This document shows, piece by piece, positions 1 to 64,000 of a stretch of DNA of 64,000 nt. Both the position numbers and the translations under genes were made by a program. The stretch is from Candidatus Saccharimonadota bacterium (GTDB lineage Bacteria > Patescibacteriota > Saccharimonadia > Saccharimonadales > Saccharimonadaceae), in contig WRMD01000003.1 in the NCBI GenBank assembly GCA_009777315.1, forward strand, positions 1-64,000. The letters are read 5' to 3'. Under the pieces are notes generated by a model, which had not been told where the DNA came from, did no database searches, and saw only the letters and a program-made list of their open reading frames with translations. Each line of letters begins with the position of its first letter. Within the stretch, counting starts at the first letter, position 1.

Positions 1-1189
1 GTGGTTTCTTAGCGGCTCCTCCTACTGCGCCGCCTAGCTGGTTCATCTTACCCGTTAGCGCTCCACCCACCATACCTAGTCCTAGCAGTGCTGTCTTCGT
101 TACCGTAATAACCAAGAAGAATGGCAGTATCGTAGCGGCGGCGGCGATCAGGGCAAAGAGCGTCCTCCTCGGATCGTCTGCCGGCAACCCAGCCACCGAC
201 GTCGCGATAACTCGCCCCGCCAATACCCCTCCACCCATCAACGCCCCCGCGACCGGGTAGACCATCAGCATCGCTTTAAACGCGTTAAACCAACTCCTAT
301 ATAATTTCTCTGTGTTTGGTAGTAGCATCGCCGCAAACGCCAGAGGCGCCATCACCACTAATAGTACTACCGCCACCTGCCGGAAGACCAACACCGCGAA
401 AATCAACGCCACCGCTATCAGGCCAGAGATAATCAGCATGATAAACACGGCCATCACCCCCCCTATGCCACCCGCCAACGTCAAAAACGCAAACCCCGCC
501 AGACCAATCCCTAAGATCGGCAAAATAATACCCAAAAACCCCGGTCCAGCTGTGCTTCCTCCCGTCGCTGGCGGTGGCGGCATGATACTTGAGAGCAGGG
601 AATTAAGCTGGCTACCCAAAATGTTCGACAAATCAACCGCCGCCTGCGCGATAAAAAACGACAGGTTAATCAAAATCGCCGTAATCAGCAGCTTCGGAAA
701 GATCTTCTTTATCCCGTAGTTACTTATCCCCACACTAGTAATCTGTGAGAAAATCACCAGCAAGAACATAAGCACAAAGATCACATTAGCTATATCTCTA
801 AACACCGTCCACGCTTCGTACGTTCCGCACTCCGGCCCCCCTATACACATAAACCCAGCTGGCACCACCAACATCTGCTCAATCACATTCTCGTAAATCG
901 AACCGAGCAGGTTATTCGCCGTATTTACCAGCCCGCAGATCGCCCAGCCAAATCGCCCCAGGTCACACTGCTGATTCTCCCTTAGCTGCGCTGTCTCTGC
1001 GTCTTCTGGTACATCAAATGGTGGCTCTGTAGATACGGGCGGGTCCGACGTGACCGGTGTCTGTTGCACCGCCAACCGCTCGCTCACCGCGCCTCGCGCT
1101 GCCACATCAGCCGCACCACTCCAAGACACTACCAGAACAGCGGTCAGAACCACCGCCGCCAGCCCGCTTAGAAGCCTCCCAAATCGCAT
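1..1189 (-). CDS. VirB6/TrbL-like polytopic membrane protein (partial, C-terminus outside window)
   Basis: The minus strand is open from an ATG at 1189 to the window edge, about 396 codons with no stop. The N-terminus (MRFGRLLSGLAAVVLTAVLV) is a hydrophobic signal or anchor segment. A short polar stretch follows, then a region with CDLGRFGWAICGLVNTANN, then at least five long hydrophobic helices with Gly/Ala-rich turns. One segment reads YRSWFNAFKAMLMVYPVAGA, typical of VirB6/TrbL-type inner-membrane components of type IV secretion systems. A VirB2-like pilin gene at 13204 is consistent with a T4SS or pilus apparatus in this genome. The family call rests on topology and this motif and is not certain. 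Confidence 0.6.
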   Translation of the reverse strand, partial: MRFGRLLSGLAAVVLTAVLVVSWSGAADVAARGAVSERLAVQQTPVTSDPPVSTEPPFDVPEDAETAQLRENQQCDLGRFGWAICGLVNTANNLLGSIYENVIEQMLVVPAGFMCIGGPECGTYEAWTVFRDIANVIFVLMFLLVIFSQITSVGISNYGIKKIFPKLLITAILINLSFFIAQAAVDLSNILGSQLNSLLSSIMPPPPATGGSTAGPGFLGIILPILGIGLAGFAFLTLAGGIGGVMAVFIMLIISGLIAVALIFAVLVFRQVAVVLLVVMAPLAFAAMLLPNTEKLYRSWFNAFKAMLMVYPVAGALMGGGVLAGRVIATSVAGLPADDPRRTLFALIAAAATILPFFLVITVTKTALLGLGMVGGALTGKMNQLGGAVGGAAKKP

Positions 1190-1260
1190 ACTAAAAGTAT
1201 AGCATAAGCTTTAACAAAATTAACCGCGCCGCTTAGGGCAGAGCAGGCGAGGCGTAACGC

Positions 1261-1656
1261 TTATGCCAAGTCTATCGGCGCTACTCGAATCTTCTCTGCC
1301 ACCCCCGCCATCTCTTCCGCCGTCATCTCTACTTTTCGCCCATGCTCCCAGGTCTCGTCTAACGGCATCAAATGCACGTGAGCATGCGGCACATCCGTCC
1401 CAATCACTTTCACCAGCGTCCGAGCCCCAAACGCTCGCTCCATCCCTGCTGCGACCTTCTTCACTGCTCGCCAGAGCGCTACGTAGTCCTCGTCTGCCAG
1501 CTCATAAAATTTGTCCACTTGCACCTTCGGCACCACTAGCACATGCCCCGCCGTCTCCGGCATAATATCCAAGAACGCCACTACCGCCTCGTCCTCGTAC
1601 ACCTTATACGCCGGGATTTCCCCCTTAATAATTTTCGTAAAAACACTCTCTTCCAT
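1261..1656 (-). CDS. HIT family nucleotide hydrolase/transferase
   Basis: A 131-residue protein with a complete histidine triad near the C-terminus (HAHVHLMP, the HxHxHxxP pattern). The family fold is visible in FTKIIKGEIPAYKVYED and in AFLDIMPETAGHVLVVPK. HIT proteins hydrolyse nucleotide phosphoramidates and related adenylated compounds in the cytoplasm. The frame is open further upstream, but the ATG at 1656 begins the standard HIT N-terminus (MEESVFTKII), so the upstream extension is non-coding. It is a stand-alone gene, and the region behind its start holds a decayed repeat cassette. Confidence 0.93.
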   Translation of the reverse strand: MEESVFTKIIKGEIPAYKVYEDEAVVAFLDIMPETAGHVLVVPKVQVDKFYELADEDYVALWRAVKKVAAGMERAFGARTLVKVIGTDVPHAHVHLMPLDETWEHGRKVEMTAEEMAGVAEKIRVAPIDLA

Positions 1657-1756
1657 ACCCCCTAGTCTACCACACTCTCCACCCCCTAGCCCGAGGTCAG
1701 GCTCCGCCTGCCTCGGGCGTCCTGTCCGAGCCTGCAAGGCGAGTAGGAGGAGTATC

Positions 1757-1825
1757 TGTAGACACAGTGTCCAGCAAGGAAAGGAAGAAAACCTTGGTTT
1801 TCTTAGCAGGAGACAGTGGCGAAGG
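1757..1825 (-). repeat. Decayed C-terminal cassette remnant (K)
   Basis: Read on the minus strand, the segment starts with the family start sequence CCTTCGCCACTGTC and ends about 70 bases later with CTGTGTCTACA, a degraded copy of the family end sequence. The coding interior is almost completely gone. It shares CTGGACxCTGTGTCTAC with the other decayed copy at 16671-16814, which suggests that both decayed by a similar internal deletion. The rest of 1660-1872 shows no gene. Confidence 0.6.
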
Positions 1826-1872
1826 CAAATCAACCCCACTTAGTGTGGGGCCATTCGCCAATCTTCGGTGAA

Positions 1873-2307
1873 TCACGTCAAGTCATCCCTCCCTCTTAAA
1901 GAAATCAGCCAGCGTTGCCCGCAGTGATATTTTCGCAGCTCCATCAGCAAGCCTTCCTCTTCAAAACGCACCCGAATCGCTGAAGCGCCCAGGTTACCCA
2001 AGCTGTCCTTGTACAATGCTTCGGCCAATGCTTTCGATGTTTCGCCTGTTCCGCTATCCGCGCCGCCGCAGAAGTCGCTCCTGCTGTACCGCATAAAAGC
2101 GCCATTCTTCGCTAACACGAAGCCAATGGTACCCTTATACTCCTCGTGCCCCTTCCATGACGGATCGTACGGCGACAATGCCGGCACAGCCTGCGCAATC
2201 CGCGCAACCAAAGCGTCTACCTCCGGCGAGCGCGCCAAAGTATCCACTTCCGGACCACGGATGCTGCCGTTCCTGCTGTCAATTAGATTCCAAAACTTAG
2301 CACTCAC
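1873..2307 (-). CDS. Hypothetical protein, about 144 aa
   Basis: Not recognised. The frame is open to a TTG at 2355, but a GTG at 2307 is preceded by a good Shine-Dalgarno sequence (GGAGG, 8 nt away), and a TATACT -10 box lies at about 2370. I therefore place the start at 2307. The protein is soluble and mixed in charge, with no transmembrane segment. Visible stretches include KFWNLIDSRNGSIRGPEVD and YKGTIGFVLAKNGAFMRYSR, and it has two cysteines (DFCGG, YHCGQ). It is monocistronic and its promoter abuts repeat cassette A1. Confidence 0.6.
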   Translation of the reverse strand: MSAKFWNLIDSRNGSIRGPEVDTLARSPEVDALVARIAQAVPALSPYDPSWKGHEEYKGTIGFVLAKNGAFMRYSRSDFCGGADSGTGETSKALAEALYKDSLGNLGASAIRVRFEEEGLLMELRKYHCGQRWLISLRGRDDLT

Positions 2308-2387
2308 GTCTTTCACCTCCAAAGTAAAATATGCATTGCCAGACTGCGGCAACAATACAACTATTTTCAGTATAGCACGAGCTTCCT

Positions 2388-2604
2388 CCCCACCCCCTAC
2401 GGGTAGACACAGCGGAGGGAGTGGCCATAGCGCTTTATCTCGTACGCAATATTAGGAGTCCAGCCAGCACGGATAAGTTCAGCATTTACGTCTGCAAAGG
2501 CGACCATTGCGCCAGATAGTAGTGAAGACCCCCACCACAGTGCTCGAGCTTGGTCATATAGCCCCTGCGGCGCACGATACAACCCCATCGAGACAGTGGC
2601 GAAG
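2388..2604 (-). repeat. Silent FISUMP C-terminal cassette A1
   Basis: An open frame runs from the start sequence CTTCGCCACTGTC (FATV) to LRCVYP-stop followed by the G-rich tail. The conserved core reads LWWGSSLLSG. There is no ribosome binding site and no signal sequence. It faces cassette A2 head to head across 457 bp, the longest centre of any pair here. Confidence 0.85.
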
Positions 2605-2880
2605 ATTCTTATGCTTGCAAGTTGGTGGTTTAGTGGTTGTAAGATTCTTTTTGCAGTTTTCCGCCCCTGAGCCCTCAGAGACAAAACGCTACAAGGGTTA
2701 TGCTTGTACTGATTTTGTGGATTTGATAAGATTCTCTAGGGTTTTGGGCTGATTTGTGGAGTGCTAGGAGTGTTATCCACCCTCCTGCAATGGACTTCAT
2801 AAATCTAATCCTAGTTGAACTTTAAGAAGTCCAGTGTTTCTGCTAGTCGAGGGCTTACTCTCGATAGAAAGGAGGTGCGT

Positions 2881-2943
2881 ATGCTTAAACTACGTTTGTT
2901 GTTTGGCCTACTAGAAGTAACCGTAGATTTTCGTAAGAAATAG
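2881..2943 (+). CDS. 20-residue small ORF between facing cassettes A1 and A2
   Basis: ATG is preceded by a perfect Shine-Dalgarno (AAAGGAGG, 5 nt away) and encodes MLKLRLLFGLLEVTVDFRKK. Right after the stop codon lies a strong stem-loop (GTTAAGTGTACC / GGTACACTTAAC, 2943-2970). The peptide is a short amphipathic or hydrophobic stretch with a basic end. No family is recognised. A tiny ORF with an excellent ribosome binding site and an immediate hairpin could be a small protein, a leader peptide or a relic. The rest of 2605-3061 shows nothing else I can identify. Confidence 0.5.
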   Translation: MLKLRLLFGLLEVTVDFRKK

Positions 2944-3061
2944 TTAAGTGTACCTTGCGGTACACTTAACACCCGTAGAGGTTTACTAGGTAAGCCTCGT
3001 TAGTATCATTCTATAACAAGCCAACACATAAAAGCAAGCTTTTTGACTGATCAAAAGCGCG

Positions 3062-3267
3062 CCTTCGCCACTGTCTCAGGAGCATTCTTCTACCCGGCTA
3101 TTGGTGCATATTGGCAGTCTTCACATGGGCATTGGTGGACCTCTTCACTAGTAGGGGCAATAACTCCGTCCTATATATTCTTGAGCAATACAGCTATCCA
3201 ACCCAACACCAGCGACGATAGAAATCTTGGCTATTCCCTCCGCTGTGTCTACCCGTAGGGGGTGGGG
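3062..3267 (+). repeat. Silent FISUMP C-terminal cassette A2
   Basis: Runs from CCTTCGCCACTGTC (FATV) to LRCVYP-stop and the tail GGGGGTGGGG. The core reads HWWTSSLVGA and the end reads GYSLRCVYP. Its open frame has no credible start signal. The structured element at 3278-3414 begins 10 bases downstream. Confidence 0.87.
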
Positions 3268-3277
3268 AGAAGATTAT

Positions 3278-3414
3278 GCGAAAGGCGTGCGAGATACAGT
3301 TTCATTCGGAACGTCCCGGAAGGCGGCAGCCTGAGGGGGAAGAAAACCCTCCCCGTGGCGACGGGCGAGGGTTATTCTGTGTCCGAATGAAACTGTGCTC
3401 GGCGAGCCTTTCGC
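3278..3414 (-). ncRNA. Dispersed structured RNA element, copy 1
   Basis: This segment is bounded by a long imperfect inverted repeat (GCGAAAGGC ... GCCTTTCGC). On the minus strand it reads TTCATTCGGACACAG, then a hairpin with loop TCGCCA (stem CCCG/CGGG extended by AACCCT/AGGGTT), then a hairpin AGGC-TGCC-GCCT, then GGGACGTTCC. The same loops and linkers recur at 38421-38563 and 42380-42519 with different but still paired stems. That covariation argues for a functional RNA, or for a mobile element with selected structure. The type is unknown. Confidence 0.6.
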
Positions 3415-3504
3415 TGAAGCTTAGTACTCGGCAGCTGGTTTTAAAGCTTTACTTATTGTCCGAGCCTGTTAGGCGGGTAGACGATTGTATAGTACAATAT
3501 ACTT

Positions 3505-3870
3505 ATGTTATTCGGGGTCTTCGGCTGGTGGTACGGTAGCGGCTTAGCCGCCTTCGTCAAATGGCTCAAAAACCGCCTCCAAGGCACCGCCGACATGTTC
3601 TCCCTCGGGCTTATGCTTAAAACCCTCTTCGCCCCCTTCCGCCAAATCGGCAATGAAGGCAGCGACAAAACCGGCCTCGAACGCTCCATCGACATCTTCG
3701 TCAGCCGCCTCATCTCCCGCTTCATCGGCCTCATGATGCGCTCCATCATGCTCATCATCGGCACCGTCGTCCTCACCCTTCAAATCCTCGCCACCGTCCT
3801 CGCCCTCGTCATCTACCTCATCATCCCATTCCTCCCTCTCGTCATTATCGGAGTTTTCATATGGATTTAA
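3505..3870 (+). CDS. Small membrane protein upstream of ClpC-like gene
   Basis: A 121-residue protein with an amphipathic N-terminal part (FGWWYGSGLAAFVKWLKNR) and two long hydrophobic segments in the second half (LMMRSIMLIIGTVVLTLQIL; ALVIYLIIPFLPLVIIGVFI). Its last 10 bases overlap the start of the ClpC-like gene, so the two are probably co-transcribed and translationally coupled. A TACAAT -10 box 6 nt before the ATG suggests a leaderless transcript. Function is unknown; a role in anchoring or regulating the membrane-tethered AAA+ partner is an inference from coupling only. Confidence 0.75.
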   Translation: MLFGVFGWWYGSGLAAFVKWLKNRLQGTADMFSLGLMLKTLFAPFRQIGNEGSDKTGLERSIDIFVSRLISRFIGLMMRSIMLIIGTVVLTLQILATVLALVIYLIIPFLPLVIIGVFIWI

Positions 3871-6158
3871 ACTATCACAGCTGGCGCAGCAAACAGGCCC
3901 GTTACGGCTATAAGCTCAAGCGACTTCGCCCGATTCTCATCCTACTTTCCCCGCTCGGCATTCCCTTTATGCTCCTCATGTGGCAAAAACACCACTGGCG
4001 CCGCCTTCCAACCAAACCCGGCAGCATCGACGGACGCCTCACCGCCGGCATCCTCGGCCAGCTAAAATCCAACCCCACCGCCCTCGATCTCGCCCGCGCC
4101 GCCACTACCGCCAGCTCCGGCCGCTTCATCATCCGCCGCTTCGCGATTCCCGCCGACTTCTTCACTAGCATCGCGCCAAACCTCGACCTTAAAACCGTCC
4201 TCACCACCGCCGACCAGCTCCGCGAAGAAGCCGGTCAAGACGTCATCTCCGGCGGCCTCGTCCTCGCCGCTCTCATCAAGTCCGCCCCCGACTACGAAAA
4301 GTTACTCGCCAAATACCAGCTCGATCTCCCCGACCTCCTCGAAGGCATCCGCTGGCAAGACCAAAATTACTACCTCGAACGCCAAGCCGCCGAACCCATC
4401 CGCACCGGCGGCCTCGCACGCGACTGGAGCTTCGGCTGGACCCCACTCCTCGATCAATTCGGCCGCAACATTTCCGCCGAAGTCGCCGCCCACGGCGGCC
4501 GCACTATGTCGCTTATGCTTCCCAGCCGCCGCAAAATTGTCGGCCGCATGCTCGACATTTTCTCTCAGGGCGGTCGCCAAAACGTCGCCATCGTCGGTCC
4601 CGACGGGGCAGGGAAGACCAGCGTCGTCCACGACTTCGCCGAAGTCATCATCGACGCCGACGCCAACATCCCCACCCACCTCAAGTTCCGTCAAATCTTC
4701 CTCCTCGACCCGGCCGCCATCATGGCCGCCAGCCCCGCCCGCGGCGACCTCGAAAACCTCATCAGCCGCATTTTCGCCGAAGCCTCCCACTCTAAAAACG
4801 TCATCATCTGCCTCGACAACGCCCACCTCTTCTTCGCCGACGGCACCGGCAGCGTCAACCTCCAAAACGTCCTCCTCCCCATCCTCGAAAAGGGCAACCT
4901 CCGCCTCATCCTCACCCTAAACGAACAAAAACTCCTCGAAATCGGCCAAAACTCCCCCGCCGTCATGAACGCTTTGAACCGCATCAACATCACAGCCAGC
5001 GACGACCAAGAAACCCTCGCCGCCATCGAAGACCGAGCCGGCCAACTCGAAAGAACCTTCGGCGTCCTCTGGACTTTCCAAGCCTTAAAAGCCATTATCA
5101 AACTTTCCTCCCGCTACGTCCGCGGCCGCGTCCAGCCCGGCCAAGCCGTCTCCCTCCTCGAGTCCTCCGCCAACTACGCCCAAGGCGGCATCGTCGACGT
5201 CAAGGAAGTCGAAGCCTGCGTCACTAGCACTCTCGGCGTCGAAGTCGGCGTCGCCACCGACGAAGCCGACAAAGAAAAGCTCTTAAACCTCGAACAGCTC
5301 CTCCACCAGCGCATGATCAACCAAACTCGCGCCGTCCAAGTCGTCTCCGACGCCCTCCGCCGCGCCCGCGCCGGCGTCCGCAACCAAAACCGCCCCATCG
5401 GCACCTTCCTCTTCCTCGGCCCCACCGGCGTCGGCAAAACCGAGCTCTCTAAAGCCCTCGCCGCGGTCTATTACGGCGACGAACAAAACCTCGTCCGCGC
5501 TGACCTCAACCAATTCGTCACCGCCGACAAAGTCGCCGACCTCACCGCCGACCCCGGCACCAACCCCCAGTCCCTCACTGCCCAAGTCATGAAACGCCCC
5601 TTCTCCGTCGTCCTCCTCGACGAAATCGAAAAAGCCCACCCCAACGTCCTCACCGCACTCCTCCAGCTCCTCGACGAAGGCATCCTCCGAGACACCACCG
5701 GTGAAGAAGTCTCCTTCCGCGACTGCATCGTCATCGCCACCTCTAACGCCGGCGCCCTCCACATCCGCGACCTCGTAGAACAGGGCAAAGACCTCGCCGA
5801 AGTCCAAGAAATCATCACCGACCAGCTCGTCTCTAGCGGCGAATTCAAGCCCGAATTCTTAAACCGTTTCGACGAAATCGTCACCTTCGTCCCCCTCGGC
5901 AAGGCCGAACTCCTCCAGGTCCTCGACCTTATCATAGCTGGCGTCAACAAAACCCTCGCCGACCAAAAAGTCAAAGTCCAGGTCGACCCCGCTGCCGCCG
6001 AAAAGATGGTCGAACTCGGCTACGACCCCCGTCTCGGCGCCCGCCCCATGCGCCGCGTCGTCCAAAAAATCGTCGAAAACCAAGTCGCCAAACAAGTCCT
6101 CGCCGGCCAAGTCGAATCCGGCGGCACCGTCGTCATCACCCCCGACATGGTTCAATAA
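3861..6158 (+). CDS. Membrane-anchored ClpC/ClpB-type AAA+ ATPase
   Basis: A 765-residue tandem AAA+ protein. Residues about 23-43 form a hydrophobic anchor (ILILLSPLGIPFMLLMW), unusual for Clp unfoldases. A divergent helical N-domain follows. AAA1 has Walker A GPDGAGKTS, but its Walker B reads IICLDNAH, with Asn where the catalytic Glu should be. AAA2 is intact: Walker A GPTGVGKTE, Walker B VVLLDEIEKAHPNV, sensor ATSNAG, and the C-terminal small domain GYDPRLGARPMRRVVQKIVE. It should unfold protein substrates by ATP hydrolysis, probably at the membrane. The gene overlaps the upstream small membrane gene by 10 nt. The pairing with ClpP is not visible here. Confidence 0.9.
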   Translation: MDLNYHSWRSKQARYGYKLKRLRPILILLSPLGIPFMLLMWQKHHWRRLPTKPGSIDGRLTAGILGQLKSNPTALDLARAATTASSGRFIIRRFAIPADFFTSIAPNLDLKTVLTTADQLREEAGQDVISGGLVLAALIKSAPDYEKLLAKYQLDLPDLLEGIRWQDQNYYLERQAAEPIRTGGLARDWSFGWTPLLDQFGRNISAEVAAHGGRTMSLMLPSRRKIVGRMLDIFSQGGRQNVAIVGPDGAGKTSVVHDFAEVIIDADANIPTHLKFRQIFLLDPAAIMAASPARGDLENLISRIFAEASHSKNVIICLDNAHLFFADGTGSVNLQNVLLPILEKGNLRLILTLNEQKLLEIGQNSPAVMNALNRINITASDDQETLAAIEDRAGQLERTFGVLWTFQALKAIIKLSSRYVRGRVQPGQAVSLLESSANYAQGGIVDVKEVEACVTSTLGVEVGVATDEADKEKLLNLEQLLHQRMINQTRAVQVVSDALRRARAGVRNQNRPIGTFLFLGPTGVGKTELSKALAAVYYGDEQNLVRADLNQFVTADKVADLTADPGTNPQSLTAQVMKRPFSVVLLDEIEKAHPNVLTALLQLLDEGILRDTTGEEVSFRDCIVIATSNAGALHIRDLVEQGKDLAEVQEIITDQLVSSGEFKPEFLNRFDEIVTFVPLGKAELLQVLDLIIAGVNKTLADQKVKVQVDPAAAEKMVELGYDPRLGARPMRRVVQKIVENQVAKQVLAGQVESGGTVVITPDMVQ

Positions 6159-6224
6159 ACCTCTTGCATTCTCAACCAAAGAGTGGTAAATTATAGTATT
6201 GTCAAATTGTATTAGAAAGGAAAA

Positions 6225-6479
6225 ATGGCAAATCTATTTATCGGCAGCCTCGCTTTTGCGACGACTGACGACGGTCTCAAGGAGTTCTTTGAGCAAATCG
6301 GCGAAGTGACCAGCGCCCGAGTTATCAACGAACGAGATACCGGCCGCTCCCGTGGTTTTGGCTTCGTGGAGTTCGCCGACGAGGCAAACAACCAAAAAGC
6401 CATCGACCAACTTGACGGCAAGGAACTTGACGGCCGACCGATCAAGATCTCTGTCGCCCAGCCCAAGCCACAGCGCTAA
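6225..6479 (+). CDS. RNA-binding protein with a single RRM domain
   Basis: 84 residues, essentially one RRM: RNP2 is LFIGSL and RNP1 is RGFGFVEF. The rest is the expected babababab pattern ending in PIKISVAQPKP. Proteins of this type bind single-stranded RNA and often act in cold adaptation or RNA turnover. The start is fixed by a Shine-Dalgarno (AGAAAGGA) just upstream and the gene is followed by a strong terminator. Monocistronic. Confidence 0.93.
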   Translation: MANLFIGSLAFATTDDGLKEFFEQIGEVTSARVINERDTGRSRGFGFVEFADEANNQKAIDQLDGKELDGRPIKISVAQPKPQR

Positions 6480-6504
6480 GCTTAAGATCGATTGATGCAA
6501 GCAT

Positions 6505-6531
6505 AACACCCCCGACCAAATCGGGGGCGTT
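6505..6531 (+). terminator. Rho-independent terminator after RRM gene
   Basis: Hairpin AACACCCCCGA / TCGGGGGCGTT with a 5-nt loop, directly behind the RRM gene. Confidence 0.75.
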
Positions 6532-6546
6532 ATATCACAAGTCAAA

Positions 6547-6568
6547 ACCCTGCTCGAAAGAGCAGGGT
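6547..6568 (-). terminator. Terminator for the minus-strand membrane protein gene
   Basis: Perfect hairpin ACCCTGCTC-GAAA-GAGCAGGGT. On the minus strand it is followed by TTTTG, so it fits termination of the convergent gene at 6595-6984. Confidence 0.7.
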
Positions 6569-6594
6569 GACTTAATTAGTTAGTTTTAGTTTGG

Positions 6595-6984
6595 TTACCA
6601 ATCTTTTGCGATTACAGCGCATTCTTCCGCTGTGCCAGTAAACTGCCATACACCGTTCGAGTGATATACTGTCACCTTCGGTACGACCCGATTCCTTTCC
6701 ATAAACCTATCCAAATAGGCATAGTAACGCGCGTCCGCCGCCGCCTGGCCTTCCTGCTCGCAGGCGACACAATACGTCCATACGAACTGCGTTGCGCCTA
6801 TCCCGGCCAGAAACATCGCCGTGAAGGACACATACGCCCACAGAGAAAGCGTTGGCTCAAACGTAATTAACCCCGGGACAAACCACGGACCGAAACCAAC
6901 GATGGCAAACAACAGGGTAAGGCCAAGATTGATATTGGCCAAGCGGTAAATAGGGCTCCTCAGCCAGTTCAAGAATTTTTTCAT
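6595..6984 (-). CDS. Hypothetical membrane protein, 129 aa
   Basis: Not recognised. Two clear transmembrane helices in the first half (INLGLTLLFAIVGFGPWFV and LSLWAYVSFTAMFLAGIGAT) are followed by a cysteine pair (YCVACEQEG) and a soluble C-terminal part ending in GTAEECAVIAKDW. The ATG at 6984 is preceded by GGAGGGATATC, a good ribosome binding site. Monocistronic, with its own terminator. The GC content is lower than in its neighbours. Confidence 0.7.
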   Translation of the reverse strand: MKKFLNWLRSPIYRLANINLGLTLLFAIVGFGPWFVPGLITFEPTLSLWAYVSFTAMFLAGIGATQFVWTYCVACEQEGQAAADARYYAYLDRFMERNRVVPKVTVYHSNGVWQFTGTAEECAVIAKDW

Positions 6985-7186
6985 GATATCCCTCCATACG
7001 GATAATTGTGGTGGTCAAACTAACCATTTAAAGCTGCTAGGTCGCTGACCTCTCGTAGGCATGATATATTTACCTACTCAACCATTATAGCACACCAGCC
7101 GCCAAAAGTCAATACCTTTTATGCTTAAAACCACCGTCCACCCCAGTTAAAAACCGGCTAAAATCCAGCCCAAAACCCGATTAAAT

Positions 7187-7720
7187 CTACTGATTCGCTC
7201 GCAAAAATCGCGCTATCGCCGCTGTATCCTGCGTATCTTCCAGGGGCAACACCGCTTGCACCCCACCTCTATCCACAAAAACCAAATGCGGCACGCCGTC
7301 CACCCCTAGCGACTCGAGAGCCCTCACTCTCACCTGGCTCCCCACATCCACATCTATGTCAAAATACAGCACCGTCGCCCCTGTCTCCCTGATCGCCGCC
7401 CCCAGTCGCGGCGTAAACTGCACGCAAAACGGACAAGTATCCCGCCCGATATACACAAAACTCGCCTCGCCCAACGCCAAAATATCCATCACGTCCTGCC
7501 CGCTAATTTTCGACATCAGCGCCAAATCCGCATCTCCGCCCCCCTGGCTGCCTTGCCCATCTTGACTCCCGGAGCCGCTCGTCGACCCATCCCCCCCGCT
7601 ATAACTATTATCCTCCCCGCTCGACCCCGACCCCTGAAATACAAATATCGCCACCAAAATCAGCACCATCCCAGCCACCACCGATAGCCCGATAATCAGA
7701 TTCCTCCGTTCTTTCGCCAT
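7187..7720 (-). CDS. Membrane-anchored thioredoxin-like protein (CPFC motif)
   Basis: 177 residues: an N-terminal transmembrane anchor (LIIGLSVVAGMVLILVAIFVF), a Gly/Ser/Asp-rich linker of about 35 residues, then a thioredoxin-fold domain with the redox pair in DTCPFCVQFTPRL and the cis-Pro region DGVPHLVFVD. The topology places the redox domain outside the cytoplasm, where such proteins reduce or form disulfides in secreted proteins. It precedes two other minus-strand membrane genes read in the opposite order (8472-8933, then 7774-8463, then this one), probably one transcription unit. The start is backed by AGGAGG 5 nt upstream. Confidence 0.85.
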   Translation of the reverse strand: MAKERRNLIIGLSVVAGMVLILVAIFVFQGSGSSGEDNSYSGGDGSTSGSGSQDGQGSQGGGDADLALMSKISGQDVMDILALGEASFVYIGRDTCPFCVQFTPRLGAAIRETGATVLYFDIDVDVGSQVRVRALESLGVDGVPHLVFVDRGGVQAVLPLEDTQDTAAIARFLRANQ

Positions 7721-7773
7721 TTTACCTCCTTTTCTATCTTTCAGTATACCATCCTCGGCCCCCTAGCGAAAAC

Positions 7774-8463
7774 CTACTCACTCATAATTTTATTTATAAT
7801 CTTCTTTCTAAAGGCCAACGCCAGCAGCGCCACCACCACGATCACGGCCACCAAGACAATCACCACCTCATAGCTACCGCGCGATATACGATCCCCCAAG
7901 AAAACATACAAAATCGTCACCGGCACACTCCCCGCCACGACCGCCAAAAGGTATTTAGCAATCGAAATCCTTGTCCCAGCAAACAAATAAGGCCCAGTCC
8001 CAGATATAAACGGTATCAGCGCCAGAAAAAACGCCGCCACCTCCGGCTTCCTAAGCCTATCCAACCGCCCCCTTAGGCTAACATCCTTACGTTTCGCCTT
8101 TCGCCTCCGCCTAAGCATAGGAAACAAGCTACGAAGTTCACGCGCATAAACCATAACCAATAACTGCCCAGTCGCGATACCACACAAGAAAATCAGCGAC
8201 CCCCAGAGCACCCCATAACTCAGCCCAATCACCACCCCCATAATCGCGGACGGCAGGGGAGTGATCGCCACCAACCCCGTCAGCCCAATCATCGCAATCA
8301 CGCCACGCCAACCCAGCAACTTAACCTGCGTAGCCACGGTCGCATCATTAGACCCACTTCTCACCACGTCTTCTAGCAGCGGCAACACCTGTATCACCAT
8401 GGCCAACAACAAACATAAAAGCGCGGCTAGCAAAACCGCTTTGACAACCTCACGCCTACTCAT
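7774..8463 (-). CDS. VTT/DedA-TVP38 family membrane protein
   Basis: 229 residues from ATG 8463 (the frame stays open to 8487, overlapping the upstream gene). Multiple hydrophobic helices carry the family pattern: a re-entrant region SGTGPYLFAGTRISIAKYLL and VVAGSVPVTILYVFLGDRI, preceded by TPLPSAIMGVVIGLSYGV. VTT/SNARE-associated proteins are lipid scramblase or flippase-like transporters of the inner membrane. A basic loop (RRRRKAKRKD) sits mid-protein. It follows the 8472-8933 gene with nearly no gap, so the two are probably co-transcribed. Confidence 0.8.
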   Translation of the reverse strand: MSRREVVKAVLLAALLCLLLAMVIQVLPLLEDVVRSGSNDATVATQVKLLGWRGVIAMIGLTGLVAITPLPSAIMGVVIGLSYGVLWGSLIFLCGIATGQLLVMVYARELRSLFPMLRRRRKAKRKDVSLRGRLDRLRKPEVAAFFLALIPFISGTGPYLFAGTRISIAKYLLAVVAGSVPVTILYVFLGDRISRGSYEVVIVLVAVIVVVALLALAFRKKIINKIMSE

Positions 8464-8471
8464 CACGCGAC

Positions 8472-8933
8472 CTAAAACACATACCAAACGTTGTTAATCT
8501 TCACGATTTGCACCTCCACCGGCGCCGAATCGCGCGTCACACCGCTCAAGGTAATTGTATACCCAGCCGTCACGTCCTCTTTTTCAAAATAGCTATACAT
8601 CATTTCCTGGTTGAGGCTATCTATTTCCTTTGCCGTCATCTGCGTACTCTCACCCACGTCACACGAATCAATCTCAAACCCCGCTATCCAGTCTGCTGTT
8701 ACCGTCTCCTTCAAATCATTCCGCCTAAATGCCGGATACAGCGCTACAACCGCGTTTTCATCTTTGGCCCGCAGAGCCTCACAGTATAATTTCGCCACAT
8801 CTTCCGGCACGGCCGCGGACGTACTGTTACCTAGCCACGCGCGTAACAAAAAAGCACCCCCAACCAAAATCGCAATCCCCACCAATATCCATATCACGGT
8901 CTTGTCGTTTACACCTTCAGCTAACTTTTTCAT
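8472..8933 (-). CDS. Hypothetical anchored extracytoplasmic protein
   Basis: 153 residues: an N-terminal transmembrane segment (VIWILVGIAILVGGAFLL) followed by an outside domain of about 115 residues. The domain pattern (PEDVAKLYCEALRAKDENAVVALYP, ending in VQIVKINNVWYVF) resembles the NTF2-like/DUF4878 folds that follow lipoprotein anchors in many bacteria. This is an inference from pattern. It contains two cysteines that could form a disulfide. It heads the three-gene minus-strand set. Confidence 0.7.
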   Translation of the reverse strand: MKKLAEGVNDKTVIWILVGIAILVGGAFLLRAWLGNSTSAAVPEDVAKLYCEALRAKDENAVVALYPAFRRNDLKETVTADWIAGFEIDSCDVGESTQMTAKEIDSLNQEMMYSYFEKEDVTAGYTITLSGVTRDSAPVEVQIVKINNVWYVF

Positions 8934-8971
8934 ATTAAATGATTATCCTTATGCCTTATTCTACCACACCT

Positions 8972-9183
8972 CCCCACTCCCTACGGGTAGACACAGCGGA
9001 GGGAGTTACCAGCCCGTTTATGATTGCTATCTGTACCAGGATTATTACTTGCGTTATTTGTGTTTGTGCGCGCCGCATTTGAGGCCGAGGCCAACGACGA
9101 AGCATGCTGAAACAACGCTGATGACTGGCTGCCTAGGCCAGGATTTAATGGACTAAAGTTACCTATGGAGACAGTGGCGAAGG
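8972..9183 (-). repeat. Silent FISUMP C-terminal cassette B1
   Basis: Complete frame from FATV to LRCVYP-stop. The core reads LFQHASSLASASNA, so the usual WW pair is lost. Its end tail has one substitution (CCCCACTCCC instead of CCCCACCCCC). It faces B2 head to head across 45 bp containing TTGTATAAAACTT. Confidence 0.85.
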
Positions 9184-9228
9184 GAAGTTGTATAAAACTT
9201 CGACCCTCTCTGGAGGCCACCGAATCCT

Positions 9229-9431
9229 CCTTCGCCACTGTCTCGGCAGGTAGCTTTCAGTCAGGCGTTCGTAATCAAGCCAGCCTCATGCAATCGTGGA
9301 CTGGCTCACCTACATCATCTAGTAGTGCCAACCGTATAAATATATCCTCCGAGAATGCACAGCCATCTCAAGGTGCCAACAACAAAGCCTATGGTAACTC
9401 CCTTCGCTGTGTCTATCCGTAGGGGGTGGGG
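9229..9431 (+). repeat. Silent FISUMP C-terminal cassette B2
   Basis: Complete frame. The core reads SWTGSPTSSSSANR, again without the WW pair. Its end sequence differs at two positions (CTTCGCTGTGTCTATCCG). tRNA-Val(GAC) lies 64 bp downstream. Confidence 0.85.
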
Positions 9432-9494
9432 AGAAGAGCTTGGCCGATGGTCAGGGTAGGTATTTTGCGCGTTTCGTGGTAGTATTATAGAGGC

Positions 9495-9571
9495 GGGCGA
9501 TTAGCTCAGTTGGCTAGAGCGTGTCTTTGACGTAGACAAGGTCATAGGTTCGAGTCCTATATCGCCCACCA
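9495..9571 (+). tRNA. tRNA-Val (anticodon GAC)
   Basis: Full cloverleaf: acceptor GGGCGAT/ATCGCCC, D-arm GCTC/GAGC, anticodon stem TGTCT/AGACA with loop TTGACGT (anticodon GAC), T-arm ATAGG-TTCGAGT-CCTAT, encoded CCA. Confidence 0.97.
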
Positions 9572-9589
9572 CGGTTTTGTCTCTGCTAG

Positions 9590-9618
9590 ACTCCTATTTC
9601 GGGAGTTTTTCTTTTTGC
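9590..9618 (+). terminator. Terminator after tRNA-Val(GAC)
   Basis: Short hairpin ACTCC/GGAGT followed by TTTTCTTTTT. Confidence 0.7.
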
Positions 9619-9632
9619 AGATATCATCTCCT

Positions 9633-9844
9633 CCCCACCCCCTACGGGTAGACACAGCGGAGGGCATAACCAGCGTCTCTAGGTGGATTGCTACCGAATC
9701 CTGAACGAATTCTAGTAGCGTTCACATCTGAAAGATTAGTTCCAGCTCCCGAAAGGACAGACGATACCCACCAAGTTGCCGTTGTGGAATAACTAATGTT
9801 TGTGCTAATTACATGAATGACACCAGCCGTGACAGTGGCGAAGG
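9633..9844 (-). repeat. Silent FISUMP C-terminal cassette C1
   Basis: Complete frame. The core reads TWWVSSVLSGAG and the end reads GYALRCVYP. Faces C2 head to head; the 29-bp centre contains the palindromic stretch GACTTTTATAAAGTC. Confidence 0.87.
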
Positions 9845-9873
9845 AGGGGAGACTTTTATAAAGTCCCAACTTC

Positions 9874-10085
9874 CCTTCGCCACTGTCTCAGGTGGAGACT
9901 TTCTGTTTACTACCACTCTTGGGTTGCGATCTCAGTCTGAAGGCCCACACTGGTATTCATCGTCTATTGCTTCGGTAGCTAATGCTGCCAACATCTGGAT
10001 GTCAGGCATTGGCTCTTTTCCAGATGCGATTGCAAACAAGTACCGTGGTTACTCCCTCCGCTGTGTCTACCCGTAGGGGGTGGGG
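9874..10085 (+). repeat. Silent FISUMP C-terminal cassette C2
   Basis: Complete frame. The core reads HWYSSSIASVANAA and the end reads GYSLRCVYP followed by GGGGGTGGGG. Partner of C1. Confidence 0.87.
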
Positions 10086-10143
10086 CATAAGGCACTAGCT
10101 TTAAAACAAACGCGCCGAGGCTGCCTTCGGCAGCTTGTTTAAA

Positions 10144-10248
10144 GCTTTACATTATTGTCCGAGCACGATAGACAAGTACAAAACGGACACCGACACGCCA
10201 CAAGGCGCGATAATCTTGGACATCGAGCGAATCAGCGAAATAAAATAA
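10144..10248 (+). pseudogene. Orphan C-terminal coding fragment
   Basis: An open stretch ending in TAA reads TDTDTPQGAIILDIERISEI before the stop and has ordinary protein-like composition. It has no start and no Shine-Dalgarno. Upstream it runs into a repeated sequence (TTTAAAGCTTTAC ATTATTGTCCGAGC) that also occurs near 3440 and, in part, near 17010. It looks like the tail of a gene left behind by a rearrangement. Parent family not recognised. Confidence 0.35.
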
Positions 10249-10251
10249 GTT

Positions 10252-10328
10252 TGGTGGGTCGTGAGGGACTCGAACCCCCGACTTTCTCGGTGTAAACGAG
10301 ACGCTCTAGCCAACTGAGCTAACGACCC
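10252..10328 (-). tRNA. tRNA-Val (anticodon TAC)
   Basis: Minus strand cloverleaf: acceptor GGGTCGT/ACGACCC, D-arm GCTC/GAGC, anticodon stem TCTCG/CGAGA with loop TTTACAC (anticodon TAC), T-arm GGGGG-TTCGAGT-CCCTC, encoded CCA. With the GAC isoacceptor 0.7 kb away, this covers the four Val codons. Confidence 0.97.
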
Positions 10329-10398
10329 ATAGGGGTATTATACCACAAGGTGGACGATTAGTGAACACCTAAGGAGTACAGTATGTTATACTATTCCT

Positions 10399-10449
10399 AT
10401 GAATTACATAATTCTGACTACCACATTGACGACAACCCTTCGGGGTTAG
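10399..10449 (+). CDS. Threonine-rich leader peptide of thrS
   Basis: A 16-codon ORF encodes MNYIILTTTLTTTLRG, with six Thr codons in two runs of three (ACT ACC ACA and ACG ACA ACC). A TATACT -10 box ends 6 nt before its ATG, so the transcript probably begins at or near the start codon. Its last Thr codons form the 5' side of the hairpin described next. Position directly ahead of threonyl-tRNA synthetase fits classical ribosome-mediated attenuation: stalling at Thr codons when charged tRNA-Thr is scarce would prevent terminator formation. Confidence 0.85.
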   Translation: MNYIILTTTLTTTLRG

Positions 10450-10477
10450 TAGTTTTGTTGCTTTTTAGCATAGATGG
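10429..10477 (+). promoter_or_regulatory. Attenuator hairpin upstream of thrS
   Basis: Stem built on AACCC-TTCG-GGGTT, extended by AC-A/T-AGT pairs into the Thr codons of the leader peptide, then a T-rich tract (TTTTGTTGCTTTTTAG). The structure overlaps the end of the leader ORF, as expected for a terminator controlled by leader translation. Confidence 0.75.
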
Positions 10478-10505
10478 AAGTCAAATTATTAAGAAATGAG
10501 GTTAA

Positions 10506-12260
10506 ATGAACAATATAGATAATCTAGAAGCGATGCGCCACAGCCTCGCTCACATCCTAGCAGCCGCCGTCCAGGAGCTGTATCCCAAGGTCGAGTTCGG
10601 CATCGGGCCGGCGATTGAAAACGGCTTTTACTACGACTTTGCCAACATCAAACTCTCCGAAGCCGACCTCCCCAAAATCGAAAAGAAAATGCGCGAAATC
10701 ATCGTCCAAGACCTACCAGTAGAGCAGGGCGACTGGAACAAAGCCAACGCCCTCAAATGGGCCGCCTCCCAACCCTTCAAAAAAGAACTAGTCGAGGATC
10801 TAGTCTGCGAAGACCCTTCCGCTAAATCCTGCAGTCTGACCTTCTATCGCATCGGCAATTTCACCGATCTCTGCGCCGGCCCCCACCTCAAGTCCACCTC
10901 CGAAGTTGGCGCTTTCAAGCTTACTAGCATTGCCGGAGCCTACTGGCGCGGCGACGAAACCCGCGCCCAAATGACTCGCGTTTACGGCATCGCCTTCAAG
11001 ACTCAGCAAGAACTCGACGACTACACGGCCATGCTCGCCGAAGCCGAAAAACGCGACCACCGCAAGCTCGGCGCCCAGCTCGACCTCTTCACCTTCTCGT
11101 CCGATGTCGGCTCTGGCCTCCCCATGTTTACCCCCCGTGGCACCATCCTCTTTGACAAACTCTCCGAGCTCTCCCTCTCTCTCCGCGAAAAAATCGGCCA
11201 CCAACGCATTCGCACCCCTCACATCACCAAGACCGACCTCTATAAACTCTCCGGTCACTGGGACAAGTTTGGCGACGAGCTCTTTATGGTCAAAAGCCAA
11301 GAAACCTCCGACCAATTCGTCATGAAGCCCATGTCTTGCCCTCACCACATCCAAATCTACCTCAGCAAACCTCGCTCCTATCGTGATCTCCCTGTCCGTC
11401 TAGTGGAAGCCGCCATGGTCTACCGCGACGAGAAAAAAGGCGAGCTCGGCGGCATGTCCCGCGTCCGCGCCTTCACTCAAGACGACTCCCACATTCTCTG
11501 CCGCAAAGACCAAATCAAACCCGAAGTCGACTCTCTTATCAAGTTCATCCATCAACTCTACGGCACTCTCGGCATGACCGACATCCGCGCTCGACTCTCC
11601 TATCGCGATGACGGCGATGGTTATCTCGGCGATCGTGAACTCTGGAACATGGCCGAATCCCAGCTCAAGGCTCTCGCCGACGAAAACCACCTCGACTACT
11701 ACGAAGCCGAAGGCGAAGCCGCCTTCTACGGCCCTAAAATCGACTTTATGGCTAAAGACGCCATCGGCCGTGAGTTCCAAGTCGCCACCGTCCAGCTTGA
11801 CTTCAATATGCCCGGTCGCTTCGGCCTCGAATACACCAACGAAGAGGGCAAAAAAGAAACCCCGGTCATGCTCCACCACGCCGCCCTCGGCTCCGTTGAG
11901 CGCTTCCTTTCCGTCTTCATCGAGCACACCGCTGGCCATTTCCCGTTCTGGTGCGCCCCGGAACAAGTCCGCGTTCTCACTATCGGCGAAACCAAAGAAT
12001 ACGCCGAAAAGATCGAGACCATCCTCGCCGGCATCACTCTCGAGCAACCTCTGAAGCACAACGACCTCCGCTACAAAATTGATTCAGGCAAAGACAACTT
12101 GAGCAAGAAAATTAAGCGCGCCGAAGAGCTTAAGATACCAGTATTAATCCTCGTCGGCCCCAAAGACGCCGAAGCCGAACAGGTCACCATCCGCACCCGT
12201 GACGGCGAAGAAAAAGTCGCCCTAAAAGATCTATCTGAATGGCTGAAAAAACAAGCTTAA
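10506..12260 (+). CDS. thrS: Threonyl-tRNA synthetase lacking the TGS domain
   Basis: 584 residues. It begins directly in the editing (SAD) domain with MRHSLAHILAAAVQELYP (HxxxH zinc site) and lacks the N-terminal TGS domain of about 60 residues present in most bacterial ThrRS (about 640 aa). The editing-domain Cys/His part follows (SLTFYRIGNFTDLCAGPH). The class II core shows motif 2 (VYRDEKKGELGGMSRVRAFT), KPMSCPHHIQIY and motif 3 (LGSVERFLSVFIEH). The C-terminal anticodon-binding domain contains VLILVGPKDAEAEQVTIR. Charges tRNA-Thr. Controlled by the upstream leader and attenuator. Overlaps the next gene by 22 nt. Confidence 0.97.
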   Translation: MNNIDNLEAMRHSLAHILAAAVQELYPKVEFGIGPAIENGFYYDFANIKLSEADLPKIEKKMREIIVQDLPVEQGDWNKANALKWAASQPFKKELVEDLVCEDPSAKSCSLTFYRIGNFTDLCAGPHLKSTSEVGAFKLTSIAGAYWRGDETRAQMTRVYGIAFKTQQELDDYTAMLAEAEKRDHRKLGAQLDLFTFSSDVGSGLPMFTPRGTILFDKLSELSLSLREKIGHQRIRTPHITKTDLYKLSGHWDKFGDELFMVKSQETSDQFVMKPMSCPHHIQIYLSKPRSYRDLPVRLVEAAMVYRDEKKGELGGMSRVRAFTQDDSHILCRKDQIKPEVDSLIKFIHQLYGTLGMTDIRARLSYRDDGDGYLGDRELWNMAESQLKALADENHLDYYEAEGEAAFYGPKIDFMAKDAIGREFQVATVQLDFNMPGRFGLEYTNEEGKKETPVMLHHAALGSVERFLSVFIEHTAGHFPFWCAPEQVRVLTIGETKEYAEKIETILAGITLEQPLKHNDLRYKIDSGKDNLSKKIKRAEELKIPVLILVGPKDAEAEQVTIRTRDGEEKVALKDLSEWLKKQA

Positions 12261-12946
12261 ACTCCATCCCCGTCGCTCCCAAAGACAGCATTGACGCTGA
12301 TCTTCCCACCGGCTGGCAAGACTTCCAAACCGTCTACAGCTATCTCAATCTCTGCGACGAGCTACCCGAGCACGCCGACGCCATCGTCGTCGGTGGTGCC
12401 GGTTCCCGCGTCGATATGGCCGAATGCGCCTCTAGGCTCTATTTTCTTGGTCTCAGTCCCATCATCGTCGTCTCCGGCTTCCGCCACCCCGACTTTAAGG
12501 AAGCCGAGGCCAACCTCCTCGGCGACCGGCTCCTCGAACTCGGCGTCCCAGCCGAAGCCATCCTCCGCGACCCCAAAGCCGCAAACACTGGCGAAAATAT
12601 CCTCTTTTCCGCCGCTCTCCTTGCCGACCGAGGCATTTACCCCAAGACCGTCATCCTCGTCCATCGTCCCTTCATGTCCCGCCGCTTCAAAGCCACCGCC
12701 GAGGCCCAGTGGCCATCCGACCCTAAACCCAAGTTTTATGCCACCTCCGCCGATTACAACTTCTGCGAATACTACGAAATAGACCAGGGCCTCGGCCTCT
12801 ACGACCGCATGCTCTGGTCCATGCTTGGTGACTACGAGCGCATCACCACCTACGCCGAAAAAGGCTGGCAAACCCCCCAACCGGTGAGCCCTGAAGCCGA
12901 AGCCGCCTACCAGCGTCTCCTCGCCCGCGGCTACTCGCCTAGATAA
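12239..12946 (+). CDS. YdcF/SanA-like DUF218 protein
   Basis: 235 residues with the DUF218 pattern: DAIVVGGAGSRVDMAECASR, PIIVVSGF, then RDPKAANTGENILFSAALL and VILVHRPFMSRRFKATAEAQ. No signal peptide, so it is probably cytoplasmic. Characterised relatives bind S-adenosylmethionine or influence envelope integrity, but function for this subgroup is not settled. Overlap with the 3' end of thrS (22 nt) implies co-transcription. Confidence 0.85.
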   Translation: MAEKTSLNSIPVAPKDSIDADLPTGWQDFQTVYSYLNLCDELPEHADAIVVGGAGSRVDMAECASRLYFLGLSPIIVVSGFRHPDFKEAEANLLGDRLLELGVPAEAILRDPKAANTGENILFSAALLADRGIYPKTVILVHRPFMSRRFKATAEAQWPSDPKPKFYATSADYNFCEYYEIDQGLGLYDRMLWSMLGDYERITTYAEKGWQTPQPVSPEAEAAYQRLLARGYSPR

Positions 12947-13020
12947 TCGCCTCGATAAGTTCAGCCTAGGGCAGACGAGCCGCCCTAGACATCTCAAGCA
13001 CAACCAGCTATAATATAGTT

Positions 13021-13159
13021 GTCTTAATCCATACAGCCACAGAAGCGATGTGTGAACATCATGCGGTTCAGTTTATTCCAATAAACGGCACCGCATAAGC
13101 AGTTCGGGATAAACACCGTTTCTGTGAATGGATTAAGACACCTTGCGGTGTCGTTTTTT
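13021..13159 (+). ncRNA. Structured RNA with intrinsic terminator upstream of the pilin gene
   Basis: A TATAAT -10 box at 13009-13014 is followed by TGTCTTAATCCAT, which pairs with ATGGATTAAGACA about 100 nt later. Inside are nested stems: CACAGAA/TTTCTGTG, GATGT-GTGA-ACATC (GNRA loop) and GCGGT...ACCGC enclosing GTTTATT-CCA-AATAAAC. It ends with GACACC-TTGC-GGTGTC and TTTTTT. The terminator stem shares bases with the closing stem, as in riboswitches. I do not recognise the class. It could be a small RNA or a cis-regulator of the downstream pilin-like gene. Confidence 0.7.
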
Positions 13160-13203
13160 GTTGCTGGGCGACAACGTAATACTAATCAGCGACGGAGGAA
13201 AAT

Positions 13204-13545
13204 ATGGACATATTAAAAATCCTGGCTGTAACTGCTACCGGAGGCACCCCTGGGACTGGCGGAGTTACCGGCGGCATTAACTCTGCTGGCGGTTCGAGCA
13301 ACACTGCGCTTCCCGTGCAGACACTAGTCACTAACGCTATGGGCTGGATGGCCTGGGGTGCAGGTGTTCTTAGCGTCATCTTCATCATTGTCGGTGGCAT
13401 CCGCTACATCACTTCCGGTGGCGACGCCGAGAAGGTCAAAAAAGCCAAAAACACCATCCTCTATGCCTGTATCGGTCTCGCCGTAGCGATTCTCGCTGGC
13501 GCTATTGCCCTGTTTATCGCAAACACAGCGTCAACCACAACATAG
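13204..13545 (+). CDS. VirB2/TrbC-like pilin or small two-helix membrane protein
   Basis: 113 residues. A Gly/Thr-rich N-terminal half is followed by two hydrophobic helices (MAWGAGVLSVIFIIVGGIRYI and YACIGLAVAILAGAIALFIA) flanking the short polar turn TSGGDAEKVKKAKNT. This is the topology and turn motif of TrbC/VirB2 pilin subunits and of a small-protein family common in Patescibacteria T4SS-like loci. A strong Shine-Dalgarno (GGAGG) precedes the ATG. The structured RNA ahead of it may control its expression. A long hairpin follows. Confidence 0.75.
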   Translation: MDILKILAVTATGGTPGTGGVTGGINSAGGSSNTALPVQTLVTNAMGWMAWGAGVLSVIFIIVGGIRYITSGGDAEKVKKAKNTILYACIGLAVAILAGAIALFIANTASTTT

Positions 13546-13575
13546 TCTGTCGGCTAGGGCAGCGCGTAGTAATAC

Positions 13576-13644
13576 GACAGCCTCGCGCCGCAAGGATGAA
13601 GAATACTATTCTCAAAAACTTCGTCCTTGCAGCCTGAGGCTGTC
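13576..13644 (+). terminator. Long hairpin after pilin-like gene
   Basis: Two-part stem: GACAGCCTC/GAGGCTGTC and GCAAGGA-GAAG/CTTC-TCCTTGC around an A/T-rich loop, followed by TTCCATTTTTATT. Unusually long for a simple terminator. Confidence 0.65.
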
Positions 13645-13695
13645 TTCCATTTTTATTCTAGCACGCGCCACGGCTGCACGTAGTATAATCATCTC

Positions 13696-14382
13696 ATGCT
13701 AACGCCTGAACAACTTCTCGGCCTCGTCATCGCCCTTGTCGTCATCTTTTTCGCCCTCAGCGGCCGCTGGATCCGTCGCGCCCTCACTTTTTTCGACCAA
13801 CTCACCCACTACAAAGAATGGAACAATAACGGCAACTCCGGCGAACGCGCTCTTTATCGCGCTCTCCTCGACGAATGCCACATCCCCGAAAAACACCTCT
13901 TCCGCAACCTCTACCTCAAAGATATGGAGGGTAGGGTAGTCGAAATCGACGTCGTCGCCGTCACTCGCTACGGTCTCCTCGTCTTCGAATCCAAAAACTA
14001 CAGCGGCTTCGTCCGCGGCGATCAGCAGGCCAGGAAATGGTTCCACGCCATCGGCCGTCACATCTACAAATTCCCAAACCCGATCCGTCAAAACGACCGC
14101 CATATAGAAGCCCTCCAGCTTTATCTTCACGGTCATAACGTCCGCTTCCTCTCCGTTATCATCTTCACCGAACGCCTCCGCTCACTTCACGTCGATTACG
14201 ACTCGCGCCACACCGTCATTCTCGAACGCGACCAGCTCAAAACTTTCTACAAACACCTCGGCAAAAACTCCTCCAAAATGCCCCTTGATCGCGACGAACT
14301 CAGCCGCGTTCTCGAGCTCCTCCGCCAAGCCGAAGGCAGGCGACCCTCCAAGCTCCGCAAAAAGAAACCCCAAAAGAAATAA
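13696..14382 (+). CDS. NERD domain (nuclease-related) protein
   Basis: 228 residues: an N-terminal transmembrane helix (LLGLVIALVVIFFALSG) and a NERD domain with SGERALYRALLDE, then VEIDVVAVTRYGLLVFESKN (the D...E-x-K pattern of restriction-endonuclease-like folds) and HAIGRHIYKFPNPIRQN. A Lys/Arg-rich tail closes the protein. NERD proteins are predicted nucleases of unknown physiological substrate. A TATAAT box lies 6 nt before the ATG, so the mRNA is probably leaderless. Confidence 0.88.
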   Translation: MLTPEQLLGLVIALVVIFFALSGRWIRRALTFFDQLTHYKEWNNNGNSGERALYRALLDECHIPEKHLFRNLYLKDMEGRVVEIDVVAVTRYGLLVFESKNYSGFVRGDQQARKWFHAIGRHIYKFPNPIRQNDRHIEALQLYLHGHNVRFLSVIIFTERLRSLHVDYDSRHTVILERDQLKTFYKHLGKNSSKMPLDRDELSRVLELLRQAEGRRPSKLRKKKPQKK

Positions 14383-14521
14383 CCCCCCACCAAATCCCAC
14401 CCTCACACCAGTCCTCCCCGAACCTCCACACACCCACCTCTCGCTAAACCCCCCTTGACATCTACATACTATACGACATATAATATACTCGTAAACATAC
14501 TAATAGCAAAGGAGCTAATCT

Positions 14522-14836
14522 ATGACAATTCAAGTCCCGAGCGCGCTTTTAGAGGCATTTGTGCTAGCGTCACTCCGTCAAGAAGACGCTTATGGTTACA
14601 GCTTGACTCAGAGCATCAAGCAAACGCTCGACGTCTCCGAGTCTACCCTCTATCCCGTCATGCGCCGGCTCGAAACTGAGGGCTGCCTGGCGACCTATGA
14701 CCAGCCGCACAACGGTCGTAACCGCCGCTATTACAAGATTACCGAAATCGGTCTCGCCAAGTATAAAATCTGCCTCAAGGATTGGGAAATCTTCCGGCAA
14801 AAAGTCGACAAACTCATAGAAAGGAGTCAAAAATAA
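14522..14836 (+). CDS. PadR family transcriptional regulator
   Basis: 104 residues with the winged-helix pattern of PadR: LLEAFVLASLRQEDAYGYSL, then SESTLYPVMRRLETEGCL and NGRNRRYYKITEIGLAKY. PadR repressors typically sense toxic or envelope-active compounds. The promoter region just upstream (TTGACA, then overlapping TATAAT/ATATAA motifs within ACATATAATATACTCG) is partly palindromic and could carry an operator for autoregulation. It overlaps the next gene by 1 nt, so the PadR, DUF1700 and DUF4097 genes form an operon, an arrangement common for envelope-stress modules. Confidence 0.92.
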   Translation: MTIQVPSALLEAFVLASLRQEDAYGYSLTQSIKQTLDVSESTLYPVMRRLETEGCLATYDQPHNGRNRRYYKITEIGLAKYKICLKDWEIFRQKVDKLIERSQK

Positions 14837-15420
14837 TGGACAAAGCAGAATATCTAGCCGAGCTCGAGCGACGTCTCAAAGCTCTACCGGAAAGCGAACG
14901 ACAAGACGCTCTCGACTACTACAAAGGTTATCTAGACGACGCTCCAGGTCAGGGCAAAAAAGCCATGAAAGAACTCGGCACACCCGCCGAAGTCGCCGCC
15001 AAAATCCTCGCCGAATTCTCCATCAAAAAAGCACCAAAAACCGACGAGTCCAAAAAGAAAGGCATGAGCACCACTCTCGCCGTTATTCTCGCCGTCTTCG
15101 CCGCGCCCATTGGTCTCCCGCTCGCCATCGCCGTCTTCACCGTTGCATTCGCCCTCCTCATCACCCTCATCGCCCTCATCGTCTCCTTTGGCGCCAGCGG
15201 TGTTGCCATGATCCTCGCCGGCATCGCCTATCTCCCCATCGCCCTCATCGTGCTCATCCAAGACGGCGCGCTCGGTCTCGCCACGCTCGGCGCCGGTGCT
15301 TTTTCTCTCGGCCTCGGCATGGTTTTTCTCGGCGGCGCCACCGTCTTAGCTCGCGTCGGCTTCGGAGGCATTGCTAATTTCGTCGGCAAAGTAATCTTAA
15401 AAGATAAGGAGTCAAAATGA
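14836..15420 (+). CDS. DUF1700 (HAAS-type) membrane protein
   Basis: 194 residues from the ATG after AAGGAG. The N-terminal cytoplasmic helical domain (MDKAEYLAELERRLKALPES, then YKGYLDDAP and ELGTPAEVAAKIL) matches the HAAS/DUF1700 signature. Three to four Ala/Ile-rich transmembrane helices follow. The PadR + DUF1700 + DUF4097 trio is a recurring set in Gram-positive-type cells, thought to respond to envelope stress. It overlaps the next gene by 4 nt (ATGA). Confidence 0.85.
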   Translation: MDKAEYLAELERRLKALPESERQDALDYYKGYLDDAPGQGKKAMKELGTPAEVAAKILAEFSIKKAPKTDESKKKGMSTTLAVILAVFAAPIGLPLAIAVFTVAFALLITLIALIVSFGASGVAMILAGIAYLPIALIVLIQDGALGLATLGAGAFSLGLGMVFLGGATVLARVGFGGIANFVGKVILKDKESK

Positions 15421-16295
15421 AAACCTGGACAAGCAAATGGTGGATCACCGCCGGCATTTTCCTCGCTGTCGGCCTAGTTTTCATGGCGTTCAGCGTCGGA
15501 CTAGGCGCGCTCGGCCACGGCATCTATATCGACAGCCGCGGCGTTCACATTTCCGGTCGCGACAACACCGACACCACCTTCACCGAATCCAACCTCGACG
15601 CCTTCACCAGCATCACCGTCTCCACCCGCTCCACCGACATTGAGCTCATCGCCTCCGACCACTTCGGCTTTGAAGCACATCTACCTCACAACAACGACAG
15701 CTTTGAATGGCGGCTCGAAGACGGCCGACTCACCATCGAAGCTGGCCGCCACAACGACTCTTGGCGCATCGACCTTTTCAGCCTCAATTTCAGCAGCAAC
15801 AACGCCATCAAAATCTTCTATCCCGAAGGCGCCGAATTCGCCGACCTCGTTTTTGACGCCACTTCCGGCAACATCACTTTCAGCGACATCTCAGCCGACA
15901 GCATCCGCGCCCGAGTCGTCTCCGGCGACATCCGCACTGAGCGTTGGCAGAGCAGGGCAGTCGGCCTACACACCACTTCTGGCAATATCACAGTAATCGA
16001 CGCCGACTGGCAAGAGCTTGACGCCGAAGCAGTCAGCGGCAATATCCGCTTGGGTGGCACTGCCGCCCTCCGCACCCACGCCAAAACCACGTCCGGTAAC
16101 ATCACCTCCACCCTCACCGGCTCGCCCGAAGCTCACGTCTACGAACTCGAAGTCACCTCCGGCACAATCCGAGTCGGCGGTCAGCGCATGGGCAGTCCAG
16201 CCCGCTCGGCCTGGCCTCCATCAGGCAGCTCCGACCTCAGCGAAATCAAATTCCGCACCACCTCCGGCAACATCCATCTCGACTTCCGCGACTAG
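15417..16295 (+). CDS. DUF4097 beta-strand repeat protein
   Basis: 292 residues: one N-terminal transmembrane helix (WWITAGIFLAVGLVFMAFSVG), then an outside domain made of recurring beta-strand units with the signature T-SG-N-I (TSGNITFSDISADSIRARVV, TSGNITVIDADW, SGNIRLGGTAAL, TSGNITSTLTG, TSGNIHLDF). This is the DUF4097/adhesin-like beta-solenoid family. Third gene of the PadR operon, probably the surface effector of the module. Confidence 0.9.
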   Translation: MKTWTSKWWITAGIFLAVGLVFMAFSVGLGALGHGIYIDSRGVHISGRDNTDTTFTESNLDAFTSITVSTRSTDIELIASDHFGFEAHLPHNNDSFEWRLEDGRLTIEAGRHNDSWRIDLFSLNFSSNNAIKIFYPEGAEFADLVFDATSGNITFSDISADSIRARVVSGDIRTERWQSRAVGLHTTSGNITVIDADWQELDAEAVSGNIRLGGTAALRTHAKTTSGNITSTLTGSPEAHVYELEVTSGTIRVGGQRMGSPARSAWPPSGSSDLSEIKFRTTSGNIHLDFRD

Positions 16296-16317
16296 CTCCT
16301 TTTAGCCACAACTTCCT

Positions 16318-16532
16318 CCCCACCCCCTACGGGTAGACACAGCGGAGGGAGAAGCCGTAGGACTTACCAACATTACTGTGCGCGCCCGGTGGATACAGAG
16401 TGTTGGGGGCTACGCTCATGTGAGGTGGATTTGTCGCTGAATCCATGGAGATGACCCACCATTGTGCAGCTGCAGACTGAGCATATAAGCCTCTATTCGG
16501 AACGAAGTACCCATTCGAGACAGTGGCGAAGG
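16318..16532 (-). repeat. Silent FISUMP C-terminal cassette D1
   Basis: Complete frame. The core reads QWWVISMDSATN and the end reads GFSLRCVYP. Its partner position on the right is occupied by a decayed copy (16671-16814). A strong promoter and hairpin lie between the two. Confidence 0.87.
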
Positions 16533-16572
16533 AGGGCGATGAGAACTTCAAGTTGCCCCAAAATAAGCATAA

Positions 16573-16655
16573 TCTCTTGACTTTTCATCCCGCTTGTGCT
16601 ATACTGTACAATAGAGATAATTATGTCCCAAGCCTCCTACCCCTGTTACAACAGG
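16573..16655 (+). promoter_or_regulatory. Strong promoter plus hairpin in the centre of cassette pair D
   Basis: TTGACT at 16575-16580 and TATACT 17 bp later form a near-consensus promoter (TTGACTTTTCATCCCGCTTG). About 35 bases downstream comes CCCCTGT-TACA-ACAGGGG followed by TCGTTCTTATT, a terminator-like hairpin. The same promoter-plus-hairpin module lies in the centre of pair F (35516-35605). The promoter alone recurs at 60949-60977 on the minus strand, in front of a small RNA. Confidence 0.75.
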
Positions 16656-16670
16656 GGTCGTTCTTATTCT

Positions 16671-16814
16671 CTTCGCCACCACCTCATCGAGTAATAGTTC
16701 GTCAAAAAGGTCAGGATTCACTCCTGCCTTTTTGACTTTACCTAAAAGGGAAGAGGAAGAGAAACCGCTAGGTGTCTCTTAGCTGGACGCTGTGTCTACC
16801 CGTAGGGGGTGGGG
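16671..16814 (+). repeat. Decayed FISUMP cassette remnant D2
   Basis: Starts with CTTCGCCAC and ends with the intact end sequence (CTGTGTCTACCCGTAGG and GGGTGGGG), but is only about 144 bp long and has lost the coding interior. It contains a hairpin GTCAAAAAGG...CCTTTTTGAC (about 16699-16737). Confidence 0.65.
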
Positions 16815-16829
16815 AGGGATCATGATACT

Positions 16830-16960
16830 TACTAGCCGCACTCGTAAGGGTAGTCTTCTCCGGAAGGCTGGAGGGTGAATTGCTCCGTAGGAGCAAGAGG
16901 GAGTCCTCTCCCTTGCGATTGCCTTGAGGAGAAGATCTACCCTTGTACGTGCGGCTCTAG
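16830..16960. ncRNA. Large imperfect hairpin element
   Basis: GCCGCAC-TCGTAAGGGTAG-TCTTCTCC pairs with GGAGAAGATCTACCCTT-GTAC-GTGCGGC about 80 nt later, a stem of more than 25 bp. Inside are smaller hairpins (TTGCTCC-GTAG-GAGCAA and GGGAG-TCCT-CTCCC). Just to the right is GCTGTGTCCGAATGAAA, a piece of the dispersed structured element. Strand and role unknown. The rest of 16961-17110 holds repeated promoter-proximal sequence ending in the miaA promoter. Confidence 0.5.
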
Positions 16961-17115
16961 GATGTATGATTATGCTGTGTCCGAATGAAATCCTATGCCC
17001 GGCAGCTGGTTTTAAAGCTTTGCGCTCCCTCCCAGCCCGTATGCGTGGGGAGACGGAGGATGTGGGCCCCGTGAGCCCGCTGGGTGGCCATAAGATTGTA
17101 GTATAATGTATTACT

Positions 17116-17850
17116 ATGAACCTCCCTCATACTCTCGTTATCGTCGGCCCTACCGCCAGCGGCAAAACCACCGCCAGCATCGAGCTCGCCAAGCGTCTAG
17201 ACGGCGAGATTATCTCCGCCGACAGCCGCGCAATCTACCTAGGCCTCGACCTCGGATCTGCCAAACCTACCCCAGAAGAGCAGAGCGGCATCCCGCACTA
17301 CGGCATCGATCTCGTTAATCCCGACGAACGCTTCACCGTCGCCGACTTCCAGGAATACGCCTATGCTAAAATCCGCGACATAGCTGGACGCGGCAAGTTA
17401 CCCATCCTCGTCGGCGGCAGTGGCCTGTATGTCGATGCCGTCATTTACAATTATAATTTTAGTGTTCAAGATAAAGCACAGCAGTTTGACCGTGCTCGCG
17501 GCCCTGAGCAAAATTTTTATACAGTCGGTATCACCGTCCCACGCGATGAACTCCGTGATCGCATCCGCGCCCGCGCCCATATCATGTTCGATTCCGGCAT
17601 CGAGGAGGAGACCAAGAAGCTTGTGCAACAATACCCCATGGGTCTCCAAGCCATGCGCAGCAACATCTATCCCATCATCAAACGCCTGTTGGACGGCGAA
17701 ATTACCAGAGATGAAGCTATCGAGCTCTTCATCACCGACGACTGGCAACTCGCCCGTCGCCAGATGACCTGGTTCAAGCGCAACCCGGGCATCCACTGGC
17801 ACGAGCGAGCGGATATTGTTCAGGCCGTGCTCAACCATTACAATAAGTAA
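17116..17850 (+). CDS. miaA: tRNA dimethylallyltransferase (short form)
   Basis: 244 residues: P-loop GPTASGKTTASIELA, then ADSRAIYLGLDLGSAKPTPE (DSRxxY...GTAKPT motif), HYGIDLVNPDERFTVADFQE, ILVGGSGLYVDA and the tRNA-binding end LARRQMTWFKRNPGIHWHE. It transfers a dimethylallyl group to A37 of tRNAs reading UNN codons. It is about 60 residues shorter than usual (about 300-310); the missing part falls in the insertion domain after the GGSGLY motif. A TATAAT box lies 8 nt before the ATG. Confidence 0.93.
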   Translation: MNLPHTLVIVGPTASGKTTASIELAKRLDGEIISADSRAIYLGLDLGSAKPTPEEQSGIPHYGIDLVNPDERFTVADFQEYAYAKIRDIAGRGKLPILVGGSGLYVDAVIYNYNFSVQDKAQQFDRARGPEQNFYTVGITVPRDELRDRIRARAHIMFDSGIEEETKKLVQQYPMGLQAMRSNIYPIIKRLLDGEITRDEAIELFITDDWQLARRQMTWFKRNPGIHWHERADIVQAVLNHYNK

Positions 17851-17904
17851 GAAGCGCCGTATAAAATTGTTGCATCCCTACTTAGCGTCGTGTATACTAT
17901 TTAT

Positions 17905-18633
17905 ATGTCGGAGGTAAAAGTAACCATAGCGGAAAATGCACAGGCGGAGCAGGGCGGTGACGTACAGCCGGACACTAAGCCTAAAAGCAAGGCGCCCCCC
18001 AAAAAGACCCCAGCCGACCAGACTGAGACTCAAATCGCCAATCTCGAAAAGCTCTTCGGCTCTCGCACCCGCGTCAAGCTTTTGCGACTTTTCTTTGAGA
18101 ACCCATACAAGTCATTCTTCGTCCGGGAAATCACCCGCGTCGTTGACGAGCAGGTTAACTCTGTCCGCCGCGAACTCGCCAACCTCGAAACCCTCGGCGT
18201 CATCAAAAAAACCACCGAGGACAACAAGATCTTCTACAGCACCGACCGCTCCTACCCTTACATCCGCCCCTTCACCGACCTCTTCTCGCGCCGCTCCGTC
18301 CCTGAGAAACAGAGCGAAGACGACATCTGGCAGGAGCTCGCCCGCCCGGTTCAAGACATCCTTTCCGCGGTCATGCTTATTAGCCGCATCCCTGGCGATA
18401 ACGGCGTTGAAATGCTCGTCGTCGGCGACGATCGCACCCGCCGCCTCAGCAACTGGGCCGACGTGGTCGAAAAACGCCTCAGCCGCCCCATCAACTACGT
18501 CATCCTCTCCAAAGAAGATTATTTCTATCGCCGCAGCATCAAAGATGAATTCCTCGAGGAGCTTTTCGCTGTTGGGCATAACCTGGTTTTTGATGTAGGT
18601 ATAATTGAAGGACGTAAGGAGTCTGATGTTTGA
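17905..18633 (+). CDS. Winged-helix regulator with nucleotidyltransferase-like C-terminal domain
   Basis: 242 residues. After a charged, disordered N-terminus of about 45 residues comes a winged-helix domain (LFGSRTRVKLLRLFFENPYK, then FVREITRVVDEQVNSVRREL and LETLGVIKKTTED). The C-terminal half (VEMLVVGDDRTRRLSNWADV, then RPINYVILSKEDYFYRR) resembles the nucleotidyltransferase-like domains attached to such regulators; catalytic residues are not obvious. TATACT lies 6 nt before the ATG, so the mRNA is probably leaderless. It overlaps the MBL-fold gene by 8 nt, so the two are coupled. Confidence 0.8.
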   Translation: MSEVKVTIAENAQAEQGGDVQPDTKPKSKAPPKKTPADQTETQIANLEKLFGSRTRVKLLRLFFENPYKSFFVREITRVVDEQVNSVRRELANLETLGVIKKTTEDNKIFYSTDRSYPYIRPFTDLFSRRSVPEKQSEDDIWQELARPVQDILSAVMLISRIPGDNGVEMLVVGDDRTRRLSNWADVVEKRLSRPINYVILSKEDYFYRRSIKDEFLEELFAVGHNLVFDVGIIEGRKESDV

Positions 18634-19267
18634 TTTAGAATATGGCGGCGGCAACAATATCAAGGTCACCACCAAAGGCCTAACCCTAGTTTTCGACGCT
18701 AAGCGCAGTGTCTTCGGCGGCAAAGACGTAGTCGTGCCCGGTGGGGTCGAGTTTGCCACCGAATCTCGCCTCTACCTCGGCGACAAGAACTACAAGCTCA
18801 ACATCAACGGCCCCGGCGAATACGAGGTCGGCTCCTGCATCATCAAAGGTATCGCCGCCAAGCAGCACCTCGACGACCCCGAGGGTAAGGAAACCGACAG
18901 CACTATCTACACTGCGGACGTCGCCGGCTTTCGCCTCGCCATCCTCGGCAACATCTGGGGTAAGCTGACCGACAAGCAGCTCGAACGCATCGGTGTTATC
19001 GATATTCTCGTTCTCCCTGTTGGCGGTCGCGGCTATACCCTCGACGCCGAAGAAGCCGTCGCTCTCACCCGCCAAATCGACCCCAAGATCGTCATCCCGG
19101 TTCACTACGCTGGTTCTAGTCTCAACTACGAAGTAGCGCAAGACACCGCCGACGAGTTTATCGACCGCCTCAAAGCCCCGGTCATCGAAGCTAAATCCCT
19201 CAAACTCAAGTCCGGCGCCCCTCTCCCGTCCGAACTTGAAATCCACAAGCTCTCCGTATCGGCGTAG
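18626..19267 (+). CDS. MBL-fold hydrolase-like protein
   Basis: 213 residues from an ATG with AAGGAG 4 nt upstream. The order of elements follows UlaG-like/COG2220 metallo-beta-lactamase-fold proteins: FDLEYGGGNNIKVTTKG, NINGPGEYEVG, STIYTADVAGFRLAILG, VIDILVLPVGGRGYTLDAEE and PKIVIPVHYAG. The classical HxHxDH metal motif is not visible; the position where it would sit has GPGEYE. It may therefore be a non-catalytic or altered-metal member. Coupled to the upstream winged-helix gene. Confidence 0.82.
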   Translation: MFDLEYGGGNNIKVTTKGLTLVFDAKRSVFGGKDVVVPGGVEFATESRLYLGDKNYKLNINGPGEYEVGSCIIKGIAAKQHLDDPEGKETDSTIYTADVAGFRLAILGNIWGKLTDKQLERIGVIDILVLPVGGRGYTLDAEEAVALTRQIDPKIVIPVHYAGSSLNYEVAQDTADEFIDRLKAPVIEAKSLKLKSGAPLPSELEIHKLSVSA

Positions 19268-19317
19268 AGACCACTAAAGACCCCGACCACTAAAGACCCC
19301 ACTTCGTGCAAGCCAAG

Positions 19318-19346
19318 AAAGCGACGAACCCTCGTCGCTTTCTTTT
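19318..19346 (+). terminator. Terminator between MBL gene and rpmB
   Basis: Perfect stem AAAGCGACGA / TCGTCGCTTT with loop ACCC, followed by CTTTT on the plus strand. Its palindromic nature may also serve convergent rpmB. Confidence 0.8.
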
Positions 19347-19359
19347 AGCCTGATAGAGC

Positions 19360-19590
19360 CTAAGCCGCTTTGCTTGCAGCAGGTTTAGTCTCGATATTCT
19401 TGCCGAGCAGACCCTTTTTCTTCAGAGTCCTAATCGCCGCTGCCGACACGTTCAGCCGCACCTTGCGCCCGTCTACAATCAGTGTCTTCTTCTGGATGTT
19501 CGGATTCCACACTCGATTGGTCCGTCGCTGCGAAAAGCTCACGTTGTGTCCGTGTTGCTTGCCTTTCCCCGTAATTTCACATATCGCCAT
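19360..19590 (-). CDS. rpmB: 50S ribosomal protein L28
   Basis: 76 residues. The L28 signature is clear: MAICEITGKGKQHGHNVSFS, then RRTNRVWNPNIQKKTL and GRKVRLNVSAAAIRTLKKKG. Component of the large ribosomal subunit. Monocistronic and convergent with the gene to its left. Confidence 0.97.
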   Translation of the reverse strand: MAICEITGKGKQHGHNVSFSQRRTNRVWNPNIQKKTLIVDGRKVRLNVSAAAIRTLKKKGLLGKNIETKPAASKAA

Positions 19591-19707
19591 AATAGATAAA
19601 GTTTATCTGATTTTCCCCATAAAGTCAAGAGTAAACTACCTTCTCACCCCTTCTAATCCATAAATGTGGTAGAATGGGTCTAGCAACTAATTAAGAGGGA
19701 TAAAGAA

Positions 19708-20016
19708 ATGGCTGAGCAAGACATGAAAAACGCAGAACAATCAGAGGCATCAACCAAAGATAAGAGGAGCTTTAAGGACGATTTGCTTGCCAACCTCGCG
19801 GCAGGAGCCGGTTTAATATCAATCGGTACGGATATCTTGGGTGGTTCTGTCGATGAGAACATGTACCTCGCATCGTTCGTTCTTGAGATCTTAGCAGTCG
19901 TACTAGGTGTGATCGCTCTTTCCAAGGGCCAAAACAAGAACAGGGCATGGCTAGGTATCGTACTCGGTGGCATCGGCCTAGGGATGACCGTCATCGGCAT
20001 CTTCATGGCAGGATAA
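19708..20016 (+). CDS. Hypothetical small membrane protein
   Basis: 102 residues. A charged N-terminus (MAEQDMKNAEQSEASTKDKR) is followed by two hydrophobic helices (LASFVLEILAVVLGVIALSKG and AWLGIVLGGIGLGMTVIGIF) joined by the turn KGQNKNRA. The second half resembles the DUF4190-type two-helix pattern (VLGVIALSKG...GIVLGGIGL). A Shine-Dalgarno (AGAGGG) precedes the ATG. Function unknown. Confidence 0.75.
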   Translation: MAEQDMKNAEQSEASTKDKRSFKDDLLANLAAGAGLISIGTDILGGSVDENMYLASFVLEILAVVLGVIALSKGQNKNRAWLGIVLGGIGLGMTVIGIFMAG

Positions 20017-20065
20017 TGCCTGAGCCCGCTGGGCGAGCATACGATTGTATAGTATACTAGATGCT

Positions 20066-20704
20066 ATGGCACTCACGATTCTCCTAGTTCTTCTCGTCAT
20101 CCTCATCAGTATGACGTTGCACGAAATCGCTCACGGCTACGCTGCCTACGCCCTCGGCGATGACACCGCAAAAGAGGAGGGCAGGCTCAGTTTCGACCCT
20201 CGCCGCCACCTCGACCCCGTCATGAGCATCGCTATGCCCATTATCATGCTCTTAACAACAGGGGTCGCCTTCGGCGGCGCCAAGCCCGTCCCTATCGACA
20301 CTTCCCGACTCAAATACCGCGAATGGGGCTTCGCCCTCGTCGCACTTGCCGGCCCCGCCACCAACCTCGTCCTAGCTTTCATCGGCTATCTCCTCCTCTC
20401 CTTTCTCCCCGGCTCCTGGCTCGCCAACCCTAGCGCACCCTCCCTTCTCGGCGAGTTTCTCGTCCTCTTTACCCGCGTCAACCTTGCCTTCATGGCCTTC
20501 AACATCCTCCCCATCCCACCCCTGGACGGCTCCCGCATTCTCTACGCCATCGCCCCCGATTTCGTCCGCCGTGGCATGGAACAATTCGAGCGTTATGGCT
20601 TCATCATTCTCCTCCTCATTGTGTTCCTCGCCGGGGGCATTCTCTGGGTCGTTATCGGTCAGGTCATGCAACTTATGCTTGACCTATTTCAGCTTATTGT
20701 GTAA
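20066..20704 (+). CDS. Site-2 protease family M50 zinc metalloprotease
   Basis: 212 residues with multiple transmembrane helices. The zinc motif HEIAHGYAAYALGD (HExxH) is in helix 1. The second metal ligand motif appears as NILPIPPLDGSRIL (NxxPxPxLDG). GGAKPVPID is typical of the compact YwhC-like subgroup of M50 proteases. It cleaves transmembrane substrates within the bilayer; substrate unknown. TATACT is 7 nt before the ATG. The promoter region repeats a module also seen upstream of 3505 and miaA. Confidence 0.93.
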   Translation: MALTILLVLLVILISMTLHEIAHGYAAYALGDDTAKEEGRLSFDPRRHLDPVMSIAMPIIMLLTTGVAFGGAKPVPIDTSRLKYREWGFALVALAGPATNLVLAFIGYLLLSFLPGSWLANPSAPSLLGEFLVLFTRVNLAFMAFNILPIPPLDGSRILYAIAPDFVRRGMEQFERYGFIILLLIVFLAGGILWVVIGQVMQLMLDLFQLIV

Positions 20705-20730
20705 GATAAAAGTAAGCTGATTGGCTTACT

Positions 20731-20821
20731 GATTTTCTCAGTAATTCGTGATCAGGGGGTTTAATATAGCAGTCCTCGGACTACTTGCAAACATACCCAC
20801 CGTTTTATAACGGAGAAAATC
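20731..20821 (+). ncRNA. Putative structured leader RNA before Nudix-RNase HI gene
   Basis: GATTTTCTC pairs with GAGAAAATC 73 nt later. Inside are AGTCC-TCG-GGACT-like pairing around GCAGTCCTCGGACTACTTGC and an unpaired GGGGGTTTAATATAG that could pair with ACATACCC. The hairpin GTAAGC-TGATTG-GCTTAC (20712-20729) just upstream may terminate the protease gene. A closed multi-stem structure in a 5' leader suggests a cis-regulatory RNA. No known riboswitch class recognised. Confidence 0.4.
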
Positions 20822-20852
20822 ACGCCTTGCCAGTCAGCCCCTTGTTATTATT

Positions 20853-21743
20853 ATGAAGCAGCGCATTAGGGTGGTGGCGATTATGGGCGAGGAGCGTGAG
20901 TACACGCACCTCTTGCTCGAGCGTTTTCCCAGTCGCCTCGAAGAGCCACCCAGCTGGGAACTCCCCATGGGCAAAATCCTCCTCGGCGAACAGCCCGAAG
21001 ACGCCATGGTTCGGGTTCTCGCGGATTCACTCGGTGTTACAGCCGAGCATTTAGCCCTTATCGACGTCGTTGCCGCCAGCGATCTCCGCACCAGCAGTTC
21101 CGCCTACAACCTTTTCATTGTCTATCGTGTCGATGCACCTCTTGAAGCCATCCGTCTCAGCCCTCGTTATTCTTCTTACCAACTCGTCCCCGAGCACGAC
21201 CTCCCACGTACCAACCTCGATGAAGCTACCTCTATTCTCCTCCGCATCTTGTCAGGAGAAGGTAAGTACAAAGCGGTTGATACCGGTCAATCTCCTCGGA
21301 ACGCCTCAGAGGTTAGCAAACCGAGGGGGCAGCGGAGCGTAATGGTTTACACCGACGGCGGCTCCCGCGGCAACCCTGGCCCCGCCGCTATCGGCTGGCA
21401 CATTGTCAGCGACACCGGCAAGGAGCTCGCTCGCGGTGGCGAATTCATCGGCCAGGCCAACTCCCGCCAGGCCGAGTACCTCGCCGTCAAGAAAGCCGCC
21501 CAAGTCGCCCGCGAGCTTGGCGCCGAGAGTGTTAGCTTCTTCTGCGACAGCCTCATGGTCGTCTCACAGATGAACGGCGTTTACCAAGTCAAAAACCGCG
21601 ACCTCTGGGAAATCACCGACGAGATCGACGAAATCCTCCATCACTTCCAGCACCACATCTTTAATCACATCCCCCGTAGCCAGAACGCTGCCGCCGATTC
21701 TGAGGTCAACAAAATCCTCGACGCCCGCACCAGCAAACCCTAG
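20853..21743 (+). CDS. Nudix-like / ribonuclease HI fusion
   Basis: 296 residues. Residues 1-130 have a Nudix-like fold with a degenerate box (ELPMGKILLGEQPEDAMVRV, then LADSLGV), in which catalytic REUxEE is changed, so hydrolase activity is doubtful. Residues 160-296 are a complete RNase HI-type domain: VYTDGGSRGNPGPAAIGW (first Asp), NSRQAEYLAV (Glu), FFCDSLMVVSQMNG (second Asp) and NAAADSEVNK (last Asp). RNase HI degrades RNA in RNA-DNA hybrids. The fusion with an apparently inactive Nudix domain is unusual. Confidence 0.9.
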   Translation: MKQRIRVVAIMGEEREYTHLLLERFPSRLEEPPSWELPMGKILLGEQPEDAMVRVLADSLGVTAEHLALIDVVAASDLRTSSSAYNLFIVYRVDAPLEAIRLSPRYSSYQLVPEHDLPRTNLDEATSILLRILSGEGKYKAVDTGQSPRNASEVSKPRGQRSVMVYTDGGSRGNPGPAAIGWHIVSDTGKELARGGEFIGQANSRQAEYLAVKKAAQVARELGAESVSFFCDSLMVVSQMNGVYQVKNRDLWEITDEIDEILHHFQHHIFNHIPRSQNAAADSEVNKILDARTSKP

Positions 21744-21854
21744 TGAGTACTCTCTCGTGAACGCTAGCGAACGCCGTTAGGCATAAAGCAGATCAAAATG
21801 ACATTTTGTCTGCTTTATTGCGAGCTTTAGCGAGCTAGACATGGTATAATTACA

Positions 21855-22201
21855 GGGAGTTCGCTAAGCGATCACTTGTTTTTTACAAGAGGAAAGTCCG
21901 GGCAGCAAAGGGCAGGATAGTCGTTAACGGCGACCGAGGGCGACCTTAGGGAAAGTGCCACAGAAACTATACCGCCTCATCTGTTTTGCGAAAGTAAGAC
22001 TACGAGGTAAGGGTGAAAAGAGTGCGGTAAGAGCGCACAATCGCTTATGGTGACATAGGTGAATGGTAAACCCTATCCGCTGCAAGGAGAGTGTCAACAG
22101 GCGGCCCGCTTTGGCATTCGACCACCGCTCGAGCCTAGGAGCAACCCTAGGCCTAGATAGATGATCGCTCACGACAGAACCCGGCTTATCGGCGAACTTA
22201 T
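21855..22201 (+). ncRNA. rnpB: RNase P RNA (class A)
   Basis: Diagnostic conserved blocks are present in order: GAGGAAAGTCCGGGC (CR I), AGGGAAAGTGCCACAGAAA (CR II/III region), GGGTGAAAAGAGTGCGGTAAG, GGTAAACCC, and near the 3' end AGATAGATGATCGC followed by ACAGAACCCGGCTTATCG. Terminal helix P1 is GTTCGC/GCGAAC. A TATAAT box lies about 5 nt upstream and a terminator directly downstream. Catalytic RNA for tRNA 5' maturation. Confidence 0.97.
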
Positions 22202-22202
22202 T

Positions 22203-22237
22203 AGAGAAGACTAGCCCCCGCTGGTCTTCTCTAATTT
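22203..22237 (+). terminator. Terminator of rnpB
   Basis: Hairpin AGAGAAGACTAGC / GCTGGTCTTCTCT followed by AATTT. Confidence 0.85.
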
Positions 22238-22294
22238 CCGCCCCCACGTCGGATGTGCTAAAATAACCAAAAGCACTAGGAGGTGAAGAGCGCG

Positions 22295-23479
22295 ATGCAA
22301 ATAGAAAAAATCTATATAGGTGGATGGTTCCAGCGAACTATGCTACACCTCACCGAGGTCTATAACCTTCTCAAGAACGGCGAGAGTTTCCTTAAAGCCC
22401 TAGATCCGGACAAGCTTAAGAAATTACAGCAATCACTGGACGTAAAGCAGCTCGATTACATCGTAGACGGCTTCGAACGTGTCGAGTTCACCACGGAGGA
22501 CGACATCACCGTCAAGATTTTTGAGGACGGCCTCATCGTACTCTCTGGCAAGCCAAAAGACGCCAAGTCTATGGACGCCCAAATCACCACCCTGACCAAA
22601 TACTACGAGAATGTCCTCTCACCGGCCTTCAGCTACATTTTCAGCCTCGGCGCCCCCGTCCCCAAGGAGTTGGCCAACATCAAGACTGTTTACCCTTACT
22701 TCATCGTCCTAAACGACGCCAAGCCAAAAGCCATGCAAAAGTTCATGGAAGGCATCGATCAACAGCGCTATTATAGCCATACCGGCAAGTCTTTTGACAT
22801 CTTGCGGGGTGAAAAATACTACTTCATCAACAACAAGATCAAGTCTGAGGATAGGGTAGAGGACTACATCGAAGAGCAGATTTTCATCCGCGAGTTTAAA
22901 GGCCAGTTGCATCGCTATCTAGATCTTCACCGCATCATTTGGAGTCAGATTGCCAAGCTCAAGGAAAAACAGAACATCCGCGGTCGTGAGATCGTCGAGT
23001 TCTCCGCCGAGCTAGACGACATCGCCAAAACCATCAATCTAGTAGACAGCCGCATCAACCAAATGGGTTCTTATCTCCGCACGCGCGAGAAACTTGCCCT
23101 CAAAGACCCCGACTTCCAAGACGTACTTGATGTGATGGAATATCGCTACGAAGCTTTAGCCAACACTTTATCCTATATACAACACGTTTGGAAGATGACC
23201 GCCAATTATGTCGCCGACGCCCGCTCCCTGTTCAGCGGATTGCAACAAGAGGTAACCCAGCGCTCAGTCGAAAGTTTGGCCGTAATAACCTCGATGGGCG
23301 TAGGCGCGTCTCTCATCGCCCTCATCACCACCGATACCCTGCCACAATTCACCACCTTTGGAGTGCTATACTTCCTCGCTCTGGCTGGCATCGGTTTCGC
23401 TGCCAACTGGGCCATGCGCACCATCGGTAACCGCCGCCGCTACACCATAAGCGACAAAGATTACACAAAAATCGACTAG
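22295..23479 (+). CDS. Hypothetical membrane protein with C-terminal two-helix anchor
   Basis: 394 residues from ATG 22295 (AGGAGG 11 nt upstream; the GTG at 22283 sits too close to the Shine-Dalgarno). The N-terminal 300 residues are soluble and mostly helical, with likely coiled coil (EKQNIRGREIVEFSAELDDI; VDSRINQMGSYLRTREKLAL). Two transmembrane helices follow near the C-terminus (LAVITSMGVGASLIALITT; TTFGVLYFLALAGIGFAANW) and a basic tail. The overall plan (long helical cytoplasmic part, two C-terminal helices) recalls CorA/RMD1-type proteins, but no GMN motif is present. Function unknown. Confidence 0.75.
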   Translation: MQIEKIYIGGWFQRTMLHLTEVYNLLKNGESFLKALDPDKLKKLQQSLDVKQLDYIVDGFERVEFTTEDDITVKIFEDGLIVLSGKPKDAKSMDAQITTLTKYYENVLSPAFSYIFSLGAPVPKELANIKTVYPYFIVLNDAKPKAMQKFMEGIDQQRYYSHTGKSFDILRGEKYYFINNKIKSEDRVEDYIEEQIFIREFKGQLHRYLDLHRIIWSQIAKLKEKQNIRGREIVEFSAELDDIAKTINLVDSRINQMGSYLRTREKLALKDPDFQDVLDVMEYRYEALANTLSYIQHVWKMTANYVADARSLFSGLQQEVTQRSVESLAVITSMGVGASLIALITTDTLPQFTTFGVLYFLALAGIGFAANWAMRTIGNRRRYTISDKDYTKID

Positions 23480-23513
23480 CATATATCACACAAGGTATAA
23501 AATAACCCCACCA

Positions 23514-23544
23514 AATAACCCCGCCAGAAGCGGGGTTATTTTAT
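23514..23544. terminator. Bidirectional terminator between 22295 gene and rplT
   Basis: Perfect stem AATAACCCCGC / GCGGGGTTATT with loop CAGAA and T/A tracts on both sides. It lies between convergent genes. Confidence 0.88.
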
Positions 23545-23557
23545 CCTAACGGATGAC

Positions 23558-23899
23558 TTATTTAGTCGCTTTTACCACGGCTTCAAACGCTTTCGGCTCA
23601 CTCACCGCCAGCTCAGCCAGCATCTTGCGATCTAGAGCGATGTTCTTGTTATCTAGACCATCCACCAGCTTGCTGTAGGTAGTGCCTAGCTCGCGTGCCG
23701 CGTTGTTAATTCGCGTAATCCATAACGAGCGCAAGTCGCGTTTCTTGTTTCGTCGGTCTCGATACGCATATCGTAGAGACTTAATTACACCCTGTTTCGC
23801 TAGGCGAAAACTTCGGGTGCGATAGTGTTGCATGCCTTTAGCTGCCTTCAAAATCTTTTTGTGCTTCTTGCGTGCCGGTACTCCTCGTTTAACGCGCAT
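23558..23899 (-). CDS. rplT: 50S ribosomal protein L20
   Basis: 113 residues with the L20 signature: MRVKRGVPARKKHKKILKAA, KGMQHYRTRSFRLAKQGVIK, RDRRNKKRDLRSLWITRINN and ARELGTTYSKLVDGL. Last gene of the infC-rpmI-rplT operon. Assembly protein of the large subunit and, in other bacteria, a translational regulator of this operon. Confidence 0.98.
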   Translation of the reverse strand: MRVKRGVPARKKHKKILKAAKGMQHYRTRSFRLAKQGVIKSLRYAYRDRRNKKRDLRSLWITRINNAARELGTTYSKLVDGLDNKNIALDRKMLAELAVSEPKAFEAVVKATK

Positions 23900-23908
23900 G
23901 ATGTCTCC

Positions 23909-24103
23909 TTAAATGTTTAGTGCTTTCTTGATATTCAAGCGGCTCTTCCCACCAACCACCGCCGGCGTAGCCATATTGCGCTTCCGCCTCTGGCTCTTCT
24001 TTGACAAAATATGATTACCAAACGCCCGCTCTCGCACCAGCTTGCCACTAGCGGTCACCTTGATCCGTTTCGCCGTCCCTTTATGGGTCTTAATTTTGGG
24101 CAT
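23909..24103 (-). CDS. rpmI: 50S ribosomal protein L35
   Basis: 64 residues: MPKIKTHKGTAKRIKVTASG, then LVRERAFGNHILSKKSQRRK. Spacing of 8-9 nt to infC and rplT on either side shows a single operon. Confidence 0.98.
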   Translation of the reverse strand: MPKIKTHKGTAKRIKVTASGKLVRERAFGNHILSKKSQRRKRNMATPAVVGGKSRLNIKKALNI

Positions 24104-24111
24104 TTCTCTCC

Positions 24112-24621
24112 TTATTTACTCTTTCTTCGCAGTCCGAAGCTCAGATTCCTACCTGCCTGCGTTGGCTTATCGGCCGTCGCCTCGTCAGCTAGTATTCCAA
24201 TGATCCGCTCTGCCAGCGCCATGCCAACCTCTTTGTGTGCCATTTCCCGCCCTTTGAAGAGCAGGGTAACTTTCACCTGGTCGCCATCCGCCAGAAACTC
24301 GCGAATCTTGTTAATCTTAATGTTGAGGTCGTTATCCCCAATCCTGAGCCCCAGCCGAATCTGCTTCAACTCGCTACTCTTAGCATTTTTCCTCGCTTTG
24401 GATAGTTCCTTCATCTTTTGATACTGGAACTTCCCGTAATTGATGATTTTCACCACCGGAGGCTTAGCGTTCGCCGAAATCTCAACGAGGTCCTCCCCCT
24501 GATCACGCGCCATCATATAGGCGTCACGCGAACTCATAATGCCAAGCTGCGAGCCGTCAGCACCGATGACACGAACTTCAGGATACCTAATATCCTGGTT
24601 GATACGCACCCGGTCGCTAAT
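24112..24621 (-). CDS. infC: Translation initiation factor IF-3, AUU start codon
   Basis: 169 residues. IF-3 N-domain: VRINQDIRYPEVRVIGADGS, LGIMSSRDAYMMARDQGEDL and KIINYGKFQYQK. C-domain: KQIRLGLRIGDNDLNIKINK and GDQVKVTLLFKGREMAHKEV. The frame is open far upstream, but a TACAAT -10 box lies between the upstream ATG codons and the conserved start. The only well-placed initiation site is ATT at 24621, with GGAAAGGA 6 nt upstream. AUU initiation is the known autoregulatory feature of infC in many bacteria: IF-3 discriminates against its own start codon. Confidence 0.96.
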   Translation of the reverse strand: MSDRVRINQDIRYPEVRVIGADGSQLGIMSSRDAYMMARDQGEDLVEISANAKPPVVKIINYGKFQYQKMKELSKARKNAKSSELKQIRLGLRIGDNDLNIKINKIREFLADGDQVKVTLLFKGREMAHKEVGMALAERIIGILADEATADKPTQAGRNLSFGLRRKSK

Positions 24622-24724
24622 TGCTGATCCTTTCCATTGCTCCCTATTATTGTAGCAGACTATTCCAGAAAAACAAGGGGTTCTTAGGGGTATTTTGGCA
24701 AGTCTACCCATAGCCATGGACCGT

Positions 24725-26269
24725 TTAACCATCATCCCCACCCGTCTTTTCTCGATACTGCAACGCTTCTAGCAGGTGCTCGTCGCCAATCTCGTCTCCT
24801 GCTTCTAAGTCCGCAATCGTCCTCGCCACCCTAAGTACCCGAAAATACGCTCGAGTCGACAACTTTAGCTTCTCTGTTGCTCTTCGTAGTAAATCTAGCG
24901 CTCCTGGCGCCACACCCAGCTCTTTTATCGAGTGGCTAGGTACCCCGCTGTTATACAGATAAGGGTGTCGCTCCCTTTGTTTTGCTGTCGCTTGCGCTAT
25001 TAGAGTCTCCGCTCGCCTCTGTTCGAGCGCCTCTTCTCCGCCCCCGGCCTTCTTAGTAGCTGCAACCAACTCGTTCGTATCCACCCTCTCAACATCGACG
25101 AACAGGTCAATCCGATCCAGTAGCGGCCCCGAAACCCGCTTCTGATACGCTCGTATCTGACCTGTTAAACACCTACACTCACGCTCTGGGTCACCCAAGT
25201 ACCCACACGGACATGGGTTTCTTGTCGCGATCAACATAAAGTCCGCCGGATAATTCAACTTCTGACTCACCCTTGTTATCGTTATCTCCTTGTCTTCCAG
25301 CGGTTGTCGCAGTGTATCTAGCAAAGCACGTGGATACTCAGGTAGCTCGTCAAGAAACAAAACCCCCAAATGCGCCAGGCTTATCTCACCTGGGATTGCT
25401 TTCGCTCCGCCGCCTATCAGCGACCCCACACTTGCTGTATGGTGCGGCGCCCGAAACGGCCTTTCCGTAGATAGTGGCTGTGGCCTTATCAGGCTGTGAA
25501 GCTTCGATACGGCAACTACTTCCTGTGGGAGCAGGGGAGGTAGTAGCCCTAGCGCCGCCCGCGCCAGCATGGTTTTCCCTACCCCCGGCGGCCCTGATAG
25601 CAAGATGTTGTGTCTTCCTGCTACCGCAATTGTCAGCGCCCGCTTCGCCTCCGCCTGCCCATGGATGTTGTCCAGCCATACATGCGGCTTTTTCTTCTCT
25701 TGCGGTTTTATCACCCTGCCTGCATCCACTCTGGCGTTCATGTCTGCCGTCTCTACGCGCGTTCCTATCAGTTCCCGAAATAATGTTTTTAGATCTGTTA
25801 CACCCCTGATCTCAACGCCATCGACCAAACTCGCCGCCTCAACGTTTTCCGTAGGGATGTATACAATTTTTATACCCGCATCTCGAGCTACCTCCACGAC
25901 GTTTATGATACCTGGAACGGGGCGAACTAGGCCGTCGAGCGCTAGCTCACCCACAAACAACTTACCGGAAGTCGCCGCCTCCGGTAACTGTCCCGATATG
26001 GTTAGGATGGCGAGAGCTATTGGGAGGTCAAGCCCTGCGCCTTCCTTGTTTAGTTCGGCCGGCGCTAAGCTTATTGTTAGCTTTTTAGCAGGGAAGTCGA
26101 GCAAGGAATTGTTTATAGCACTCCTGACTCGCTCACGGCTCTCCTCGACAGTTTTAGCAGCCATTCCGACTATGCTAAACCCGGGCAGGCCATTACTGGC
26201 ATCGCCCTCTATCTCGATGATCTTGCCGCCGTATCCCAGCGGTATTGCCGACCGAATCTTACTAACCAT
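24725..26269 (-). CDS. comM: YifB/ComM family Mg-chelatase-like AAA+ ATPase
   Basis: 514 residues from ATG 26269. The N-terminal Lon-like S5 fold domain begins MVSKIRSAIPLGYGGKIIEI and has GLPGFSIVGMAAKTVEESRE. The AAA+ module has Walker A LLSGPPGVGKTML, Walker B GVLFLDELPEY and RQPLEDKEITITRVSQ, then the CPCGYLGDPERECRC zinc-like segment and the C-terminal helical domain (LSTRAYFRVLRVARTIADLE). In naturally competent bacteria ComM is a branch-migration helicase that promotes recombination of incoming DNA, relevant to a genome rich in recombinable cassettes. TATAGT lies 6 nt before the ATG, pointing to leaderless mRNA. Confidence 0.95.
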   Translation of the reverse strand: MVSKIRSAIPLGYGGKIIEIEGDASNGLPGFSIVGMAAKTVEESRERVRSAINNSLLDFPAKKLTISLAPAELNKEGAGLDLPIALAILTISGQLPEAATSGKLFVGELALDGLVRPVPGIINVVEVARDAGIKIVYIPTENVEAASLVDGVEIRGVTDLKTLFRELIGTRVETADMNARVDAGRVIKPQEKKKPHVWLDNIHGQAEAKRALTIAVAGRHNILLSGPPGVGKTMLARAALGLLPPLLPQEVVAVSKLHSLIRPQPLSTERPFRAPHHTASVGSLIGGGAKAIPGEISLAHLGVLFLDELPEYPRALLDTLRQPLEDKEITITRVSQKLNYPADFMLIATRNPCPCGYLGDPERECRCLTGQIRAYQKRVSGPLLDRIDLFVDVERVDTNELVAATKKAGGGEEALEQRRAETLIAQATAKQRERHPYLYNSGVPSHSIKELGVAPGALDLLRRATEKLKLSTRAYFRVLRVARTIADLEAGDEIGDEHLLEALQYREKTGGDDG

Positions 26270-26430
26270 GACCCCACTATACACCCAATTTTCTAGAGAA
26301 AAAGCATAACCCTTCTGATTTTTCACCCCTGTTTGCTCAGATCAGAAAAAGTGAAAAAAGAATATCTTATCAACAGAGGTGACAAGAAATGTCCACCAAA
26401 AAGTTATATTATACGGCTCATGCTTATTTT

Positions 26431-26642
26431 CCCCACCCCCTACGGGTAGACACAGCGGAGGGAGAGACCAAGATAGCTTGCTGTAGCGTCACGTGTACCG
26501 GGGTTTATGGTGTTGTGGAGCAGGCGTGTATATGAAGCAACCGTTCCAGAGGCGACAGAGGGAACGAACCAGTGAGCTCGTTCGTTTAGGTACTCTAGGC
26601 CATTACCAGGACGTAGCATCCCGTCCGTGACAGTGGCGAAGG
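26431..26642 (-). repeat. Silent FISUMP C-terminal cassette E1
   Basis: Complete frame. The core reads HWFVPSVASGTVAS and the end reads GLSLRCVYP. Faces E2 across a 28-bp centre with GACTTTATAAAGTC. The 26330-26430 stretch before it has a TTATCAACA motif and nothing else identifiable. Confidence 0.87.
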
Positions 26643-26670
26643 AAAGCCAGGACTTTATAAAGTCGCTCCT

Positions 26671-26882
26671 CCTTCGCCACTGTCACGTCGGCATGGCTTC
26701 AGCCCTTTTCTGGCGTCCGTGAGCAGTCCATGCAATCATATTGGTGGGATGCGTCACTAAGCACAGCCGACAACGCTTCCCTCACGAATGTGTTTAACGC
26801 GCAATCTGGACCGGGCCAACACGCCAACGGCCAAAGACATTTTGCCTTCTCCCTCCGCTGTGTCTACCCGTAGGGGGTGGGG
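26671..26882 (+). repeat. Silent FISUMP C-terminal cassette E2
   Basis: Complete frame. The core reads YWWDASLSTADNAS and the end reads FAFSLRCVYP. Partner of E1. The 206 bp from here to the AEC gene show no gene or clear structure. Confidence 0.87.
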
Positions 26883-27088
26883 AGGATCTGCTTAGTCATT
26901 TGCTTAACCAAAAGGAACAAGAAGTAGAGTAAAGAAAAAGACCCTTCCCTCCCTAACTAACCCTAAGTAAGCCAAAAAGGACTAGACCATCCCCACTAAG
27001 TAACCATGAGCAAGACAGACAAGGAGGCCAGGAGGGCATAACTCTACTCTACACCAACAGCAGTGGGGAGGGAGCGTTTGCCGTGAAC

Positions 27089-28024
27089 TTACCAGGTCAT
27101 GAGGAAGCCGAGCATGATCGGTAAGGTGACGATGGAGAGGATGGTGCTGATGACGACGAGTTCGGAGGCGGAGATGGGGTCGCCGCCGTATTTTTCGGCG
27201 AAGAGACCGAGGCTGGTGGCGGTGGGGAGGGCTTGGATGAGGACGAGGATGTTTCTGACGTCGGCGGGGGCGCCGAGGAGATAGAGGATGCCGAAGGTAG
27301 CGAGTGGGCCGATGGTGAGTTGGACGAGAGCAGTGATGAAGAGGCGCTTCTTTTTGATGAGTTTTTTGAGGTCGGCGCGGGAGAGCATGTAACCGATGCA
27401 GATGAGAGAGAGCGGAGTCATCATGCCGGCGACGGAGGACACGGACATGGTGAGGATTTCGGGGAGGGCGACGGGGAGGATGAAGAAGGCGGCGCCTAGG
27501 GCAACGGCGATGATGTTGGGGTTTAAGAGGGTGCTAATGAAGAGTTTGCGATCGAATTTGCCTTGCATAAGGTAGACGCCGTAGCCGAAGAGGCCGAGGT
27601 TGAAGGGGATGATGAAGCCGCAGTAGGGCATCATGGCTTCGGGGCCGAAGATGGTGAGGACGAGGGGGAGGCCGAGGAAGGCGGCGTTGTTGAAGATGAG
27701 GGCGAATTGGCTTTCGTTTCGGGAGTAGCGGGAGGTGTTTTTGAGGGTGTGTTTGTTGAAGAGGAGTTTGCCGAGGATGGCGAGGGCACCGAGGACGAGG
27801 GCGCCGGCGCCGAGGCCGAAAAGGAAGTTGCTGAGGGCGGCTTGGTCGAAGTCGGCGGGGAAGGCGCTGAAGAGGGCGGCCGGCATGGCAACGAGCAGGA
27901 GGATATTGATGAGTTGTTTGTTGGTGCTTTCGGAGATCCATCTGATTTTGCCGAGGAAGAGACCAAGGAGCATGATAATGCCGACCATCGCGAGGCGGGA
28001 GTAGAAGATGTTTAAATCGCTCAT
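27089..28024 (-). CDS. AEC (auxin efflux carrier) family transporter
   Basis: 311 residues from ATG 28024. About ten hydrophobic helices in two halves, with the family features NKQLINILLLVAMPAALFSA (first half) and FIIPFNLGLFGYGVYLMQG, AGMMTPLSLICIGYMLSRAD and PTATSLGLFAEKYGGDPISA. AEC transporters export or import organic acids such as malate or lactate by proton or sodium coupling. A TATAAT box about 10 nt before the start gives a very short 5' leader. First gene to the right of the strand-composition switch. Confidence 0.9.
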   Translation of the reverse strand: MSDLNIFYSRLAMVGIIMLLGLFLGKIRWISESTNKQLINILLLVAMPAALFSAFPADFDQAALSNFLFGLGAGALVLGALAILGKLLFNKHTLKNTSRYSRNESQFALIFNNAAFLGLPLVLTIFGPEAMMPYCGFIIPFNLGLFGYGVYLMQGKFDRKLFISTLLNPNIIAVALGAAFFILPVALPEILTMSVSSVAGMMTPLSLICIGYMLSRADLKKLIKKKRLFITALVQLTIGPLATFGILYLLGAPADVRNILVLIQALPTATSLGLFAEKYGGDPISASELVVISTILSIVTLPIMLGFLMTW

Positions 28025-28125
28025 ACTTGAACTGATTATATCACGTTGGTTGACATGTTGGCTGATGTACCCAGCGGTGGCGAAGGGCTGGCAAAACATC
28101 CGACAATGTGATATAGTCTAGCCAT

Positions 28126-28212
28126 GCCCGGATGGCGGAATTGGTAGACGCGCTAGCTTCAGGTGCTAGTGTCTTTACAGATGTGCTGGTTCGAGTCCAG
28201 TTCCGGGCACCA
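28126..28212 (+). tRNA. tRNA-Leu (anticodon CAG)
   Basis: Class II tRNA with long variable arm: acceptor GCCCGGA/TTCCGGGC, anticodon stem CTAGC/GCTAG with loop TTCAGGT (anticodon CAG), T-arm CTGG-TTCGAGT-CCAG, encoded CCA. Confidence 0.97.
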
Positions 28213-28255
28213 AAATAATTTTACTTCTGGGGGGTGTGGTATACTACTAGCAAGT

Positions 28256-28723
28256 ATGCTACCTTCGATTTTGGTTGACATTCTGGCCAACCGTTATTTT
28301 ATGATTGCGCTGGTCGCGCTGGTCTTGGCGCAAGTTTTAAAGACCTTTTACAACTATTGGCGGACGAAATCTTGGAAAAAGACGTTGCTATACAGTACCG
28401 GCGGCATGCCGAGTTCGCATAGCGCGCTGGCGGTTTCGCTGATGGTGGCGGTGGGGTTGTATGACGGCTTTCGGACACCGTTGTTTGCGATGAGTGCGGT
28501 GCTTGCGCTAGTGGTGTTGCATGACGCGGTGGGGATTCGTCGCGCCGCCGGCCAACAGGCCGAGGCGATCAACTTTCTTGCTGGTAAACTCGAGAAAAAA
28601 CACGGCATCAAACTCGGCTATAATCTCAAGGAGCTCCTCGGACATCAACCGATTGAAGTCGTGGCCGGTGGTATTCTTGGTTTGATAGTGGCGCTGGTTA
28701 TGTATTGGTTGATCCCGCTGTAA
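28256..28723 (+). CDS. Divergent PAP2 family (DUF212) membrane protein
   Basis: 155 residues from ATG 28256, with a TATACT box 10 nt upstream. The family pattern is clear: LAQVLKTFYNYWRTKSW, STGGMPSSHSALAVSLMVAV, HDAVGIRRAAGQQAEAIN and LLGHQPIEVVAGGILG. These proteins relate to acid phosphatase/vanadium-haloperoxidase lipid phosphatases, although the classical catalytic set is reduced to the SSHSA and LLGHQP parts. Membrane located. Substrate unknown. Confidence 0.92.
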   Translation: MLPSILVDILANRYFMIALVALVLAQVLKTFYNYWRTKSWKKTLLYSTGGMPSSHSALAVSLMVAVGLYDGFRTPLFAMSAVLALVVLHDAVGIRRAAGQQAEAINFLAGKLEKKHGIKLGYNLKELLGHQPIEVVAGGILGLIVALVMYWLIPL

Positions 28724-28866
28724 AATATCGCCTTTATCGCATATCGCTTTTACCACGGTGCGAGGTATTGATTTACGCTCTAATGCTGGTATAATGAGAG
28801 TAGCTGCAAAGCAAACATAAACACAATCGACTACAATAAAGACCAAAAATATCCTATAGGAAGGGG

Positions 28867-29535
28867 GTGGAAGATGTGGGTAGTTTGTCTCTGGCAGAGA
28901 CCTTTATGGCAATGTACTCTAGCGGTGGATGCTTGGAGAGATTCTTGAATCGGCGCGACGGCATACATCAAGAAGTAATGGAAGGGATGTCGGCCTGGCA
29001 CGACCATATGCGTGAAGTAGAAATCCTGGCGGTTTGTATGGGCATAGTGGGCGGATTGCCAGACGAAGACATTAAGATTTTGGCGGTAGGAGCCGGATCG
29101 CACGACATTGGCAAAGTACGTGAGGGAATCCAACAGTTGATTAGCGCGCCGAGGCATTTATCGGCGGCGGAAATGGACCAGGTTAAGACACATGTGGAGT
29201 TTGGCGTGTACCTGGCAAGAGCCAGTATGCTGGACGATGTGAGCCCGAGAGCTATAAGCATCATCGGCGAGCACCATGAGCGGAGAGACGGGTCAGGTTA
29301 TCCGAAGGGGCTCAAGGGAGACGAAATAGATGTGCTGGCAGAAATTACCGGTATTGCAGATACGTACGATGCTATCACGAGCGACAGGCCACATGAGAAG
29401 GCTAGATCTCAGGACGAGGCGATTGACATAGCGAGAGGAGAAGCACGGAAAGGCAGGTTTCGCGAGCGCTGGGTGGAAGCACTGGTGACAGTGGTGACGA
29501 ACCCGGGATACAGAAGGCGAGCTTGGCTAGAATGA
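28867..29535 (+). CDS. HD-GYP domain phosphohydrolase
   Basis: 222 residues, one HD-GYP domain: HDIGKVREGIQQ (HD metal site), DQVKTHVEFGVYLARA and IIGEHHERRDGSGYPKGLKG (the HHExxDGxGYP signature), followed by EITGIADTYDAITSDRPH. HD-GYP enzymes degrade cyclic di-GMP. No sensory domain is attached. Start is a GTG at 28867 or 28876, both near GGAAGGGG. A TATAAT promoter lies about 75 nt upstream and a strong terminator follows. Confidence 0.92.
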   Translation: MEDVGSLSLAETFMAMYSSGGCLERFLNRRDGIHQEVMEGMSAWHDHMREVEILAVCMGIVGGLPDEDIKILAVGAGSHDIGKVREGIQQLISAPRHLSAAEMDQVKTHVEFGVYLARASMLDDVSPRAISIIGEHHERRDGSGYPKGLKGDEIDVLAEITGIADTYDAITSDRPHEKARSQDEAIDIARGEARKGRFRERWVEALVTVVTNPGYRRRAWLE

Positions 29536-29551
29536 ATACATTGTGATGTAG

Positions 29552-29590
29552 AGCGAACGGGATTAAGACGACCGTTCGCTTTTGCTGTTT
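29552..29590 (+). terminator. Terminator after HD-GYP gene
   Basis: Stem AGCGAACGG/CCGTTCGCT with 11-nt loop, then TTTGCTGTTT. Located between convergent genes. Confidence 0.82.
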
Positions 29591-31046
29591 AGTTTTTGCA
29601 TTGGAGGAGCATGTGCTCGATGGGGGCGAAGCGGTCGGTGTAGACGCGGCCGATAGCGCGCTGGAGCGGCTGGATGCTGCTGGTCTCGTCGAAGGTGAGG
29701 GCGCGGCGAGAGAAGATAAGTTCGATGTTGGTGATGGTATGATCGCCTGGGAATTGTTGGACTATGTAGCGGTTGGGTAGATGGCGAGCGTAAATGCCGT
29801 AGACGGCATCAAAGAGGCGGCTGCAATTGCCGGCTTGAGCGCCGATGAGGTTGACGACGATGACGCCTTGGTCGTCGAGTAGGTGGTTGAGGCGATCGCC
29901 GAATTCGCGGGTGACGAACTGCCAGGGCATGGCGATGTCTTTGGAGACGTCAACCATGATGAAGTCGTATTGCTTGGTGTCGGCTTTACTCCGGACGAAG
30001 CTGCGGGCGTCTTCGCCGTAGATATTAATGTTATCGTGTTGGACAAAGCCGAAGTGTTTTTCGGCGATGGTCTGGAGCTTGGGGTCGATTTCGACGACAT
30101 CGATGGTGGAATCGGGGTATTGTCTGGCGAAGTAGTCAGGGAGATTGAAAGCGCCGCCACCCAAAATAAGGATGCGGGGGGGGGCTTCGATGTCGGACAT
30201 GCTGCTATGGAAGACTTCAGCGACCCGATGTTGATACCAAAAGACGAGCTCGCCGGAGCCGTCGGTGAAGACGGCGGACTGGATGCCGTGCGGGCCACTG
30301 AGAAGGGCGGTGATGTCGCGATCTTCCCAGGTGGTGGAGACGACTAAGTAGCGGGCGGTGGCGGTGTCGATGGTTATAGTATCGGAATCGCTGGAGCGCC
30401 AGACGAGGAAGCCGGCGACAACAACGAGGGCGATGGAGAAAACGAGGCGAACTTCCCAGAGGTCTTTAGTGACGAGCAGCCAGCTAATGCCGGCTGAGAG
30501 GGCGACGAGCAAGGCAAGCGTGACGTCGCCGCCGATGAGGCCAAAGAGGACAAAACCAGTAAGGAAAGTGCCGAGGATGCTACCGATGGCGTTCATGGCG
30601 GAGAGGTTGGCGACTGAACTGCCGGAAGTTTCGGTGGAGGTGATGGCCATTTTGGCGAGATAGGGGCTGACCATGCCGAGGATGAAGCTGGGTAGGGCGA
30701 AGAGGAGGAGGGCGGCGGTAAGGCCTTGCCAGCGGGCGTCTTTGAAGATAGCGACGGAAAGGTCAATGATGAGGCTTCCGGCCATAAGGACGAAGACGAT
30801 GCCGGCGCTTGCTGCGAGGAGGAGCCAGACGATGTCGAGAGGATTGTTGCGCTGGTCGGCGACGCGACCGCCATACCAGTAGCCTAACGCAAGGGCAGCC
30901 ATGATGACGCCGATGACGCTAGTCCAAACGAAGATGGAAGCGCCAATAGTGGGGGCGAGGAGGCGGGCGGCAACTAGCTCGAAAATCATTAGGACGAAGC
31001 CGGCGGTAAACGCGACGATTTTGTAGGCTAGCCCCTTATTCTTCAT
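29589..31046 (-). CDS. Membrane-fused spermidine-synthase-like methyltransferase-fold protein
   Basis: 485 residues. The N-terminal half has 6-7 transmembrane helices (VAFTAGFVLMIFELVAARLL; VWTSVIGVIMAALALGYWYG). The C-terminal half is a spermidine synthase/SAM-dependent fold with RILILGGGAFNLPDYFARQY, STIDVVEIDPKLQTIAEKHF and DDQGVIVVNLIGAQAGNCSR. This fused type is widespread, and aminopropyl transfer is not proven for it. TATACT lies 6 nt before the ATG, so the mRNA is leaderless. Confidence 0.88.
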   Translation of the reverse strand: MKNKGLAYKIVAFTAGFVLMIFELVAARLLAPTIGASIFVWTSVIGVIMAALALGYWYGGRVADQRNNPLDIVWLLLAASAGIVFVLMAGSLIIDLSVAIFKDARWQGLTAALLLFALPSFILGMVSPYLAKMAITSTETSGSSVANLSAMNAIGSILGTFLTGFVLFGLIGGDVTLALLVALSAGISWLLVTKDLWEVRLVFSIALVVVAGFLVWRSSDSDTITIDTATARYLVVSTTWEDRDITALLSGPHGIQSAVFTDGSGELVFWYQHRVAEVFHSSMSDIEAPPRILILGGGAFNLPDYFARQYPDSTIDVVEIDPKLQTIAEKHFGFVQHDNINIYGEDARSFVRSKADTKQYDFIMVDVSKDIAMPWQFVTREFGDRLNHLLDDQGVIVVNLIGAQAGNCSRLFDAVYGIYARHLPNRYIVQQFPGDHTITNIELIFSRRALTFDETSSIQPLQRAIGRVYTDRFAPIEHMLLQCKN

Positions 31047-31062
31047 TTAGCTAGTATAGCAT

Positions 31063-32184
31063 TTATTTAGCGCTGGCGATGGCGGAGAGGAGAGAGTCTT
31101 CGGCTTTTTTGCTGGTCTTGGGCTTGGCCTTTTTCTCGAGGATTTCGATGTCGAGGTCGTAACCGGTGAGCTGAGAGGCGAGGCGGACGTTTTGGCCTTG
31201 GCGGCCGATAGCGATAGCTTGCTGGTCTTCGGTGGTGTAGACTTTGGCGCGTTTGGCTTTTTCGTCGAGGTCGATTTTGCTGATTTCGGCGGGCTGGAGA
31301 GCGGCGCGGATGAACTCAGCTACGTTGTCGCTCCAGGCGATGATGTCGATCTTCTCGCGGTCGCCGATTTCGTTTTGGACGGCTTGGACGCGGACGCCAC
31401 GACCGCCGACGAATGATCCGACCGGGTCAACGCCGGGGACTTCGCTGGCGACAGCGATTTTGGTGCGACGGCCGGCTTCGCGGGCGATGCCCTTGACGCT
31501 GACACTGCCGCTGGAGAGTTCGGGGACTTCTTGGCGGAAGAGGAGGTCGATGAATTCTTTGGCGCCACGGGAAACGATCATATCGACGCCACGCTCGTCG
31601 CGTTCGATGCCTTTGAGGTAAACTTTGAGTTGTTCGCCGACGCGGTGCCTTTCGCCCTCGATTTGTTCGGAGATGGGCATGATGGCGCTACCGCTGCCGC
31701 CGATGTCGATGCGGATGATTTTGGGCTCGACACGAGTGACGCGGCCGTTGATGATAGTGCCGATGGAATCTTCAAACATAGCCAGGACAGCTTCGCGCTC
31801 GGCTTCGCGGAGGGCTTGCATGAGAACTTGTTTGGCAGTTTGGCTGGCGATACGGCCGAGGGTTGAGACTTCGTGGCTTTCTTCGACGATGTCGCCGATA
31901 GCGGCGTCCTTTTTGAGAGCTTTGGCTTCGGCGAGAGGGATTTCTTTGGCCGGGATGTAGCCGACTTCGTCCTCGATGACTTCACGCATGACGTAGACGG
32001 TGGCGGTGCCGCTGTTGACATCCAGTATGGAGCGGACGTTTTGTTCGCGCTCGCCGTGTTCACGGCGCCAAGCGGCGGCGATGGCGGTTTCGATAGCCGC
32101 GAGCACAATCTCTTCGCTGAGGTTCTTCTCGTCAGCGAGGATTTTGACCATAGGGATCATTTGTTTTAAATCTAGTGTTTCCAT
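31063..32184 (-). CDS. nusA: Transcription termination/antitermination factor NusA
   Basis: 373 residues. N-terminal RNAP-binding domain (MVKILADEKNLSEEIVLAAI, then IEDEVGYIPAKEIP), S1 domain (GTIINGRVTRVEPKIIRIDI), KH1 (VPGVDPVGSFVGGRGVRVQA) and KH2 (EDQQAIAIGRQGQNVRLASQ), followed by a short basic tail. No C-terminal acidic repeats. In many bacteria nusA follows rimP; here it stands alone behind a leader with a terminator-like hairpin. The start is set by AAAGGAAC upstream. Confidence 0.97.
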   Translation of the reverse strand: METLDLKQMIPMVKILADEKNLSEEIVLAAIETAIAAAWRREHGEREQNVRSILDVNSGTATVYVMREVIEDEVGYIPAKEIPLAEAKALKKDAAIGDIVEESHEVSTLGRIASQTAKQVLMQALREAEREAVLAMFEDSIGTIINGRVTRVEPKIIRIDIGGSGSAIMPISEQIEGERHRVGEQLKVYLKGIERDERGVDMIVSRGAKEFIDLLFRQEVPELSSGSVSVKGIAREAGRRTKIAVASEVPGVDPVGSFVGGRGVRVQAVQNEIGDREKIDIIAWSDNVAEFIRAALQPAEISKIDLDEKAKRAKVYTTEDQQAIAIGRQGQNVRLASQLTGYDLDIEILEKKAKPKTSKKAEDSLLSAIASAK

Positions 32185-32189
32185 TTTGT

Positions 32190-32285
32190 TCCTTTCGTGT
32201 AATGATTATACCTATACATTAATCCTGAAAAATCCGCCCTTTCGGCCGGAATTGTCAGGTGTAATACATCTATTATAGCGCAGGC
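32190..32285 (-). promoter_or_regulatory. nusA leader with terminator-like hairpin
   Basis: On the minus strand a TATAAT box (32277-32272) is followed about 20 nt later by TCCGGCC-GAAA-GGGCGGA and TTTTT (about 32228-32253). A second TATAAT-like box (GGTATAATC) then sits about 20 nt before the ATG. A promoter, an early terminator and a second promoter ahead of a termination factor suggest autoregulation. Inference from sequence only. Confidence 0.5.
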
Positions 32286-32337
32286 TTGAAGCAAAAGCAA
32301 GTTGTGCTTGGTGCATTAGCTGTGATAAGATAAGAAT

Positions 32338-32787
32338 ATGACGGTTTTTGTGGTGCTGGCTATCATAGTAGCGATTATGGTTTTTGCGCACCGGCATTCA
32401 GGACCGGCGATGCTGGCAGTGATTGCCGGTGGGTATGTACATCAGACTTTTGGTGATTGGCTGACGGAGACGGTGATGAAAAATGTCGATGGGCTGGCGC
32501 AAGATATCGTGTCGAGCGTGATCTTCTTGATACTGGTGGCGGGCGTGCCTTTGCTGCTTTATTTTAAGTCGAAATCGGGACGGGTGGGGCTGATACATCT
32601 GGTGCAGATTGTGATATTTGCCGCGGTGCTGGTGCTTTTGGCGGCGCCGGTAGCCGGGCAGTGGGTGACATTTGATGCGTTGACGCAGGAGATCGTGGGG
32701 TGGGTGAATGCAAACATCCAATTCGTGGTAATAGCGGGTGTTGTGAGCGCCTACTACGATATTTTCTTTGCGACAGCGGCGGACTAA
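32338..32787 (+). CDS. Hypothetical four-helix membrane protein
   Basis: 149 residues, four hydrophobic segments (VFVVLAIIVAIMVFA; GLAQDIVSSVIFLILVAGVPLL; LVQIVIFAAVLVLLAAPVAG; IQFVVIAGVVSAYYDIFFA). This is the size and pattern of a small CvpA-like or structural membrane protein, but no family is recognised. The short gap of 12 nt to the next gene suggests co-transcription with it. Confidence 0.7.
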   Translation: MTVFVVLAIIVAIMVFAHRHSGPAMLAVIAGGYVHQTFGDWLTETVMKNVDGLAQDIVSSVIFLILVAGVPLLLYFKSKSGRVGLIHLVQIVIFAAVLVLLAAPVAGQWVTFDALTQEIVGWVNANIQFVVIAGVVSAYYDIFFATAAD

Positions 32788-32799
32788 GGGGGAGGGCGA

Positions 32800-33594
32800 G
32801 TGGACGATGAGAGTGACAGCGAGCTAAAAGTACTTCCCGAAGGTTTGTCGCGGGTGAAAACGCAACAGGATTTGTTGAAGTTTGAGGCGACGAACTTGGG
32901 GTTTATCGTGCTTCGGAGGAGCGGGGTTTACTGGACGGGGTATGAGCGGACGGCTTGGTTTTTGGATGAGCTGTATGGGATAAGAAATAAAGAGATAAAG
33001 ATGCGTTATGATGCGAACTTGAAGCGGAAAGTGCGGTCGGTGGTGTTTCATGTGGATAACTTTGGAAAGATTCGGGAGAAATTGCTGGAAAAGTGCGACG
33101 CGATAGTGCAGAAGGACACGTTTTTGGTGTTGCGTTTGCCGAAACCGGTGAAGGAAGAGGAAATTAAAGCGTGGGAGCGGCGCGGGGAGAAGGTGAGCGA
33201 TGTGGAGGCGGCGCTTTATCCGGATCGGCTGAGTAATCGGACGCTGGTGCGGCAGTTCGTGGCGTTGAACGCGGCGCTGATGCAGACGATTCGGGATGAT
33301 ATGCCGTCGGAGATGCGGACGGTGCTGGGGAGTGAGATGCTGAGAACGACACAGGCGGCGCTGGGGCATTATGTGGAGCTGGAGATTACTTGTAAGACGA
33401 TGGAGGCGTGCGCGGTGCAGGCTCGGTCGGTGGTGACGGAACTGCAAAAATTGGCGGTGCTGGCGATGACTGCGTTTAGTGCTGGGGCGATGGAAGAGGA
33501 GCGGGCGATGCGGATTGGACAGATGCAGCAAGAGGTGGTGCGGGGGCTGTACAATAAATACTTGAGGCTAGAGATTGTGGATGCGGAGAAATAA
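32800..33594 (+). CDS. Hypothetical cytoplasmic protein, 264 aa
   Basis: Not recognised. GTG start after a G-rich ribosome binding region (GGGGGAGGG). No transmembrane segment. The first half is mixed alpha/beta (LGFIVLRRSGVYWTGYERTA; KIREKLLEKCDAIVQKDTFL) and the second half is strongly helical (YPDRLSNRTLVRQFVALNAA; MLRTTQAALGHYVELEITCK), ending in EEERAMRIGQMQQEVVRGL. It follows the small membrane gene by 12 nt. Confidence 0.72.
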   Translation: MDDESDSELKVLPEGLSRVKTQQDLLKFEATNLGFIVLRRSGVYWTGYERTAWFLDELYGIRNKEIKMRYDANLKRKVRSVVFHVDNFGKIREKLLEKCDAIVQKDTFLVLRLPKPVKEEEIKAWERRGEKVSDVEAALYPDRLSNRTLVRQFVALNAALMQTIRDDMPSEMRTVLGSEMLRTTQAALGHYVELEITCKTMEACAVQARSVVTELQKLAVLAMTAFSAGAMEEERAMRIGQMQQEVVRGLYNKYLRLEIVDAEK

Positions 33595-33652
33595 GGCGTG
33601 TTTTTGGGTGAGGAGGTGTGCTATAATAAGGTAGATTTATGGGTTGGGCAGA

Positions 33653-35185
33653 ATGAAGAAGCTAGCGGCGTATCTGAACAGACGGTTGACTGGCGCGGTG
33701 TACGTGAGTCGGCGGATATGCGAGGCGTATTCGACTGATCAGAGCGGGATGAAGATGTTGCCGCAGATGGTGGCGGTGCCGACTTCGACGCGGGATGTGC
33801 AGAAGCTGGTGGTGTTTGCTGGGTCGTTGGCGGGCAAAGGGATTAAACTGGGGATTACGCCGCGGGGGAGCGGGACAGATAAGACGGGGGCGGCGATTGG
33901 GCAGGGGATTGTGGTGAGTATGCGGGAGGAGATGAATAAGATTCTGGAGATTGATACGAGGCAGAAGTTGGTGCGGGTGCAGGCGGGGGTGACGATTCGG
34001 GAGCTGAACAATACGTTGGCGCTACACGGGATGACGTTGCCGATTGCGGCGGATGATCAGACGGTGGGGGGGTTGCTGGCGAAGAACTTTACCGGGCCGA
34101 TGAGCGCGAAATACGGCGGATTAGGGCGATACGTGACGAACGTGGAGGTAGTGCTAGCAGACGGGACGGTGGCGAGTACGGCGCCGGTGAGTCGGAGGAG
34201 GGCGGAAAAAATAGCTTCGGGGTCGGGGCTGCTGGCGGAGATTTATAAGGTGCTACTAAATGATTGTGAGCCGCGGACGGATGATGAGACGACTTTTGGG
34301 TATCAAGTGCCGAAGCGGGAGAAGACGATTTCGATATTGCCGATGCTTTTGGGATCGCAGGGGACGCTGGGGGTGATGACGGAAGTGATTTTTCGGACGG
34401 AGTACTTTGAGGAGTTGCCGACGATGGTGGCGGTTAGTTTTGAAACTTGGGCGGAGGCGCTGGAGTGGACGGAGAGGATTGTGCCGTTGCAGCCGAGCGT
34501 GGGTGACGTGTATGATATGAAGTTGTTGAATTTGGCGGACGGGATGGGGAAGGCGCTGAAGTTTTTGGAGCTTGGGGGCCAGGGCGTGTTGATGGTGGTC
34601 GGGTTTGACGAGGAGAAGCGGCATAAGCGGATGGCGAAGGCTCTAAAGGCGGCGAAGTTGGCGCCGGAGAGCGTGAAAAAGGTAGTGAGCGATGAGCAGA
34701 ACTATGAGGATTTTTTGCAGTTGCGTGAGGTTATGGGGGTGTTTTTGAATGAGACGGGGCGGCATCGAGTGGCGATATGTGATGACGTGGTGATACCGCG
34801 GGAGCAGACGGAGCGGTTTATGGGGGCGCTTAGCCGGCTGGGGGCGCAAGTGGGGACAGAGATGCCGTTTTTTGGGTCGCTGCTCACTCGGCAGTGGTCG
34901 GTGCGGCCGGATATGAATGAGCGGAAGCGGGTGGTGTTCTTGCAGCATTATGCGCGGCTGGTGAAGATGTGCGGCGGGGCGGTGTGCGGGGCGGTTCCGG
35001 AAGGTAGGACGCGGGCGGGGATTATGAATCGGCTGGTGGACGGGGCGATCGTGGCGCAGAACAAGAAGATAAAGCAGGTGTTTGATCCGAATGATATTAT
35101 GAATCCGGGGGTGAAGGATGGATTCCCGCCGGAGAGGATTCCGCATTTCGAGACGGAGACGGCGGTGAGAAGGGTGCTTCCCTAA
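33653..35185 (+). CDS. FAD-binding oxidase (GlcD/D-lactate dehydrogenase type)
   Basis: 510 residues from ATG 33653 (a TTG at 33644 is also possible). FAD-binding type 4 (PCMH) domain: MVAVPTSTRDVQKLVVFA, KLGITPRGSGTDKTGAAIGQ, LVRVQAGVTIRELNNTLALH and DDQTVGGLLAKNFTGPMSAK. The C-terminal FAD-oxidase part ends DPNDIMNPGVKDGF, close to the family end motif (DPxxxxNPGK). It oxidises a 2-hydroxy acid such as D-lactate or glycolate; substrate unknown. TATAAT lies about 25 nt upstream. A notable metabolic gene for a reduced genome. Confidence 0.92.
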   Translation: MKKLAAYLNRRLTGAVYVSRRICEAYSTDQSGMKMLPQMVAVPTSTRDVQKLVVFAGSLAGKGIKLGITPRGSGTDKTGAAIGQGIVVSMREEMNKILEIDTRQKLVRVQAGVTIRELNNTLALHGMTLPIAADDQTVGGLLAKNFTGPMSAKYGGLGRYVTNVEVVLADGTVASTAPVSRRRAEKIASGSGLLAEIYKVLLNDCEPRTDDETTFGYQVPKREKTISILPMLLGSQGTLGVMTEVIFRTEYFEELPTMVAVSFETWAEALEWTERIVPLQPSVGDVYDMKLLNLADGMGKALKFLELGGQGVLMVVGFDEEKRHKRMAKALKAAKLAPESVKKVVSDEQNYEDFLQLREVMGVFLNETGRHRVAICDDVVIPREQTERFMGALSRLGAQVGTEMPFFGSLLTRQWSVRPDMNERKRVVFLQHYARLVKMCGGAVCGAVPEGRTRAGIMNRLVDGAIVAQNKKIKQVFDPNDIMNPGVKDGFPPERIPHFETETAVRRVLP

Positions 35186-35216
35186 GAAACCAAGGTTTCT
35201 TCCTTCCTTAACTTGA

Positions 35217-35250
35217 TTAAAAAGTCGGGAGTAAATCCCGAACTTTTTAA
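35217..35250 (+). terminator. Terminator after FAD oxidase gene
   Basis: Stem TTAAAAAGT-CGGGA / TCCCG-AACTTTTTAA, symmetrical with T tracts on both sides. Confidence 0.85.
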
Positions 35251-35285
35251 TTGTTTATTGTCGCCTAGCGGCGTAAACTTATCCT

Positions 35286-35503
35286 CCCCACCCCCTACGG
35301 GTAGACACAGCGGAGGGAGAAGCCCTCCCTCCTAGATGAAGCATCTGTGCCAAAAAAGATTTGGGATGCACTGCTACCACGTAAGCTCGTAAAGGCCGAC
35401 TGAATCCCCGAGAGCACTGAAGAGGTGTACCAAAAGCTACGATCGTTTCGAGTATATTGCCCCTGGGATGGGAAGAAATAATCGCTCGAGACAGTGGCGA
35501 AGG
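35286..35503 (-). repeat. Silent FISUMP C-terminal cassette F1
   Basis: Complete frame. The core reads FWYTSSVLSGIQSA and the end reads GFSLRCVYP. Faces F2 across a 103-bp centre that holds a promoter and hairpin. Confidence 0.87.
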
Positions 35504-35515
35504 AGGATTTCTATT

Positions 35516-35605
35516 GACTTTTCATTTCGCTTGTGCTATACTGTAGAGTAGAGAGAACTATGTTCTAATCCTCCCACCCCTGTTATAACAGGGGTCGTTC
35601 TTATT
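35516..35605 (+). promoter_or_regulatory. Strong promoter plus hairpin in the centre of cassette pair F
   Basis: TTGACT, 17 bp, TATACT (TTGACTTTTCATTTCGCTTG), then about 35 bp downstream CCCCTGTTATAACAGGGG followed by TCGTTCTTATT. Nearly identical to the centre of pair D. Transcription would run toward cassette F2 but meets the hairpin just before the cassette start sequence. Confidence 0.75.
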
Positions 35606-35606
35606 T

Positions 35607-35818
35607 CCTTCGCCACTGTTTCGGGCGGGTGGTTTCATCCTCCGGGAGGGGCATCGAGTATGTCTATGTTGTTGGTGTTTCATGCTTCTTCTTTGAATGT
35701 GCCTCCTGCTCCGTCCTCCATATGGTTGCGTACAATTACGGAAGTTCTGCCTGGCACACATGAAGGCATAACATCAAGTAGCTATCTACTCCGCTGTGTC
35801 TACCCGTAGGGGGTGGGG
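35607..35818 (+). repeat. Silent FISUMP C-terminal cassette F2
   Basis: Complete frame, but the most diverged interior: the core reads LLVFHASSLNVPPA. The end is YLLRCVYP with the normal tail. Confidence 0.83.
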
Positions 35819-35888
35819 AGGATGCAGGCTTGGATAGGATACATAAGATGGGCAGAGTCTGACCTTGGGCTAGGGGGTGGGGAGGAGG

Positions 35889-36704
35889 TTAGTTTTTGCG
35901 GAGGGAGGCTAGGATGCTGATGATTTCGTTGGTGATGTGAATGTCGGTTGGTAGGCCGTCTTGTATGCCGGAACCGAAACTGACGTGTGTGTCGGGGTGC
36001 GGGGAGAATAAGTAGGAATATATGTTTCCTGGGCATGTTAGGTAAGGCGTATCAGTCATTTCGCTAGGTAGCACTATGAGGAAGGGCTCTCGTTCTGGCT
36101 CGGTTGCGAGGACGACGTTGAAGCCTGGGATACTCGTAGGTCGTTTGGGAGAGTAATCAAAGATGAATTCTTCTTCGTCTGCGCAGGTGCCGCCTCCCCA
36201 AAACCCATCGGGGTACTCGGAGTAGGAGATTTCTATGCCATCAGGGCGTCGGATTTCTAAATGAGAGTGACCTGCGCCGGTTGTGACATCAGATACGGTC
36301 CAGCTGTTTGGAAAATTAAAGGAGATGCGAAGGGCGGTAGAGGTGAAAATAGTGGAGTCGGCAGTCTTAGTCAGGGTGTACCAGCCGTGGTTTTCGATGT
36401 CAGGTCCTCCGCCTGTGTTTGATCCGCCCCCGTTGTCTGGGTCATCTCCGTTGCCATTAACTATGTTGTTGCTTGGTGAGTCGTTGTCGCGGCTGTCTAG
36501 CCAAAACCAGGCGCCGATGCCGGCGGCTAACAGTATTATTGCTATGGTGCTTATGATTAGGTAGAGTTTTTTATGGGATTTGACTGGTGGTGTGGAAGAT
36601 ACGATCGGTGGCTCGAGTGTTGGCGGCGAGGCTGTTGGGACGGGGGTGTTGATGGGCGTGGTGGTGGGCAGACCTTCTGGAGGTGGTTTGGTTGTGTCAT
36701 CCAT
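35889..36704 (-). CDS. Hypothetical anchored extracytoplasmic protein
   Basis: 271 residues from ATG 36704, which lies 7 nt after a TATACT box. A Pro/Thr-rich cytoplasmic N-terminus (about 45 aa) precedes one transmembrane helix (LYLIISTIAIILLAAGIGAWFWL). A Gly/Asn/Asp-rich linker and an outside domain of about 170 residues follow (LRISFNFPNSWTVSDV; GFNVVLATEPEREPFLIVLP). The FPNSWTVSD pattern recalls the PsbP-like domain of many anchored Patescibacteria proteins, an inference. Four cysteines in the domain may form disulfides. Confidence 0.75.
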   Translation of the reverse strand: MDDTTKPPPEGLPTTTPINTPVPTASPPTLEPPIVSSTPPVKSHKKLYLIISTIAIILLAAGIGAWFWLDSRDNDSPSNNIVNGNGDDPDNGGGSNTGGGPDIENHGWYTLTKTADSTIFTSTALRISFNFPNSWTVSDVTTGAGHSHLEIRRPDGIEISYSEYPDGFWGGGTCADEEEFIFDYSPKRPTSIPGFNVVLATEPEREPFLIVLPSEMTDTPYLTCPGNIYSYLFSPHPDTHVSFGSGIQDGLPTDIHITNEIISILASLRKN

Positions 36705-36786
36705 AAGCATAAGTATAGCAGGTTTGTTGCCCCCTCATCGTTCTCGTCGGTGGCGAAGGAGGATTCGTGGTATAATTATGAGTATT

Positions 36787-38103
36787 ATGGAGAATATAGT
36801 TAGTCTGTGCAAGCGGCGGGGGTTTATTTTTGCTGGTAGTGAAGTTTATGGGGGGTTGGCCGGGACGTGGGATTATGGTCCGCTCGGGGCGATGTTGAAG
36901 CGGAATGTTGAGGGTAGCTTTTGGCGGACTTTTGTGGATAGTAGGACTGACATGTATGGGGTGGATGCGGCTATTATCATGAATCCGAAGGTGTGGGAGG
37001 CGAGTGGGCATGTGGCGACGTTTGCGGATCCGCTGATTGAGGACGTGGTGAATGGCAAGCGGTATCGACTGGATCATCTGCTCGAGGATGCTGGGGTGGA
37101 TGACGTGGCGGGGTTGACGATGGATGAGATGGTGGAGGTGGTGCAGAAGCGGAAGTTGAAGAGCCCGGACGGAAATAAGCTGGGTGAGGCGCGGATGTTT
37201 AACATGATGTTTACGACGCATGTGGGGCCGGTGCAGGATGATGAGTCGATTGCGTATCTTCGGCCGGAGACGGCGCAGGGGATTTTTACGAATTATAAGA
37301 ACGTGGTGGATACGATATACCCGGATTTGCCGTTTGGGATTGCGCAGGTGGGGAAGGCGTTTCGGAATGAGATTAGTCCGCGAGATTTTGTGTTTCGTAG
37401 CCGCGAGTTTAATCAGATGGAGATTGAGTATTTTTGTGATCCGGGGACTTGGGAGCGGTTGTTTGAAGCGTGGGTGGCGGATTTTCATAAGTGGCTGGAG
37501 AGTTTGGGCTTGCCGAAGAGTAAGACGCATGATCTCGAGGTGCCGGATGCGGATCGGGCGTTTTATTCGAAGCGGACGATAGATATTGAGTTTGATTATC
37601 CGACGGGGCGGGCGGAGCTGATGGGGATAGCGTATCGGACGGATTTTGACTTAGGGAATATCCAGCGGGCGAGCGGTAAGAGTATGGAATATACCGTGAA
37701 GGGGACGAATGAGAAGCTGATTCCGCATGTGATTGAGCCGTCGATTGGGACGGAGCGGCTGATTATGGCGATTTTGTGTAGTGCGTATGTGGAGGAGGGT
37801 GACCGGGTGGTGCTGAAATTGCCGGAAGAGATTGCGCCGTATAAGATGTGCGTGTCGCCGCTGCTCAAGAACAAGCCGGAACTAGTGGCGAAGGCGCAGG
37901 AAGTGTTTGCGAAGATGAAGAAGAAATATGGTTTTGTGGCGTGGGATGACAATGGGAACATCGGGAAGCGTTATCGGCGGCAGGATGAGATTGGGACGCC
38001 GCGGTGCGTGGTGGTGGATTTTCAGACGCTGGAGGATGGGACGGTGACGGTGCGTGATCGTGACACCATGGAGCAGGTGCGGGTTGAGATAAATAAAGTG
38101 TAG
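36787..38103 (+). CDS. glyQS: Glycyl-tRNA synthetase, single-chain dimeric type
   Basis: 438 residues. Class II core of the eukaryote-like GlyRS: RRGFIFAGSEVYGGLAGTWD, AAIIMNPKVWEASGHVATFA, RPETAQGIFTNYKN, FRNEISPRDFVFRSREFNQM and PHVIEPSIGTERLIMAIL, then the C-terminal anticodon domain. The frame is open upstream, but TATAAT at 36771-36776 lies just before ATG 36787, and MENIVSLCKRRG is the standard N-terminus. The single-chain enzyme replaces the GlyQ/GlyS heterotetramer of many other bacteria. Confidence 0.97.
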   Translation: MENIVSLCKRRGFIFAGSEVYGGLAGTWDYGPLGAMLKRNVEGSFWRTFVDSRTDMYGVDAAIIMNPKVWEASGHVATFADPLIEDVVNGKRYRLDHLLEDAGVDDVAGLTMDEMVEVVQKRKLKSPDGNKLGEARMFNMMFTTHVGPVQDDESIAYLRPETAQGIFTNYKNVVDTIYPDLPFGIAQVGKAFRNEISPRDFVFRSREFNQMEIEYFCDPGTWERLFEAWVADFHKWLESLGLPKSKTHDLEVPDADRAFYSKRTIDIEFDYPTGRAELMGIAYRTDFDLGNIQRASGKSMEYTVKGTNEKLIPHVIEPSIGTERLIMAILCSAYVEEGDRVVLKLPEEIAPYKMCVSPLLKNKPELVAKAQEVFAKMKKKYGFVAWDDNGNIGKRYRRQDEIGTPRCVVVDFQTLEDGTVTVRDRDTMEQVRVEINKV

Positions 38104-38157
38104 CCCAGGTTGTTGCCGGGGCTATACCAGGGTTCTTGGTTGGTCTTGGGGTGTGGT

Positions 38158-38298
38158 TTATTTCTTGTTTTTGGATTTTTTCTTGCTGTCGTACTCGAAC
38201 TCGACAACTTTGGTGCCGGTAATGATACCAGCTACCGCGCAACTTGTCAAGAATATCGTAATACAGACGATGATTGTGATAAGCACTGCATCGCTCAT
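38158..38298 (-). CDS. Small single-pass membrane protein, 46 aa
   Basis: ATG at 38298 has AAAGGGG 5 nt upstream and a TATAAT box about 25 nt upstream. It encodes MSDAVLITIIVCITIFLTSC, a transmembrane helix, followed by a charged tail ending in DSKKKSKNKK. No family recognised. A Cys in the helix and the K-rich tail suggest a small regulatory or structural membrane peptide. Confidence 0.65.
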   Translation of the reverse strand: MSDAVLITIIVCITIFLTSCAVAGIITGTKVVEFEYDSKKKSKNKK

Positions 38299-38420
38299 AA
38301 ATACCCCTTTCTTGCAAGTATTATAACATATGCAATCGTAGACTCGCCTAGAATCACTCACGAAGTGTAAGCTAGATAGGCAAAAGGCTCACCAAGGTAC
38401 AGAATTCCTCTACAGTGATC

Positions 38421-38563
38421 CCTAAAACCCCCTCATCAAGTTCGGCTCATTCGGACACAGAATCGTCTACCTCTGTCGCCACAGAGGTATCCGTTCTTCC
38501 CCCTCGGCTTGCCAGCCTGCGGGACGTTCCTCATGATTCCGAATCTTGCTACGGGGGTTTTAG
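38421..38563 (+). ncRNA. Dispersed structured RNA element, copy 2
   Basis: Outer stem CCTAAAACCCCC / GGGGGTTTTAG, then ATTCGGACACAG, hairpin TACCTCTG-TCGC-CACAGAGGTA, TTCCCCCTC, hairpin GGCT-TGCC-AGCC and GGGACGTTCC. Loops match the copies at 3278-3414 and 42380-42519 while the outer and inner stems have different sequences that still pair. The 95 bases after it are C-rich and hold nothing identifiable. Confidence 0.6.
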
Positions 38564-38659
38564 ATACTTCTATCCAGTCTTACTTTGATGCTGCTAACCT
38601 ATCCTACCCCTACCTATCCTATCCCAACCTAACTATATCCTCCCAACCTAGCACTAACT

Positions 38660-38871
38660 CCCCACCCCCTACGGGTAGACACAGCGGAGGGAGAGACCAT
38701 ACCGTTTAAAGTCGCTGCCGCCAGGGCCGCTAGACGTTAAGCTAGTAATTATGGAGCCTCCCGATATGTTTGATTGGAGAGAAGAGTTCCACTGATCGAT
38801 GCGTGTGGATTGGTAGGTTGAACCACTATCAGCCGCGGGACCGAAGCGACCCGACGAGACAGTGGCGAAGG
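38660..38871 (-). repeat. Silent FISUMP C-terminal cassette G1
   Basis: Complete frame. The core reads QWNSSLQSNISGG and the end reads GLSLRCVYP. Faces G2 across a 59-bp centre with two TTTATAAAG palindromes, homologous (inverted) to the sequence between the long surface gene and cassette I. Confidence 0.87.
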
Positions 38872-38930
38872 AAAGCCGGAACTTTATAAAGCCAGCGATA
38901 TAACAGAGGTAGGAAACTTTATAAAGTTTT

Positions 38931-39142
38931 CCTTCGCCACTGTCGTTATGGGAATCTTTGATACAACTAGTGGCGGGCTAAGAGACCAGTCCCTGTTTGT
39001 ATGGTGGAGCAGTTCGTCCGTAGTATCCGCCATACATGCTGGTGGGGTGAATATGATGTCAACATCTGCCATAAACATCAGCTCGACACAGCAGAAACAA
39101 CATGGTTTTACCTTCCGCTGTGTCTACCCGTAGGGGGTGGGG
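38931..39142 (+). repeat. Silent FISUMP C-terminal cassette G2
   Basis: Complete frame. The core reads VWWSSSSVVSAIHA and the end reads GFTFRCVYP (one variant residue, F for L). Partner of G1. Confidence 0.87.
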
Positions 39143-39183
39143 AGGATCTGGTAGAGGAGAGGTAATAATGGTATAATTCAAGT

Positions 39184-39351
39184 ATGCATACAGAAGTTGA
39201 GCAAGGAGTCAAGGAAGCGCCGCAAGTAGATCCGGCGATTTTGAAGGCTGAACAGGAAATTCCTAAGGAAAAAAAGGACCGGGCGGATAAGATTGTCAAA
39301 AAAATCGCCAAAGATTTCGGCTCGGCTATCAAGAAGCTCGCTGACACATGA
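39184..39351 (+). CDS. Putative antitoxin paired with Doc-like toxin
   Basis: 55 residues. An acidic-to-basic helical protein (MHTEVEQGVKEAPQVDPAIL, then KAEQEIPKEKKDRADKIVKK and FGSAIKKLADT). TATAAT sits about 7 nt before the ATG. Its stop overlaps the start of the Doc-like gene (ATGA), the usual arrangement of an antitoxin gene preceding its toxin. Assignment as antitoxin rests on size and coupling; no known antitoxin family is recognised. Confidence 0.6.
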   Translation: MHTEVEQGVKEAPQVDPAILKAEQEIPKEKKDRADKIVKKIAKDFGSAIKKLADT

Positions 39352-39806
39352 AACCGCTCGACCTGGAGATTGCGCTACTCGCGTTACAGGGGATGCCGAT
39401 TATGCTTGGCTTGGGTAAGGAGCCGATGTGGCAAATCAATGGTGGTTCGGTAAAAGAGCTGGCCACGCTTTTAGAGCGGCCTTTTCAGCAGTACGGTGGG
39501 CAGGATCTATATCCGACTCCGGCGGAAAAGGTAGCGGTTTTGTTTTACCAGACGATTAAGGATCATCGGTTTGAGAATGGCAACAAGCGGACGGCGGTGA
39601 TTCTGGTGTTGGCGTTGCTCATTGAAAACGGTTACTGGCTGAAGCTAGGCCCGGATGAGATTTATGATTTGGCGCTTAGGACTGCTGAAAGTAAAGATAG
39701 CGAGGCGATGACTGGCGAGCTGACGAGACTGTTTGGTAAAAAGATGACCGGTAGTTTACTGTTGCAGTGGATGCGAAGTTTGTTTAGTTTTAGTAGAGGG
39801 AGCTAG
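39348..39806 (+). CDS. Doc/Fic family toxin-like protein
   Basis: 152 residues. The Fic/Doc core is intact: FYQTIKDHRFENGNKRTAVI carries HxFxxGNKR, as in Doc kinases (HPFxDGNKR), and ends with LALLIENGYWLKLGP. Doc phosphorylates EF-Tu to block translation; other Fic enzymes transfer AMP. The upstream coupled small gene is probably its antitoxin. It overlaps the next gene by 1 nt, so the toxin pair is transcribed with the essential tRNA-modification gene. Confidence 0.88.
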   Translation: MKPLDLEIALLALQGMPIMLGLGKEPMWQINGGSVKELATLLERPFQQYGGQDLYPTPAEKVAVLFYQTIKDHRFENGNKRTAVILVLALLIENGYWLKLGPDEIYDLALRTAESKDSEAMTGELTRLFGKKMTGSLLLQWMRSLFSFSRGS

Positions 39807-40825
39807 TGAAGGCCGACGCGCGTGATACAGAGACGTTTGGCGCCGTGACTAGAGAGGCGGGGCGGCATCTGCGGGGTGGCGAGGTGGTGGCTTTTCCAAC
39901 GGAGACGGTTTATGGGCTGGGGGCGGATGCTTTGAATGAGGCGGCGGTAGCGAAAATCTTTGTGCTAAAGGGGCGGCCGGCGGATAATCCGTTGATTATT
40001 CATATTGCGGATCTGGCTGATTTAGAGCGGGTTGCTGAGTGGACGCCGAGCGCGCGGAAGCTGGCGGAGGCGTTTTGGCCTGGGCCGCTAACAATGGTGT
40101 TGCCGAAAAAGGCGGGGGTTTTGGATATTGTGAGTGCAGGGCTGCCGACGGTTGGGGTGCGGTTTCCGGCTCATCCGGTGGCTTTAGGTGTGATAAAGGC
40201 GGCTGGGCGGCCGATTGCGGCGCCGAGTGCGAATCTGTCGGGGCGGCCGAGTCCGACTTTGGCTAGGCATGTGGTGGAAGATTTTGGGGATGAAGTGATG
40301 GTGGTTGATGGCGGGGCGACTGAGGTGGGGTTGGAGTCGACGGTGGTGGATGTGTCGGGGGAGCGGCCGGTGATTCTCAGGCCGGGGTTTATTACGGGGG
40401 CGGAGATTGGGGAGGTGCTGGGTGAGGAGGTTGGTTGTTCGTCGGCGGGTTGTTCGTCGGCGGCGGGCGATGAACGGCCGGCGGCGCCGGGTATGAAATA
40501 TAAACATTACGCGCCGAAAGGGGAGGTGCGGTTGGCGGGGAATCGGGCGGAAATTTTGGAGCAAGGTCGGGAGCTGGAGGCTAAGTATGGGGAGAGGCCG
40601 CTTTGTATTGTGATGGGATCTGCTGATGAGCCGTGGCCGGATGAGTTGGAGGTGTTTTTGGTTGCTGGGCGGGGGGATTTGGAGGCGTACGCGCGGAATA
40701 TATTCGCGGCGCTACGGTATGCGGATGCGAATAATTATGCGGCGGTAGTGGTGGAAGCGGTGCCGGAGGAAGGTCTTGGGGTTGCTATTATGGATCGGTT
40801 GAAAAAGGCCGCGGGCGGCGGGTGA
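39806..40825 (+). CDS. Threonylcarbamoyl-AMP synthase (Sua5 type)
   Basis: 339 residues, GTG start overlapping the previous stop (TAGTG). The YrdC domain has GGEVVAFPTETVYGLGADAL, KGRPADNPLIIHI, PGPLTMVLPKKAGVLDIVSA, VGVRFPAHPVALGVIKAAGR and PSANLSGRPSPT. A linker with the duplicated CSSAGCSSA stretch leads to the C-terminal Sua5 domain (PGMKYKHYAPKGEVRLAGNR). It makes threonylcarbamoyl-AMP for t6A37 in tRNAs reading ANN codons. Confidence 0.95.
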   Translation: MKADARDTETFGAVTREAGRHLRGGEVVAFPTETVYGLGADALNEAAVAKIFVLKGRPADNPLIIHIADLADLERVAEWTPSARKLAEAFWPGPLTMVLPKKAGVLDIVSAGLPTVGVRFPAHPVALGVIKAAGRPIAAPSANLSGRPSPTLARHVVEDFGDEVMVVDGGATEVGLESTVVDVSGERPVILRPGFITGAEIGEVLGEEVGCSSAGCSSAAGDERPAAPGMKYKHYAPKGEVRLAGNRAEILEQGRELEAKYGERPLCIVMGSADEPWPDELEVFLVAGRGDLEAYARNIFAALRYADANNYAAVVVEAVPEEGLGVAIMDRLKKAAGGG

Positions 40826-40849
40826 GGTAGTTCGCTCTGGAAGCTCTAA

Positions 40850-42313
40850 TTATTGAGGTAGGGTGATGAGGTGGAGGGAGGGGTCTCTCCGAGCGGTTTT
40901 TGATGGTTTTTGGGTGAGGAGGAGGTTGCAGCGGTCGACCATGATTAGGGAGCCGTGTTTCTTGAAGTGGCGGCGGGCGGCGCGGAGCTGACTCTCGGTG
41001 TCGGGGGAGAGAGGTTGGTTGCTCAGGATAGGTTCTAGGGCGAGCTGGAGGCTGATCCAGTGGACGTAGTCGGTGTTGAGACGGGTGAAGTGAGCGGCTT
41101 TTAGGCGGAGGTAGGCGTGTTTGGTGAGCCAGGTGAAGAAGAGGGCGCTGGCGATGATGAAAGCGAAGGTGGCGAAGATGCCGGGGGCGGAGGAGAGGAT
41201 TTCGCTGAAGGCAAGGCGGGCAAGGGCGGCAAGGACGGCGCCGACGGCGACGTAAGCGGCGCTGAAGTTTTTGGCGTCGGCTTCGGCGTAGAGGTAGGAG
41301 CTGTCGGTGACGGGGCGGTGGCGGAGGAATTCGCGGAGGGTTTTGAGCTCGAAGCGGGCGGCGGTGGCTTCGTTGGTTCCGGCGGTTTCGGTGGCCTTTG
41401 TAGCGAGGAGTTTGAGGTTGCAGGCCATGACGCAGGTGTAGTATTTGAGGCGTTCGCTTGCGATGAGGTTGGGGAGGGTTTCGAGGACGGGGATGAGGGT
41501 AGCGTAGTCGGCGCGGTCTTCGAGGATGCCTACCTGGGTTTCCCAAATGACGGCCCAAACTCTGGTGCTGGCGGTGACTTCGGGGTGAACGAGGTCTTTT
41601 TGGTTTTGTTTGATGAGGGTGGTGATTTGGGCTTTGGTGGCGGGCTTTGGTTTCTTGGTGTGGCGGGTGATGAGGAGGATGAGTTTTAGGGTTTGGAGTT
41701 CGACTTTATGGCTGATGTTTGTGGTGGGGGAATTTTTGAGGATTTCGGTGGCTTCGTTTGCGAAATGTTCGGCTGGTTCGAGTTGGTTTAGGTGGTGGTA
41801 GATTTTTGCGGAGGCCAAGCAGTAGGCGAAGAGGGTTTCGGTGTTGCCGGTGGGCTTCGTTTTGTTGATGAATTTGGAGGGGCGGAGGTTGGTGTGCGAG
41901 GTGTTTTCGTCGAGGATTTCGCCTAGGTCTTGGGCGAGCCGGAGGGCGTGGGAGATTTTGCCGTTGTAGAGGTGGAGGTTGATGAGTTGTTGGTAGATTT
42001 GGGTTTGGGTGTTTTTTAGGTCGGCTTCGGAAATGGCGAGCCATTTGGTGAGGAGGGGGAGGCGAAGGGCGAGGAGGGCGGTATGGCTGCGGGGGACGAT
42101 CCAGAGGAAGACGCGGGCGCGATTGTAGTCGGCAGCGTTTTTCTTGGCGACGCCTCGGAGGTAGGTGAGGATGAGTTTTTTGAGGAAGGCGGCGGGGGTG
42201 GTATATCGGGCGTTTTCGAACTTAGCGGAGAGGGAGAGGAGGCCCTTTTTGCGGTAGTCTTGGGCTAGCGCTTGGGAGTTGTTGGGGACCTCTGGCTGAT
42301 TTTGCTTATGCAT
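40850..42313 (-). CDS. Hypothetical helical-repeat membrane protein
   Basis: 487 residues from ATG 42313, which lies 7 nt after TATACT. Long alpha-helical N-terminal part with TPR-like spacing (YRKKGLLSLSAKFENARYTT; LINLHLYNGKISHALRLAQD; CLASAKIYHHLNQLEPAEHF), then two transmembrane helices (AAYVAVGAVLAALARLAFSE; GIFATFAFIIASALFFTWLT) and a shorter helical C-terminus. Function unknown. TPR-like arrays usually bind protein partners. Confidence 0.72.
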   Translation of the reverse strand: MHKQNQPEVPNNSQALAQDYRKKGLLSLSAKFENARYTTPAAFLKKLILTYLRGVAKKNAADYNRARVFLWIVPRSHTALLALRLPLLTKWLAISEADLKNTQTQIYQQLINLHLYNGKISHALRLAQDLGEILDENTSHTNLRPSKFINKTKPTGNTETLFAYCLASAKIYHHLNQLEPAEHFANEATEILKNSPTTNISHKVELQTLKLILLITRHTKKPKPATKAQITTLIKQNQKDLVHPEVTASTRVWAVIWETQVGILEDRADYATLIPVLETLPNLIASERLKYYTCVMACNLKLLATKATETAGTNEATAARFELKTLREFLRHRPVTDSSYLYAEADAKNFSAAYVAVGAVLAALARLAFSEILSSAPGIFATFAFIIASALFFTWLTKHAYLRLKAAHFTRLNTDYVHWISLQLALEPILSNQPLSPDTESQLRAARRHFKKHGSLIMVDRCNLLLTQKPSKTARRDPSLHLITLPQ

Positions 42314-42379
42314 ACTATATAGTATAGCACAAAGTGGCGGAGAAAGCAAGGGTACTAAAATAACTTCCTTCACGTATTA

Positions 42380-42519
42380 GCGAAAGGCTCGCCGAGCACA
42401 GAATTTCATTCGGACACAGCATCATTTTAATCCGTCGCCACGGACTAAAATGTGCTTCTACCTCGGCTTGCCAAGCTCCGGGACGTTCCGAATGAAACTG
42501 TATCTCGCACGCCTTTCGC
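42380..42519 (+). ncRNA. Dispersed structured RNA element, copy 3
   Basis: Outer stem GCGAAAGGC.../...GCCTTTCGC, TTCATTCGGACACAG, hairpin CATTTTA-TCCG-TCGCCA-CGGA-TAAAATG, ACCTC, hairpin GCTT-GCC-AAGC, GGGACGTTCCGAATGAA. Best preserved copy. It ends 46 bp before cassette H; copy 1 also sits beside a cassette. Confidence 0.62.
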
Positions 42520-42565
42520 ATATAGAACATCCGCTATTTTGGTGTGAACCTGCCTCCGCGCTCCT

Positions 42566-42781
42566 CCTTCGCCACTGTCGGATCGGCTATCTTGCATAAT
42601 CAAGGCCTCACAGGGCTTCATGTAATGTCAGAGCGATCAATATGGTGGACGTCATCTAATGTATCAACTATATGGCCCGGCTATTCGTGGATCAGTCCTA
42701 CATTGACAGACCTGGCACGTTCCGATCATGGCAAATTCAGTGGTCTAGCCCTCCGCTGTGTCTACCCGTAGGGGGTGGGGA
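42566..42781 (+). repeat. Silent FISUMP C-terminal cassette H (unpaired)
   Basis: Complete frame. The core reads IWWTSSNVSTIWPG and the end reads GLALRCVYP with the full tail. There is no facing partner; the position of the partner is taken by the structured element. Confidence 0.87.
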
Positions 42782-42873
42782 GGAGGAGTGCGGCTAGTAA
42801 CTATCTGATAAATATGATATAGTATACATTAGAGTCGGGCAAACGCCCTGATTAGCATTTTGGAGGTGAGATC

Positions 42874-43338
42874 ATGGCAGATAAGTTTACAGTACGCACG
42901 GCGGCGCAGGTCTATCTGATACGTGACGAGGGTGGCGGCCGACTATGGCAAGCGCTTTTTTACAAACGAAAAGATTGCGGGCTGTGGGACACGATAGGGG
43001 GTCATCGTGAAGAGGGCGAGAGCCTGATGCAAGCCGCTCAGCGCGTTGCCCTAAAAGAATACGGCATAACTTTTGACGAAGTTGATGTCGAGTTTGCTAC
43101 TATCATCGATGTCGGCAAGCACAACATTACGGGTCAACAATATGTCACCGCCCACTTTTTTATTCGCAGGTGGGGAGGCGAACCTAAAATTTGCGAACCT
43201 GAAAAAATGGGAGAAATGCGGTGGATGGATGTCCATAGTCTCGACTTGCTTGACGGGCTACCCGAACTAAACTTTGACCGCAAGCAAGCACTCAGCAACT
43301 TTCTTCGTGGTGTCGGATACTCGCAAACGATGTTTTAG
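42874..43338 (+). CDS. Nudix hydrolase
   Basis: 154 residues. Nudix box GGHREEGESLMQAAQRVALK followed by EYGI, close to GX5EX7REUXEEXGU but with RV for RE. It is preceded by LFYKRKDCGLWDTIGG and followed by the usual VTAHFFIRRWGGEPKICEPE. It cleaves nucleoside diphosphates linked to another group; the substrate is not predictable. AT-richer and with other codon use than polA next to it. Own promoter (TATAGT/TATACA region), Shine-Dalgarno (GGAGGTGAG) and terminator. Confidence 0.9.
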   Translation: MADKFTVRTAAQVYLIRDEGGGRLWQALFYKRKDCGLWDTIGGHREEGESLMQAAQRVALKEYGITFDEVDVEFATIIDVGKHNITGQQYVTAHFFIRRWGGEPKICEPEKMGEMRWMDVHSLDLLDGLPELNFDRKQALSNFLRGVGYSQTMF

Positions 43339-43358
43339 AGAAAACGAACAGCTACACT

Positions 43359-43384
43359 AGCCGCCCATATGGGCGGCTTTACTT
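43359..43384 (+). terminator. Terminator after Nudix gene
   Basis: Perfect stem AGCCGCCC-ATAT-GGGCGGCT followed by TTACTT. Confidence 0.85.
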
Positions 43385-43444
43385 AAGGGGGTTGCCTCTG
43401 TTTGACAGGGGTATTTTCTTGCCTCTAATGTGGTAGAATAAGAT

Positions 43445-45868
43445 ATGAAGCGGCTGGTGATAATCGACGGGAAGAGTGTGTTTTATCGGGGGTATTACGC
43501 GATGCGGAGTTTGAGTTTGCCGGACGGGACGCCAACGGGCGGGGTGTATGGCGTGGCGATGATGTTGATTGAGGTGCTGAAGCAGCTGGGGCCGGATTAT
43601 TGGGCGATTGCGTGGGATAAATCGGGGACGAATATCCGGCGGCGCAAAGAGATTTATGCGGAATATAAGGCGAATCGGCAGAAGATGCCGGATGAAATGC
43701 GGGCGCAGATCCCGGTGCTTTTAGAGCTTTTGAAGGCGCTTGACGTGCCGTTGATTGAGCTGGATGATTACGAAGCGGATGACATCATGGGGAGCTTGGC
43801 GAGGCGGGCGGTTGCGGACGGTGTGAAGGTGGATTTGGTGTCGTCGGATCTGGATATGTTGCAGATTATTGGTGATAATATTGAGTTTTATGCGCAGAAG
43901 ACGGGGCTGAGTAAGATGGAGCGGTTTGATTGTAAGGCTTTTGAGGAAAAATATGGGCTGAAATGTGAGCAGTTCTTGGATTTGAAAGCTTTGCAGGGGG
44001 ATTCGAGTGATAATATTCCGGGGGTGCCGGGAGTGGGGGAGAAGACGGCGGTGAGTTTGCTGCAAAAGTATGGGACGCTGGAGGAGGTGTTGGCGCACGC
44101 GGGGGAGCAGAAGGGGAAGTTGGCGGAGAAACTTGCGGCGGGGAAGGAGTTGGCGCATGTGTCGCGGGAGTTGGCGGAGTTGCAGTTTGACGCGCCGGTG
44201 GAGTTTGATGAGAAGGCGATGGCGGTGCGGCTGGATGTGAATAAAGTGATACCGGAGTTGGAGAGGTTGCAGTTTAAGTCGCTCTTAGAGCCGTTTTGGA
44301 AGTTATCGGAAAAGTGGCATCAACCCTCAGCAAGTGCGACTCATTCCGCTTCTCAGTCATCTTCTAGTGCCTCATCCGAGGTGGATCGAGCTGAAGAGGA
44401 AGTGGAGGCGCCAGAGGAAGTGGAGGCGCCGAGGGGGGAGCTGTATGAGGGGCAGAAGATTGCGAATGGGTTGGTGGTGGCGGAGGATGTGAAGGAGCTT
44501 TTGGGAGAGATTGAGGTTGGTGGTGGGGTGGACTTTTATGATACGACGGTGGCGGGGTTTTTGCTGAAGAATTCTGGGGTGCGGCTGGCGGAAGGGTCTT
44601 TAGAAGAAGTGTTTAGTGCGCAGCGGGAAGCGTTTAATGATCTGCCGAAGGTGAAGTGGGTGGCGGCGAACTTGGATTTTCCGTTGATACCGGTGTTGTA
44701 CAAGATGGAGCGGAAGGGGTTAAAGATTGATCCGGAGAAGTTTTTGGAGTTGCATAAGGTCCTCGGGAAGCGGGTGGCGGAGCTGACGGAAGAGATTCAG
44801 AACCAAGCGGGGGAAGAGTTTAATATCGATAGTCCGAAGCAGTTGGCGGAGATTTTGTATGGGAAGCTGAAGCTGGTGGCGGCGGGGGCGCGGAAGACGA
44901 ATTTTGGTAGGAGTACAAATAAGGACGCACTGGATAAGATGCGCGACACGCATGAGATAATTCCGCTGCTAGAAGAGTATCGGGCAACGAAGAAATTGAT
45001 CTCGACGTATGTGGACGCGTTGCCGGCGCTGGCGGATAAGGAGTGGCGGATCCATACGACGTTTTCGCAGGTGGCGACGTCGACCGGACGACTGGCGTCG
45101 AGCAATCCGAATTTGCAGAATATCCCGGTGCGGACGGAGCAGGGGCGGCAGGTGCGGGAGGCGTTTGTGGCGCCGAGTGGGTATTGTTATGTGGCGGCGG
45201 ATTATGCGCAGTTTGAGCTAAGGCTGGCGGCGGTGTTGGCGAATGACGAGGCGTTGATTTCTGATTTTAATAAAGATTTGGATGTACATACGAAGACGGC
45301 GAGCGAAGTTTATGACGTGCCGATGGACAAGGTGACGAAGGAGCAGCGGGAAGTGGCGAAGGTGGTGAACTTCGGGATATTATATGGGATGGGGCCGCAG
45401 AATCTGGCGCGGACGATTAATGTGCCGGTGGCGGAGGCGAAGGAGTTTATTGATAAGTATTTTGAGATTCGGAAGCCGATTCGGGAGTATTTGGACAGGA
45501 CGCTGGCTTTTGCGAAGGAGTACGGGTATGTGGAGACGTATTTTGGCAGGCGGCGGATGGCGGCGGACTTGCACGCGCCGGCAGCGATGGTACGGGCGGC
45601 GGCTGAGCGGGCGATTTTGAATATGCCGATCCAGGGGACGGAGGCGGATTTGATGAAGCGGGCGATGATAAATGTGGATAAACGGTTGGAGGGATTGGAT
45701 GCGGAATTGGTGCTGCAGATACATGATTCGCTGATGGTGGAGTGCAAGGAAGCGATAGTGAAAAAAGTGGCGGAGATTTTGAAAGAAGAGATGGAAGGGG
45801 TGGCGAAAGAGCTGAAGGTGCGGCTCGCGGTGGATGTGAAGACCGGGCGCAGTTGGGGAGATGTGTAG
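43445..45868 (+). CDS. polA: DNA polymerase I, proofreading domain degenerate
   Basis: 807 residues. The 5'-3' exonuclease domain (1-290) is complete: LVIIDGKSVFYRGYYAMRSL, DYEADDIMGSLARR and KALQGDSSDNIPGVPGVGEK. Then comes a Ser/Glu-rich linker (290-330). Only a short remnant of the 3'-5' exonuclease domain remains (DFYDTTVAGFLLKNSG); the DxE and later Asp motifs are absent. The polymerase domain (about 400-807) is intact: ATSTGRLASSNPNLQNIPVR, AADYAQFELRLAAVLAND, REVAKVVNFGILYGMGPQNL and LQIHDSLMVE. TAGAAT lies 5 nt before the ATG. The stop overlaps mutM. Confidence 0.97.
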   Translation: MKRLVIIDGKSVFYRGYYAMRSLSLPDGTPTGGVYGVAMMLIEVLKQLGPDYWAIAWDKSGTNIRRRKEIYAEYKANRQKMPDEMRAQIPVLLELLKALDVPLIELDDYEADDIMGSLARRAVADGVKVDLVSSDLDMLQIIGDNIEFYAQKTGLSKMERFDCKAFEEKYGLKCEQFLDLKALQGDSSDNIPGVPGVGEKTAVSLLQKYGTLEEVLAHAGEQKGKLAEKLAAGKELAHVSRELAELQFDAPVEFDEKAMAVRLDVNKVIPELERLQFKSLLEPFWKLSEKWHQPSASATHSASQSSSSASSEVDRAEEEVEAPEEVEAPRGELYEGQKIANGLVVAEDVKELLGEIEVGGGVDFYDTTVAGFLLKNSGVRLAEGSLEEVFSAQREAFNDLPKVKWVAANLDFPLIPVLYKMERKGLKIDPEKFLELHKVLGKRVAELTEEIQNQAGEEFNIDSPKQLAEILYGKLKLVAAGARKTNFGRSTNKDALDKMRDTHEIIPLLEEYRATKKLISTYVDALPALADKEWRIHTTFSQVATSTGRLASSNPNLQNIPVRTEQGRQVREAFVAPSGYCYVAADYAQFELRLAAVLANDEALISDFNKDLDVHTKTASEVYDVPMDKVTKEQREVAKVVNFGILYGMGPQNLARTINVPVAEAKEFIDKYFEIRKPIREYLDRTLAFAKEYGYVETYFGRRRMAADLHAPAAMVRAAAERAILNMPIQGTEADLMKRAMINVDKRLEGLDAELVLQIHDSLMVECKEAIVKKVAEILKEEMEGVAKELKVRLAVDVKTGRSWGDV

Positions 45869-46782
45869 TGCCGGAATTGCCGGAGGTGGAGACGATAAGA
45901 AGGGGGTTGGCGGAAGTGCTGATTGGGCAAACTTTTATAGGTTTATCTTTCGGAGACAACAGCCAGGGGGAGACCCCCTCTTTGCCATTTGACAATGGCA
46001 AGACCCCCCAGTCTCCTCAAAATAATCCTATAAAAGTTTGTCGGCTCAGACGCTTTGGGAAGTTGCTGGTGATTGATTTTGATAATGGGTGGTCGTTGAC
46101 GTTTCATCTACGGATGACGGGGCAGTTGGTGTATAGGGCGGAGAGCTTGGGTGTTTCGGGGAGCGAGGGGGTTGAGAAAAGGACGGTGGCGGGTGGGCAT
46201 CCGACGGCGTCGTGGGTGGGTGAGTTGCCGGATAAAAGTACGCGGGCGGTTTTTGAATTCGAACGCGGAAAATTATTTTTTAATGATCAGCGGAAGTTTG
46301 GGTTTTATGAATGGGTGGAGACGGATAAAGTGGAAGAAATACCGTTCGTGAAGAAGTTGGGGCCGGAGCCGTGGGTGATGAGTGTGGGGGAGCTGGCGGA
46401 AAAGTTGCAGCGGCACAAGAAGATGAAGATTAAGGCGGCGCTTTTGGATCAGACGATTATGGCGGGCTTAGGGAATATCTATGCGGATGAGACGTTGTAT
46501 TATGCGAGGGTGTCGCCGCTACGTTTGGCCGGGAGTTTGACGCGGGCGGAAGTTGGTCGGGTTATTGAAGGGGCGAAAAAGTCGATGGAGGCGAGCTTGG
46601 AATCGGGTGGGTCGAGCATGAAGAATTATCGGCGGTCGGACGGGAGCTATGGGGATTATTTGGATCTGTTTGCGAAAGTTTATGGGCGGGCGGGGGCGAA
46701 GTGTGAGCGGGACGGTTGCGAGATTGTGAAGATTAAAGTCGCGGGGCGAGGAACGCATTACTGTCCTTGTTGTCAGAAATGA
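45868..46782 (+). CDS. mutM: Formamidopyrimidine-DNA glycosylase with an in-frame insertion
   Basis: 304 residues, GTG start in TAGTG directly at the polA stop. After processing, PELPEVETIRRGL supplies the catalytic Pro2/Glu3. Further features: FHLRMTGQLVYR (Lys/Arg region), LLDQTIMAGLGNIYADETLY (H2TH helix, asparagine and NIYADE), and C-terminal zinc finger CERDGCEIVK...CPCCQK. Between residues about 21 and 57 a palindromic DNA segment (45928-46040) adds about 30 Ser/Pro/Asn-rich residues. Excises oxidised purines and acts in the polA-mutM-holA operon. Confidence 0.95.
   Translation: MPELPEVETIRRGLAEVLIGQTFIGLSFGDNSQGETPSLPFDNGKTPQSPQNNPIKVCRLRRFGKLLVIDFDNGWSLTFHLRMTGQLVYRAESLGVSGSEGVEKRTVAGGHPTASWVGELPDKSTRAVFEFERGKLFFNDQRKFGFYEWVETDKVEEIPFVKKLGPEPWVMSVGELAEKLQRHKKMKIKAALLDQTIMAGLGNIYADETLYYARVSPLRLAGSLTRAEVGRVIEGAKKSMEASLESGGSSMKNYRRSDGSYGDYLDLFAKVYGRAGAKCERDGCEIVKIKVAGRGTHYCPCCQK
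45928..46040. repeat. Palindromic insertion element inside mutM
   Basis: A perfect 14-bp inverted repeat (CAAACTTTTATAGG / CCTATAAAAGTTTG) bounds 113 bp. Nested inside are GGAGAC/GTCTCC, GGGGG-AGA-CCCCC and TTGCCATT-TGAC-AATGGCAA. The whole can fold into a cruciform and is translated in frame as part of MutM. Confidence 0.75.
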
Positions 46783-47495
46783 TCAGTTGGTTTTATGGGG
46801 ATGATCGGGTGCGAATCGCGAAAGCGGTGGAGCGGTTGGTGGGTGAGGGCGAGCAGTTGGTGGTGGATGCGGAAGTGGTGGGCGAGCAGGATTTTTGGGC
46901 GCGGCTGATGATGCCGTCGATGTTTGCGGCGGAAGAGGTGGTTGTGGTGAAGGATGTGATGAAGCGGCCGGAGTTGCATGCGGAATTGTTGAAGTGGGCT
47001 TCGCTAGGGTCGCCTGGGAAGACGGTGGTGTTTTGGGATGAGAAGGTGGACAAGCGGGGGAAGTTGTACAAGGACTTGTCGAAGGCGGTGCGGTTTACTG
47101 AGTGTGCGTTGCCGAAAGTAGATGAGAAGGCAGTGTTTAGGCTGTTTGAGTCGGCGCTTTTTGGGAGGCTGGCGCAAGTGGATAAGGATTTGGAGGCGGT
47201 GCGGATGAATGGCGGCGAGCCGGTGGCGGTGATGGCGCTGGTGAGTGGGCAGCTATATAACTTGGGTGCGGTGGTGTTAACGAATGAGCAGCCAGCGAAA
47301 TTGGCGAAGAGCTTGGGGGTGCATCCGTTCGCGTTGTCAAATTTGACGAAGTTTCGCGGGAAGGTGACAGAGGAGGGTTGGCGGGAGATGGTGGAGATGG
47401 CAAACGAAACCGACCGCCTGATGAAGACGGCCGGTGTTGATGCGTGGTTGCTACTGCGTAAGTTTTTTTACCGCGTGAACGCGATTATTTCTTAG
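46779..47495 (+). CDS. holA: DNA polymerase III delta subunit (clamp loader)
   Basis: 238 residues from ATG 46779 (ATGA overlap with mutM). Matches the HolA layout: ISWFYGDDRVRIAKAVERLV at the N-terminus, MPSMFAAEEVVVVKDVMKR, KTVVFWDEKVDKRGKLYKDL and the C-terminal collar part (SLGVHPFALSNLTKFRGKVT; TDRLMKTAGVDAWLLLRKFF). It is shorter than the usual 330-340 residues. Opens the sliding clamp with gamma/tau and delta prime. Its 3' end overlaps the convergent rpsT by 11 nt. Confidence 0.85.
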   Translation: MISWFYGDDRVRIAKAVERLVGEGEQLVVDAEVVGEQDFWARLMMPSMFAAEEVVVVKDVMKRPELHAELLKWASLGSPGKTVVFWDEKVDKRGKLYKDLSKAVRFTECALPKVDEKAVFRLFESALFGRLAQVDKDLEAVRMNGGEPVAVMALVSGQLYNLGAVVLTNEQPAKLAKSLGVHPFALSNLTKFRGKVTEEGWREMVEMANETDRLMKTAGVDAWLLLRKFFYRVNAIIS

Positions 47496-47886
47496 CTGCA
47501 GGTTTTTTAGCGGCTGACTTCTTGGCTGTGGTGGTTTTGGCCGGAGCTTTAGCTGCTGGCTTTGTTGTCTTTGCGGCTGGTTTAACAGCGGCTTTTGGAG
47601 CTTTTGGAGTGGCGACCTTGGCCTTGGTGGCTTTTTCGACCTTGACGCCAGCGGTTCTCGCTAGTTTGGCAGCGGTGCTCTTCCTGCGGCTGGCGGTGTT
47701 CTTCTTGATCAGACCCTTCTTGACAGCTTTGTCGTATTCGCTCTGAAGCGCCTGAGCGGCTGCGGCAGAAGGAGTTTTGACTAGCTTTTTATAAGCAGCT
47801 TTAATCTGCTTCTTGATACGATCGTTTTTAGCTTTCTTTTTCTGGTCTGCGCGCGCCTGCTTTTTGGCTGATTTAATGATTGGCAT
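47485..47886 (-). CDS. rpsT: 30S ribosomal protein S20 with long Ala/Lys tail
   Basis: 133 residues. The S20 core occupies the first 85 (MPIIKSAKKQARADQKKKAK; YDKAVKKGLIKKNTASRRKS). It is followed by an extra tail of about 45 residues made of Ala, Lys, Pro and Thr (KAPAKTTTAKKSAAKKPAAK), histone-H1-like and probably RNA or DNA binding. TATAAT promoter and GGAG site upstream. Confidence 0.95.
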   Translation of the reverse strand: MPIIKSAKKQARADQKKKAKNDRIKKQIKAAYKKLVKTPSAAAAQALQSEYDKAVKKGLIKKNTASRRKSTAAKLARTAGVKVEKATKAKVATPKAPKAAVKPAAKTTKPAAKAPAKTTTAKKSAAKKPAAKK

Positions 47887-48049
47887 GGTTCAATGTTTCT
47901 CCTATGATAATACATATTATTATACACGTTTTAGGGAAAGAGTCAACTTGGTTTGGAACTTTCCCCCTCCCCCTTGCTTTAACCCTCATGCTAATGTTAA
48001 ACTTAAAGCATTAATGATTAACACAAGGTCTAAACGAGGTGCTCTAAAT

Positions 48050-49944
48050 ATGAAACAGCTTAACTCTAATAATACCTCCCCCCACCCAACTGGGGGGGGG
48101 GTCCTTCTAAGCTTGGTTTAGCTAGATACTCTACTAATAACAAACACTCCACCAAACTCCCATCATACAAACATACTACCAACTCCCCCAAAGGAACAAT
48201 CCACCAGTATAACAAGAAGTATAAGCATAATACCTCCATACCTACACTCTCCTCCAACCTCCTCACCAAATCCCTCCAGCCTACTAAGATACTAACTGGC
48301 CTAGTAATACTATCAGTCTTTACCACCCTAGCGGCTGGCATCGCCAGCCGCTTAGTCCCCTCATACGCGAGCCCTGCAGAACTCGGAGTAGCTTTTGGTG
48401 CCACGGTCGACTTCAGCCTAACTATGACCGTAGGGGACGCCTTTAGTACCTACAACTGCCCAGCCTCCGGCGGAGCCGGAGGCAGCCTGAACCTAGGCAG
48501 TGTCGCACCTAACGGCAATCTCTACTATGCCTGCGTTAACGTCAACGTCACTACCGACAGCACCCTAGGCTATACACTCTCGATGCAGGGAGACAGCACT
48601 GGACTATACAATAGTGCAGCTAGTGCTACGATAGCTAGAATGCCAGGCTCTATAGCATCTCCTTCTAGTACAGTCCTAGCCCAGAACAACACCTGGGGCT
48701 TCTGTATACCTGGTGATACGATGCAGGGTATAGCTAATGGCTTTAACACAGGCCCTACAGCCTGTGGTGGTACTAATGGTAACACAGCTAGTGCGATAGG
48801 CTTTGCCGGAGTACCTGTAGGTAAGACCCTAATCAAGTCCGTAGAGACCCTACCTACTACCGACACCCAGCAGAACACTCCAGTTAGGTTTGGGGTTCGT
48901 CCTACTGGAGCTACTGCAGCTGGTACCTACTCCTCCACCATTACCTTTACTGCTAGCATCAATGAAGCCCCTATAGTCTTTATGCAGACCTTCACTACTG
49001 CAGAGTGTAACATGCTTGCAGTAGGAGACATCATCACCCTACCTGATGCTAGAGACAATACACAGTACCGTATCAAAAAGATGCCCGACAACAAGTGCTG
49101 GATGATGGATAATCTGGCTTATACTGGTGGTGGGGATAATACCTATGGGGATGTGGTGCCGGCCTTCAGTGGCAGCACTCCCACTACATCCAGTACTGGT
49201 GTCCTGATTGAACACCCAGGCGGTGGTGACTGGCCAGTAGGTGGCAGTAACGCTAACCGACAAACTGTTCGTCAGTTCGCTAACAACAGCAGTGCCGGCT
49301 TTAATAACACGTCCTGTCTACCAGATACTCCAACCGGCACTGGTGTTATGCAATCTATCTGTGGCGACCAGGTGCTCTACAACTTCTGCGCAGCTATGGG
49401 GCTAGACGATTCTACCACTCCTACTTGTAGTGCAGTTTCTAACACAACCACCGGTACCAACATGGCATCTACCGGTGTGGTCGGTGCAACAGGAAGCGGC
49501 ATAGGTGGCGAGAGCCTTGGTTCCGGCGGCACTTCCATTTGCCCTGCTGGCTGGAGGATACCTGTAGGACGGGTCGGCGCCAGCAATGACAGCAACAATG
49601 AATGGGCTATACTCAGTGGAGCATTCAATACTGGCGGGACAAACTTAGCCCCTAATACTTCAACTGATGCTGGCTTCATGGGTTACTGGCAGCCGGCTGG
49701 TACATCAGTAGGTTCGGGTGGTATCCAGCTTGGTGGCGGGGCCTTTGGTACAGTATCAGCCGGCAGCGTCACTAGTGCGGCGGGCGATCTCAACGGTCAG
49801 TCCTCGTACGCGTACTGGTGGACATCCTCCTTAAGCTCTGCTACCAACGCTTGGGACACGGCCGTGAACAGCACGAACGTCAACCCCGGCACGAACGGCA
49901 ACAATAAGGCCGCCGGATTCACTGTCCGATGTGTTTATCCTTAG
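48050..49944 (+). CDS. FISUMP-domain surface protein, switched off by a 10-G frameshift
   Basis: Not a single frame in this sequence. ATG 48050 (GAGGTG 8 nt upstream) begins MKQLNSNNTSPHPTGGG and hits TAG at 48119. The adjacent frame is open without a stop from 48073 to 49944 but has no ATG, GTG or TTG before 48424. One extra G (or two fewer) in the run at 48092-48101 joins them into a 630-631 aa protein. Its parts: basic N-terminus of about 80 residues, hydrophobic signal helix (TKILTGLVILSVFTTLAAGI) with a likely cleavage site in YASPA, a beta-rich module like the proteins at 57-59 kb, and a C-terminal FISUMP domain (DARDNTQYRIKKMPDNKCWM; CPAGWRIPVGRV; YWWTSSLSSATNAW; GFTVRCVYP). The last 65 residues correspond to the silent cassettes. 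Codons are C-rich, unlike neighbours. A predictor using ATG 48424 would lose the signal sequence. Confidence 0.85.
48092..48101 (+). repeat. Poly-G run (10 G), candidate phase-variation switch
   Basis: Ten consecutive G follow ACCTCCCCCCACCCAACT, 42 bases after the only plausible start codon of the surface gene. Length changes would move the gene in or out of frame. Confidence 0.8.
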
Positions 49945-50060
49945 AGAAGTTTTATAAAGTTTTGGATTTGGGTCGATCTGACAGGGGTGAGTGCGAGAGG
50001 AGAAACTTTATAAAGTTTCTCGCCTCTGTTATAGCGCCGGCTTTATAAAGTTCCGGCTCT
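49945..50060. repeat. Triple TTTATAAAG palindrome spacer
   Basis: Between the surface gene and cassette I lie three palindromes: AAGTTTTATAAAGTTTT, GAAACTTTATAAAGTTTC and GGCTTTATAAAGTTCC. The right part is homologous, in inverted orientation, to the centre of pair G (AGCCGGAACTTTATAAAGCC and TATAACAGAGG). Confidence 0.75.
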
Positions 50061-50269
50061 CCTTCGCCACTGTCACATCGGATGCGTTCAATGCTTCCTT
50101 TGGTCTATGGGGTCAATCTTTAGTTTCTACCTGGTACACTTCTTCGCTCTTGTCGGCAACACGAACAACGTTCGCACATTTAGCACCTACATTCATGAGA
50201 GCCGGAACTCATGATGATGTCAGAGCTTTTGGCGAATCCCTCCGCTGTGTCTACCCGTAGGGGGTGGGG
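50061..50269 (+). repeat. Silent FISUMP C-terminal cassette I
   Basis: Complete frame in the same orientation as, and directly behind, the long surface gene. The core reads TWYTSSLLSATRTT and the end reads GESLRCVYP. Close placement after the full-length gene makes it an obvious donor candidate. Confidence 0.87.
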
Positions 50270-50290
50270 AGGATATGGTATAATTACCTC

Positions 50291-50344
50291 ATGAACGAGG
50301 AGTCTCAACTGGTAATGGTAAGGGGGCGTAGTGAGCCAGTCTGA
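50291..50344 (+). CDS. 17-residue leader ORF coupled to fic
   Basis: TATAAT ends 6 nt before ATG 50291, so the message is probably leaderless. The ORF encodes MNEESQLVMVRGRSEPV and its stop lies 14 nt inside the fic reading frame. Ribosomes ending here could restart at the fic GTG (AAGGGGG 4 nt upstream). A translational-coupling leader is the simplest reading. Confidence 0.5.
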   Translation: MNEESQLVMVRGRSEPV

Positions 50345-51395
50345 CAACTTCGGAGAATACAAAAAACTTGGTGAGCCGGATAAACTAAGGAAGGTTGAGA
50401 ACTGGCGGGTCGGTATTGGTCTGCAACAAATTGACGGGCTGACGCCATCTAAGCAACTGATTGAGCTTGCGAAAGACAACATTGAGGGCAAGATTTCGAT
50501 TGATGAAGCAACAGAACGAATCGCCCAGTATTACAAGAAGAACCCGGCTCAAACTCCAATAGAGAGAGGCGAGCAGGAAGCCGATGAAGTTTCTTCTCGC
50601 ATCACTAGGCTGCTGAGTAGCAATACTTTCGCTCTTAGTCCGGCCGAACTGGTGTCAATTCACAAATACCTGTTCAATGGTGTGCTGAGCGACGAAATCG
50701 CCGGCAAAATTCGCGACTACGACATTAGCAAGGACGAGCCCATATTGAACGGCTATACTGTGAGTTACGGTCGAGCAGATAGTATCCAAGAAACGCTGGA
50801 TTATGACTTCAGTCGGGAGAAAGAGTTTAGTTTTAAGGGTTTGACGCAGCAGGAGAAAGTCGAACATATCATGATGTTTATGTCTGGCGTTTGGCAGATT
50901 CATCCGTTTGCTGAAGGGAATACTCGTACTATAGCCGTGTTTGTTATTAAGTACCTTCGAACGTTGGGGTTCAAGGCGAATAACGAGTTGTTTGATGAAA
51001 ACTCTGTTTACTTCCGCAATGCTCTTGTCCGGGCGAACTACAATAATCTTGAAAAGGGTGTATATGAGAATACGGAGTATTTACGTATGTTCTTCGGTAA
51101 CTTGTTGCTAGGCGAGAAGAATAGGTTGCGTAACGGAGACATGCAAATTGACTCAGAAACTACCCAGAAAACTACCCAGAAAACTACCCAGAAAGTCTTG
51201 GATGTTTTAGTGAATAATCCATCAGCTACTCGCAAAGAAATGGCGGAGATTATAGGACTAACTGAAGATGGGGTGAAGTGGAATCTTAACAAGCTACGTG
51301 AAGAAGGTAAGATTAGGCGCATCGGCCCGGATAATGGCGGGCACTGGGAAGTTGTGGAAGCGGGCGGCGCTTTTCTCCCCACCCCCTACGGGTAG
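50331..51395 (+). CDS. Fic family protein with C-terminal winged helix
   Basis: 354 residues. The N-terminal helical part is followed by the Fic core: LSPAELVSIHKYLFNGVLSD and the catalytic motif HPFAEGNTRTIAVFVIKYLR (HPFxxGN-x-R). A triplicated TTQK (TTQKTTQKTTQK) precedes a winged helix (LDVLVNNPSATRKEMAEIIG, TEDGVKWNLNKLREEGKIRR). Fic enzymes AMPylate or otherwise modify target hydroxyls. The last residues (FLPTPYG) and the stop codon are contributed by the end repeat of cassette J. GTG start coupled to the small leader ORF. Confidence 0.9.
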   Translation: MSQSDNFGEYKKLGEPDKLRKVENWRVGIGLQQIDGLTPSKQLIELAKDNIEGKISIDEATERIAQYYKKNPAQTPIERGEQEADEVSSRITRLLSSNTFALSPAELVSIHKYLFNGVLSDEIAGKIRDYDISKDEPILNGYTVSYGRADSIQETLDYDFSREKEFSFKGLTQQEKVEHIMMFMSGVWQIHPFAEGNTRTIAVFVIKYLRTLGFKANNELFDENSVYFRNALVRANYNNLEKGVYENTEYLRMFFGNLLLGEKNRLRNGDMQIDSETTQKTTQKTTQKVLDVLVNNPSATRKEMAEIIGLTEDGVKWNLNKLREEGKIRRIGPDNGGHWEVVEAGGAFLPTPYG

Positions 51396-51582
51396 ACACA
51401 GCGGAGGGAAAAGCCTGCAGGTTTGCCGACGTTGGCTGCGCTATGGGCTATGAAGGTTTCGGTTAAATATAGATAGGGTGCTGTGGCGGTCGATAGCAGA
51501 GATGAGTTCCACCAATGTGCTTCGTTGCTGGGTTGAGACAGAGTGCTGGTAGTAAACCAGCCGGTCGAGACAGTGGCGAAGG
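51377..51582 (-). repeat. Silent FISUMP C-terminal cassette J
   Basis: Complete frame. The core reads HWWNSSLLSTATAP and the end reads GFSLRCVYP. Its end repeat overlaps the final 19 bases of the fic gene. Cassettes I and J point toward each other (tail to tail), the opposite of the usual pairs, with fic between them. Confidence 0.87.
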
Positions 51583-51646
51583 CCCCATGCTCTTTCGGCT
51601 ATTGTACGTATGGTTAGATCCGGCCATGTTTTCTGGTGATGTTTTG

Positions 51647-51723
51647 TGGTAGCACCAGCAGGATTCGAACCTGCGACCTTAGGCTTAGAAGTCCTCTGCT
51701 CTATCCAGCTGAGCTATGGTGCC
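51647..51723 (-). tRNA. tRNA-Arg (anticodon TCT)
   Basis: Minus-strand cloverleaf: acceptor GGCACCA/TGGTGCT, D-arm GCTC/GAGC, anticodon loop CTTCTAA (anticodon TCT), T-arm GCAGG-TTCGAAT-CCTGC, encoded CCA. Confidence 0.95.
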
Positions 51724-51797
51724 AACAGATTAATTTTACCACATTTTATACGGATAGTCCCCTGGCGCGCTGTGTGGTGCTATGTTATAATTATGGG

Positions 51798-54062
51798 GTG
51801 AGCAAGAAGAAGCGAGGTAGCAAAAAGGCTAAAAGCACGCGGAGTGTGAAGGAAGCACCAAAGGAAGCGGTGCAGGAGAACACGCTCGGGCGGCAGGTAA
51901 TCGCCCTGTTGTTAATCGCGATTGCGCTGGTGCTTGGCGCGGCGAACTTCTTTGCGACGGGGGCGGTGTTTGGTGGGATGGCGCGACTGGGACAAGCTTT
52001 GATTGGGCCGGTGGCGTGGTTTATCGTGCCGGTTTTACTCTTGTACGTAGGGGTTTCGATTTTTCGGGCGGATCCGCGGCAGAGACGGATGGTGAGCGGG
52101 TCGATGCTGGTGATATTCTTCTTGGCGGGATTTTTTGGGGCGCTGAGTGGGGCGAATGAAGATTTGGGTGGGGTGATTGGTAAATGGTTGGCGCAGATAT
52201 TTATTGACAGCCAGTGGTTTACGCCGACGGTGATGGCGATATTATATATAGTGCTGATAATCGTGACGCTGATGATTATGTTGCAACAGGGTCCGAAAGA
52301 GATCGCGGAGAAGCTGAAAAAGGCACCGAAGACGGAAAGGATGGCGGAGGAAGAGGTGAGGGTGGAAGGTATAGGGAAGCCGGAAAAGACGAAGCCACCG
52401 AAGGCGGGGTTGTTTGGCAGGAACAAGAAGGGCGTGCCGCCGGTGGAGCCGGTGGTAGTGGCGCCGCCGACGAATGCGCTAGTGGCGATGGCTGATCCGA
52501 ACTGGAAGTTGCCGGAGTTGGATTTGCTGGACAATAAGAGTAGTCGGCCGGATGCGGGGAATATCATCAATAATAAAGAGATTATAAAGAATACGTTCGC
52601 GCAGTTTGGGATTGACGTGGAGATGGGGCATCATCAGGTGGGGCCGCGGGTGACGCAGTATACGTTGACGCCGCCGAATGGGGTGAGCTTGAGTAAAATT
52701 GTGGCGCTGGATAAAGAGCTGAGCTTGAATCTGGCGATTGATAAGGTGAGGATTGAGGCGCCGATTTCGGGGACGAGCTTGGTGGGCGTGGAGGTGCCGA
52801 ATCGAGTGAGCGAGGGTGTGGGGCTAAGGGCTACTTTAGGGTCGCCGGAGTGGGCAGAGGCGACGTCGCCGTTGTCGTTTGTGCTGGGCAAGGGTATCTC
52901 TGGGAATACGGTAGTGGCGAATCTGGCGAAGATGCCGCATCTTTTGATAGCCGGGACGACGGGGTCCGGTAAGAGCGTGATGACGAATGGGTTGATTACG
53001 TCGCTACTATTTCGCAATACGCCGTCGGAGCTTAGGATGATCATTATTGATCCGAAGCAGGTGGAAATGAGTCAATATAACGATATAAAGCACTTATTGT
53101 GTCCGGTGATTACGCAGACGGTGGAGGCGGTGAGCGCGCTGGCGTGGGCGGGCAAGGAGATGGAGCGTCGTTACACGTTAATGAGTGAGGCGCGGGTGAA
53201 GAATATCGGGGATTATAATCTGAAGATGCTGAACTTGGCGAAGAAAGAGCAGAAAAAAGCTGAGGCGGCGGCGAAGAAAGATAAGAGTGCTAGCTTGGAT
53301 GAGGTAGAGCTGGAGATCAAAGATAAGCACGCGGAAGGGGAGCAGGACAAAGGGCGAGACGAGAGTATAACTGAGGCATACGAGAAGCTGCCATATCTTG
53401 TGGTGGTGATTGACGAGATGGCGGATCTGATGATGCAGGCTGGGAAGCAGCTGGAGGCGCTGATTGTGCGGATAGCGCAGAAGGGGCGAGCGAGTGGGAT
53501 ACATTTGATACTGGCGACGCAGAGGCCGGAGGTGAAAGTGGTGACGGGGTTGATAAAGGCGAATGTGCCGGGGCGGATTGCTTTTGCGGTGAGTAATCAG
53601 ACGGATTCGCGGGTGATGATCGACCAGGCCGGAGCGGAGAAGTTGCTGGGGTCGGGTGATGCGTTGCTTTTGACGACGGAGATGATGGGTAAACCGAAGC
53701 GAGTGCAGGGGGCATACGTGAGCGATGCAGAGGTGGAGCGGGTGACGGAGTTCCTGAGGAAACAGGCGCAACCTGACTACAATGAAGAGGTGTTGAAGCA
53801 GGAGGTAGCACAGCCGGGCAAGAACGGGGCGGATAATAGCATGGCTCCGAATACGGGGGACTTGGTGCGGGATGCGGCGGCGCTGGTGATTGAGAACTCG
53901 CAGAACGCAACGATCTCGAAGTTTGGGCGGAAGTTTAGGATTGGCTATAACAAGGCGGCTGATTTGATGGAGGAACTAGAGGAGCGTGGGGTAGTGGCTC
54001 CGAGCGATGGGAGCAATCGGCCGCGCAAAGTGTTGATAAATAGCCTCGAGGAGATGACTTAG
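51798..54062 (+). CDS. ftsK: DNA translocase FtsK/SpoIIIE
   Basis: 754 residues from a GTG 6 nt after TATAAT (leaderless; the longer upstream frame crosses tRNA-Arg and is not used). Basic N-terminus, four transmembrane helices (residues about 32-165), a Lys/Pro-rich linker, then the motor: MPHLLIAGTTGSGKSVMTNG (Walker A), YLVVVIDEMADLMMQAGKQL (Walker B) and HLILATQRPEVKVVTGLIKA. A charged insertion (KKEQKKAEAAAKKDKSASLD) splits the motor. The C-terminal gamma winged helix (ISKFGRKFRIGYNKAADLME) is present. Moves DNA during chromosome segregation at the septum. Confidence 0.97.
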   Translation: MSKKKRGSKKAKSTRSVKEAPKEAVQENTLGRQVIALLLIAIALVLGAANFFATGAVFGGMARLGQALIGPVAWFIVPVLLLYVGVSIFRADPRQRRMVSGSMLVIFFLAGFFGALSGANEDLGGVIGKWLAQIFIDSQWFTPTVMAILYIVLIIVTLMIMLQQGPKEIAEKLKKAPKTERMAEEEVRVEGIGKPEKTKPPKAGLFGRNKKGVPPVEPVVVAPPTNALVAMADPNWKLPELDLLDNKSSRPDAGNIINNKEIIKNTFAQFGIDVEMGHHQVGPRVTQYTLTPPNGVSLSKIVALDKELSLNLAIDKVRIEAPISGTSLVGVEVPNRVSEGVGLRATLGSPEWAEATSPLSFVLGKGISGNTVVANLAKMPHLLIAGTTGSGKSVMTNGLITSLLFRNTPSELRMIIIDPKQVEMSQYNDIKHLLCPVITQTVEAVSALAWAGKEMERRYTLMSEARVKNIGDYNLKMLNLAKKEQKKAEAAAKKDKSASLDEVELEIKDKHAEGEQDKGRDESITEAYEKLPYLVVVIDEMADLMMQAGKQLEALIVRIAQKGRASGIHLILATQRPEVKVVTGLIKANVPGRIAFAVSNQTDSRVMIDQAGAEKLLGSGDALLLTTEMMGKPKRVQGAYVSDAEVERVTEFLRKQAQPDYNEEVLKQEVAQPGKNGADNSMAPNTGDLVRDAAALVIENSQNATISKFGRKFRIGYNKAADLMEELEERGVVAPSDGSNRPRKVLINSLEEMT

Positions 54063-54065
54063 CTA

Positions 54066-55406
54066 GTGAAGCGGGCACCGTTTTTCCTGTTTAAGGTGGC
54101 GTTGTTTGGGCTGGATCTGGCGGCGATTACGTTATCATTTGGGTTTGCGTATTATGTGCGATTGCATTATGACGCGCGACCGTTTTACTTTGAGGGAGAT
54201 ACCAGAGGGTTTTTGGGTGCGATGCTGTTGATTGTGCCGCTTTGGGCGATAATACTGCTGATTTCCGGAATTTATGAGCGAAGGCAGTTGAGCACGAGGT
54301 CGGCGCTGTATCCGAGGCTGGCGGTGGTGGCGGTGTTGTCGGTGTTAGGGCTGATTGCAGTCGACTTCTTTAGCGGGTCTGACATATTAGCGCTTAGATC
54401 GGTGGCGTTTTACGCGATGGTGATTTGTTTTGTGGCGCTGGTAGTGCTCAGGGAGTTTGCGGGATTGGTGTATCGCGGAATCCTGCGAAGGGGATTAGGA
54501 TGCCAGAGGCTGGCGGTGTATGGGGACCATGAAAATACGAAGATCTTTACGCAGTACGTGTTGGATAACCCGCAGCTGGGGTATCGGATAATTGGGGTAG
54601 TGGCGAAAAAGAAATATGTGTTGGGAGAGGTGCCGCAGTATCGTAGTTTAACGACTTTGCTGGATGATGAAGAGGTGGACGTGGTGGTGCAGACGGAGTC
54701 GAGCAACGCGGCGGATGTTTACGCGCGGGCGCTGAATCGTCACGTGGGATATATGTATGTGCCGGACAACGAGACGATTGCGCAGAATGCGGGTGAGCTC
54801 CGGTTGTTTGGGACGCAACCGGTAATCGACGTGCAGGCGACGCCGCTGGTGAACGAGGGGAGGCTGTTAAAGCGGGCGTTTGACTTGGTGTTTGGCACGA
54901 TTGCGTTATTGTTGTCGCTGCCGTTTATGTTGATAATAGCGGTGGTACAGAAGTGTCTGGCGCCGACGGCTCCGGTGTTGTATAGACAGAAACGGGTGAC
55001 ACGGTTTGGTAAGACGTTTGTGATCTACAAGTTCCGTTCGATGAGGCCGGCCGATTTTGGCAAGCCGTCGGAAGAGGTTAAGTTGCCGATTTTCGGACGG
55101 TTTCTTAGGGCAACTAGCTTAGATGAGATACCGCAATTTTGGAATGTGCTTAGAGGGGATATTTCGTTGGTAGGGCCGAGGGCGTTAGTGCCAAGTGAGA
55201 TCAAAGCGTATCCGAGGCATCCGATGGTGCTGACGGTAAAGTCCGGGTTGACTGGGTTGGCGCAGGTGTCGGGGCGGAAGAATATCAGCTTTGAGGAGCG
55301 GCGGACGCTAGATATATATTATGTGCAGCACTGGTCGATTTGGCTGGATTTGCAGATAATTATTAGAACGATAAAGATGGTCTTACTGATGCGAGGGGCT
55401 AAATAA
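54066..55406 (+). CDS. Polyprenyl-phosphate sugar phosphotransferase (WcaJ/WbaP type)
   Basis: 446 residues, GTG start 3 nt after ftsK. Four to five N-terminal transmembrane helices, a Rossmann-like central domain (GCQRLAVYGDHENTKIFTQY; YRIIGVVAKKKY), then the bacterial sugar transferase domain: KRAFDLVFGTIALLLSLPFM, LYRQKRVTRFGKTFVIYKFR, LRATSLDEIPQFWNVLRGDI, SLVGPRALVPSE and VKSGLTGLAQVSGRK. Transfers a sugar-phosphate to undecaprenyl phosphate to begin surface polysaccharide or glycan synthesis. Confidence 0.95.
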   Translation: MKRAPFFLFKVALFGLDLAAITLSFGFAYYVRLHYDARPFYFEGDTRGFLGAMLLIVPLWAIILLISGIYERRQLSTRSALYPRLAVVAVLSVLGLIAVDFFSGSDILALRSVAFYAMVICFVALVVLREFAGLVYRGILRRGLGCQRLAVYGDHENTKIFTQYVLDNPQLGYRIIGVVAKKKYVLGEVPQYRSLTTLLDDEEVDVVVQTESSNAADVYARALNRHVGYMYVPDNETIAQNAGELRLFGTQPVIDVQATPLVNEGRLLKRAFDLVFGTIALLLSLPFMLIIAVVQKCLAPTAPVLYRQKRVTRFGKTFVIYKFRSMRPADFGKPSEEVKLPIFGRFLRATSLDEIPQFWNVLRGDISLVGPRALVPSEIKAYPRHPMVLTVKSGLTGLAQVSGRKNISFEERRTLDIYYVQHWSIWLDLQIIIRTIKMVLLMRGAK

Positions 55407-55435
55407 ATGGCGATGGGTGTGGTATAATAGTGCTT

Positions 55436-56182
55436 ATGAAAATGGTGGTCGCAAACTGGAAAATGCACATGTCGGGGGCGGAGAGTGAGAGGTTTTTTAA
55501 GGACCTAATGAAAGAGGTGACACCGGGTGGCGTGGAGGTGGTGATTGCGCCGAGTAATTTTGCGTTGTATAGCTTGAGCAAGATCAAGCAGTGGCAGTTT
55601 AGTCTGGCGGCGCAGAACTTCTATCACATGGATTATGGCGCGTACACGGGGGAGACAGCGGTACGTCAGCTGGTGGGGGTGGCGGACTATGCGTTGGTTG
55701 GGCATTCGGAGCGGCGGCAGTACTTTAGGGAAACGAATAAAGATACAAGGCGTAAGGTGGCAGCAGCGCTCAGTGTGGGCGTGAAGCCGATACTTTGCGT
55801 GGGTGAGACGGCGATGGAAAGAGAGAACAAAGAAACAGATGACGTGGTGCGAGACCAGCTTTTGGCGGGGTTGGCGGATGTGACGCCGACGCAACTGAAA
55901 GACGTGGTGATTGCGTATGAGCCACGCTGGGCGATATCTACAGCGAAGAATGTCGGGGTGTGTACACCTGAGGATGCCAGAAGTGCGTTGACGTTTATTC
56001 GGCAGCAGTTGAAAGAATTATACGGGAAGACCGCGAGAGTGTTATATGGAGGGAGCGTGAAGTCAGATAATATAGTGAGCTACCTGAAGAAGGGTGAGGC
56101 GGATGGCGCGTTAGTGGGGGGTGCCAGCTTGCAGCTAAAAGAGTTTGGTGATATAATTGAAGCAACTAAGGCGGTAAGATAA
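55436..56182 (+). CDS. tpiA: Triosephosphate isomerase
   Basis: 248 residues from ATG 55436, 7 nt after TATAAT. Family features: VVANWKMHMSGAESERFF (Asn/Lys), ALVGHSERRQYF (catalytic His), VVIAYEPRWAI (catalytic Glu in YEP; the usual W-A-I-GTG loop is here WAISTAKN, a deviation in the flexible lid) and RVLYGGSVKSDNI. Interconverts dihydroxyacetone phosphate and glyceraldehyde 3-phosphate. 1-nt overlap with the next gene. With eno at 60 kb it represents lower glycolysis. Confidence 0.96.
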   Translation: MKMVVANWKMHMSGAESERFFKDLMKEVTPGGVEVVIAPSNFALYSLSKIKQWQFSLAAQNFYHMDYGAYTGETAVRQLVGVADYALVGHSERRQYFRETNKDTRRKVAAALSVGVKPILCVGETAMERENKETDDVVRDQLLAGLADVTPTQLKDVVIAYEPRWAISTAKNVGVCTPEDARSALTFIRQQLKELYGKTARVLYGGSVKSDNIVSYLKKGEADGALVGGASLQLKEFGDIIEATKAVR

Positions 56183-57018
56183 TGGACGGACTGAATTACG
56201 ATGATATTGAGAAGATGCTGGCGAGCCAACAGTGGCGGGCGCGGCGTGCGGCTGAACGACCGCAAGGGCGCTATTTAGACGTAGTGCGTCCGGGCGGGGA
56301 GATGAAGCGACAGAAGCCAACGGCTAAGCCGGTAGCGAAGAAGCAGGTTGGGCAGGTGACGTCCGTGAAGCCTGCACCAGCCAAGACGTCAACGGCGGTG
56401 GTGATGACAGAGACGACGGTAGCGGTGATTCCTGATGAGGAGCTGAGCGCGGTGACGACAGGTGAAGAGGGGGGCGTGAAGGGCGGTCGAGATGAGGTTG
56501 ACGATGCGGCTGATTTGCTGGAGAAGCTGATTATTGAAGAGGAAGACACGCCGACTGAGCAGGATGTGACGGAGACGTTTTTGGGGGATACGCCGAATCC
56601 GTTTTTGCCGGATGCGATTGAGCGGGTCGAGAAGCGGCCTCTAAGTCGCGATATACGGGATGGTGCATCGACGGCGCCGATGATTGTCGGATCGAGAGCG
56701 GCGGCAAGCGGGGCAAAACCAATAGTTGGTCCGAAACCGATGGCAAAGAAGCCGCAAGCGCAGCCGGAGAAGTCGCGTCTTAGGGCGATTTATGCCAAAG
56801 ATAAGGTGTCGGATGCGTTGACGAAAGAGGTGTCGATCAAGGATGGCGGTGACGTTATGCTGGAGCGGGAGGTGGAGATCGCGCTTTCGAAGAAGCCGGC
56901 GAAGAAATTGAACCGTCAGAATGCCGGGAATAGGAACTTACTGATTTTTTGCGTGGGTCTGATAATAGTATTTGGGGCAGTAGCGCTAGGCCTTGGGTAT
57001 TATTTGTTTATCAAATAG
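56182..57018 (+). CDS. Hypothetical protein with disordered body and C-terminal membrane anchor
   Basis: 278 residues. Low-complexity Pro/Lys/Thr/Val-rich and acidic regions (KPVAKKQVGQVTSVKPAPAK; EKLIIEEEDTPTEQDVTETF) are followed by a more ordered basic stretch (RLRAIYAKDKVSDALTKEVS) and a final transmembrane helix (LLIFCVGLIIVFGAVALGLG). Tail-anchored, with the body in the cytoplasm. Coupled to tpiA by a 1-nt overlap. No family recognised. Confidence 0.72.
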   Translation: MDGLNYDDIEKMLASQQWRARRAAERPQGRYLDVVRPGGEMKRQKPTAKPVAKKQVGQVTSVKPAPAKTSTAVVMTETTVAVIPDEELSAVTTGEEGGVKGGRDEVDDAADLLEKLIIEEEDTPTEQDVTETFLGDTPNPFLPDAIERVEKRPLSRDIRDGASTAPMIVGSRAAASGAKPIVGPKPMAKKPQAQPEKSRLRAIYAKDKVSDALTKEVSIKDGGDVMLEREVEIALSKKPAKKLNRQNAGNRNLLIFCVGLIIVFGAVALGLGYYLFIK

Positions 57019-57038
57019 ACCGCTTTAGGGGCGGTCTA
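57016..57038 (+). terminator. Hairpin at the end of the tpiA operon
   Basis: TAGACCGC-TTTAGGG-GCGGTCTA includes the stop codon of the upstream gene. Weak T tract. Confidence 0.6.
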
Positions 57039-57073
57039 GTTGATCTCTCGCTACAACAGCTTGGTCAGGCAGT

Positions 57074-57664
57074 TTAGTTGGCGGTTACGAGTAGAGTAAT
57101 GCTGTTGCTATAAACACCGGTGGGTACGAACCCAGCCCATACGCCGATCTGGATAGGGAAGTCGAAGTTGCCAGATCCGGTTTCATTAGCTATGAGGTCA
57201 GGAGTCGTGGCGGCTGGGACTTGAGCGAAGGTGCCGGCGGCGAAGCTGTTGATGTTGTAGCCCCAAGAGTTCTGGGTCAGGATGGATGGGTTGGTTAGCG
57301 TGCCGGTGGAGGCAGGGATACGAGCAACGCTACTAGTTAGAGATTCGTGGATGAGAGCGCCGTCACTGGTGTCGGTGTCGATCATCGAGATAGTCATAGA
57401 CCATCCGGCTGGGTCGTTACTATTGACGTTGACGTTGACGGTGCTGGTAACTACGGTATTGAACTCAGCTGCTAGCATGGTAACCTCGATCTCGGTTGGT
57501 AGCTGGACAGTGAACTCGTCTCCGATTTCAACTGAGAGGCCGGTTGCCCCTGCTTCTGACGCGTATCCGGCTTGCGGCAACGCGATTCCGATGCTGAGGA
57601 GGAAAGCCGCGACCCATGTGATACCTACGATTTTCCACTGTTTGTTTGATTTTGTTTTAAGCAT
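57074..57664 (-). CDS. Secreted beta-rich surface protein
   Basis: 196 residues from ATG 57664 (AAGGG 5 nt upstream). Signal sequence IVGITWVAAFLLSIGIALPQ with cleavage near GYASEA. The rest is beta-rich: VTMLAAEFNTVVTSTVNVNV, LTQNSWGYNINSF and VWAGFVPTGVYSNSITLLVT. The order (VNVNV, ARIP, NSWGY, GxYSNSI) matches the front module of the 48-kb surface protein and the protein at 58625, so the three form one family, perhaps pilin-like or S-layer-like subunits. No cysteine. Confidence 0.78.
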   Translation of the reverse strand: MLKTKSNKQWKIVGITWVAAFLLSIGIALPQAGYASEAGATGLSVEIGDEFTVQLPTEIEVTMLAAEFNTVVTSTVNVNVNSNDPAGWSMTISMIDTDTSDGALIHESLTSSVARIPASTGTLTNPSILTQNSWGYNINSFAAGTFAQVPAATTPDLIANETGSGNFDFPIQIGVWAGFVPTGVYSNSITLLVTAN

Positions 57665-57714
57665 ATTCACCCTTTTTGCTTTATTTTTATTTGTTTGTTA
57701 ATGTTTATGACTTT

Positions 57715-58599
57715 TTAGCGCTTGCGGTCGAGTATGATCTTGCCGATGAGTAGTGCCAAGAGTAGACCAACTATGACGATGAGGTAGAGTGGGATGATAA
57801 AGACAACGGAGGATTCGCTAGTGGTTTTGCCGAGAAGGGTTATTTCTTGCGTGACTCGGAAGATACCGATGCCCGGCGCGCCTTCCCAGCGGATTTCGAC
57901 GTCACGTGGTCGCTCGGAGAGGACGACGTGGCTGGTTTCAATGCGGGCTCGTTCGCGGCCACCGAAGAAGTTTTCTATGGTCATGGTGCCGCTGGCCCAC
58001 TCATCGGTGTTGCCGGTGTTCTCGAGCTTGACGTGGGAGCGGATGGGGGCTCGGAAGAGTAGGGAAGGGATGCGGATACGGGTTACGCTGGCGCTACTAC
58101 GAAGGTCGCCGGTAACTGTCGCGAAGACGCGATGAGCGGCTTGACGATGAACGTCGATGGTGGCGCCTTCATCTCGCATGGTGGCCAGGATGACTGCTCG
58201 TTGCGCACCGCCCGGGGCGTTGGTTGGGACGTTGATGTTGTATTTGACTTGGACATATTCGTCGGGCTGTAAGGTCCATTCCGTCCCGTTATCAAAGGTG
58301 ATCCAGTTGGCTAGTAGCGTCTGACTGCTCTTAGCCGCATCACCGAAGATGTCGGAATAGTCGGGAACGTTGACGTCTACAGCCTCAGCTCGGACGTCGA
58401 AAGTTAGGGTTTGGTTGCCGTTGTTCTTGATGGTAAACTCGCCAGCGGTTTGCATGCCAGGGTCGAGAGTAAATCGTGATTCAATCGGAGACATAAGCAG
58501 TCTTCGCCCACTTTCATTGTTGGCATACGCCACGCCCGCGCTTGCGGCAACTAATGTTACGGCCGTCAAGCATCCGAGAATCTTTGTTAGGGTTTTCAT
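57715..58599 (-). CDS. DUF916-like surface protein with C-terminal anchor
   Basis: 294 residues. A signal sequence (LGCLTAVTLVAASAGVAYAN) is followed by Ig-like beta domains (FTIKNNGNQTLTFDVRAEAV; DEYVQVKYNINVPTNAPGGA; LENTGNTDEWASGTMTIENF) and a C-terminal transmembrane helix with a basic end (IVIVGLLLALLIGKIILDRK). This layout matches DUF916/DUF3324-type proteins, which in Gram-positives partner WxL surface proteins. Lying between two secreted subunit genes on the same strand, it probably anchors or assembles them (inference). Confidence 0.8.
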   Translation of the reverse strand: MKTLTKILGCLTAVTLVAASAGVAYANNESGRRLLMSPIESRFTLDPGMQTAGEFTIKNNGNQTLTFDVRAEAVDVNVPDYSDIFGDAAKSSQTLLANWITFDNGTEWTLQPDEYVQVKYNINVPTNAPGGAQRAVILATMRDEGATIDVHRQAAHRVFATVTGDLRSSASVTRIRIPSLLFRAPIRSHVKLENTGNTDEWASGTMTIENFFGGRERARIETSHVVLSERPRDVEIRWEGAPGIGIFRVTQEITLLGKTTSESSVVFIIPLYLIVIVGLLLALLIGKIILDRKR

Positions 58600-58624
58600 G
58601 TTTATATCTCCTCAGAATCTCTAT

Positions 58625-59182
58625 TTATAGGTTATGCGCGATCGTGAAGACGACAGTGTTTGCGTATGTACCAGACTGGAGGGTCGAGTCAACATTGACA
58701 CCAAAGGTAAGGGTTTCAGTTGCCTCACCAGCAGCACCAGTTACGAAGACACCTACAGGCGTGCTTAGACCAGGAACCGGCATGTAGTTGCCAGTGGTTC
58801 GGTAGCCCCAGGTGTTAGCTGAAAGGCTGGCGCCGCCAGCAGTTGCCGGAATCGTGTTGACAGAGCTAACAGTGTTTACCAGGGCGTTGTTGTCGGTTGC
58901 AGTTGACATAGAAACGGTGAAACCGTTAGCAGCTGTCGTGCTACCAGTGATGGTGAGCGGCTGTGTCAACGTGCTGCCGATAGTAGTACCATCGAACACG
59001 AAGTTCAAGGCGGCCGGGCTGATCTCAGCGAACGTGGTTGGATCCGTGGGGTCGACAATCTCGATCGCCTCGGGGACCTCTACAGTTACCGGGATGTCTG
59101 CATACGCTGCAAGCGGCATAGCCGCGACACCCAGGCCCGCTACCACGCTAAGGGCAGCAATAGCCTTTGATATTTTTGTCAT
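58625..59182 (-). CDS. Secreted beta-rich surface protein, paralogue of 57074 gene
   Basis: 185 residues from ATG 59182 (AAGGAG 7 nt upstream). Signal sequence AIAALSVVAGLGVAAMPLAA with cleavage after AYA. The mature part has QPLTITGSTTAANGFTVSMS, SANTWGYRTTGNYMPVPGL and STLQSGTYANTVVFTIAHNL, the same TWGY and GTYANT elements as its paralogues. First gene of a three-gene surface cluster (58625, 57715, 57074). Confidence 0.78.
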   Translation of the reverse strand: MTKISKAIAALSVVAGLGVAAMPLAAYADIPVTVEVPEAIEIVDPTDPTTFAEISPAALNFVFDGTTIGSTLTQPLTITGSTTAANGFTVSMSTATDNNALVNTVSSVNTIPATAGGASLSANTWGYRTTGNYMPVPGLSTPVGVFVTGAAGEATETLTFGVNVDSTLQSGTYANTVVFTIAHNL

Positions 59183-59365
59183 AGTATCTCTCCTTATGAC
59201 TTTATTTTGTATTTGCTTTTGTAATCTTTGTTTCCACACAATTGAATTACATTCATATGGTAGCCCGGGATCGTGCTTATGTCAACTATTTATTTGGCTG
59301 GCTGTGGATAACTCTGGCTTTGACCCCAGTATTTTGGGCTTGGTTCGGAATTGCTTTAGGCGGAT

Positions 59366-60640
59366 TTAGGCGAAGGGGCTGGCGAGTTTTAGGTCGGGGT
59401 TGGCTTCGGCGATGCGGAAGAGCTCGTTGTATTTGGCGACGCGGTCGGAGCGGGAGAGAGAGCCGGTTTTGATTTGGCCACAGCCGAGGCCGACGGCGAG
59501 ATGGGCGATGGTGACGTCTTCGGTTTCGCCGGAGCGGTGGCTCATGACGACGCGGAAATTATTTTTCTGGGCGAGCTGGACGGCTTCGATGGTTTCGGTG
59601 AGAGAGCCGATTTGGTTGGGCTTGATGAGGATGGCGTTGCAGGCTCTTTCTTCGATAGCTTTTTGGAGGAGCTTGACGTTGGTAACAAGCAGGTCGTCGC
59701 CGACGATTTGGAGGTTTTGGCCGAGGCGTGCGGTGAGATCTTGCCAGCCGTTCCAGTCGGATTCGCCGAGACCGTCCTCGACGCTGATGACGCCGAATTG
59801 GTCGCGGAGGGCGGTGTACCAGTTGATGAGGTCGGAGTTGGATTTGTGTTCGCCGGAAGTTTTGAGGAGGTAGTTGCCGTCTTTGTCATAGAACTCGCTG
59901 GCAGCTACGTCCATGCCGAGGCCGAAATCTTTACCGACTTGGTAGCCGGCGGCCTTAATGGCTTCGGTAATCATTTCGAGGGGTTCGTTGTTGCCGTTTT
60001 TGACGCGGGGGCCGTAGCCGCCTTCGTCACCGGTGAGGGTGGCGTAGCCGTGATCGGCGATGACTTTTTTGAGGGCGTGGAAGACTTCGGCGCCCATCTG
60101 GACGGCTTGGAAGATGTCTTTGGCGCCTACCGGAATGACCATGTATTCTTGAAAGTCAGTGCCCCAGTCGGCGTGGGCGCCGCCGTTGACGAGGTTCATC
60201 ATCGGGAGGGGGAGAGTTTGGGTTTTGGTGCCGGAGAGCTCAGCGATATATTGGTGGAAGGCTTGGTTGCGACCCGCGGCTGTGGCTTTGGCGGCAGCGA
60301 GACTGACGGCGAGAATGGCGTTAGCGCCAAGGCGGGCTTTGTTTTCGGTGCCGTCTAGGTCGATCATGATTTTGTCGAGTTCGGCTTGTTTGCTGGCGTC
60401 TTTGCCGACGATGGCGGGGGCGATTTCTCTCGTGATGTTGTGGACGGCTTTTAGGACGCCCTTGCCGCCGTAAGCCTTCTCGCCGTCGCGGAGCTCGAGT
60501 GCTTCGCCGGAGCCGGTGGATGCGCCACTGGGCACGGCTGCCCTTCCCCACGCGCCGTTAGTTAATAGAACATCTGCCTCAACTGTCGGATTGCCGCGTG
60601 AATCCAACACCTGCCTGGCTATAACTCCCTGTATTTCCAT
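59366..60640 (-). CDS. eno: Enolase
   Basis: 424 residues. Signature elements: ARQVLDSRGNPTVEADVLL, AVPSGASTGSGEALELRDGE, PMMNLVNGGAHADWGTDFQE, GDEGGYGPRV, VISVEDGLGESDW, GDDLLVTN, ILIKPNQIGSLTETIEAVQL and VMSHRSGETEDVTIAHLAVG. Converts 2-phosphoglycerate to phosphoenolpyruvate. A TAAGAT box lies 6 nt before the ATG, so the mRNA is probably leaderless. Confidence 0.98.
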   Translation of the reverse strand: MEIQGVIARQVLDSRGNPTVEADVLLTNGAWGRAAVPSGASTGSGEALELRDGEKAYGGKGVLKAVHNITREIAPAIVGKDASKQAELDKIMIDLDGTENKARLGANAILAVSLAAAKATAAGRNQAFHQYIAELSGTKTQTLPLPMMNLVNGGAHADWGTDFQEYMVIPVGAKDIFQAVQMGAEVFHALKKVIADHGYATLTGDEGGYGPRVKNGNNEPLEMITEAIKAAGYQVGKDFGLGMDVAASEFYDKDGNYLLKTSGEHKSNSDLINWYTALRDQFGVISVEDGLGESDWNGWQDLTARLGQNLQIVGDDLLVTNVKLLQKAIEERACNAILIKPNQIGSLTETIEAVQLAQKNNFRVVMSHRSGETEDVTIAHLAVGLGCGQIKTGSLSRSDRVAKYNELFRIAEANPDLKLASPFA

Positions 60641-60810
60641 AAGGTAATCTTAGCAAAATAACTTGACATAAGCAAGATGAACAGATAGAATAAGGGTAGC
60701 TGATACTCCTGCGGGGTTCTGCGGTAACGTAGAGTCGTGTGGAGAAAACAAACAGCAGATTAAAACAAAATACGTGCCCCTAAGTCAAAGGGTGAGCGGT
60801 GTATCAGATA

Positions 60811-60942
60811 AGAAAGAGCGGCCTGTGGCCGCTCTTTCGGTAGCCCACCCATTTAGCGAATTTCTGCGTCAGGCTTTTTGTTGCTCAGATTTTTCTTGTA
60901 TTTTATTTGAGGGGGTTAGGTCTTTGGGTATAATTCTCTCTA
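60811..60942 (-). ncRNA. Putative small RNA with strong promoter and terminator
   Basis: On the minus strand TTGACT (60977-60972), 17 bp, TATACT gives a near-consensus promoter, identical over its length (TTGACTTTTCATCCCGCTTG) to that in the centre of cassette pair D. About 130 nt after the expected start lies AAGAGCGGCC-ACA-GGCCGCTCTTTC, an intrinsic terminator. No ORF with a start signal lies between. Expected to yield an abundant RNA; class not recognised. The rest of 60641-61089 shows nothing further. Confidence 0.6.
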
Positions 60943-60948
60943 TTGTAC

Positions 60949-60977
60949 AGTATAGCACAAGCGGGATGAAAAGTCAA
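60949..60977 (-). promoter_or_regulatory. Near-consensus promoter of the small RNA
   Basis: TTGACT-N17-TATACT on the minus strand. Shared almost base for base with the promoters inside cassette pairs D and F. Confidence 0.8.
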
Positions 60978-61089
60978 TAGAGGTTGTACCCGGATGAGAG
61001 ATAACTGGGGTGCGAGCTGTGGATAACGTATGGATAAACTATGGAAAACTGCGGAAAACCGTGGAGACGTGAAGAAGAGTTAAGAGGGG

Positions 61090-62850
61090 TTAGGGGGTGC
61101 GGAGGCGGGGTTCGGTGTTGACGGCGAATTGAGGGATGTTGTTGAAGCGGTTCCAGCGGGTGACGAAGGTGGTGTGGTCGGGGAAGGTGCGGACGTTCGG
61201 GTTGACGACGTAGAAGAGGCTGGAGCGATAGAGACCGATGCTGGGGAGTTCGGTGGCCCAGACTCTGAGGAAATCATTGTAGCGGTCGCGGCGAGTGATG
61301 AGGTTGGTGGTGGCGTTGGCGGAGGCGAGGATGGAGTCGACGGTGGGGTTGTTGAAGTTGGAGAAGTTGAGGCCGACGCCGTTGCCTTGAGATGAGTGGT
61401 AGAAAGGCTGCATGTCGGGGTCGGAGCCCATGGCGATGTTGTAGATGAGGACGTCGTAGAGGCGGGGGATGAGGCGGTCGCGGGTGAAGGCTTGGCTGTC
61501 GGTGTAGATGTGGAGGTCAACGGTGACGCCGAAGCTTTCCCATTGACGGGCGAGATCGGTGGCGGCGGCGCTGAGGCCGCCCTCGTCGAGGGTGACCATG
61601 GTGACAGTGAGGGGGTCTTCGCTGGCTGAGCTATACCAGAGGCGGTCGCGAGCAAAGCCGGCGTTTTCGAGGTATTCTTCAGCGGCGAAGAGATCGTAGG
61701 TGGGGACTTCAGGGAAATCGAGGGCCATTTGGGTGGGGAGGATGGGGTAGCCCAGGGTTATTTGAGCGCTGGTGGCTTGGATGATGAGGGATTTGTTGGT
61801 CATGTAGGCGAGGGCGCGGCGGATGTCGCGGTTGTTTAGCGGGGCTTGGGCGGTGTTGAAGAAGGCGAAGACGCCTTCGTTGAGGGGGGCTTGGCGGATG
61901 TGGAGGCGGTTGGGTAGGTCGGTGACGTGGGGGTGGCCGAGCTCGGCGGTGGCGGTAACGCGGCCTTGATAGATGGCGTTTTGGATGTCGCCGTGAGAAG
62001 TAAAGGCGTGGATAAGGAAGCTGTTGAGGAAGGGGGCGCCGCGGTGATAACGGGGGTTGGCGGAGAGGTGAACGATGGCGTCGGCAGTGCCGGCGGTGCG
62101 CTGGATGGAGCTGAAGGTGAAGGGGCCGGAGCCGATGGGGTTGCCGTTAAAGGCGGCTTCAAGGAGGTTGGTTTTGGGTGCCTGGTCGAGGGCGTGTTTG
62201 GGGAGGATCTCGAAGATGAGATGCTCGGGGAAGGCGGCGGTGCCGGAGCGGAGGGTGAATTCGACAGTGTAGTCGTCGATTTTTGCGACCTCGGTACCGG
62301 CCCAACCGGAGGCGCCGATGGCGCGGACTTCGGGGTCCTGGATCATTTGGATAGTGAAAACGACATCGTCGGCGGTGAGAGGGTGGCCGTCGTGGAAGTA
62401 GATGCCTTCGCGGAGGGTGACAGTCCAGATGTTGGCGGAATCGTTGCTGGTCCAGCCGGAGGCGACGTCGCCGCGGATGTTGCCGGAATCGTCGTAGAAT
62501 AATAGCGTGGAATAGATGAGGCGGGCGATGGTGCGTTCGGAGTTGGTAGTGGCGAACCAGGGAATGGTGGTGCGGATTTCGCCGAGGGTAGCTTCGGCGA
62601 AGGTGCCGCCGGGGACGAAAGCGTTGGTTTGGAAGCCGGCGCGAGACCAAGTGAGTTGAAGGCTGCCGGCGCCGAGGAGGACGGCGAGGAGGAGGAACCA
62701 GACGACGACTTGGAGGCGGACGAGATGGAGGCCGCGAATGCTTTTGATGAAGTGGCGAACGAAATGGCGCCAGACGCTGACGGAAGCTTCGCCGACGTTT
62801 TCTTGCAGGTCGTCGAGGGCTCGTTTGGTTTTTTTAGAAAAAAGTTTCAT
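61090..62850 (-). CDS. ABC transporter substrate-binding protein, oligopeptide type (family 5)
   Basis: 586 residues. Instead of a lipoprotein signal it has a charged N-terminus of about 45 residues and a transmembrane helix (LQVVVWFLLLAVLLGAGSLQ). The SBP family 5 domain follows: RLIYSTLLFYDDSGNIRGDV, WTVTLREGIYFHDGHPLTAD, DVVFTIQMIQDPEVRA, NRDIRRALAYMTNKSLIIQA and YDVLIYNIAMGSDPDMQPFY. It should capture peptides outside the cell for import, expected in an amino-acid-auxotrophic episymbiont. Transport partners are not in the window. Confidence 0.93.
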   Translation of the reverse strand: MKLFSKKTKRALDDLQENVGEASVSVWRHFVRHFIKSIRGLHLVRLQVVVWFLLLAVLLGAGSLQLTWSRAGFQTNAFVPGGTFAEATLGEIRTTIPWFATTNSERTIARLIYSTLLFYDDSGNIRGDVASGWTSNDSANIWTVTLREGIYFHDGHPLTADDVVFTIQMIQDPEVRAIGASGWAGTEVAKIDDYTVEFTLRSGTAAFPEHLIFEILPKHALDQAPKTNLLEAAFNGNPIGSGPFTFSSIQRTAGTADAIVHLSANPRYHRGAPFLNSFLIHAFTSHGDIQNAIYQGRVTATAELGHPHVTDLPNRLHIRQAPLNEGVFAFFNTAQAPLNNRDIRRALAYMTNKSLIIQATSAQITLGYPILPTQMALDFPEVPTYDLFAAEEYLENAGFARDRLWYSSASEDPLTVTMVTLDEGGLSAAATDLARQWESFGVTVDLHIYTDSQAFTRDRLIPRLYDVLIYNIAMGSDPDMQPFYHSSQGNGVGLNFSNFNNPTVDSILASANATTNLITRRDRYNDFLRVWATELPSIGLYRSSLFYVVNPNVRTFPDHTTFVTRWNRFNNIPQFAVNTEPRLRTP

Positions 62851-62865
62851 AATCTTTGTTCATCC

Positions 62866-63087
62866 CTAGGCTGGCAGGAAGAAACCTGCCAGGATGGACA
62901 GGACAAAGACGACAGCCACCACTACCGTTACGTTAAAAATGCTCTTTTCGAGGCCGCGACGAGTAGTGATAAGCTCGCTACTGCTACCGAAACCGGCACC
63001 GAGACTGGCGCCGCGCTGTTGCAATAGAACCAACAGGATTAGGAGGACGGCTGAAATCATCATCAACCACTGTAAGAACTCGCTCAT
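62866..63087 (-). CDS. secG: Preprotein translocase subunit SecG
   Basis: 73 residues: two transmembrane helices (LMMISAVLLILLVLLQQRGA and VTVVVAVVFVLSILAGFFL) around the conserved loop GASLGAGFGSSSELITTRRG. Accessory subunit of the SecYEG channel. It lies 15 nt ahead of the peptide-binding protein gene and is probably co-transcribed with it. Confidence 0.94.
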   Translation of the reverse strand: MSEFLQWLMMISAVLLILLVLLQQRGASLGAGFGSSSELITTRRGLEKSIFNVTVVVAVVFVLSILAGFFLPA

Positions 63088-63118
63088 ATATCTGTATTAT
63101 ACATGGTATAATGAGGAA

Positions 63119-64000
63119 ATGGAAGAGGGAGAGCAGGCGCCGGGATTTCGGCAGGGGTTTCGGGAGGCGTTTTTGCGTTCGCGGGGGCGGATTTGGTCGA
63201 AGAAGGGCGTGAAGCAGAACCCGAGCGTGCACCGGTCGTTTCGGCAGACGAAGCTGTATGAGGTGTATGAGCCGCCGGTTTACCATTATGGCTGGGCGAT
63301 TATTGATACCTTGCGGATGATTTTTAAGCATAAAAGGGTGTTTCTCGGGATGATATTGATAGCGGGTGTGGCGTCGGTCGTGTTGGTTGGGCTGATGAAT
63401 CAGGATCGGTATTCAGAGGTGACGTCTAGCTTGGATGATTTTGGAGAAGAGTTTGCTGAGGGGCAGTTTGGTGCGGTGGCGCGGGCGGGGGCGGTGTTCG
63501 TGACGACGCTAGCGACAGGCGGGTTGAATCAAGCGCCGACGGCGGAACAGCAATTGCTGAACGTGTTTTTGATGGTCTTGGTGTTTTTGGCGACGATATG
63601 GGCGATGCGACAATTGCTGTTAGGGCGGAAAATCCGGCTGAGAGATGCGCTATATAATGCATTTGGGCCGCTGGTGCCGACATTGTTGGTGCTGTTAGTG
63701 GCGCTGGTGCAGGCGATACCGATATTTATCTTTTTGATTATTTTCTCGGCGGCGACGGAAACTGGTTTCTTGGGTAATCCGTTTCACGCGCTCTTGTTTT
63801 GGCTGTTTTCGGTGGGGTTGATACTGCTGAGCCTGAGCTTTTTGGTGCCGACGGTGGTGGCTTTAGTGGCGGTGACGGCGCCGGGGCTGTACCCCTTGCA
63901 GGCACTATCGAACGCGGATGATTTGATGCGAGGGCGGAGGGTGCAGTTCTTGTTTCATCTGTTTTGGGGGTTGGTGGCGCTTGTAGTGATGTGGGCGGGG
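63119..64000 (+). CDS. Polytopic membrane protein (partial, continues beyond window)
   Basis: Open from ATG 63119, which lies 6 nt after TATAAT, to the window end (294 codons). The N-terminal 70 residues are cytoplasmic and basic (FRQGFREAFLRSRGRIWSKK; HRSFRQTKLYEVYEPPVYHY). At least five transmembrane helices follow (FLGMILIAGVASVVLVGLM; FLMVLVFLATIWAMRQLLL; LVPTLLVLLVALVQAIPIFI; LLFWLFSVGLILLSLSFLVP). The downstream stretch VTAPGLYPLQALSNADDLMR resembles the glycerophosphodiester-type or DUF975-like membrane families, without certainty. Confidence 0.75.
   Translation, partial: MEEGEQAPGFRQGFREAFLRSRGRIWSKKGVKQNPSVHRSFRQTKLYEVYEPPVYHYGWAIIDTLRMIFKHKRVFLGMILIAGVASVVLVGLMNQDRYSEVTSSLDDFGEEFAEGQFGAVARAGAVFVTTLATGGLNQAPTAEQQLLNVFLMVLVFLATIWAMRQLLLGRKIRLRDALYNAFGPLVPTLLVLLVALVQAIPIFIFLIIFSAATETGFLGNPFHALLFWLFSVGLILLSLSFLVPTVVALVAVTAPGLYPLQALSNADDLMRGRRVQFLFHLFWGLVALVVMWAG

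Follow-up and report, generated by a model that had tools for sequence, protein, structure and literature searches.

The window analysed here is a 64,000-nt stretch of contig WRMD01000003.1 of assembly GCA_009777315.1, corresponding to C3:1-64000 of the genome hereafter termed G000. The assembly comprises 834,365 bases in 30 contigs and is 87% complete, and the relatives of G000 by protein similarity are mostly Candidatus Saccharibacteria. Along the window lie short silent coding cassettes, each running from a start repeat (S) to an end repeat (E) and mostly joined head to head in units of the order E'-cassette'-S'-centre-S-cassette-E. The features of the window are as follows.

2388-3267: unit A, with E' (2388-2421), cassette, S' (2592-2605), a 456-bp centre, S (3062-3075), cassette and E (3234-3267)
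3281-3414, + strand: structured-RNA repeat R1, 13 bp outside E of unit A
8972-9431: unit B, with E' (8972-9005), cassette, S' (9170-9183), a 45-bp centre, S (9229-9242), cassette and E (9398-9431)
9495-9571, + strand: tRNA-Val(GAC), a neighbour between units B and C and outside both
9633-10085: unit C, with E' (9633-9666), cassette, S' (9831-9844), a 29-bp centre with a TTTTATAAAG palindrome, S (9874-9887), cassette and E (10052-10085)
16318-16532, - strand: left arm of unit D, a silent cassette with E' (16318-16351) and S' (16519-16532)
16533-16814, + strand: centre and right arm of unit D, with a sigma70-like promoter (TTGACT...TATACT) from 16577 and a recurrent non-cassette arm with terminator-like hairpins and an E core (16790-16814)
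26431-26882: unit E, two head-to-head cassettes and a 28-bp centre
35286-35818: unit F, two head-to-head cassettes and a 103-bp centre with a promoter and a CCCCTGTTATAACAGGGG hairpin
38424-38558, - strand: structured-RNA repeat R1, outside E' of unit G
38660-39142: unit G, two head-to-head cassettes and a 59-bp centre with two ACTTTATAAAG palindromes
42380-42516, - strand: structured-RNA repeat R1, 50 bp ahead of the lone S at 42566
42566-42780, + strand: single silent cassette, S to E
48424-49944, + strand: gene for a FISUMP protein; its 3' end (49741-49944) forms a variable region of the DGR on contig C6, and a silent cassette follows from 50061
50061-50269, + strand: single silent cassette, S to E, preceded by a centre-like palindrome stretch and directly 3' of the DGR-target FISUMP gene
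51377-51582, - strand: single silent cassette, S to E

The 25-bp core of the end repeat, CTGTGTCTACCCGTAGGGGGTGGGG, occurs 17 times in the window where shuffled sequences give an expectation of 0, and the start motif CCTTCGCCACTGTCTC occurs 19 times at three or fewer mismatches (0.61 expected). Genome-wide there are 155 copies of E, which with its flanks reads CCCTCCGCTGTGTCTACCCGTAGGGGGTGGGGAG and loses information sharply past AG; S reads CCTTCGCCACTGTC and lies ~145–180 bp from E. In all seven window pairs the E ends face outward, with arms that agree at 30–35 of 36 positions, and the S arms agree at 13–14 of 14 positions in six of the seven. An earlier note on this DNA had described starts facing inward and end repeats facing outward, with outer inverted repeats of about 34 bp and inner ones of 14 bp. 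This arrangement holds in the window (E measures ~34–36 bp and S 14 bp) and recurs across G000 in 46 head-to-head units, counted at less than 1.1 kb apart, 40 of which have a centre of 300 bp or less. Units B and C are adjacent, as the note had said, with tRNA-Val(GAC) standing alone in the 201-bp gap between them, and the cruciform extrusion that it thought possible has a real basis in hairpin potential, since the folding energy of a strand of unit C is -105.9 kcal/mol (z -11.3). The right arm of unit D, which had been taken for a decayed cassette arm, instead belongs to a recurrent set of non-cassette arms, found in other units as well, that consist of S or a remnant of it, terminator-like hairpins and the E core. 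Remnants of such arms, in which S is followed by a AAGAAAACCAAGGTTTTCTT-like hairpin with no intact E, lie at 1650-1960 (- strand) of the window and at C2:18922. GTAGGGGGTGGGGAGGA is a candidate G4-forming oligonucleotide.

The paired geometry is pronounced at short range. Among close neighbours (300 bp or less, n = 48), 40 are head-to-head, 5 tandem and 3 tail-to-tail (binomial P ~3e-17). Beyond 300 bp the head-to-head excess is gone, and the few long 'units' around ordinary small genes may therefore be coincidence. The small genes held in the long centres C5:5377-6232, C8:14317-15300 and C4:21282-21843 (L035, L045 and L033) encode a YefM/ParE-type toxin-antitoxin pair, an ImmA/IrrE-type peptidase and a CdiA_C-domain protein.

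Read toward E, the cassettes translate as SFATVS...GxSLRCVYP followed by a stop, the last ~65 residues of a FISUMP/C-type-lectin-like domain. Genome-wide, 130 of 130 S-to-E segments are open to this last stop, a count taken without selecting on openness, compared with 9.6% of shuffled cassette interiors; the S-E spacing is divisible by three in 133 of 137 cases. The interiors vary in length, are saturated at synonymous sites and have a mean amino-acid identity of 36%. Only in two cassette pairs do they have any 16-nt word in common, which makes segmental conversion unlikely. The FATV and LRCVYP codons show almost no synonymous change, with near-zero entropy at the synonymous positions of S and E, and S and E are thus conserved as DNA.

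Among the 155 copies of E, the sole long open reading frame (ORF) to end in S, a cassette and an intact E is C16:4404-7124 (- strand), which encodes 906 aa and whose C-terminus aligns with the cassettes. Its hydrophobic N-terminal stretch, judged by eye, suggests that the protein is probably secreted; as a whole it matches no Pfam or NCBIfam family. The only other long cassette-type ORF, a DGR-targeted paralogue on contig C17, carries a degenerate E, and apart from this paralogue every cassette frame outside the C16 gene is without an N-terminal part. Fib_succ_major/FISUMP matches over the cassette region were obtained for the C17 paralogue and for the window gene at 48424-49944. A degenerate E follows the stop of L059:11812-15477 (- strand; ~1,220 aa), whose protein has three FISUMP domains and is a DGR target related to the expression gene. 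In all, silent versions of one surface-protein end take up more than 25 kb of the 834-kb genome.

Breaks in the assembly fall inside repeats, with overlaps of up to 127 bp, and we used them to read what had been duplicated. Three cassettes recur as exact copies that extend from S to E and have a different centre and flank: C10:22368-22576 recurs from the right end of C7 (where the match starts inside S) to the left end of C11 (where it stops 1 nt past E), C26:6823-7042 recurs at the end of C24 and the start of C26, and C14:13268-13482 recurs at the start of C27 and the end of C21. C1:33092-33315 and C3:26848-27071 match at 99% over E and 190 bp of its outside flank while their cassettes differ, and C7/C24 and C6/C14 are similar cases. 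The exchanged piece is thus often the cassette and not the unit. One unit, C27:3237-3796, has both arms recurring, at the end of C15 and the start of C21, with different flanks; from these contig ends a second copy of the whole unit, E to E, appears to exist, and no contig end from the S side of that copy was seen. Donors match 0–26 nt of the expression gene sequence 5' of S, a ragged edge of the kind that would be expected of homologous exchange.

G000 encodes RecA. Neither a Y1 transposase nor a serine recombinase was found in the genome, and of its two tyrosine recombinases one is XerC/D-like, with a housekeeping look, and the other lies beside a replication-type gene (both judged by eye). 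The earlier note had proposed looking for target duplications at the unit boundaries; there are none in 45 units, with no excess over shuffled flanks and no symmetry past E. For other transposase genes, those of the DDE type included, the search covered the E'-E intervals, and none of these contains one. The presence of RecA, the absence of Y1 and serine enzymes and of target duplications, and the S-to-E copies together lead us to prefer homologous exchange through S and E.

The centres fall into a few families: very short ones (9–12 bp), stretches of ACTTTATAAAGT palindromes (24 genome-wide, 19 of them in units), a promoter-plus-hairpin module (TTGACT-N17-TATACT...CCCCTGTTNNAACAGGGG) and long centres. 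The sequence TTGACTTT-N11-GTGCTATAMT, present at 76 places in G000 including 16577 and 35514 in the window, looks like a strong promoter consensus of the organism, and about 16 of the 76 copies have the same short leader and CCCCTGTTNNAACAGGGG hairpin near S. Because such a promoter would be general to the organism, only the repeated module of promoter and hairpin is special. R1, a repeat of ~136 nt with compensatory change in 25 of 31 pairs, is a new-looking structured RNA with no Rfam family match. It occurs at 41 places in G000, 25 of them within 100 bp outside E and in the same orientation (29 within 103 bp), a placement, defined by position and strand, that less than 1% of the genome would satisfy; five further copies lie ahead of a lone S. 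R1 was also found in 12 of 100 other genomes of the family, where E was not found, with up to 11 copies in other genera. E-type ends were found in none of the other 393 family genomes, making G000 the sole carrier among 394, nor in the viral contigs searched. When the tRNA-Val/thrS locus was compared in 14 relatives for an empty site, tRNA and thrS were arranged differently there.

G000 has two DGRs by the adenine test, at C6:30249-32669 (L086) and C8:16190-18400 (L085). In the C6 element, the copy at 30249-30479 differs from the template at 32440-32669 at 22 positions, all 22 of them template adenines; in the C8 element, 17 of 18 differences fall at template adenines. The C6 enzyme matches the solved reverse transcriptase 8ub7, which we take to be the Bordetella phage DGR enzyme, and the element targets FISUMP proteins, including the C17 paralogue and the window gene at 48424-49944, over the very stretch that the cassettes cover. 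Differences among the cassettes are not confined to adenines as they are in the two DGRs, and no DGR template was found for the cassettes of G000 (the highest interior A content is 30%). Their hypervariable columns have an excess of NNY codons: four-fold third positions are 70% pyrimidine there versus 51% elsewhere (z 12.6, amino acids matched). The stretches read of a sister-genus genome, G157 (L099-L106), contain at least 29 silent FISUMP cassettes, nearly constant in length and with conserved ends of their own, in mixed orientation (12 tandem, 5 head-to-head, 5 tail-to-tail). In these cassettes the first two positions of 14 codons are randomised and the third is for the most part a fixed C or T, and this NNC/NNT pattern is the mark of DGR action on AAC and AAT; no template was found within 16 kb around the G157 reverse transcriptase. 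With the DGR signature in G157 and the pyrimidine trace in G000, we infer that DGR-made variants are the probable ancestors of the cassettes of G000, which would have drifted thereafter.

The units are, we consider with reasonable though far from full confidence, paired head-to-head silent donors for the variable C-terminal ~65 residues of the protein encoded at C16:4404-7124. S and E would serve as short DNA handles of common sequence: those of a donor would recombine with those of the expression gene or of another donor, and the cassette would be swapped whole, because only S and E are homologous. Such exchange would be homologous recombination of the RecA type and would switch the expressed protein. 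Inverted pairing would let one S'-centre-S block serve two cassettes, E' and E would let a whole unit exchange with another, and units would spread mainly in this way and not through a transposase. Several observations count against the donor reading. Copy-and-keep gene conversion would predict a donor copy of the expressed cassette, and the cassette now in the C16 gene has no donor copy and no common word longer than 15 nt in the 87% complete assembly; this fits reciprocal exchange, a donor that the assembly lacks or a site at which switching is rare. S alone, at 14 bp, is short for RecA exchange. The whole-unit copy (C27 vs C15/C21) and the sharp boundary of E also fit a mobile element, and exchange alone leaves the head-to-head geometry unexplained, since G157 has no such bias.

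The geometry might instead be functionless, the pairs being local inverted duplications made by template switching at S palindromes and later altered by cassette replacement. Minimal centres, with S' and S 9–12 bp apart, runs of tandem cassettes spaced by 13 bp (C13) and the G157 cassettes, which lack a head-to-head bias, are what such an origin could leave. We hold this account to be doubtful, if still a serious one, in view of how extreme and genome-wide the bias is (40 of 48 close neighbours); moreover, the centres belong to few recurrent families with promoters or palindromes, so that the units seem to have been copied as such. Inversion between E' and E by a site-specific recombinase, as in a shufflon, could in principle change the expressed end, given inverted E repeats around two alternative C-termini and two tyrosine recombinases in the genome. 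This we regard as highly improbable: with the starts on the inner side of each pair and the ends on the outer side, no inversion brings a start up to a fixed N-terminus; the units adjoin no gene usable as an expression site; and the recombinases are the XerC/D-like enzyme and the one beside a replication-type gene, with no serine recombinase.

Closest to the earlier note is a reading of the units as MITE-like non-autonomous elements, with E as terminal inverted repeats, a transposase acting in trans and the cassettes as cargo. The unit structure does recur, with sharp, identical ends at many intergenic places in many copies; centre families are conserved, R1 lies just outside ~29 E ends, and the inferred second copy of C27:3237-3796 has different flanks. 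Of the note's mobile-element proposal, the unit structure stands. The rest does not fare as well, because target duplications are absent from 45 units, the genome has neither Y1 transposase nor serine recombinase, the E-E intervals contain no transposase and hence no autonomous partner with the same ends (these intervals being what the search for DDE genes covered), and cassettes move singly, from S to E. We think it unlikely that these elements are MITE-like, and mobility of the units as transposons is similarly improbable. The pairs look more like a store of spare parts that recombination moves around than like a demonstrated jumping element.

As donors for one gene, the cassettes recall the pilE/pilS system of Neisseria, where numerous promoterless C-terminal donors, conserved over short stretches at their ends, serve one expression gene, the locus has a G-rich motif nearby and exchange is of the RecA type. 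Both systems have a single expression gene and many C-terminal donors with short conserved ends. The pilS donors, however, lie in a few tandem loci, share interior homology and are used in segmental conversion, whereas here ~130 donors are dispersed and mostly head-to-head; because their interiors have next to nothing in common, a cassette can move only as a whole. Silent cassettes and one expression site are likewise described for vlsE/vls of Borrelia, in contiguous arrays with ~90% identity to the expression gene (PMC11499132); G4 DNA has been proposed for vlsE switching (PMC3585125). The cassettes of G000 are alike in being silent and having one expression site, and differ in their 36% mean amino-acid identity, dispersal and inverted pairing. 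They resemble FISUMP/C-type-lectin DGR targets in covering exactly the variable region of G000's own targets and in their NNY excess, but unlike DGR variable regions they have no matching template repeat, are saturated at synonymous sites and vary in length. An R64-type shufflon similarly holds alternative C-termini in inverted segments, but the units here have the opposite polarity and no fixed N-terminus next to them. MITEs and REPINs are likewise small, dispersed, intergenic and inverted at their ends; the units differ from them in having no target duplication, no Y1 (RAYT) transposase and a coding content that is in frame.

Our literature search found no report of such cassettes in Saccharibacteria, and their dispersed, paired geometry is unlike the arrays known elsewhere. 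Tentatively, and with more doubt than conviction, we suggest that DGR output has here been turned into a genome-wide library, in which ~130 archived variable regions, held in two-donor inverted units spreading between genes, would supply a single surface receptor; together with its conserved centre and the structured RNA beside it, the unit would then be a new kind of element spread by recombination. Retroelement mutagenesis and silent-donor exchange co-occur on the same protein domain, which offers a testable link between two routes to diversity. Saccharibacteria live on other bacteria (PMC10633639, PMC12206443), and a large repertoire of receptors or adhesins would therefore bear on the finding or switching of hosts.

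What the first reader, a model, noticed from the sequence alone, without database searches (positions are those of the whole stretch)
48050..48430. Poly-G on/off switch in the full-length surface gene
ATG 48050 with a Shine-Dalgarno opens a frame that stops at 48119. The neighbouring frame is open from 48073 through the surface protein but contains no start codon before 48424, although it encodes a signal helix and cleavage site between 48319 and 48390. The two frames meet exactly at a run of 10 G. Eleven or eight G would fuse them into a 630-631 aa secreted protein. This is the classic layout of slipped-strand phase variation, and the sequenced state is off.
Basis: seen in the sequence. Interest (0 to 1): 0.92.

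Follow-up and report, generated by a model that had tools for sequence, protein, structure and literature searches.

The report
Poly-G on/off switches on Saccharibacteria adhesins
An ultra-small parasitic-type bacterium (Saccharibacteria) carries a run of ten Gs that puts a variable surface-protein gene out of frame; three sister genes and genes of related bacteria have the same switch in both on and off settings, so this is very probably a real genetic coin-flip and not a sequencing slip.

Summary
ATG 48050 (with a Shine-Dalgarno) runs through ten G (48092-48101) into a stop at 48119. The surface frame (48073-49944) has no ATG/GTG/TTG before 48424, which lies after the signal helix. It is not an isolated accident. 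In this 834-kb Saccharibacteria genome, four surface paralogues have a 9-10 G tract between start codon and signal helix, all in the OFF phase, and the only long dinucleotide array, (TC)25, lies upstream of a fifth. Other genera of the family have the same design: two G003 paralogues share a leader with 10 G (ON) and 11 G (OFF). Over 13 such genes 4 are ON, about the one third expected of random phase. A second class of G tracts sits in promoter spacers (32 of 88 runs; 1.7 expected). MutS is absent. Gene bodies are under purifying selection. The window gene is also the target of a diversity-generating retroelement. Best explanation: slipped-strand translational phase variation of a hypermutated surface protein. 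The mechanism is classic; its presence in this phylum and its pairing with a retroelement appear unreported in the papers I could search. Length variation within one population could not be tested.

The parts
47957..48124 (+). Leader module: putative promoter region, Shine-Dalgarno, start codon and poly-G tract, shared with paralogues on contigs C17 (94.7%), C10 (81%) and the end of C1 (100% over 110 bp)
   Evidence: blastn within the genome
48036..48041 (+). Shine-Dalgarno GAGGTG
   Evidence: sequence
48050..48121 (+). Short upstream frame from ATG 48050, MKQLNSNNTSPHPTGGGVLLSLV*, stop TAG 48119-48121 (OFF product)
48092..48101 (+). Poly-G tract, 10 G (switch; sequenced phase OFF, ON phases would be 8 or 11)
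48108..48110 (+). TAA closing the third (second OFF) frame
   Evidence: sequence
48102..49944 (+). Surface-protein frame downstream of the tract; no ATG/GTG/TTG before 48424
48125..48250 (+). Segment present in this paralogue and absent from its C17 sister; both flanks are 95-99% identical to C17
48289..48372 (+). Signal helix (KILTGLVILSVFTTLAAGIASRL) and cleavage-like site (PSYA|SP)
   Evidence: translation; same helix in paralogues
49090..49935 (+). FISUMP / Fib_succ_major domain (PF09603 E 4e-9; TIGR02145 E 3.9e-12, both above the curated cut-off)
49742..49939 (+). Variable repeat of a diversity-generating retroelement whose template repeat is at G000:C6:32472-32678(-) next to a reverse transcriptase (C6:31346-32465)
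   Evidence: 21/57 template A changed vs 13/142 other bases, p=1.2e-5

Best explanation
This is a translational phase-variation (contingency) switch. The start codon and Shine-Dalgarno are followed 42 nt later by a G homopolymer. Slipped-strand mispairing during replication adds or removes G. Only tract lengths of one residue class mod 3 (8, 11 ...) join the start to the signal peptide and the FISUMP surface protein; the other two classes end within 10 codons. Without that join no secreted protein is made, because the only later start codons lie after the signal helix. The organism lacks MutS, so slippage at such tracts should be frequent. The protein's C-terminal lectin-like tip is separately rewritten by a retroelement, so each cell would decide both whether to display each family member and which binding surface it shows. 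Shown: the sequence layout, recurrence, both phases in relatives, purifying selection, the template/variable repeat pair, absence of MutS. Inferred: actual slippage rate, surface display, and a role in attachment to host bacteria or phage escape.
For: Exact layout. Same tract at the same place in four paralogues: window 10 G, C17 10 G, C10 9 G, C7 10 G, each with its ATG out of frame with the surface frame and both OFF frames closed early. The other five paralogues start at an ordinary ATG without a tract, so the tract is specific and not a family-wide codon run. Same design in G003 (10 G ON, 11 G OFF with near-identical leaders; 10 ON; 13 ON; 13 OFF), G009 (10 ON), G021 (11 OFF), G109 (10 OFF), G012 (15 OFF): 4 ON of 13 in all. 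Gene bodies dN/dS 0.27 or less although OFF. A transcriptional counterpart is common in the order: G runs inside sigma-70-like promoter spacers, 32 of 88 against 1.7 for shuffled flanks and 2 on the opposite strand. MutS is missing in 150 of 151 family genomes (PMC8406219 reports no MutS/MutL in Saccharibacteria); a mutS mutation raises poly-G switching in Neisseria (PMC3639595).
Against: No reads or second genome of the species were available, so no length polymorphism was seen in one population. All four tracts of this genome are OFF (chance 0.2 if phases are random). The leader is homogenised between paralogues (leader dS 0.024, body dS about 1.7), so the four cases are not independent. Residual expression by ribosomal or transcriptional slippage cannot be excluded.
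Confidence: 0.87

Rival explanations
1. Assembly or sequencing error: the true tract is 11 (or 8) G and the gene is permanently on.
For: Homopolymers of 10 are error-prone. The genome is a 30-contig draft. G-rich junk sits at the ends of contigs C12 and C16.
Against: The same tract class recurs in four loci at different distances from their in-frame length, so one systematic off-by-one would not put them all in frame. Independent assemblies of other genera show both phases. Even if the count were wrong here, a 9-11 G tract in that position would still be a switch.
Confidence: 0.05
2. Recoding: the G run is a fixed site for ribosomal frameshifting or RNA-polymerase slippage, so the OFF DNA still yields some full-length protein.
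For: A G run is slippery. A strong local hairpin CCCCCCACCC/GGGGGGGGGG is predicted. The same hairpin potential is present in C17 and C10.
Against: Recoding needs a fixed phase relation, but tract length and phase differ between near-identical leaders and some copies are in frame without any shift. The fold is not better than shuffles (z -1.06). The C-rich arm is not conserved in other genera.
Confidence: 0.05
3. A decaying pseudogene frozen by a frameshift.
For: Sequenced frame is broken; a leader fused directly to a variable repeat with the gene body missing exists at C6:30036-30446.
Against: Some 490-670 codons stay open in every tract-bearing gene of this genome, dN/dS is 0.27 or less, and the variable repeat still carries retroelement-type changes.
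Confidence: 0.02
4. A tuning element, not an on/off switch: the tract or its hairpin modulates translation rate, and a start inside or after the tract is used.
For: C7 and C10 have in-frame GTG codons within the signal helix; G012 has an ATG just after its tract.
Against: In the window gene and in C17 no ATG/GTG/TTG occurs until 105-107 codons past the tract, after the helix.
Confidence: 0.03

Closest known systems
Translational poly-G phase variation, e.g. lgtG of Neisseria meningitidis (PMC3639595) and the 16 translational candidates of Helicobacter canadensis (PMC2823697)
   Same: [quoted passage not shown] frame lost or restored by one-base slips; surface-related products; poly-G tracts of 10 or more in H. 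canadensis; rate raised by loss of mutS in Neisseria.
   Different: Different phylum (Saccharibacteria, no MutS found); the leader module is shared and homogenised between paralogues; the gene is at the same time a retroelement target. Population length variation was read directly in those species and not here.
porA of Neisseria meningitidis: poly-G between -35 and -10 (PMC3639595)
   Same: The second class of tracts found here (C5:39711, C10:17501, C18:12447 and many in relatives) lies between TTGACA-like and TATAAT-like boxes.
   Different: Not the window gene's mechanism; in Saccharibacteria the tract mostly abuts the -10 box and serves pilin-like, signal-peptide and other genes.
Diversity-generating retroelement variable proteins (Bordetella phage Mtd type; review PMC10053308); DGR-diversified tip pilins of Bacteroides (PMC12632263)
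   Same: Reverse transcriptase next to a template repeat; variable repeat at the C-terminus differing mostly at template adenines.
   Different: Here the target carries a simple-sequence on/off switch at its 5' end.
Hypervariable 9-mer repeat gene of a Gracilibacterium (PMC6851277)
   Same: Repeat-based variability in another Patescibacteria lineage, slippage invoked.
   Different: In-frame 9-mer repeats altering protein length, not a homopolymer on/off switch.

Membership tests
Simple-sequence-repeat translational contingency locus | Homopolymer longer than background at the 5' end of a reading frame | tested here: met
   10 G, 42 nt after ATG; runs of 9 or more exceed the extrapolated decay about 12-fold
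Simple-sequence-repeat translational contingency locus | One phase gives the full protein, the others terminate early | tested here: met
Simple-sequence-repeat translational contingency locus | Start codon and ribosome-binding site upstream of the tract, none usable downstream | tested here: met
   GAGGTG + ATG 48050; no ATG/GTG/TTG until codon 107 after the tract
Simple-sequence-repeat translational contingency locus | Different tract lengths and both phases among related copies | tested here: met
   9-15 G; 4 ON of 13; near-identical leaders at 10 (ON) and 11 (OFF)
Simple-sequence-repeat translational contingency locus | Tract length varies within one population | not testable with these tools
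   no reads, one genome per species
Simple-sequence-repeat translational contingency locus | Expression switches with tract length | not testable with these tools
   needs reporter or proteomics
Diversity-generating retroelement target | Reverse transcriptase beside a template repeat | tested here: met
   RVT_1 at C6:31346-32465 (E 2.7e-12), template at C6:32472-32678
Diversity-generating retroelement target | Variable repeat differs from the template mainly at adenines | tested here: met
   window: 21/57 A vs 13/142 non-A, p=1.2e-5; in the C6:4538 gene nearly all differences within the shared stretch are at template A
Diversity-generating retroelement target | Accessory protein (Avd, HRDC or MSL) | tested here: inconclusive
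   ORF C6:30604-31372 beside the retroelement and the similar window 32800-33594 match no Pfam family
Programmed ribosomal frameshift site | Fixed slippery site with fixed phase and a supporting structure | tested here: not met
   phase and length vary between copies; fold z -1.06
FISUMP / Fib_succ_major domain protein | Match above the curated cut-off | tested here: met
   PF09603 37.4 bits (cut-off 33.9), TIGR02145 47.2 bits (41.65)

The most novel reading that the evidence does not exclude
Saccharibacteria run a general poly-G 'phasome': start-codon-proximal switches and promoter-spacer switches on pilins, adhesin-like and other secreted proteins, in an organism without mismatch repair; in this lineage the switched genes are also rewritten at their tips by a diversity-generating retroelement, giving two stacked layers of randomised surface display in an episymbiont-type bacterium.
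Probability: 0.65. Interest if true: 0.85.

Novelty: new variant of a known kind. Interest (0 to 1): 0.74.

Why it matters
How ultra-small episymbionts with few regulators find and keep hosts, or evade phages, is open. A heritable coin-flip on surface proteins, visible directly in DNA, gives a testable answer: tract lengths can be counted in existing metagenome reads of any Saccharibacteria. It also means that standard gene callers miss or truncate these genes when the assembly caught an OFF phase (here the signal peptide was lost). Cultured Saccharibacteria could be scanned at once for the same tracts.

Tried and rejected
(1) Leader DNA in 60 relatives: no match; the design is conserved, the sequence is not. 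(2) The only genome-collection scan for relatives gave one hit, the 3' half of a homologue in a contig filed under a Defluviitaleaceae MAG (L178); of no use for the tract. (3) Orthologues of a G009 switch gene and of a G149 promoter-tract gene in congeners, to see length change in orthologues: none usable found. (4) RNA structure as the regulator: hairpin present but not better than shuffles. (6) Order-3 Markov expectation overestimates long runs and was not used as the main null. (7) Structure prediction not run: without the paralogues in the alignment it would have been poor.

Full report
WHAT IS THERE. ATG 48050, preceded by GAGGTG, is followed 42 nt later by exactly ten G (48092-48101) and stops at TAG 48119. 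The adjacent frame is open for 623 codons, 48073-49944. It carries a hydrophobic helix and cleavage-like site (about 48289-48372) and a FISUMP/Fib_succ_major domain above the curated cut-offs. No ATG, GTG, TTG, CTG or ATT occurs in it between the tract and ATG 48424. A TAA at 48108 closes the third frame.

THE ORGANISM. The window lies in an 834-kb, 30-contig draft genome, 87% complete. Contig C18 begins in a bacterial 16S rRNA (Rfam SSU) that contains the exact target of the Saccharibacteria-specific primer TM7-1177R (primer sequence in PMC6073563). It is therefore most likely a Saccharibacterium (TM7, Patescibacteria).

IS IT MORE THAN CHANCE. I took the whole genome as stretches. Internal G/C runs number 33 of length 7, 4 of length 8, then 5 of 9, 5 of 10 and 1 of 12; A/T runs never exceed 8. 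Extrapolating the decay from length 5 to 8 predicts under one run of 9 or more; there are 11. Four of the 11 lie in the leaders of FISUMP-type surface genes: window C3 (10 G), C17:5077 (10 G), C10:9554 (9 G), C7:13555 (10 G). In each, the ATG upstream of the tract is out of frame with the surface protein. The phase that would join them is 8/11 for C3, C17 and C10 and 9/12 for C7. Five other paralogues have an ordinary ATG and no tract. One of these, C6:4538, has the genome's only long dinucleotide array, (TC)25, about 350 nt upstream of its start.

RELATIVES. G runs of 10 or more occur in 37 of 151 genomes of the family and 21 of 198 sampled across the order; most genomes have none. Reading those loci gives the same arrangement of start codon, G tract and signal helix in five further genera. 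In G003 two paralogues have near-identical leaders: 10 G reads straight through (MKGNNSINQTPLGGGSHSKNKK..., 494 codons after the tract), 11 G stops a few codons after the tract. G003 also has 10 G ON, 13 G ON and 13 G OFF; G009 10 G ON; G021 11 G OFF; G109 10 G OFF; G012 15 G OFF (with an ATG just after the tract, so possibly not fully OFF). With the four OFF tracts of the window's genome, 4 of 13 are ON, close to the one third that unconstrained slippage predicts.

A second class appears in the same survey. Of 88 distinct internal runs of 9 or more, 32 sit between a TTGACA-like box (at most 1 mismatch) and a TATAAT-like box (at most 2) spaced 15-21; the opposite strand gives 2 and shuffled flanks 1.7 (maximum 6 of 300). 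With perfect TTGACA the numbers are 17, 1 and 0.1. In the window's genome these are C5:39711 (12 G, before a GreA-like gene), C10:17501 and C18:12447; these three pass a looser test of two mismatches per box, and at that setting the flanks-shuffled expectation over all 88 runs is 13 against 39 observed. In relatives many of the downstream genes encode pilin-like or signal-peptide proteins. This matches the porA type of poly-G promoter (PMC3639595). So poly-G tracts laid out like contingency loci of both classic types exist in Saccharibacteria.

SELECTION AND HISTORY. Between paralogues the gene bodies have dN/dS of 0.27 or less with dS at or near saturation, so these are not dead genes. The leader and signal region of C3 and C17 is 95-99% identical (dS 0.024), while the bodies are far diverged (dS about 1.7). 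Contig C1 ends inside a further copy, 100% identical over 110 bp. The switch-bearing leader is thus a module that spreads or is homogenised between paralogues, and the four switches are not independent inventions.

MISMATCH REPAIR. MutS (PF00488) was not found in this genome or in 149 others of the 151 searched in the family, while it is found in 11 of 14 control genomes. PMC8406219 reports no MutS or MutL in Saccharibacteria. Long homopolymers should therefore be unstable here, which fits their general rarity and suggests that those kept are kept for a reason (inference).

SECOND LAYER. The C-terminal 200 nt of the window gene is the variable repeat of a diversity-generating retroelement. The template repeat at C6:32472-32678 adjoins a reverse transcriptase (RVT_1 E 2.7e-12). 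The window copy differs at 21 of 57 template A against 13 of 142 other bases (p = 1.2e-5), and the C6:4538 copy almost only at A within the shared stretch. The same gene is thus switched at its start and rewritten at its tip. In the papers searchable here I found no report of simple-sequence phase variation in Saccharibacteria and no retroelement target with a simple-sequence switch; that is a limited library and not proof of absence.

HOW IT MOST LIKELY WORKS. Shown: layout, recurrence, both phases, purifying selection, absence of MutS, template/variable repeat pair. Inferred: replication slippage changes the G count; about one third of tract lengths connect the start to the signal peptide; cells differ in which family members they display. 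The likely use is to vary attachment to bacterial hosts or to hide from phages. Not shown: length variation within a population, expression, and surface location.

RIVALS. A miscounted tract cannot explain four loci plus both phases elsewhere. Recoding at a fixed slippery site is contradicted by the varying phase. Decay is contradicted by the intact, selected gene bodies. Tuning through internal starts is possible for C7, C10 and G012, not for the window gene.

Noticed in passing
window 2400-2604(-), 3062-3255(+), 8984-9183(-), 9229-9419(+), 9645-9844(-), 9874-10073(+), 16330-16532(-), 26443-26642(-), 26671-26870(+), 35298-35503(-), 35607-35806(+), 38672-38871(-), 38931-39130(+), 42566-42768(+), 50061-50257(+), 51389-51582(-): About 140 orphan ~200-nt cassettes genome-wide look like copies of the surface gene's C-terminal variable repeat: conserved 5' CCTTCGCCACTGTC and 3' CCCTCCGCTGTGTCTACCCG (LRCVYP-stop), hypervariable in between, often in divergent pairs. 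I know of no such dispersed array of variable-repeat cassettes; it deserves its own study.
   Followed up: partly
L106 (G000:C6:27000-38000) and L148 (G000:C8): Two retroelement-type reverse transcriptases: C6:31346-32465 with template repeat C6:32472-32678, and C8:16183-17130 near two orphan cassettes but with no recognised template.
   Followed up: partly
window 32800-33594(+) and G000:C6:30604-31372(+): Two similar ORFs, one beside the C6 retroelement; the placement suggests a retroelement accessory protein, but no Pfam match.
   Followed up: partly
L051 (G000:C6:4138-4187): (TC)25 array about 350 nt upstream of the start of surface paralogue C6:4538, the only long dinucleotide array in the genome; possibly another expression switch.
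   Followed up: partly
L077 (G000:C6:30036-30446): Copy of the promoter/leader fused directly to a variable repeat with the gene body missing, next to the retroelement.
   Followed up: partly
L060, L061, L068 (C5:39711, C10:17501, C18:12447): G tracts in promoter spacers in the window's genome, one before a GreA-like gene; the same class is widespread in the order.
   Followed up: yes
window 30176-30184: A run of 9 G (C on the coding strand) inside the spermidine-synthase-like ORF 29589-31046(-); in frame as sequenced.
   Followed up: no
window 50331-51395(+): Fic-domain protein with a VbhA-like N-terminal stretch, HTH domain and a 12-nt tandem repeat (51157-51194, TQK repeats).
   Followed up: no
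window 57074-59239(-): Cluster of three secreted-type proteins, the middle one weakly WxL-interacting-protein-like below cut-off.
   Followed up: no
L064, L065, L067 (ends of contigs C12 and C16): Very G-rich sequence at contig ends (runs up to 23 G), probably sequencing or assembly artefact.
   Followed up: no
L178: A 63%-identical FISUMP homologue on a contig filed under a Defluviitaleaceae MAG (WRLD01000030.1); probably a mis-binned Saccharibacteria contig.
   Followed up: no
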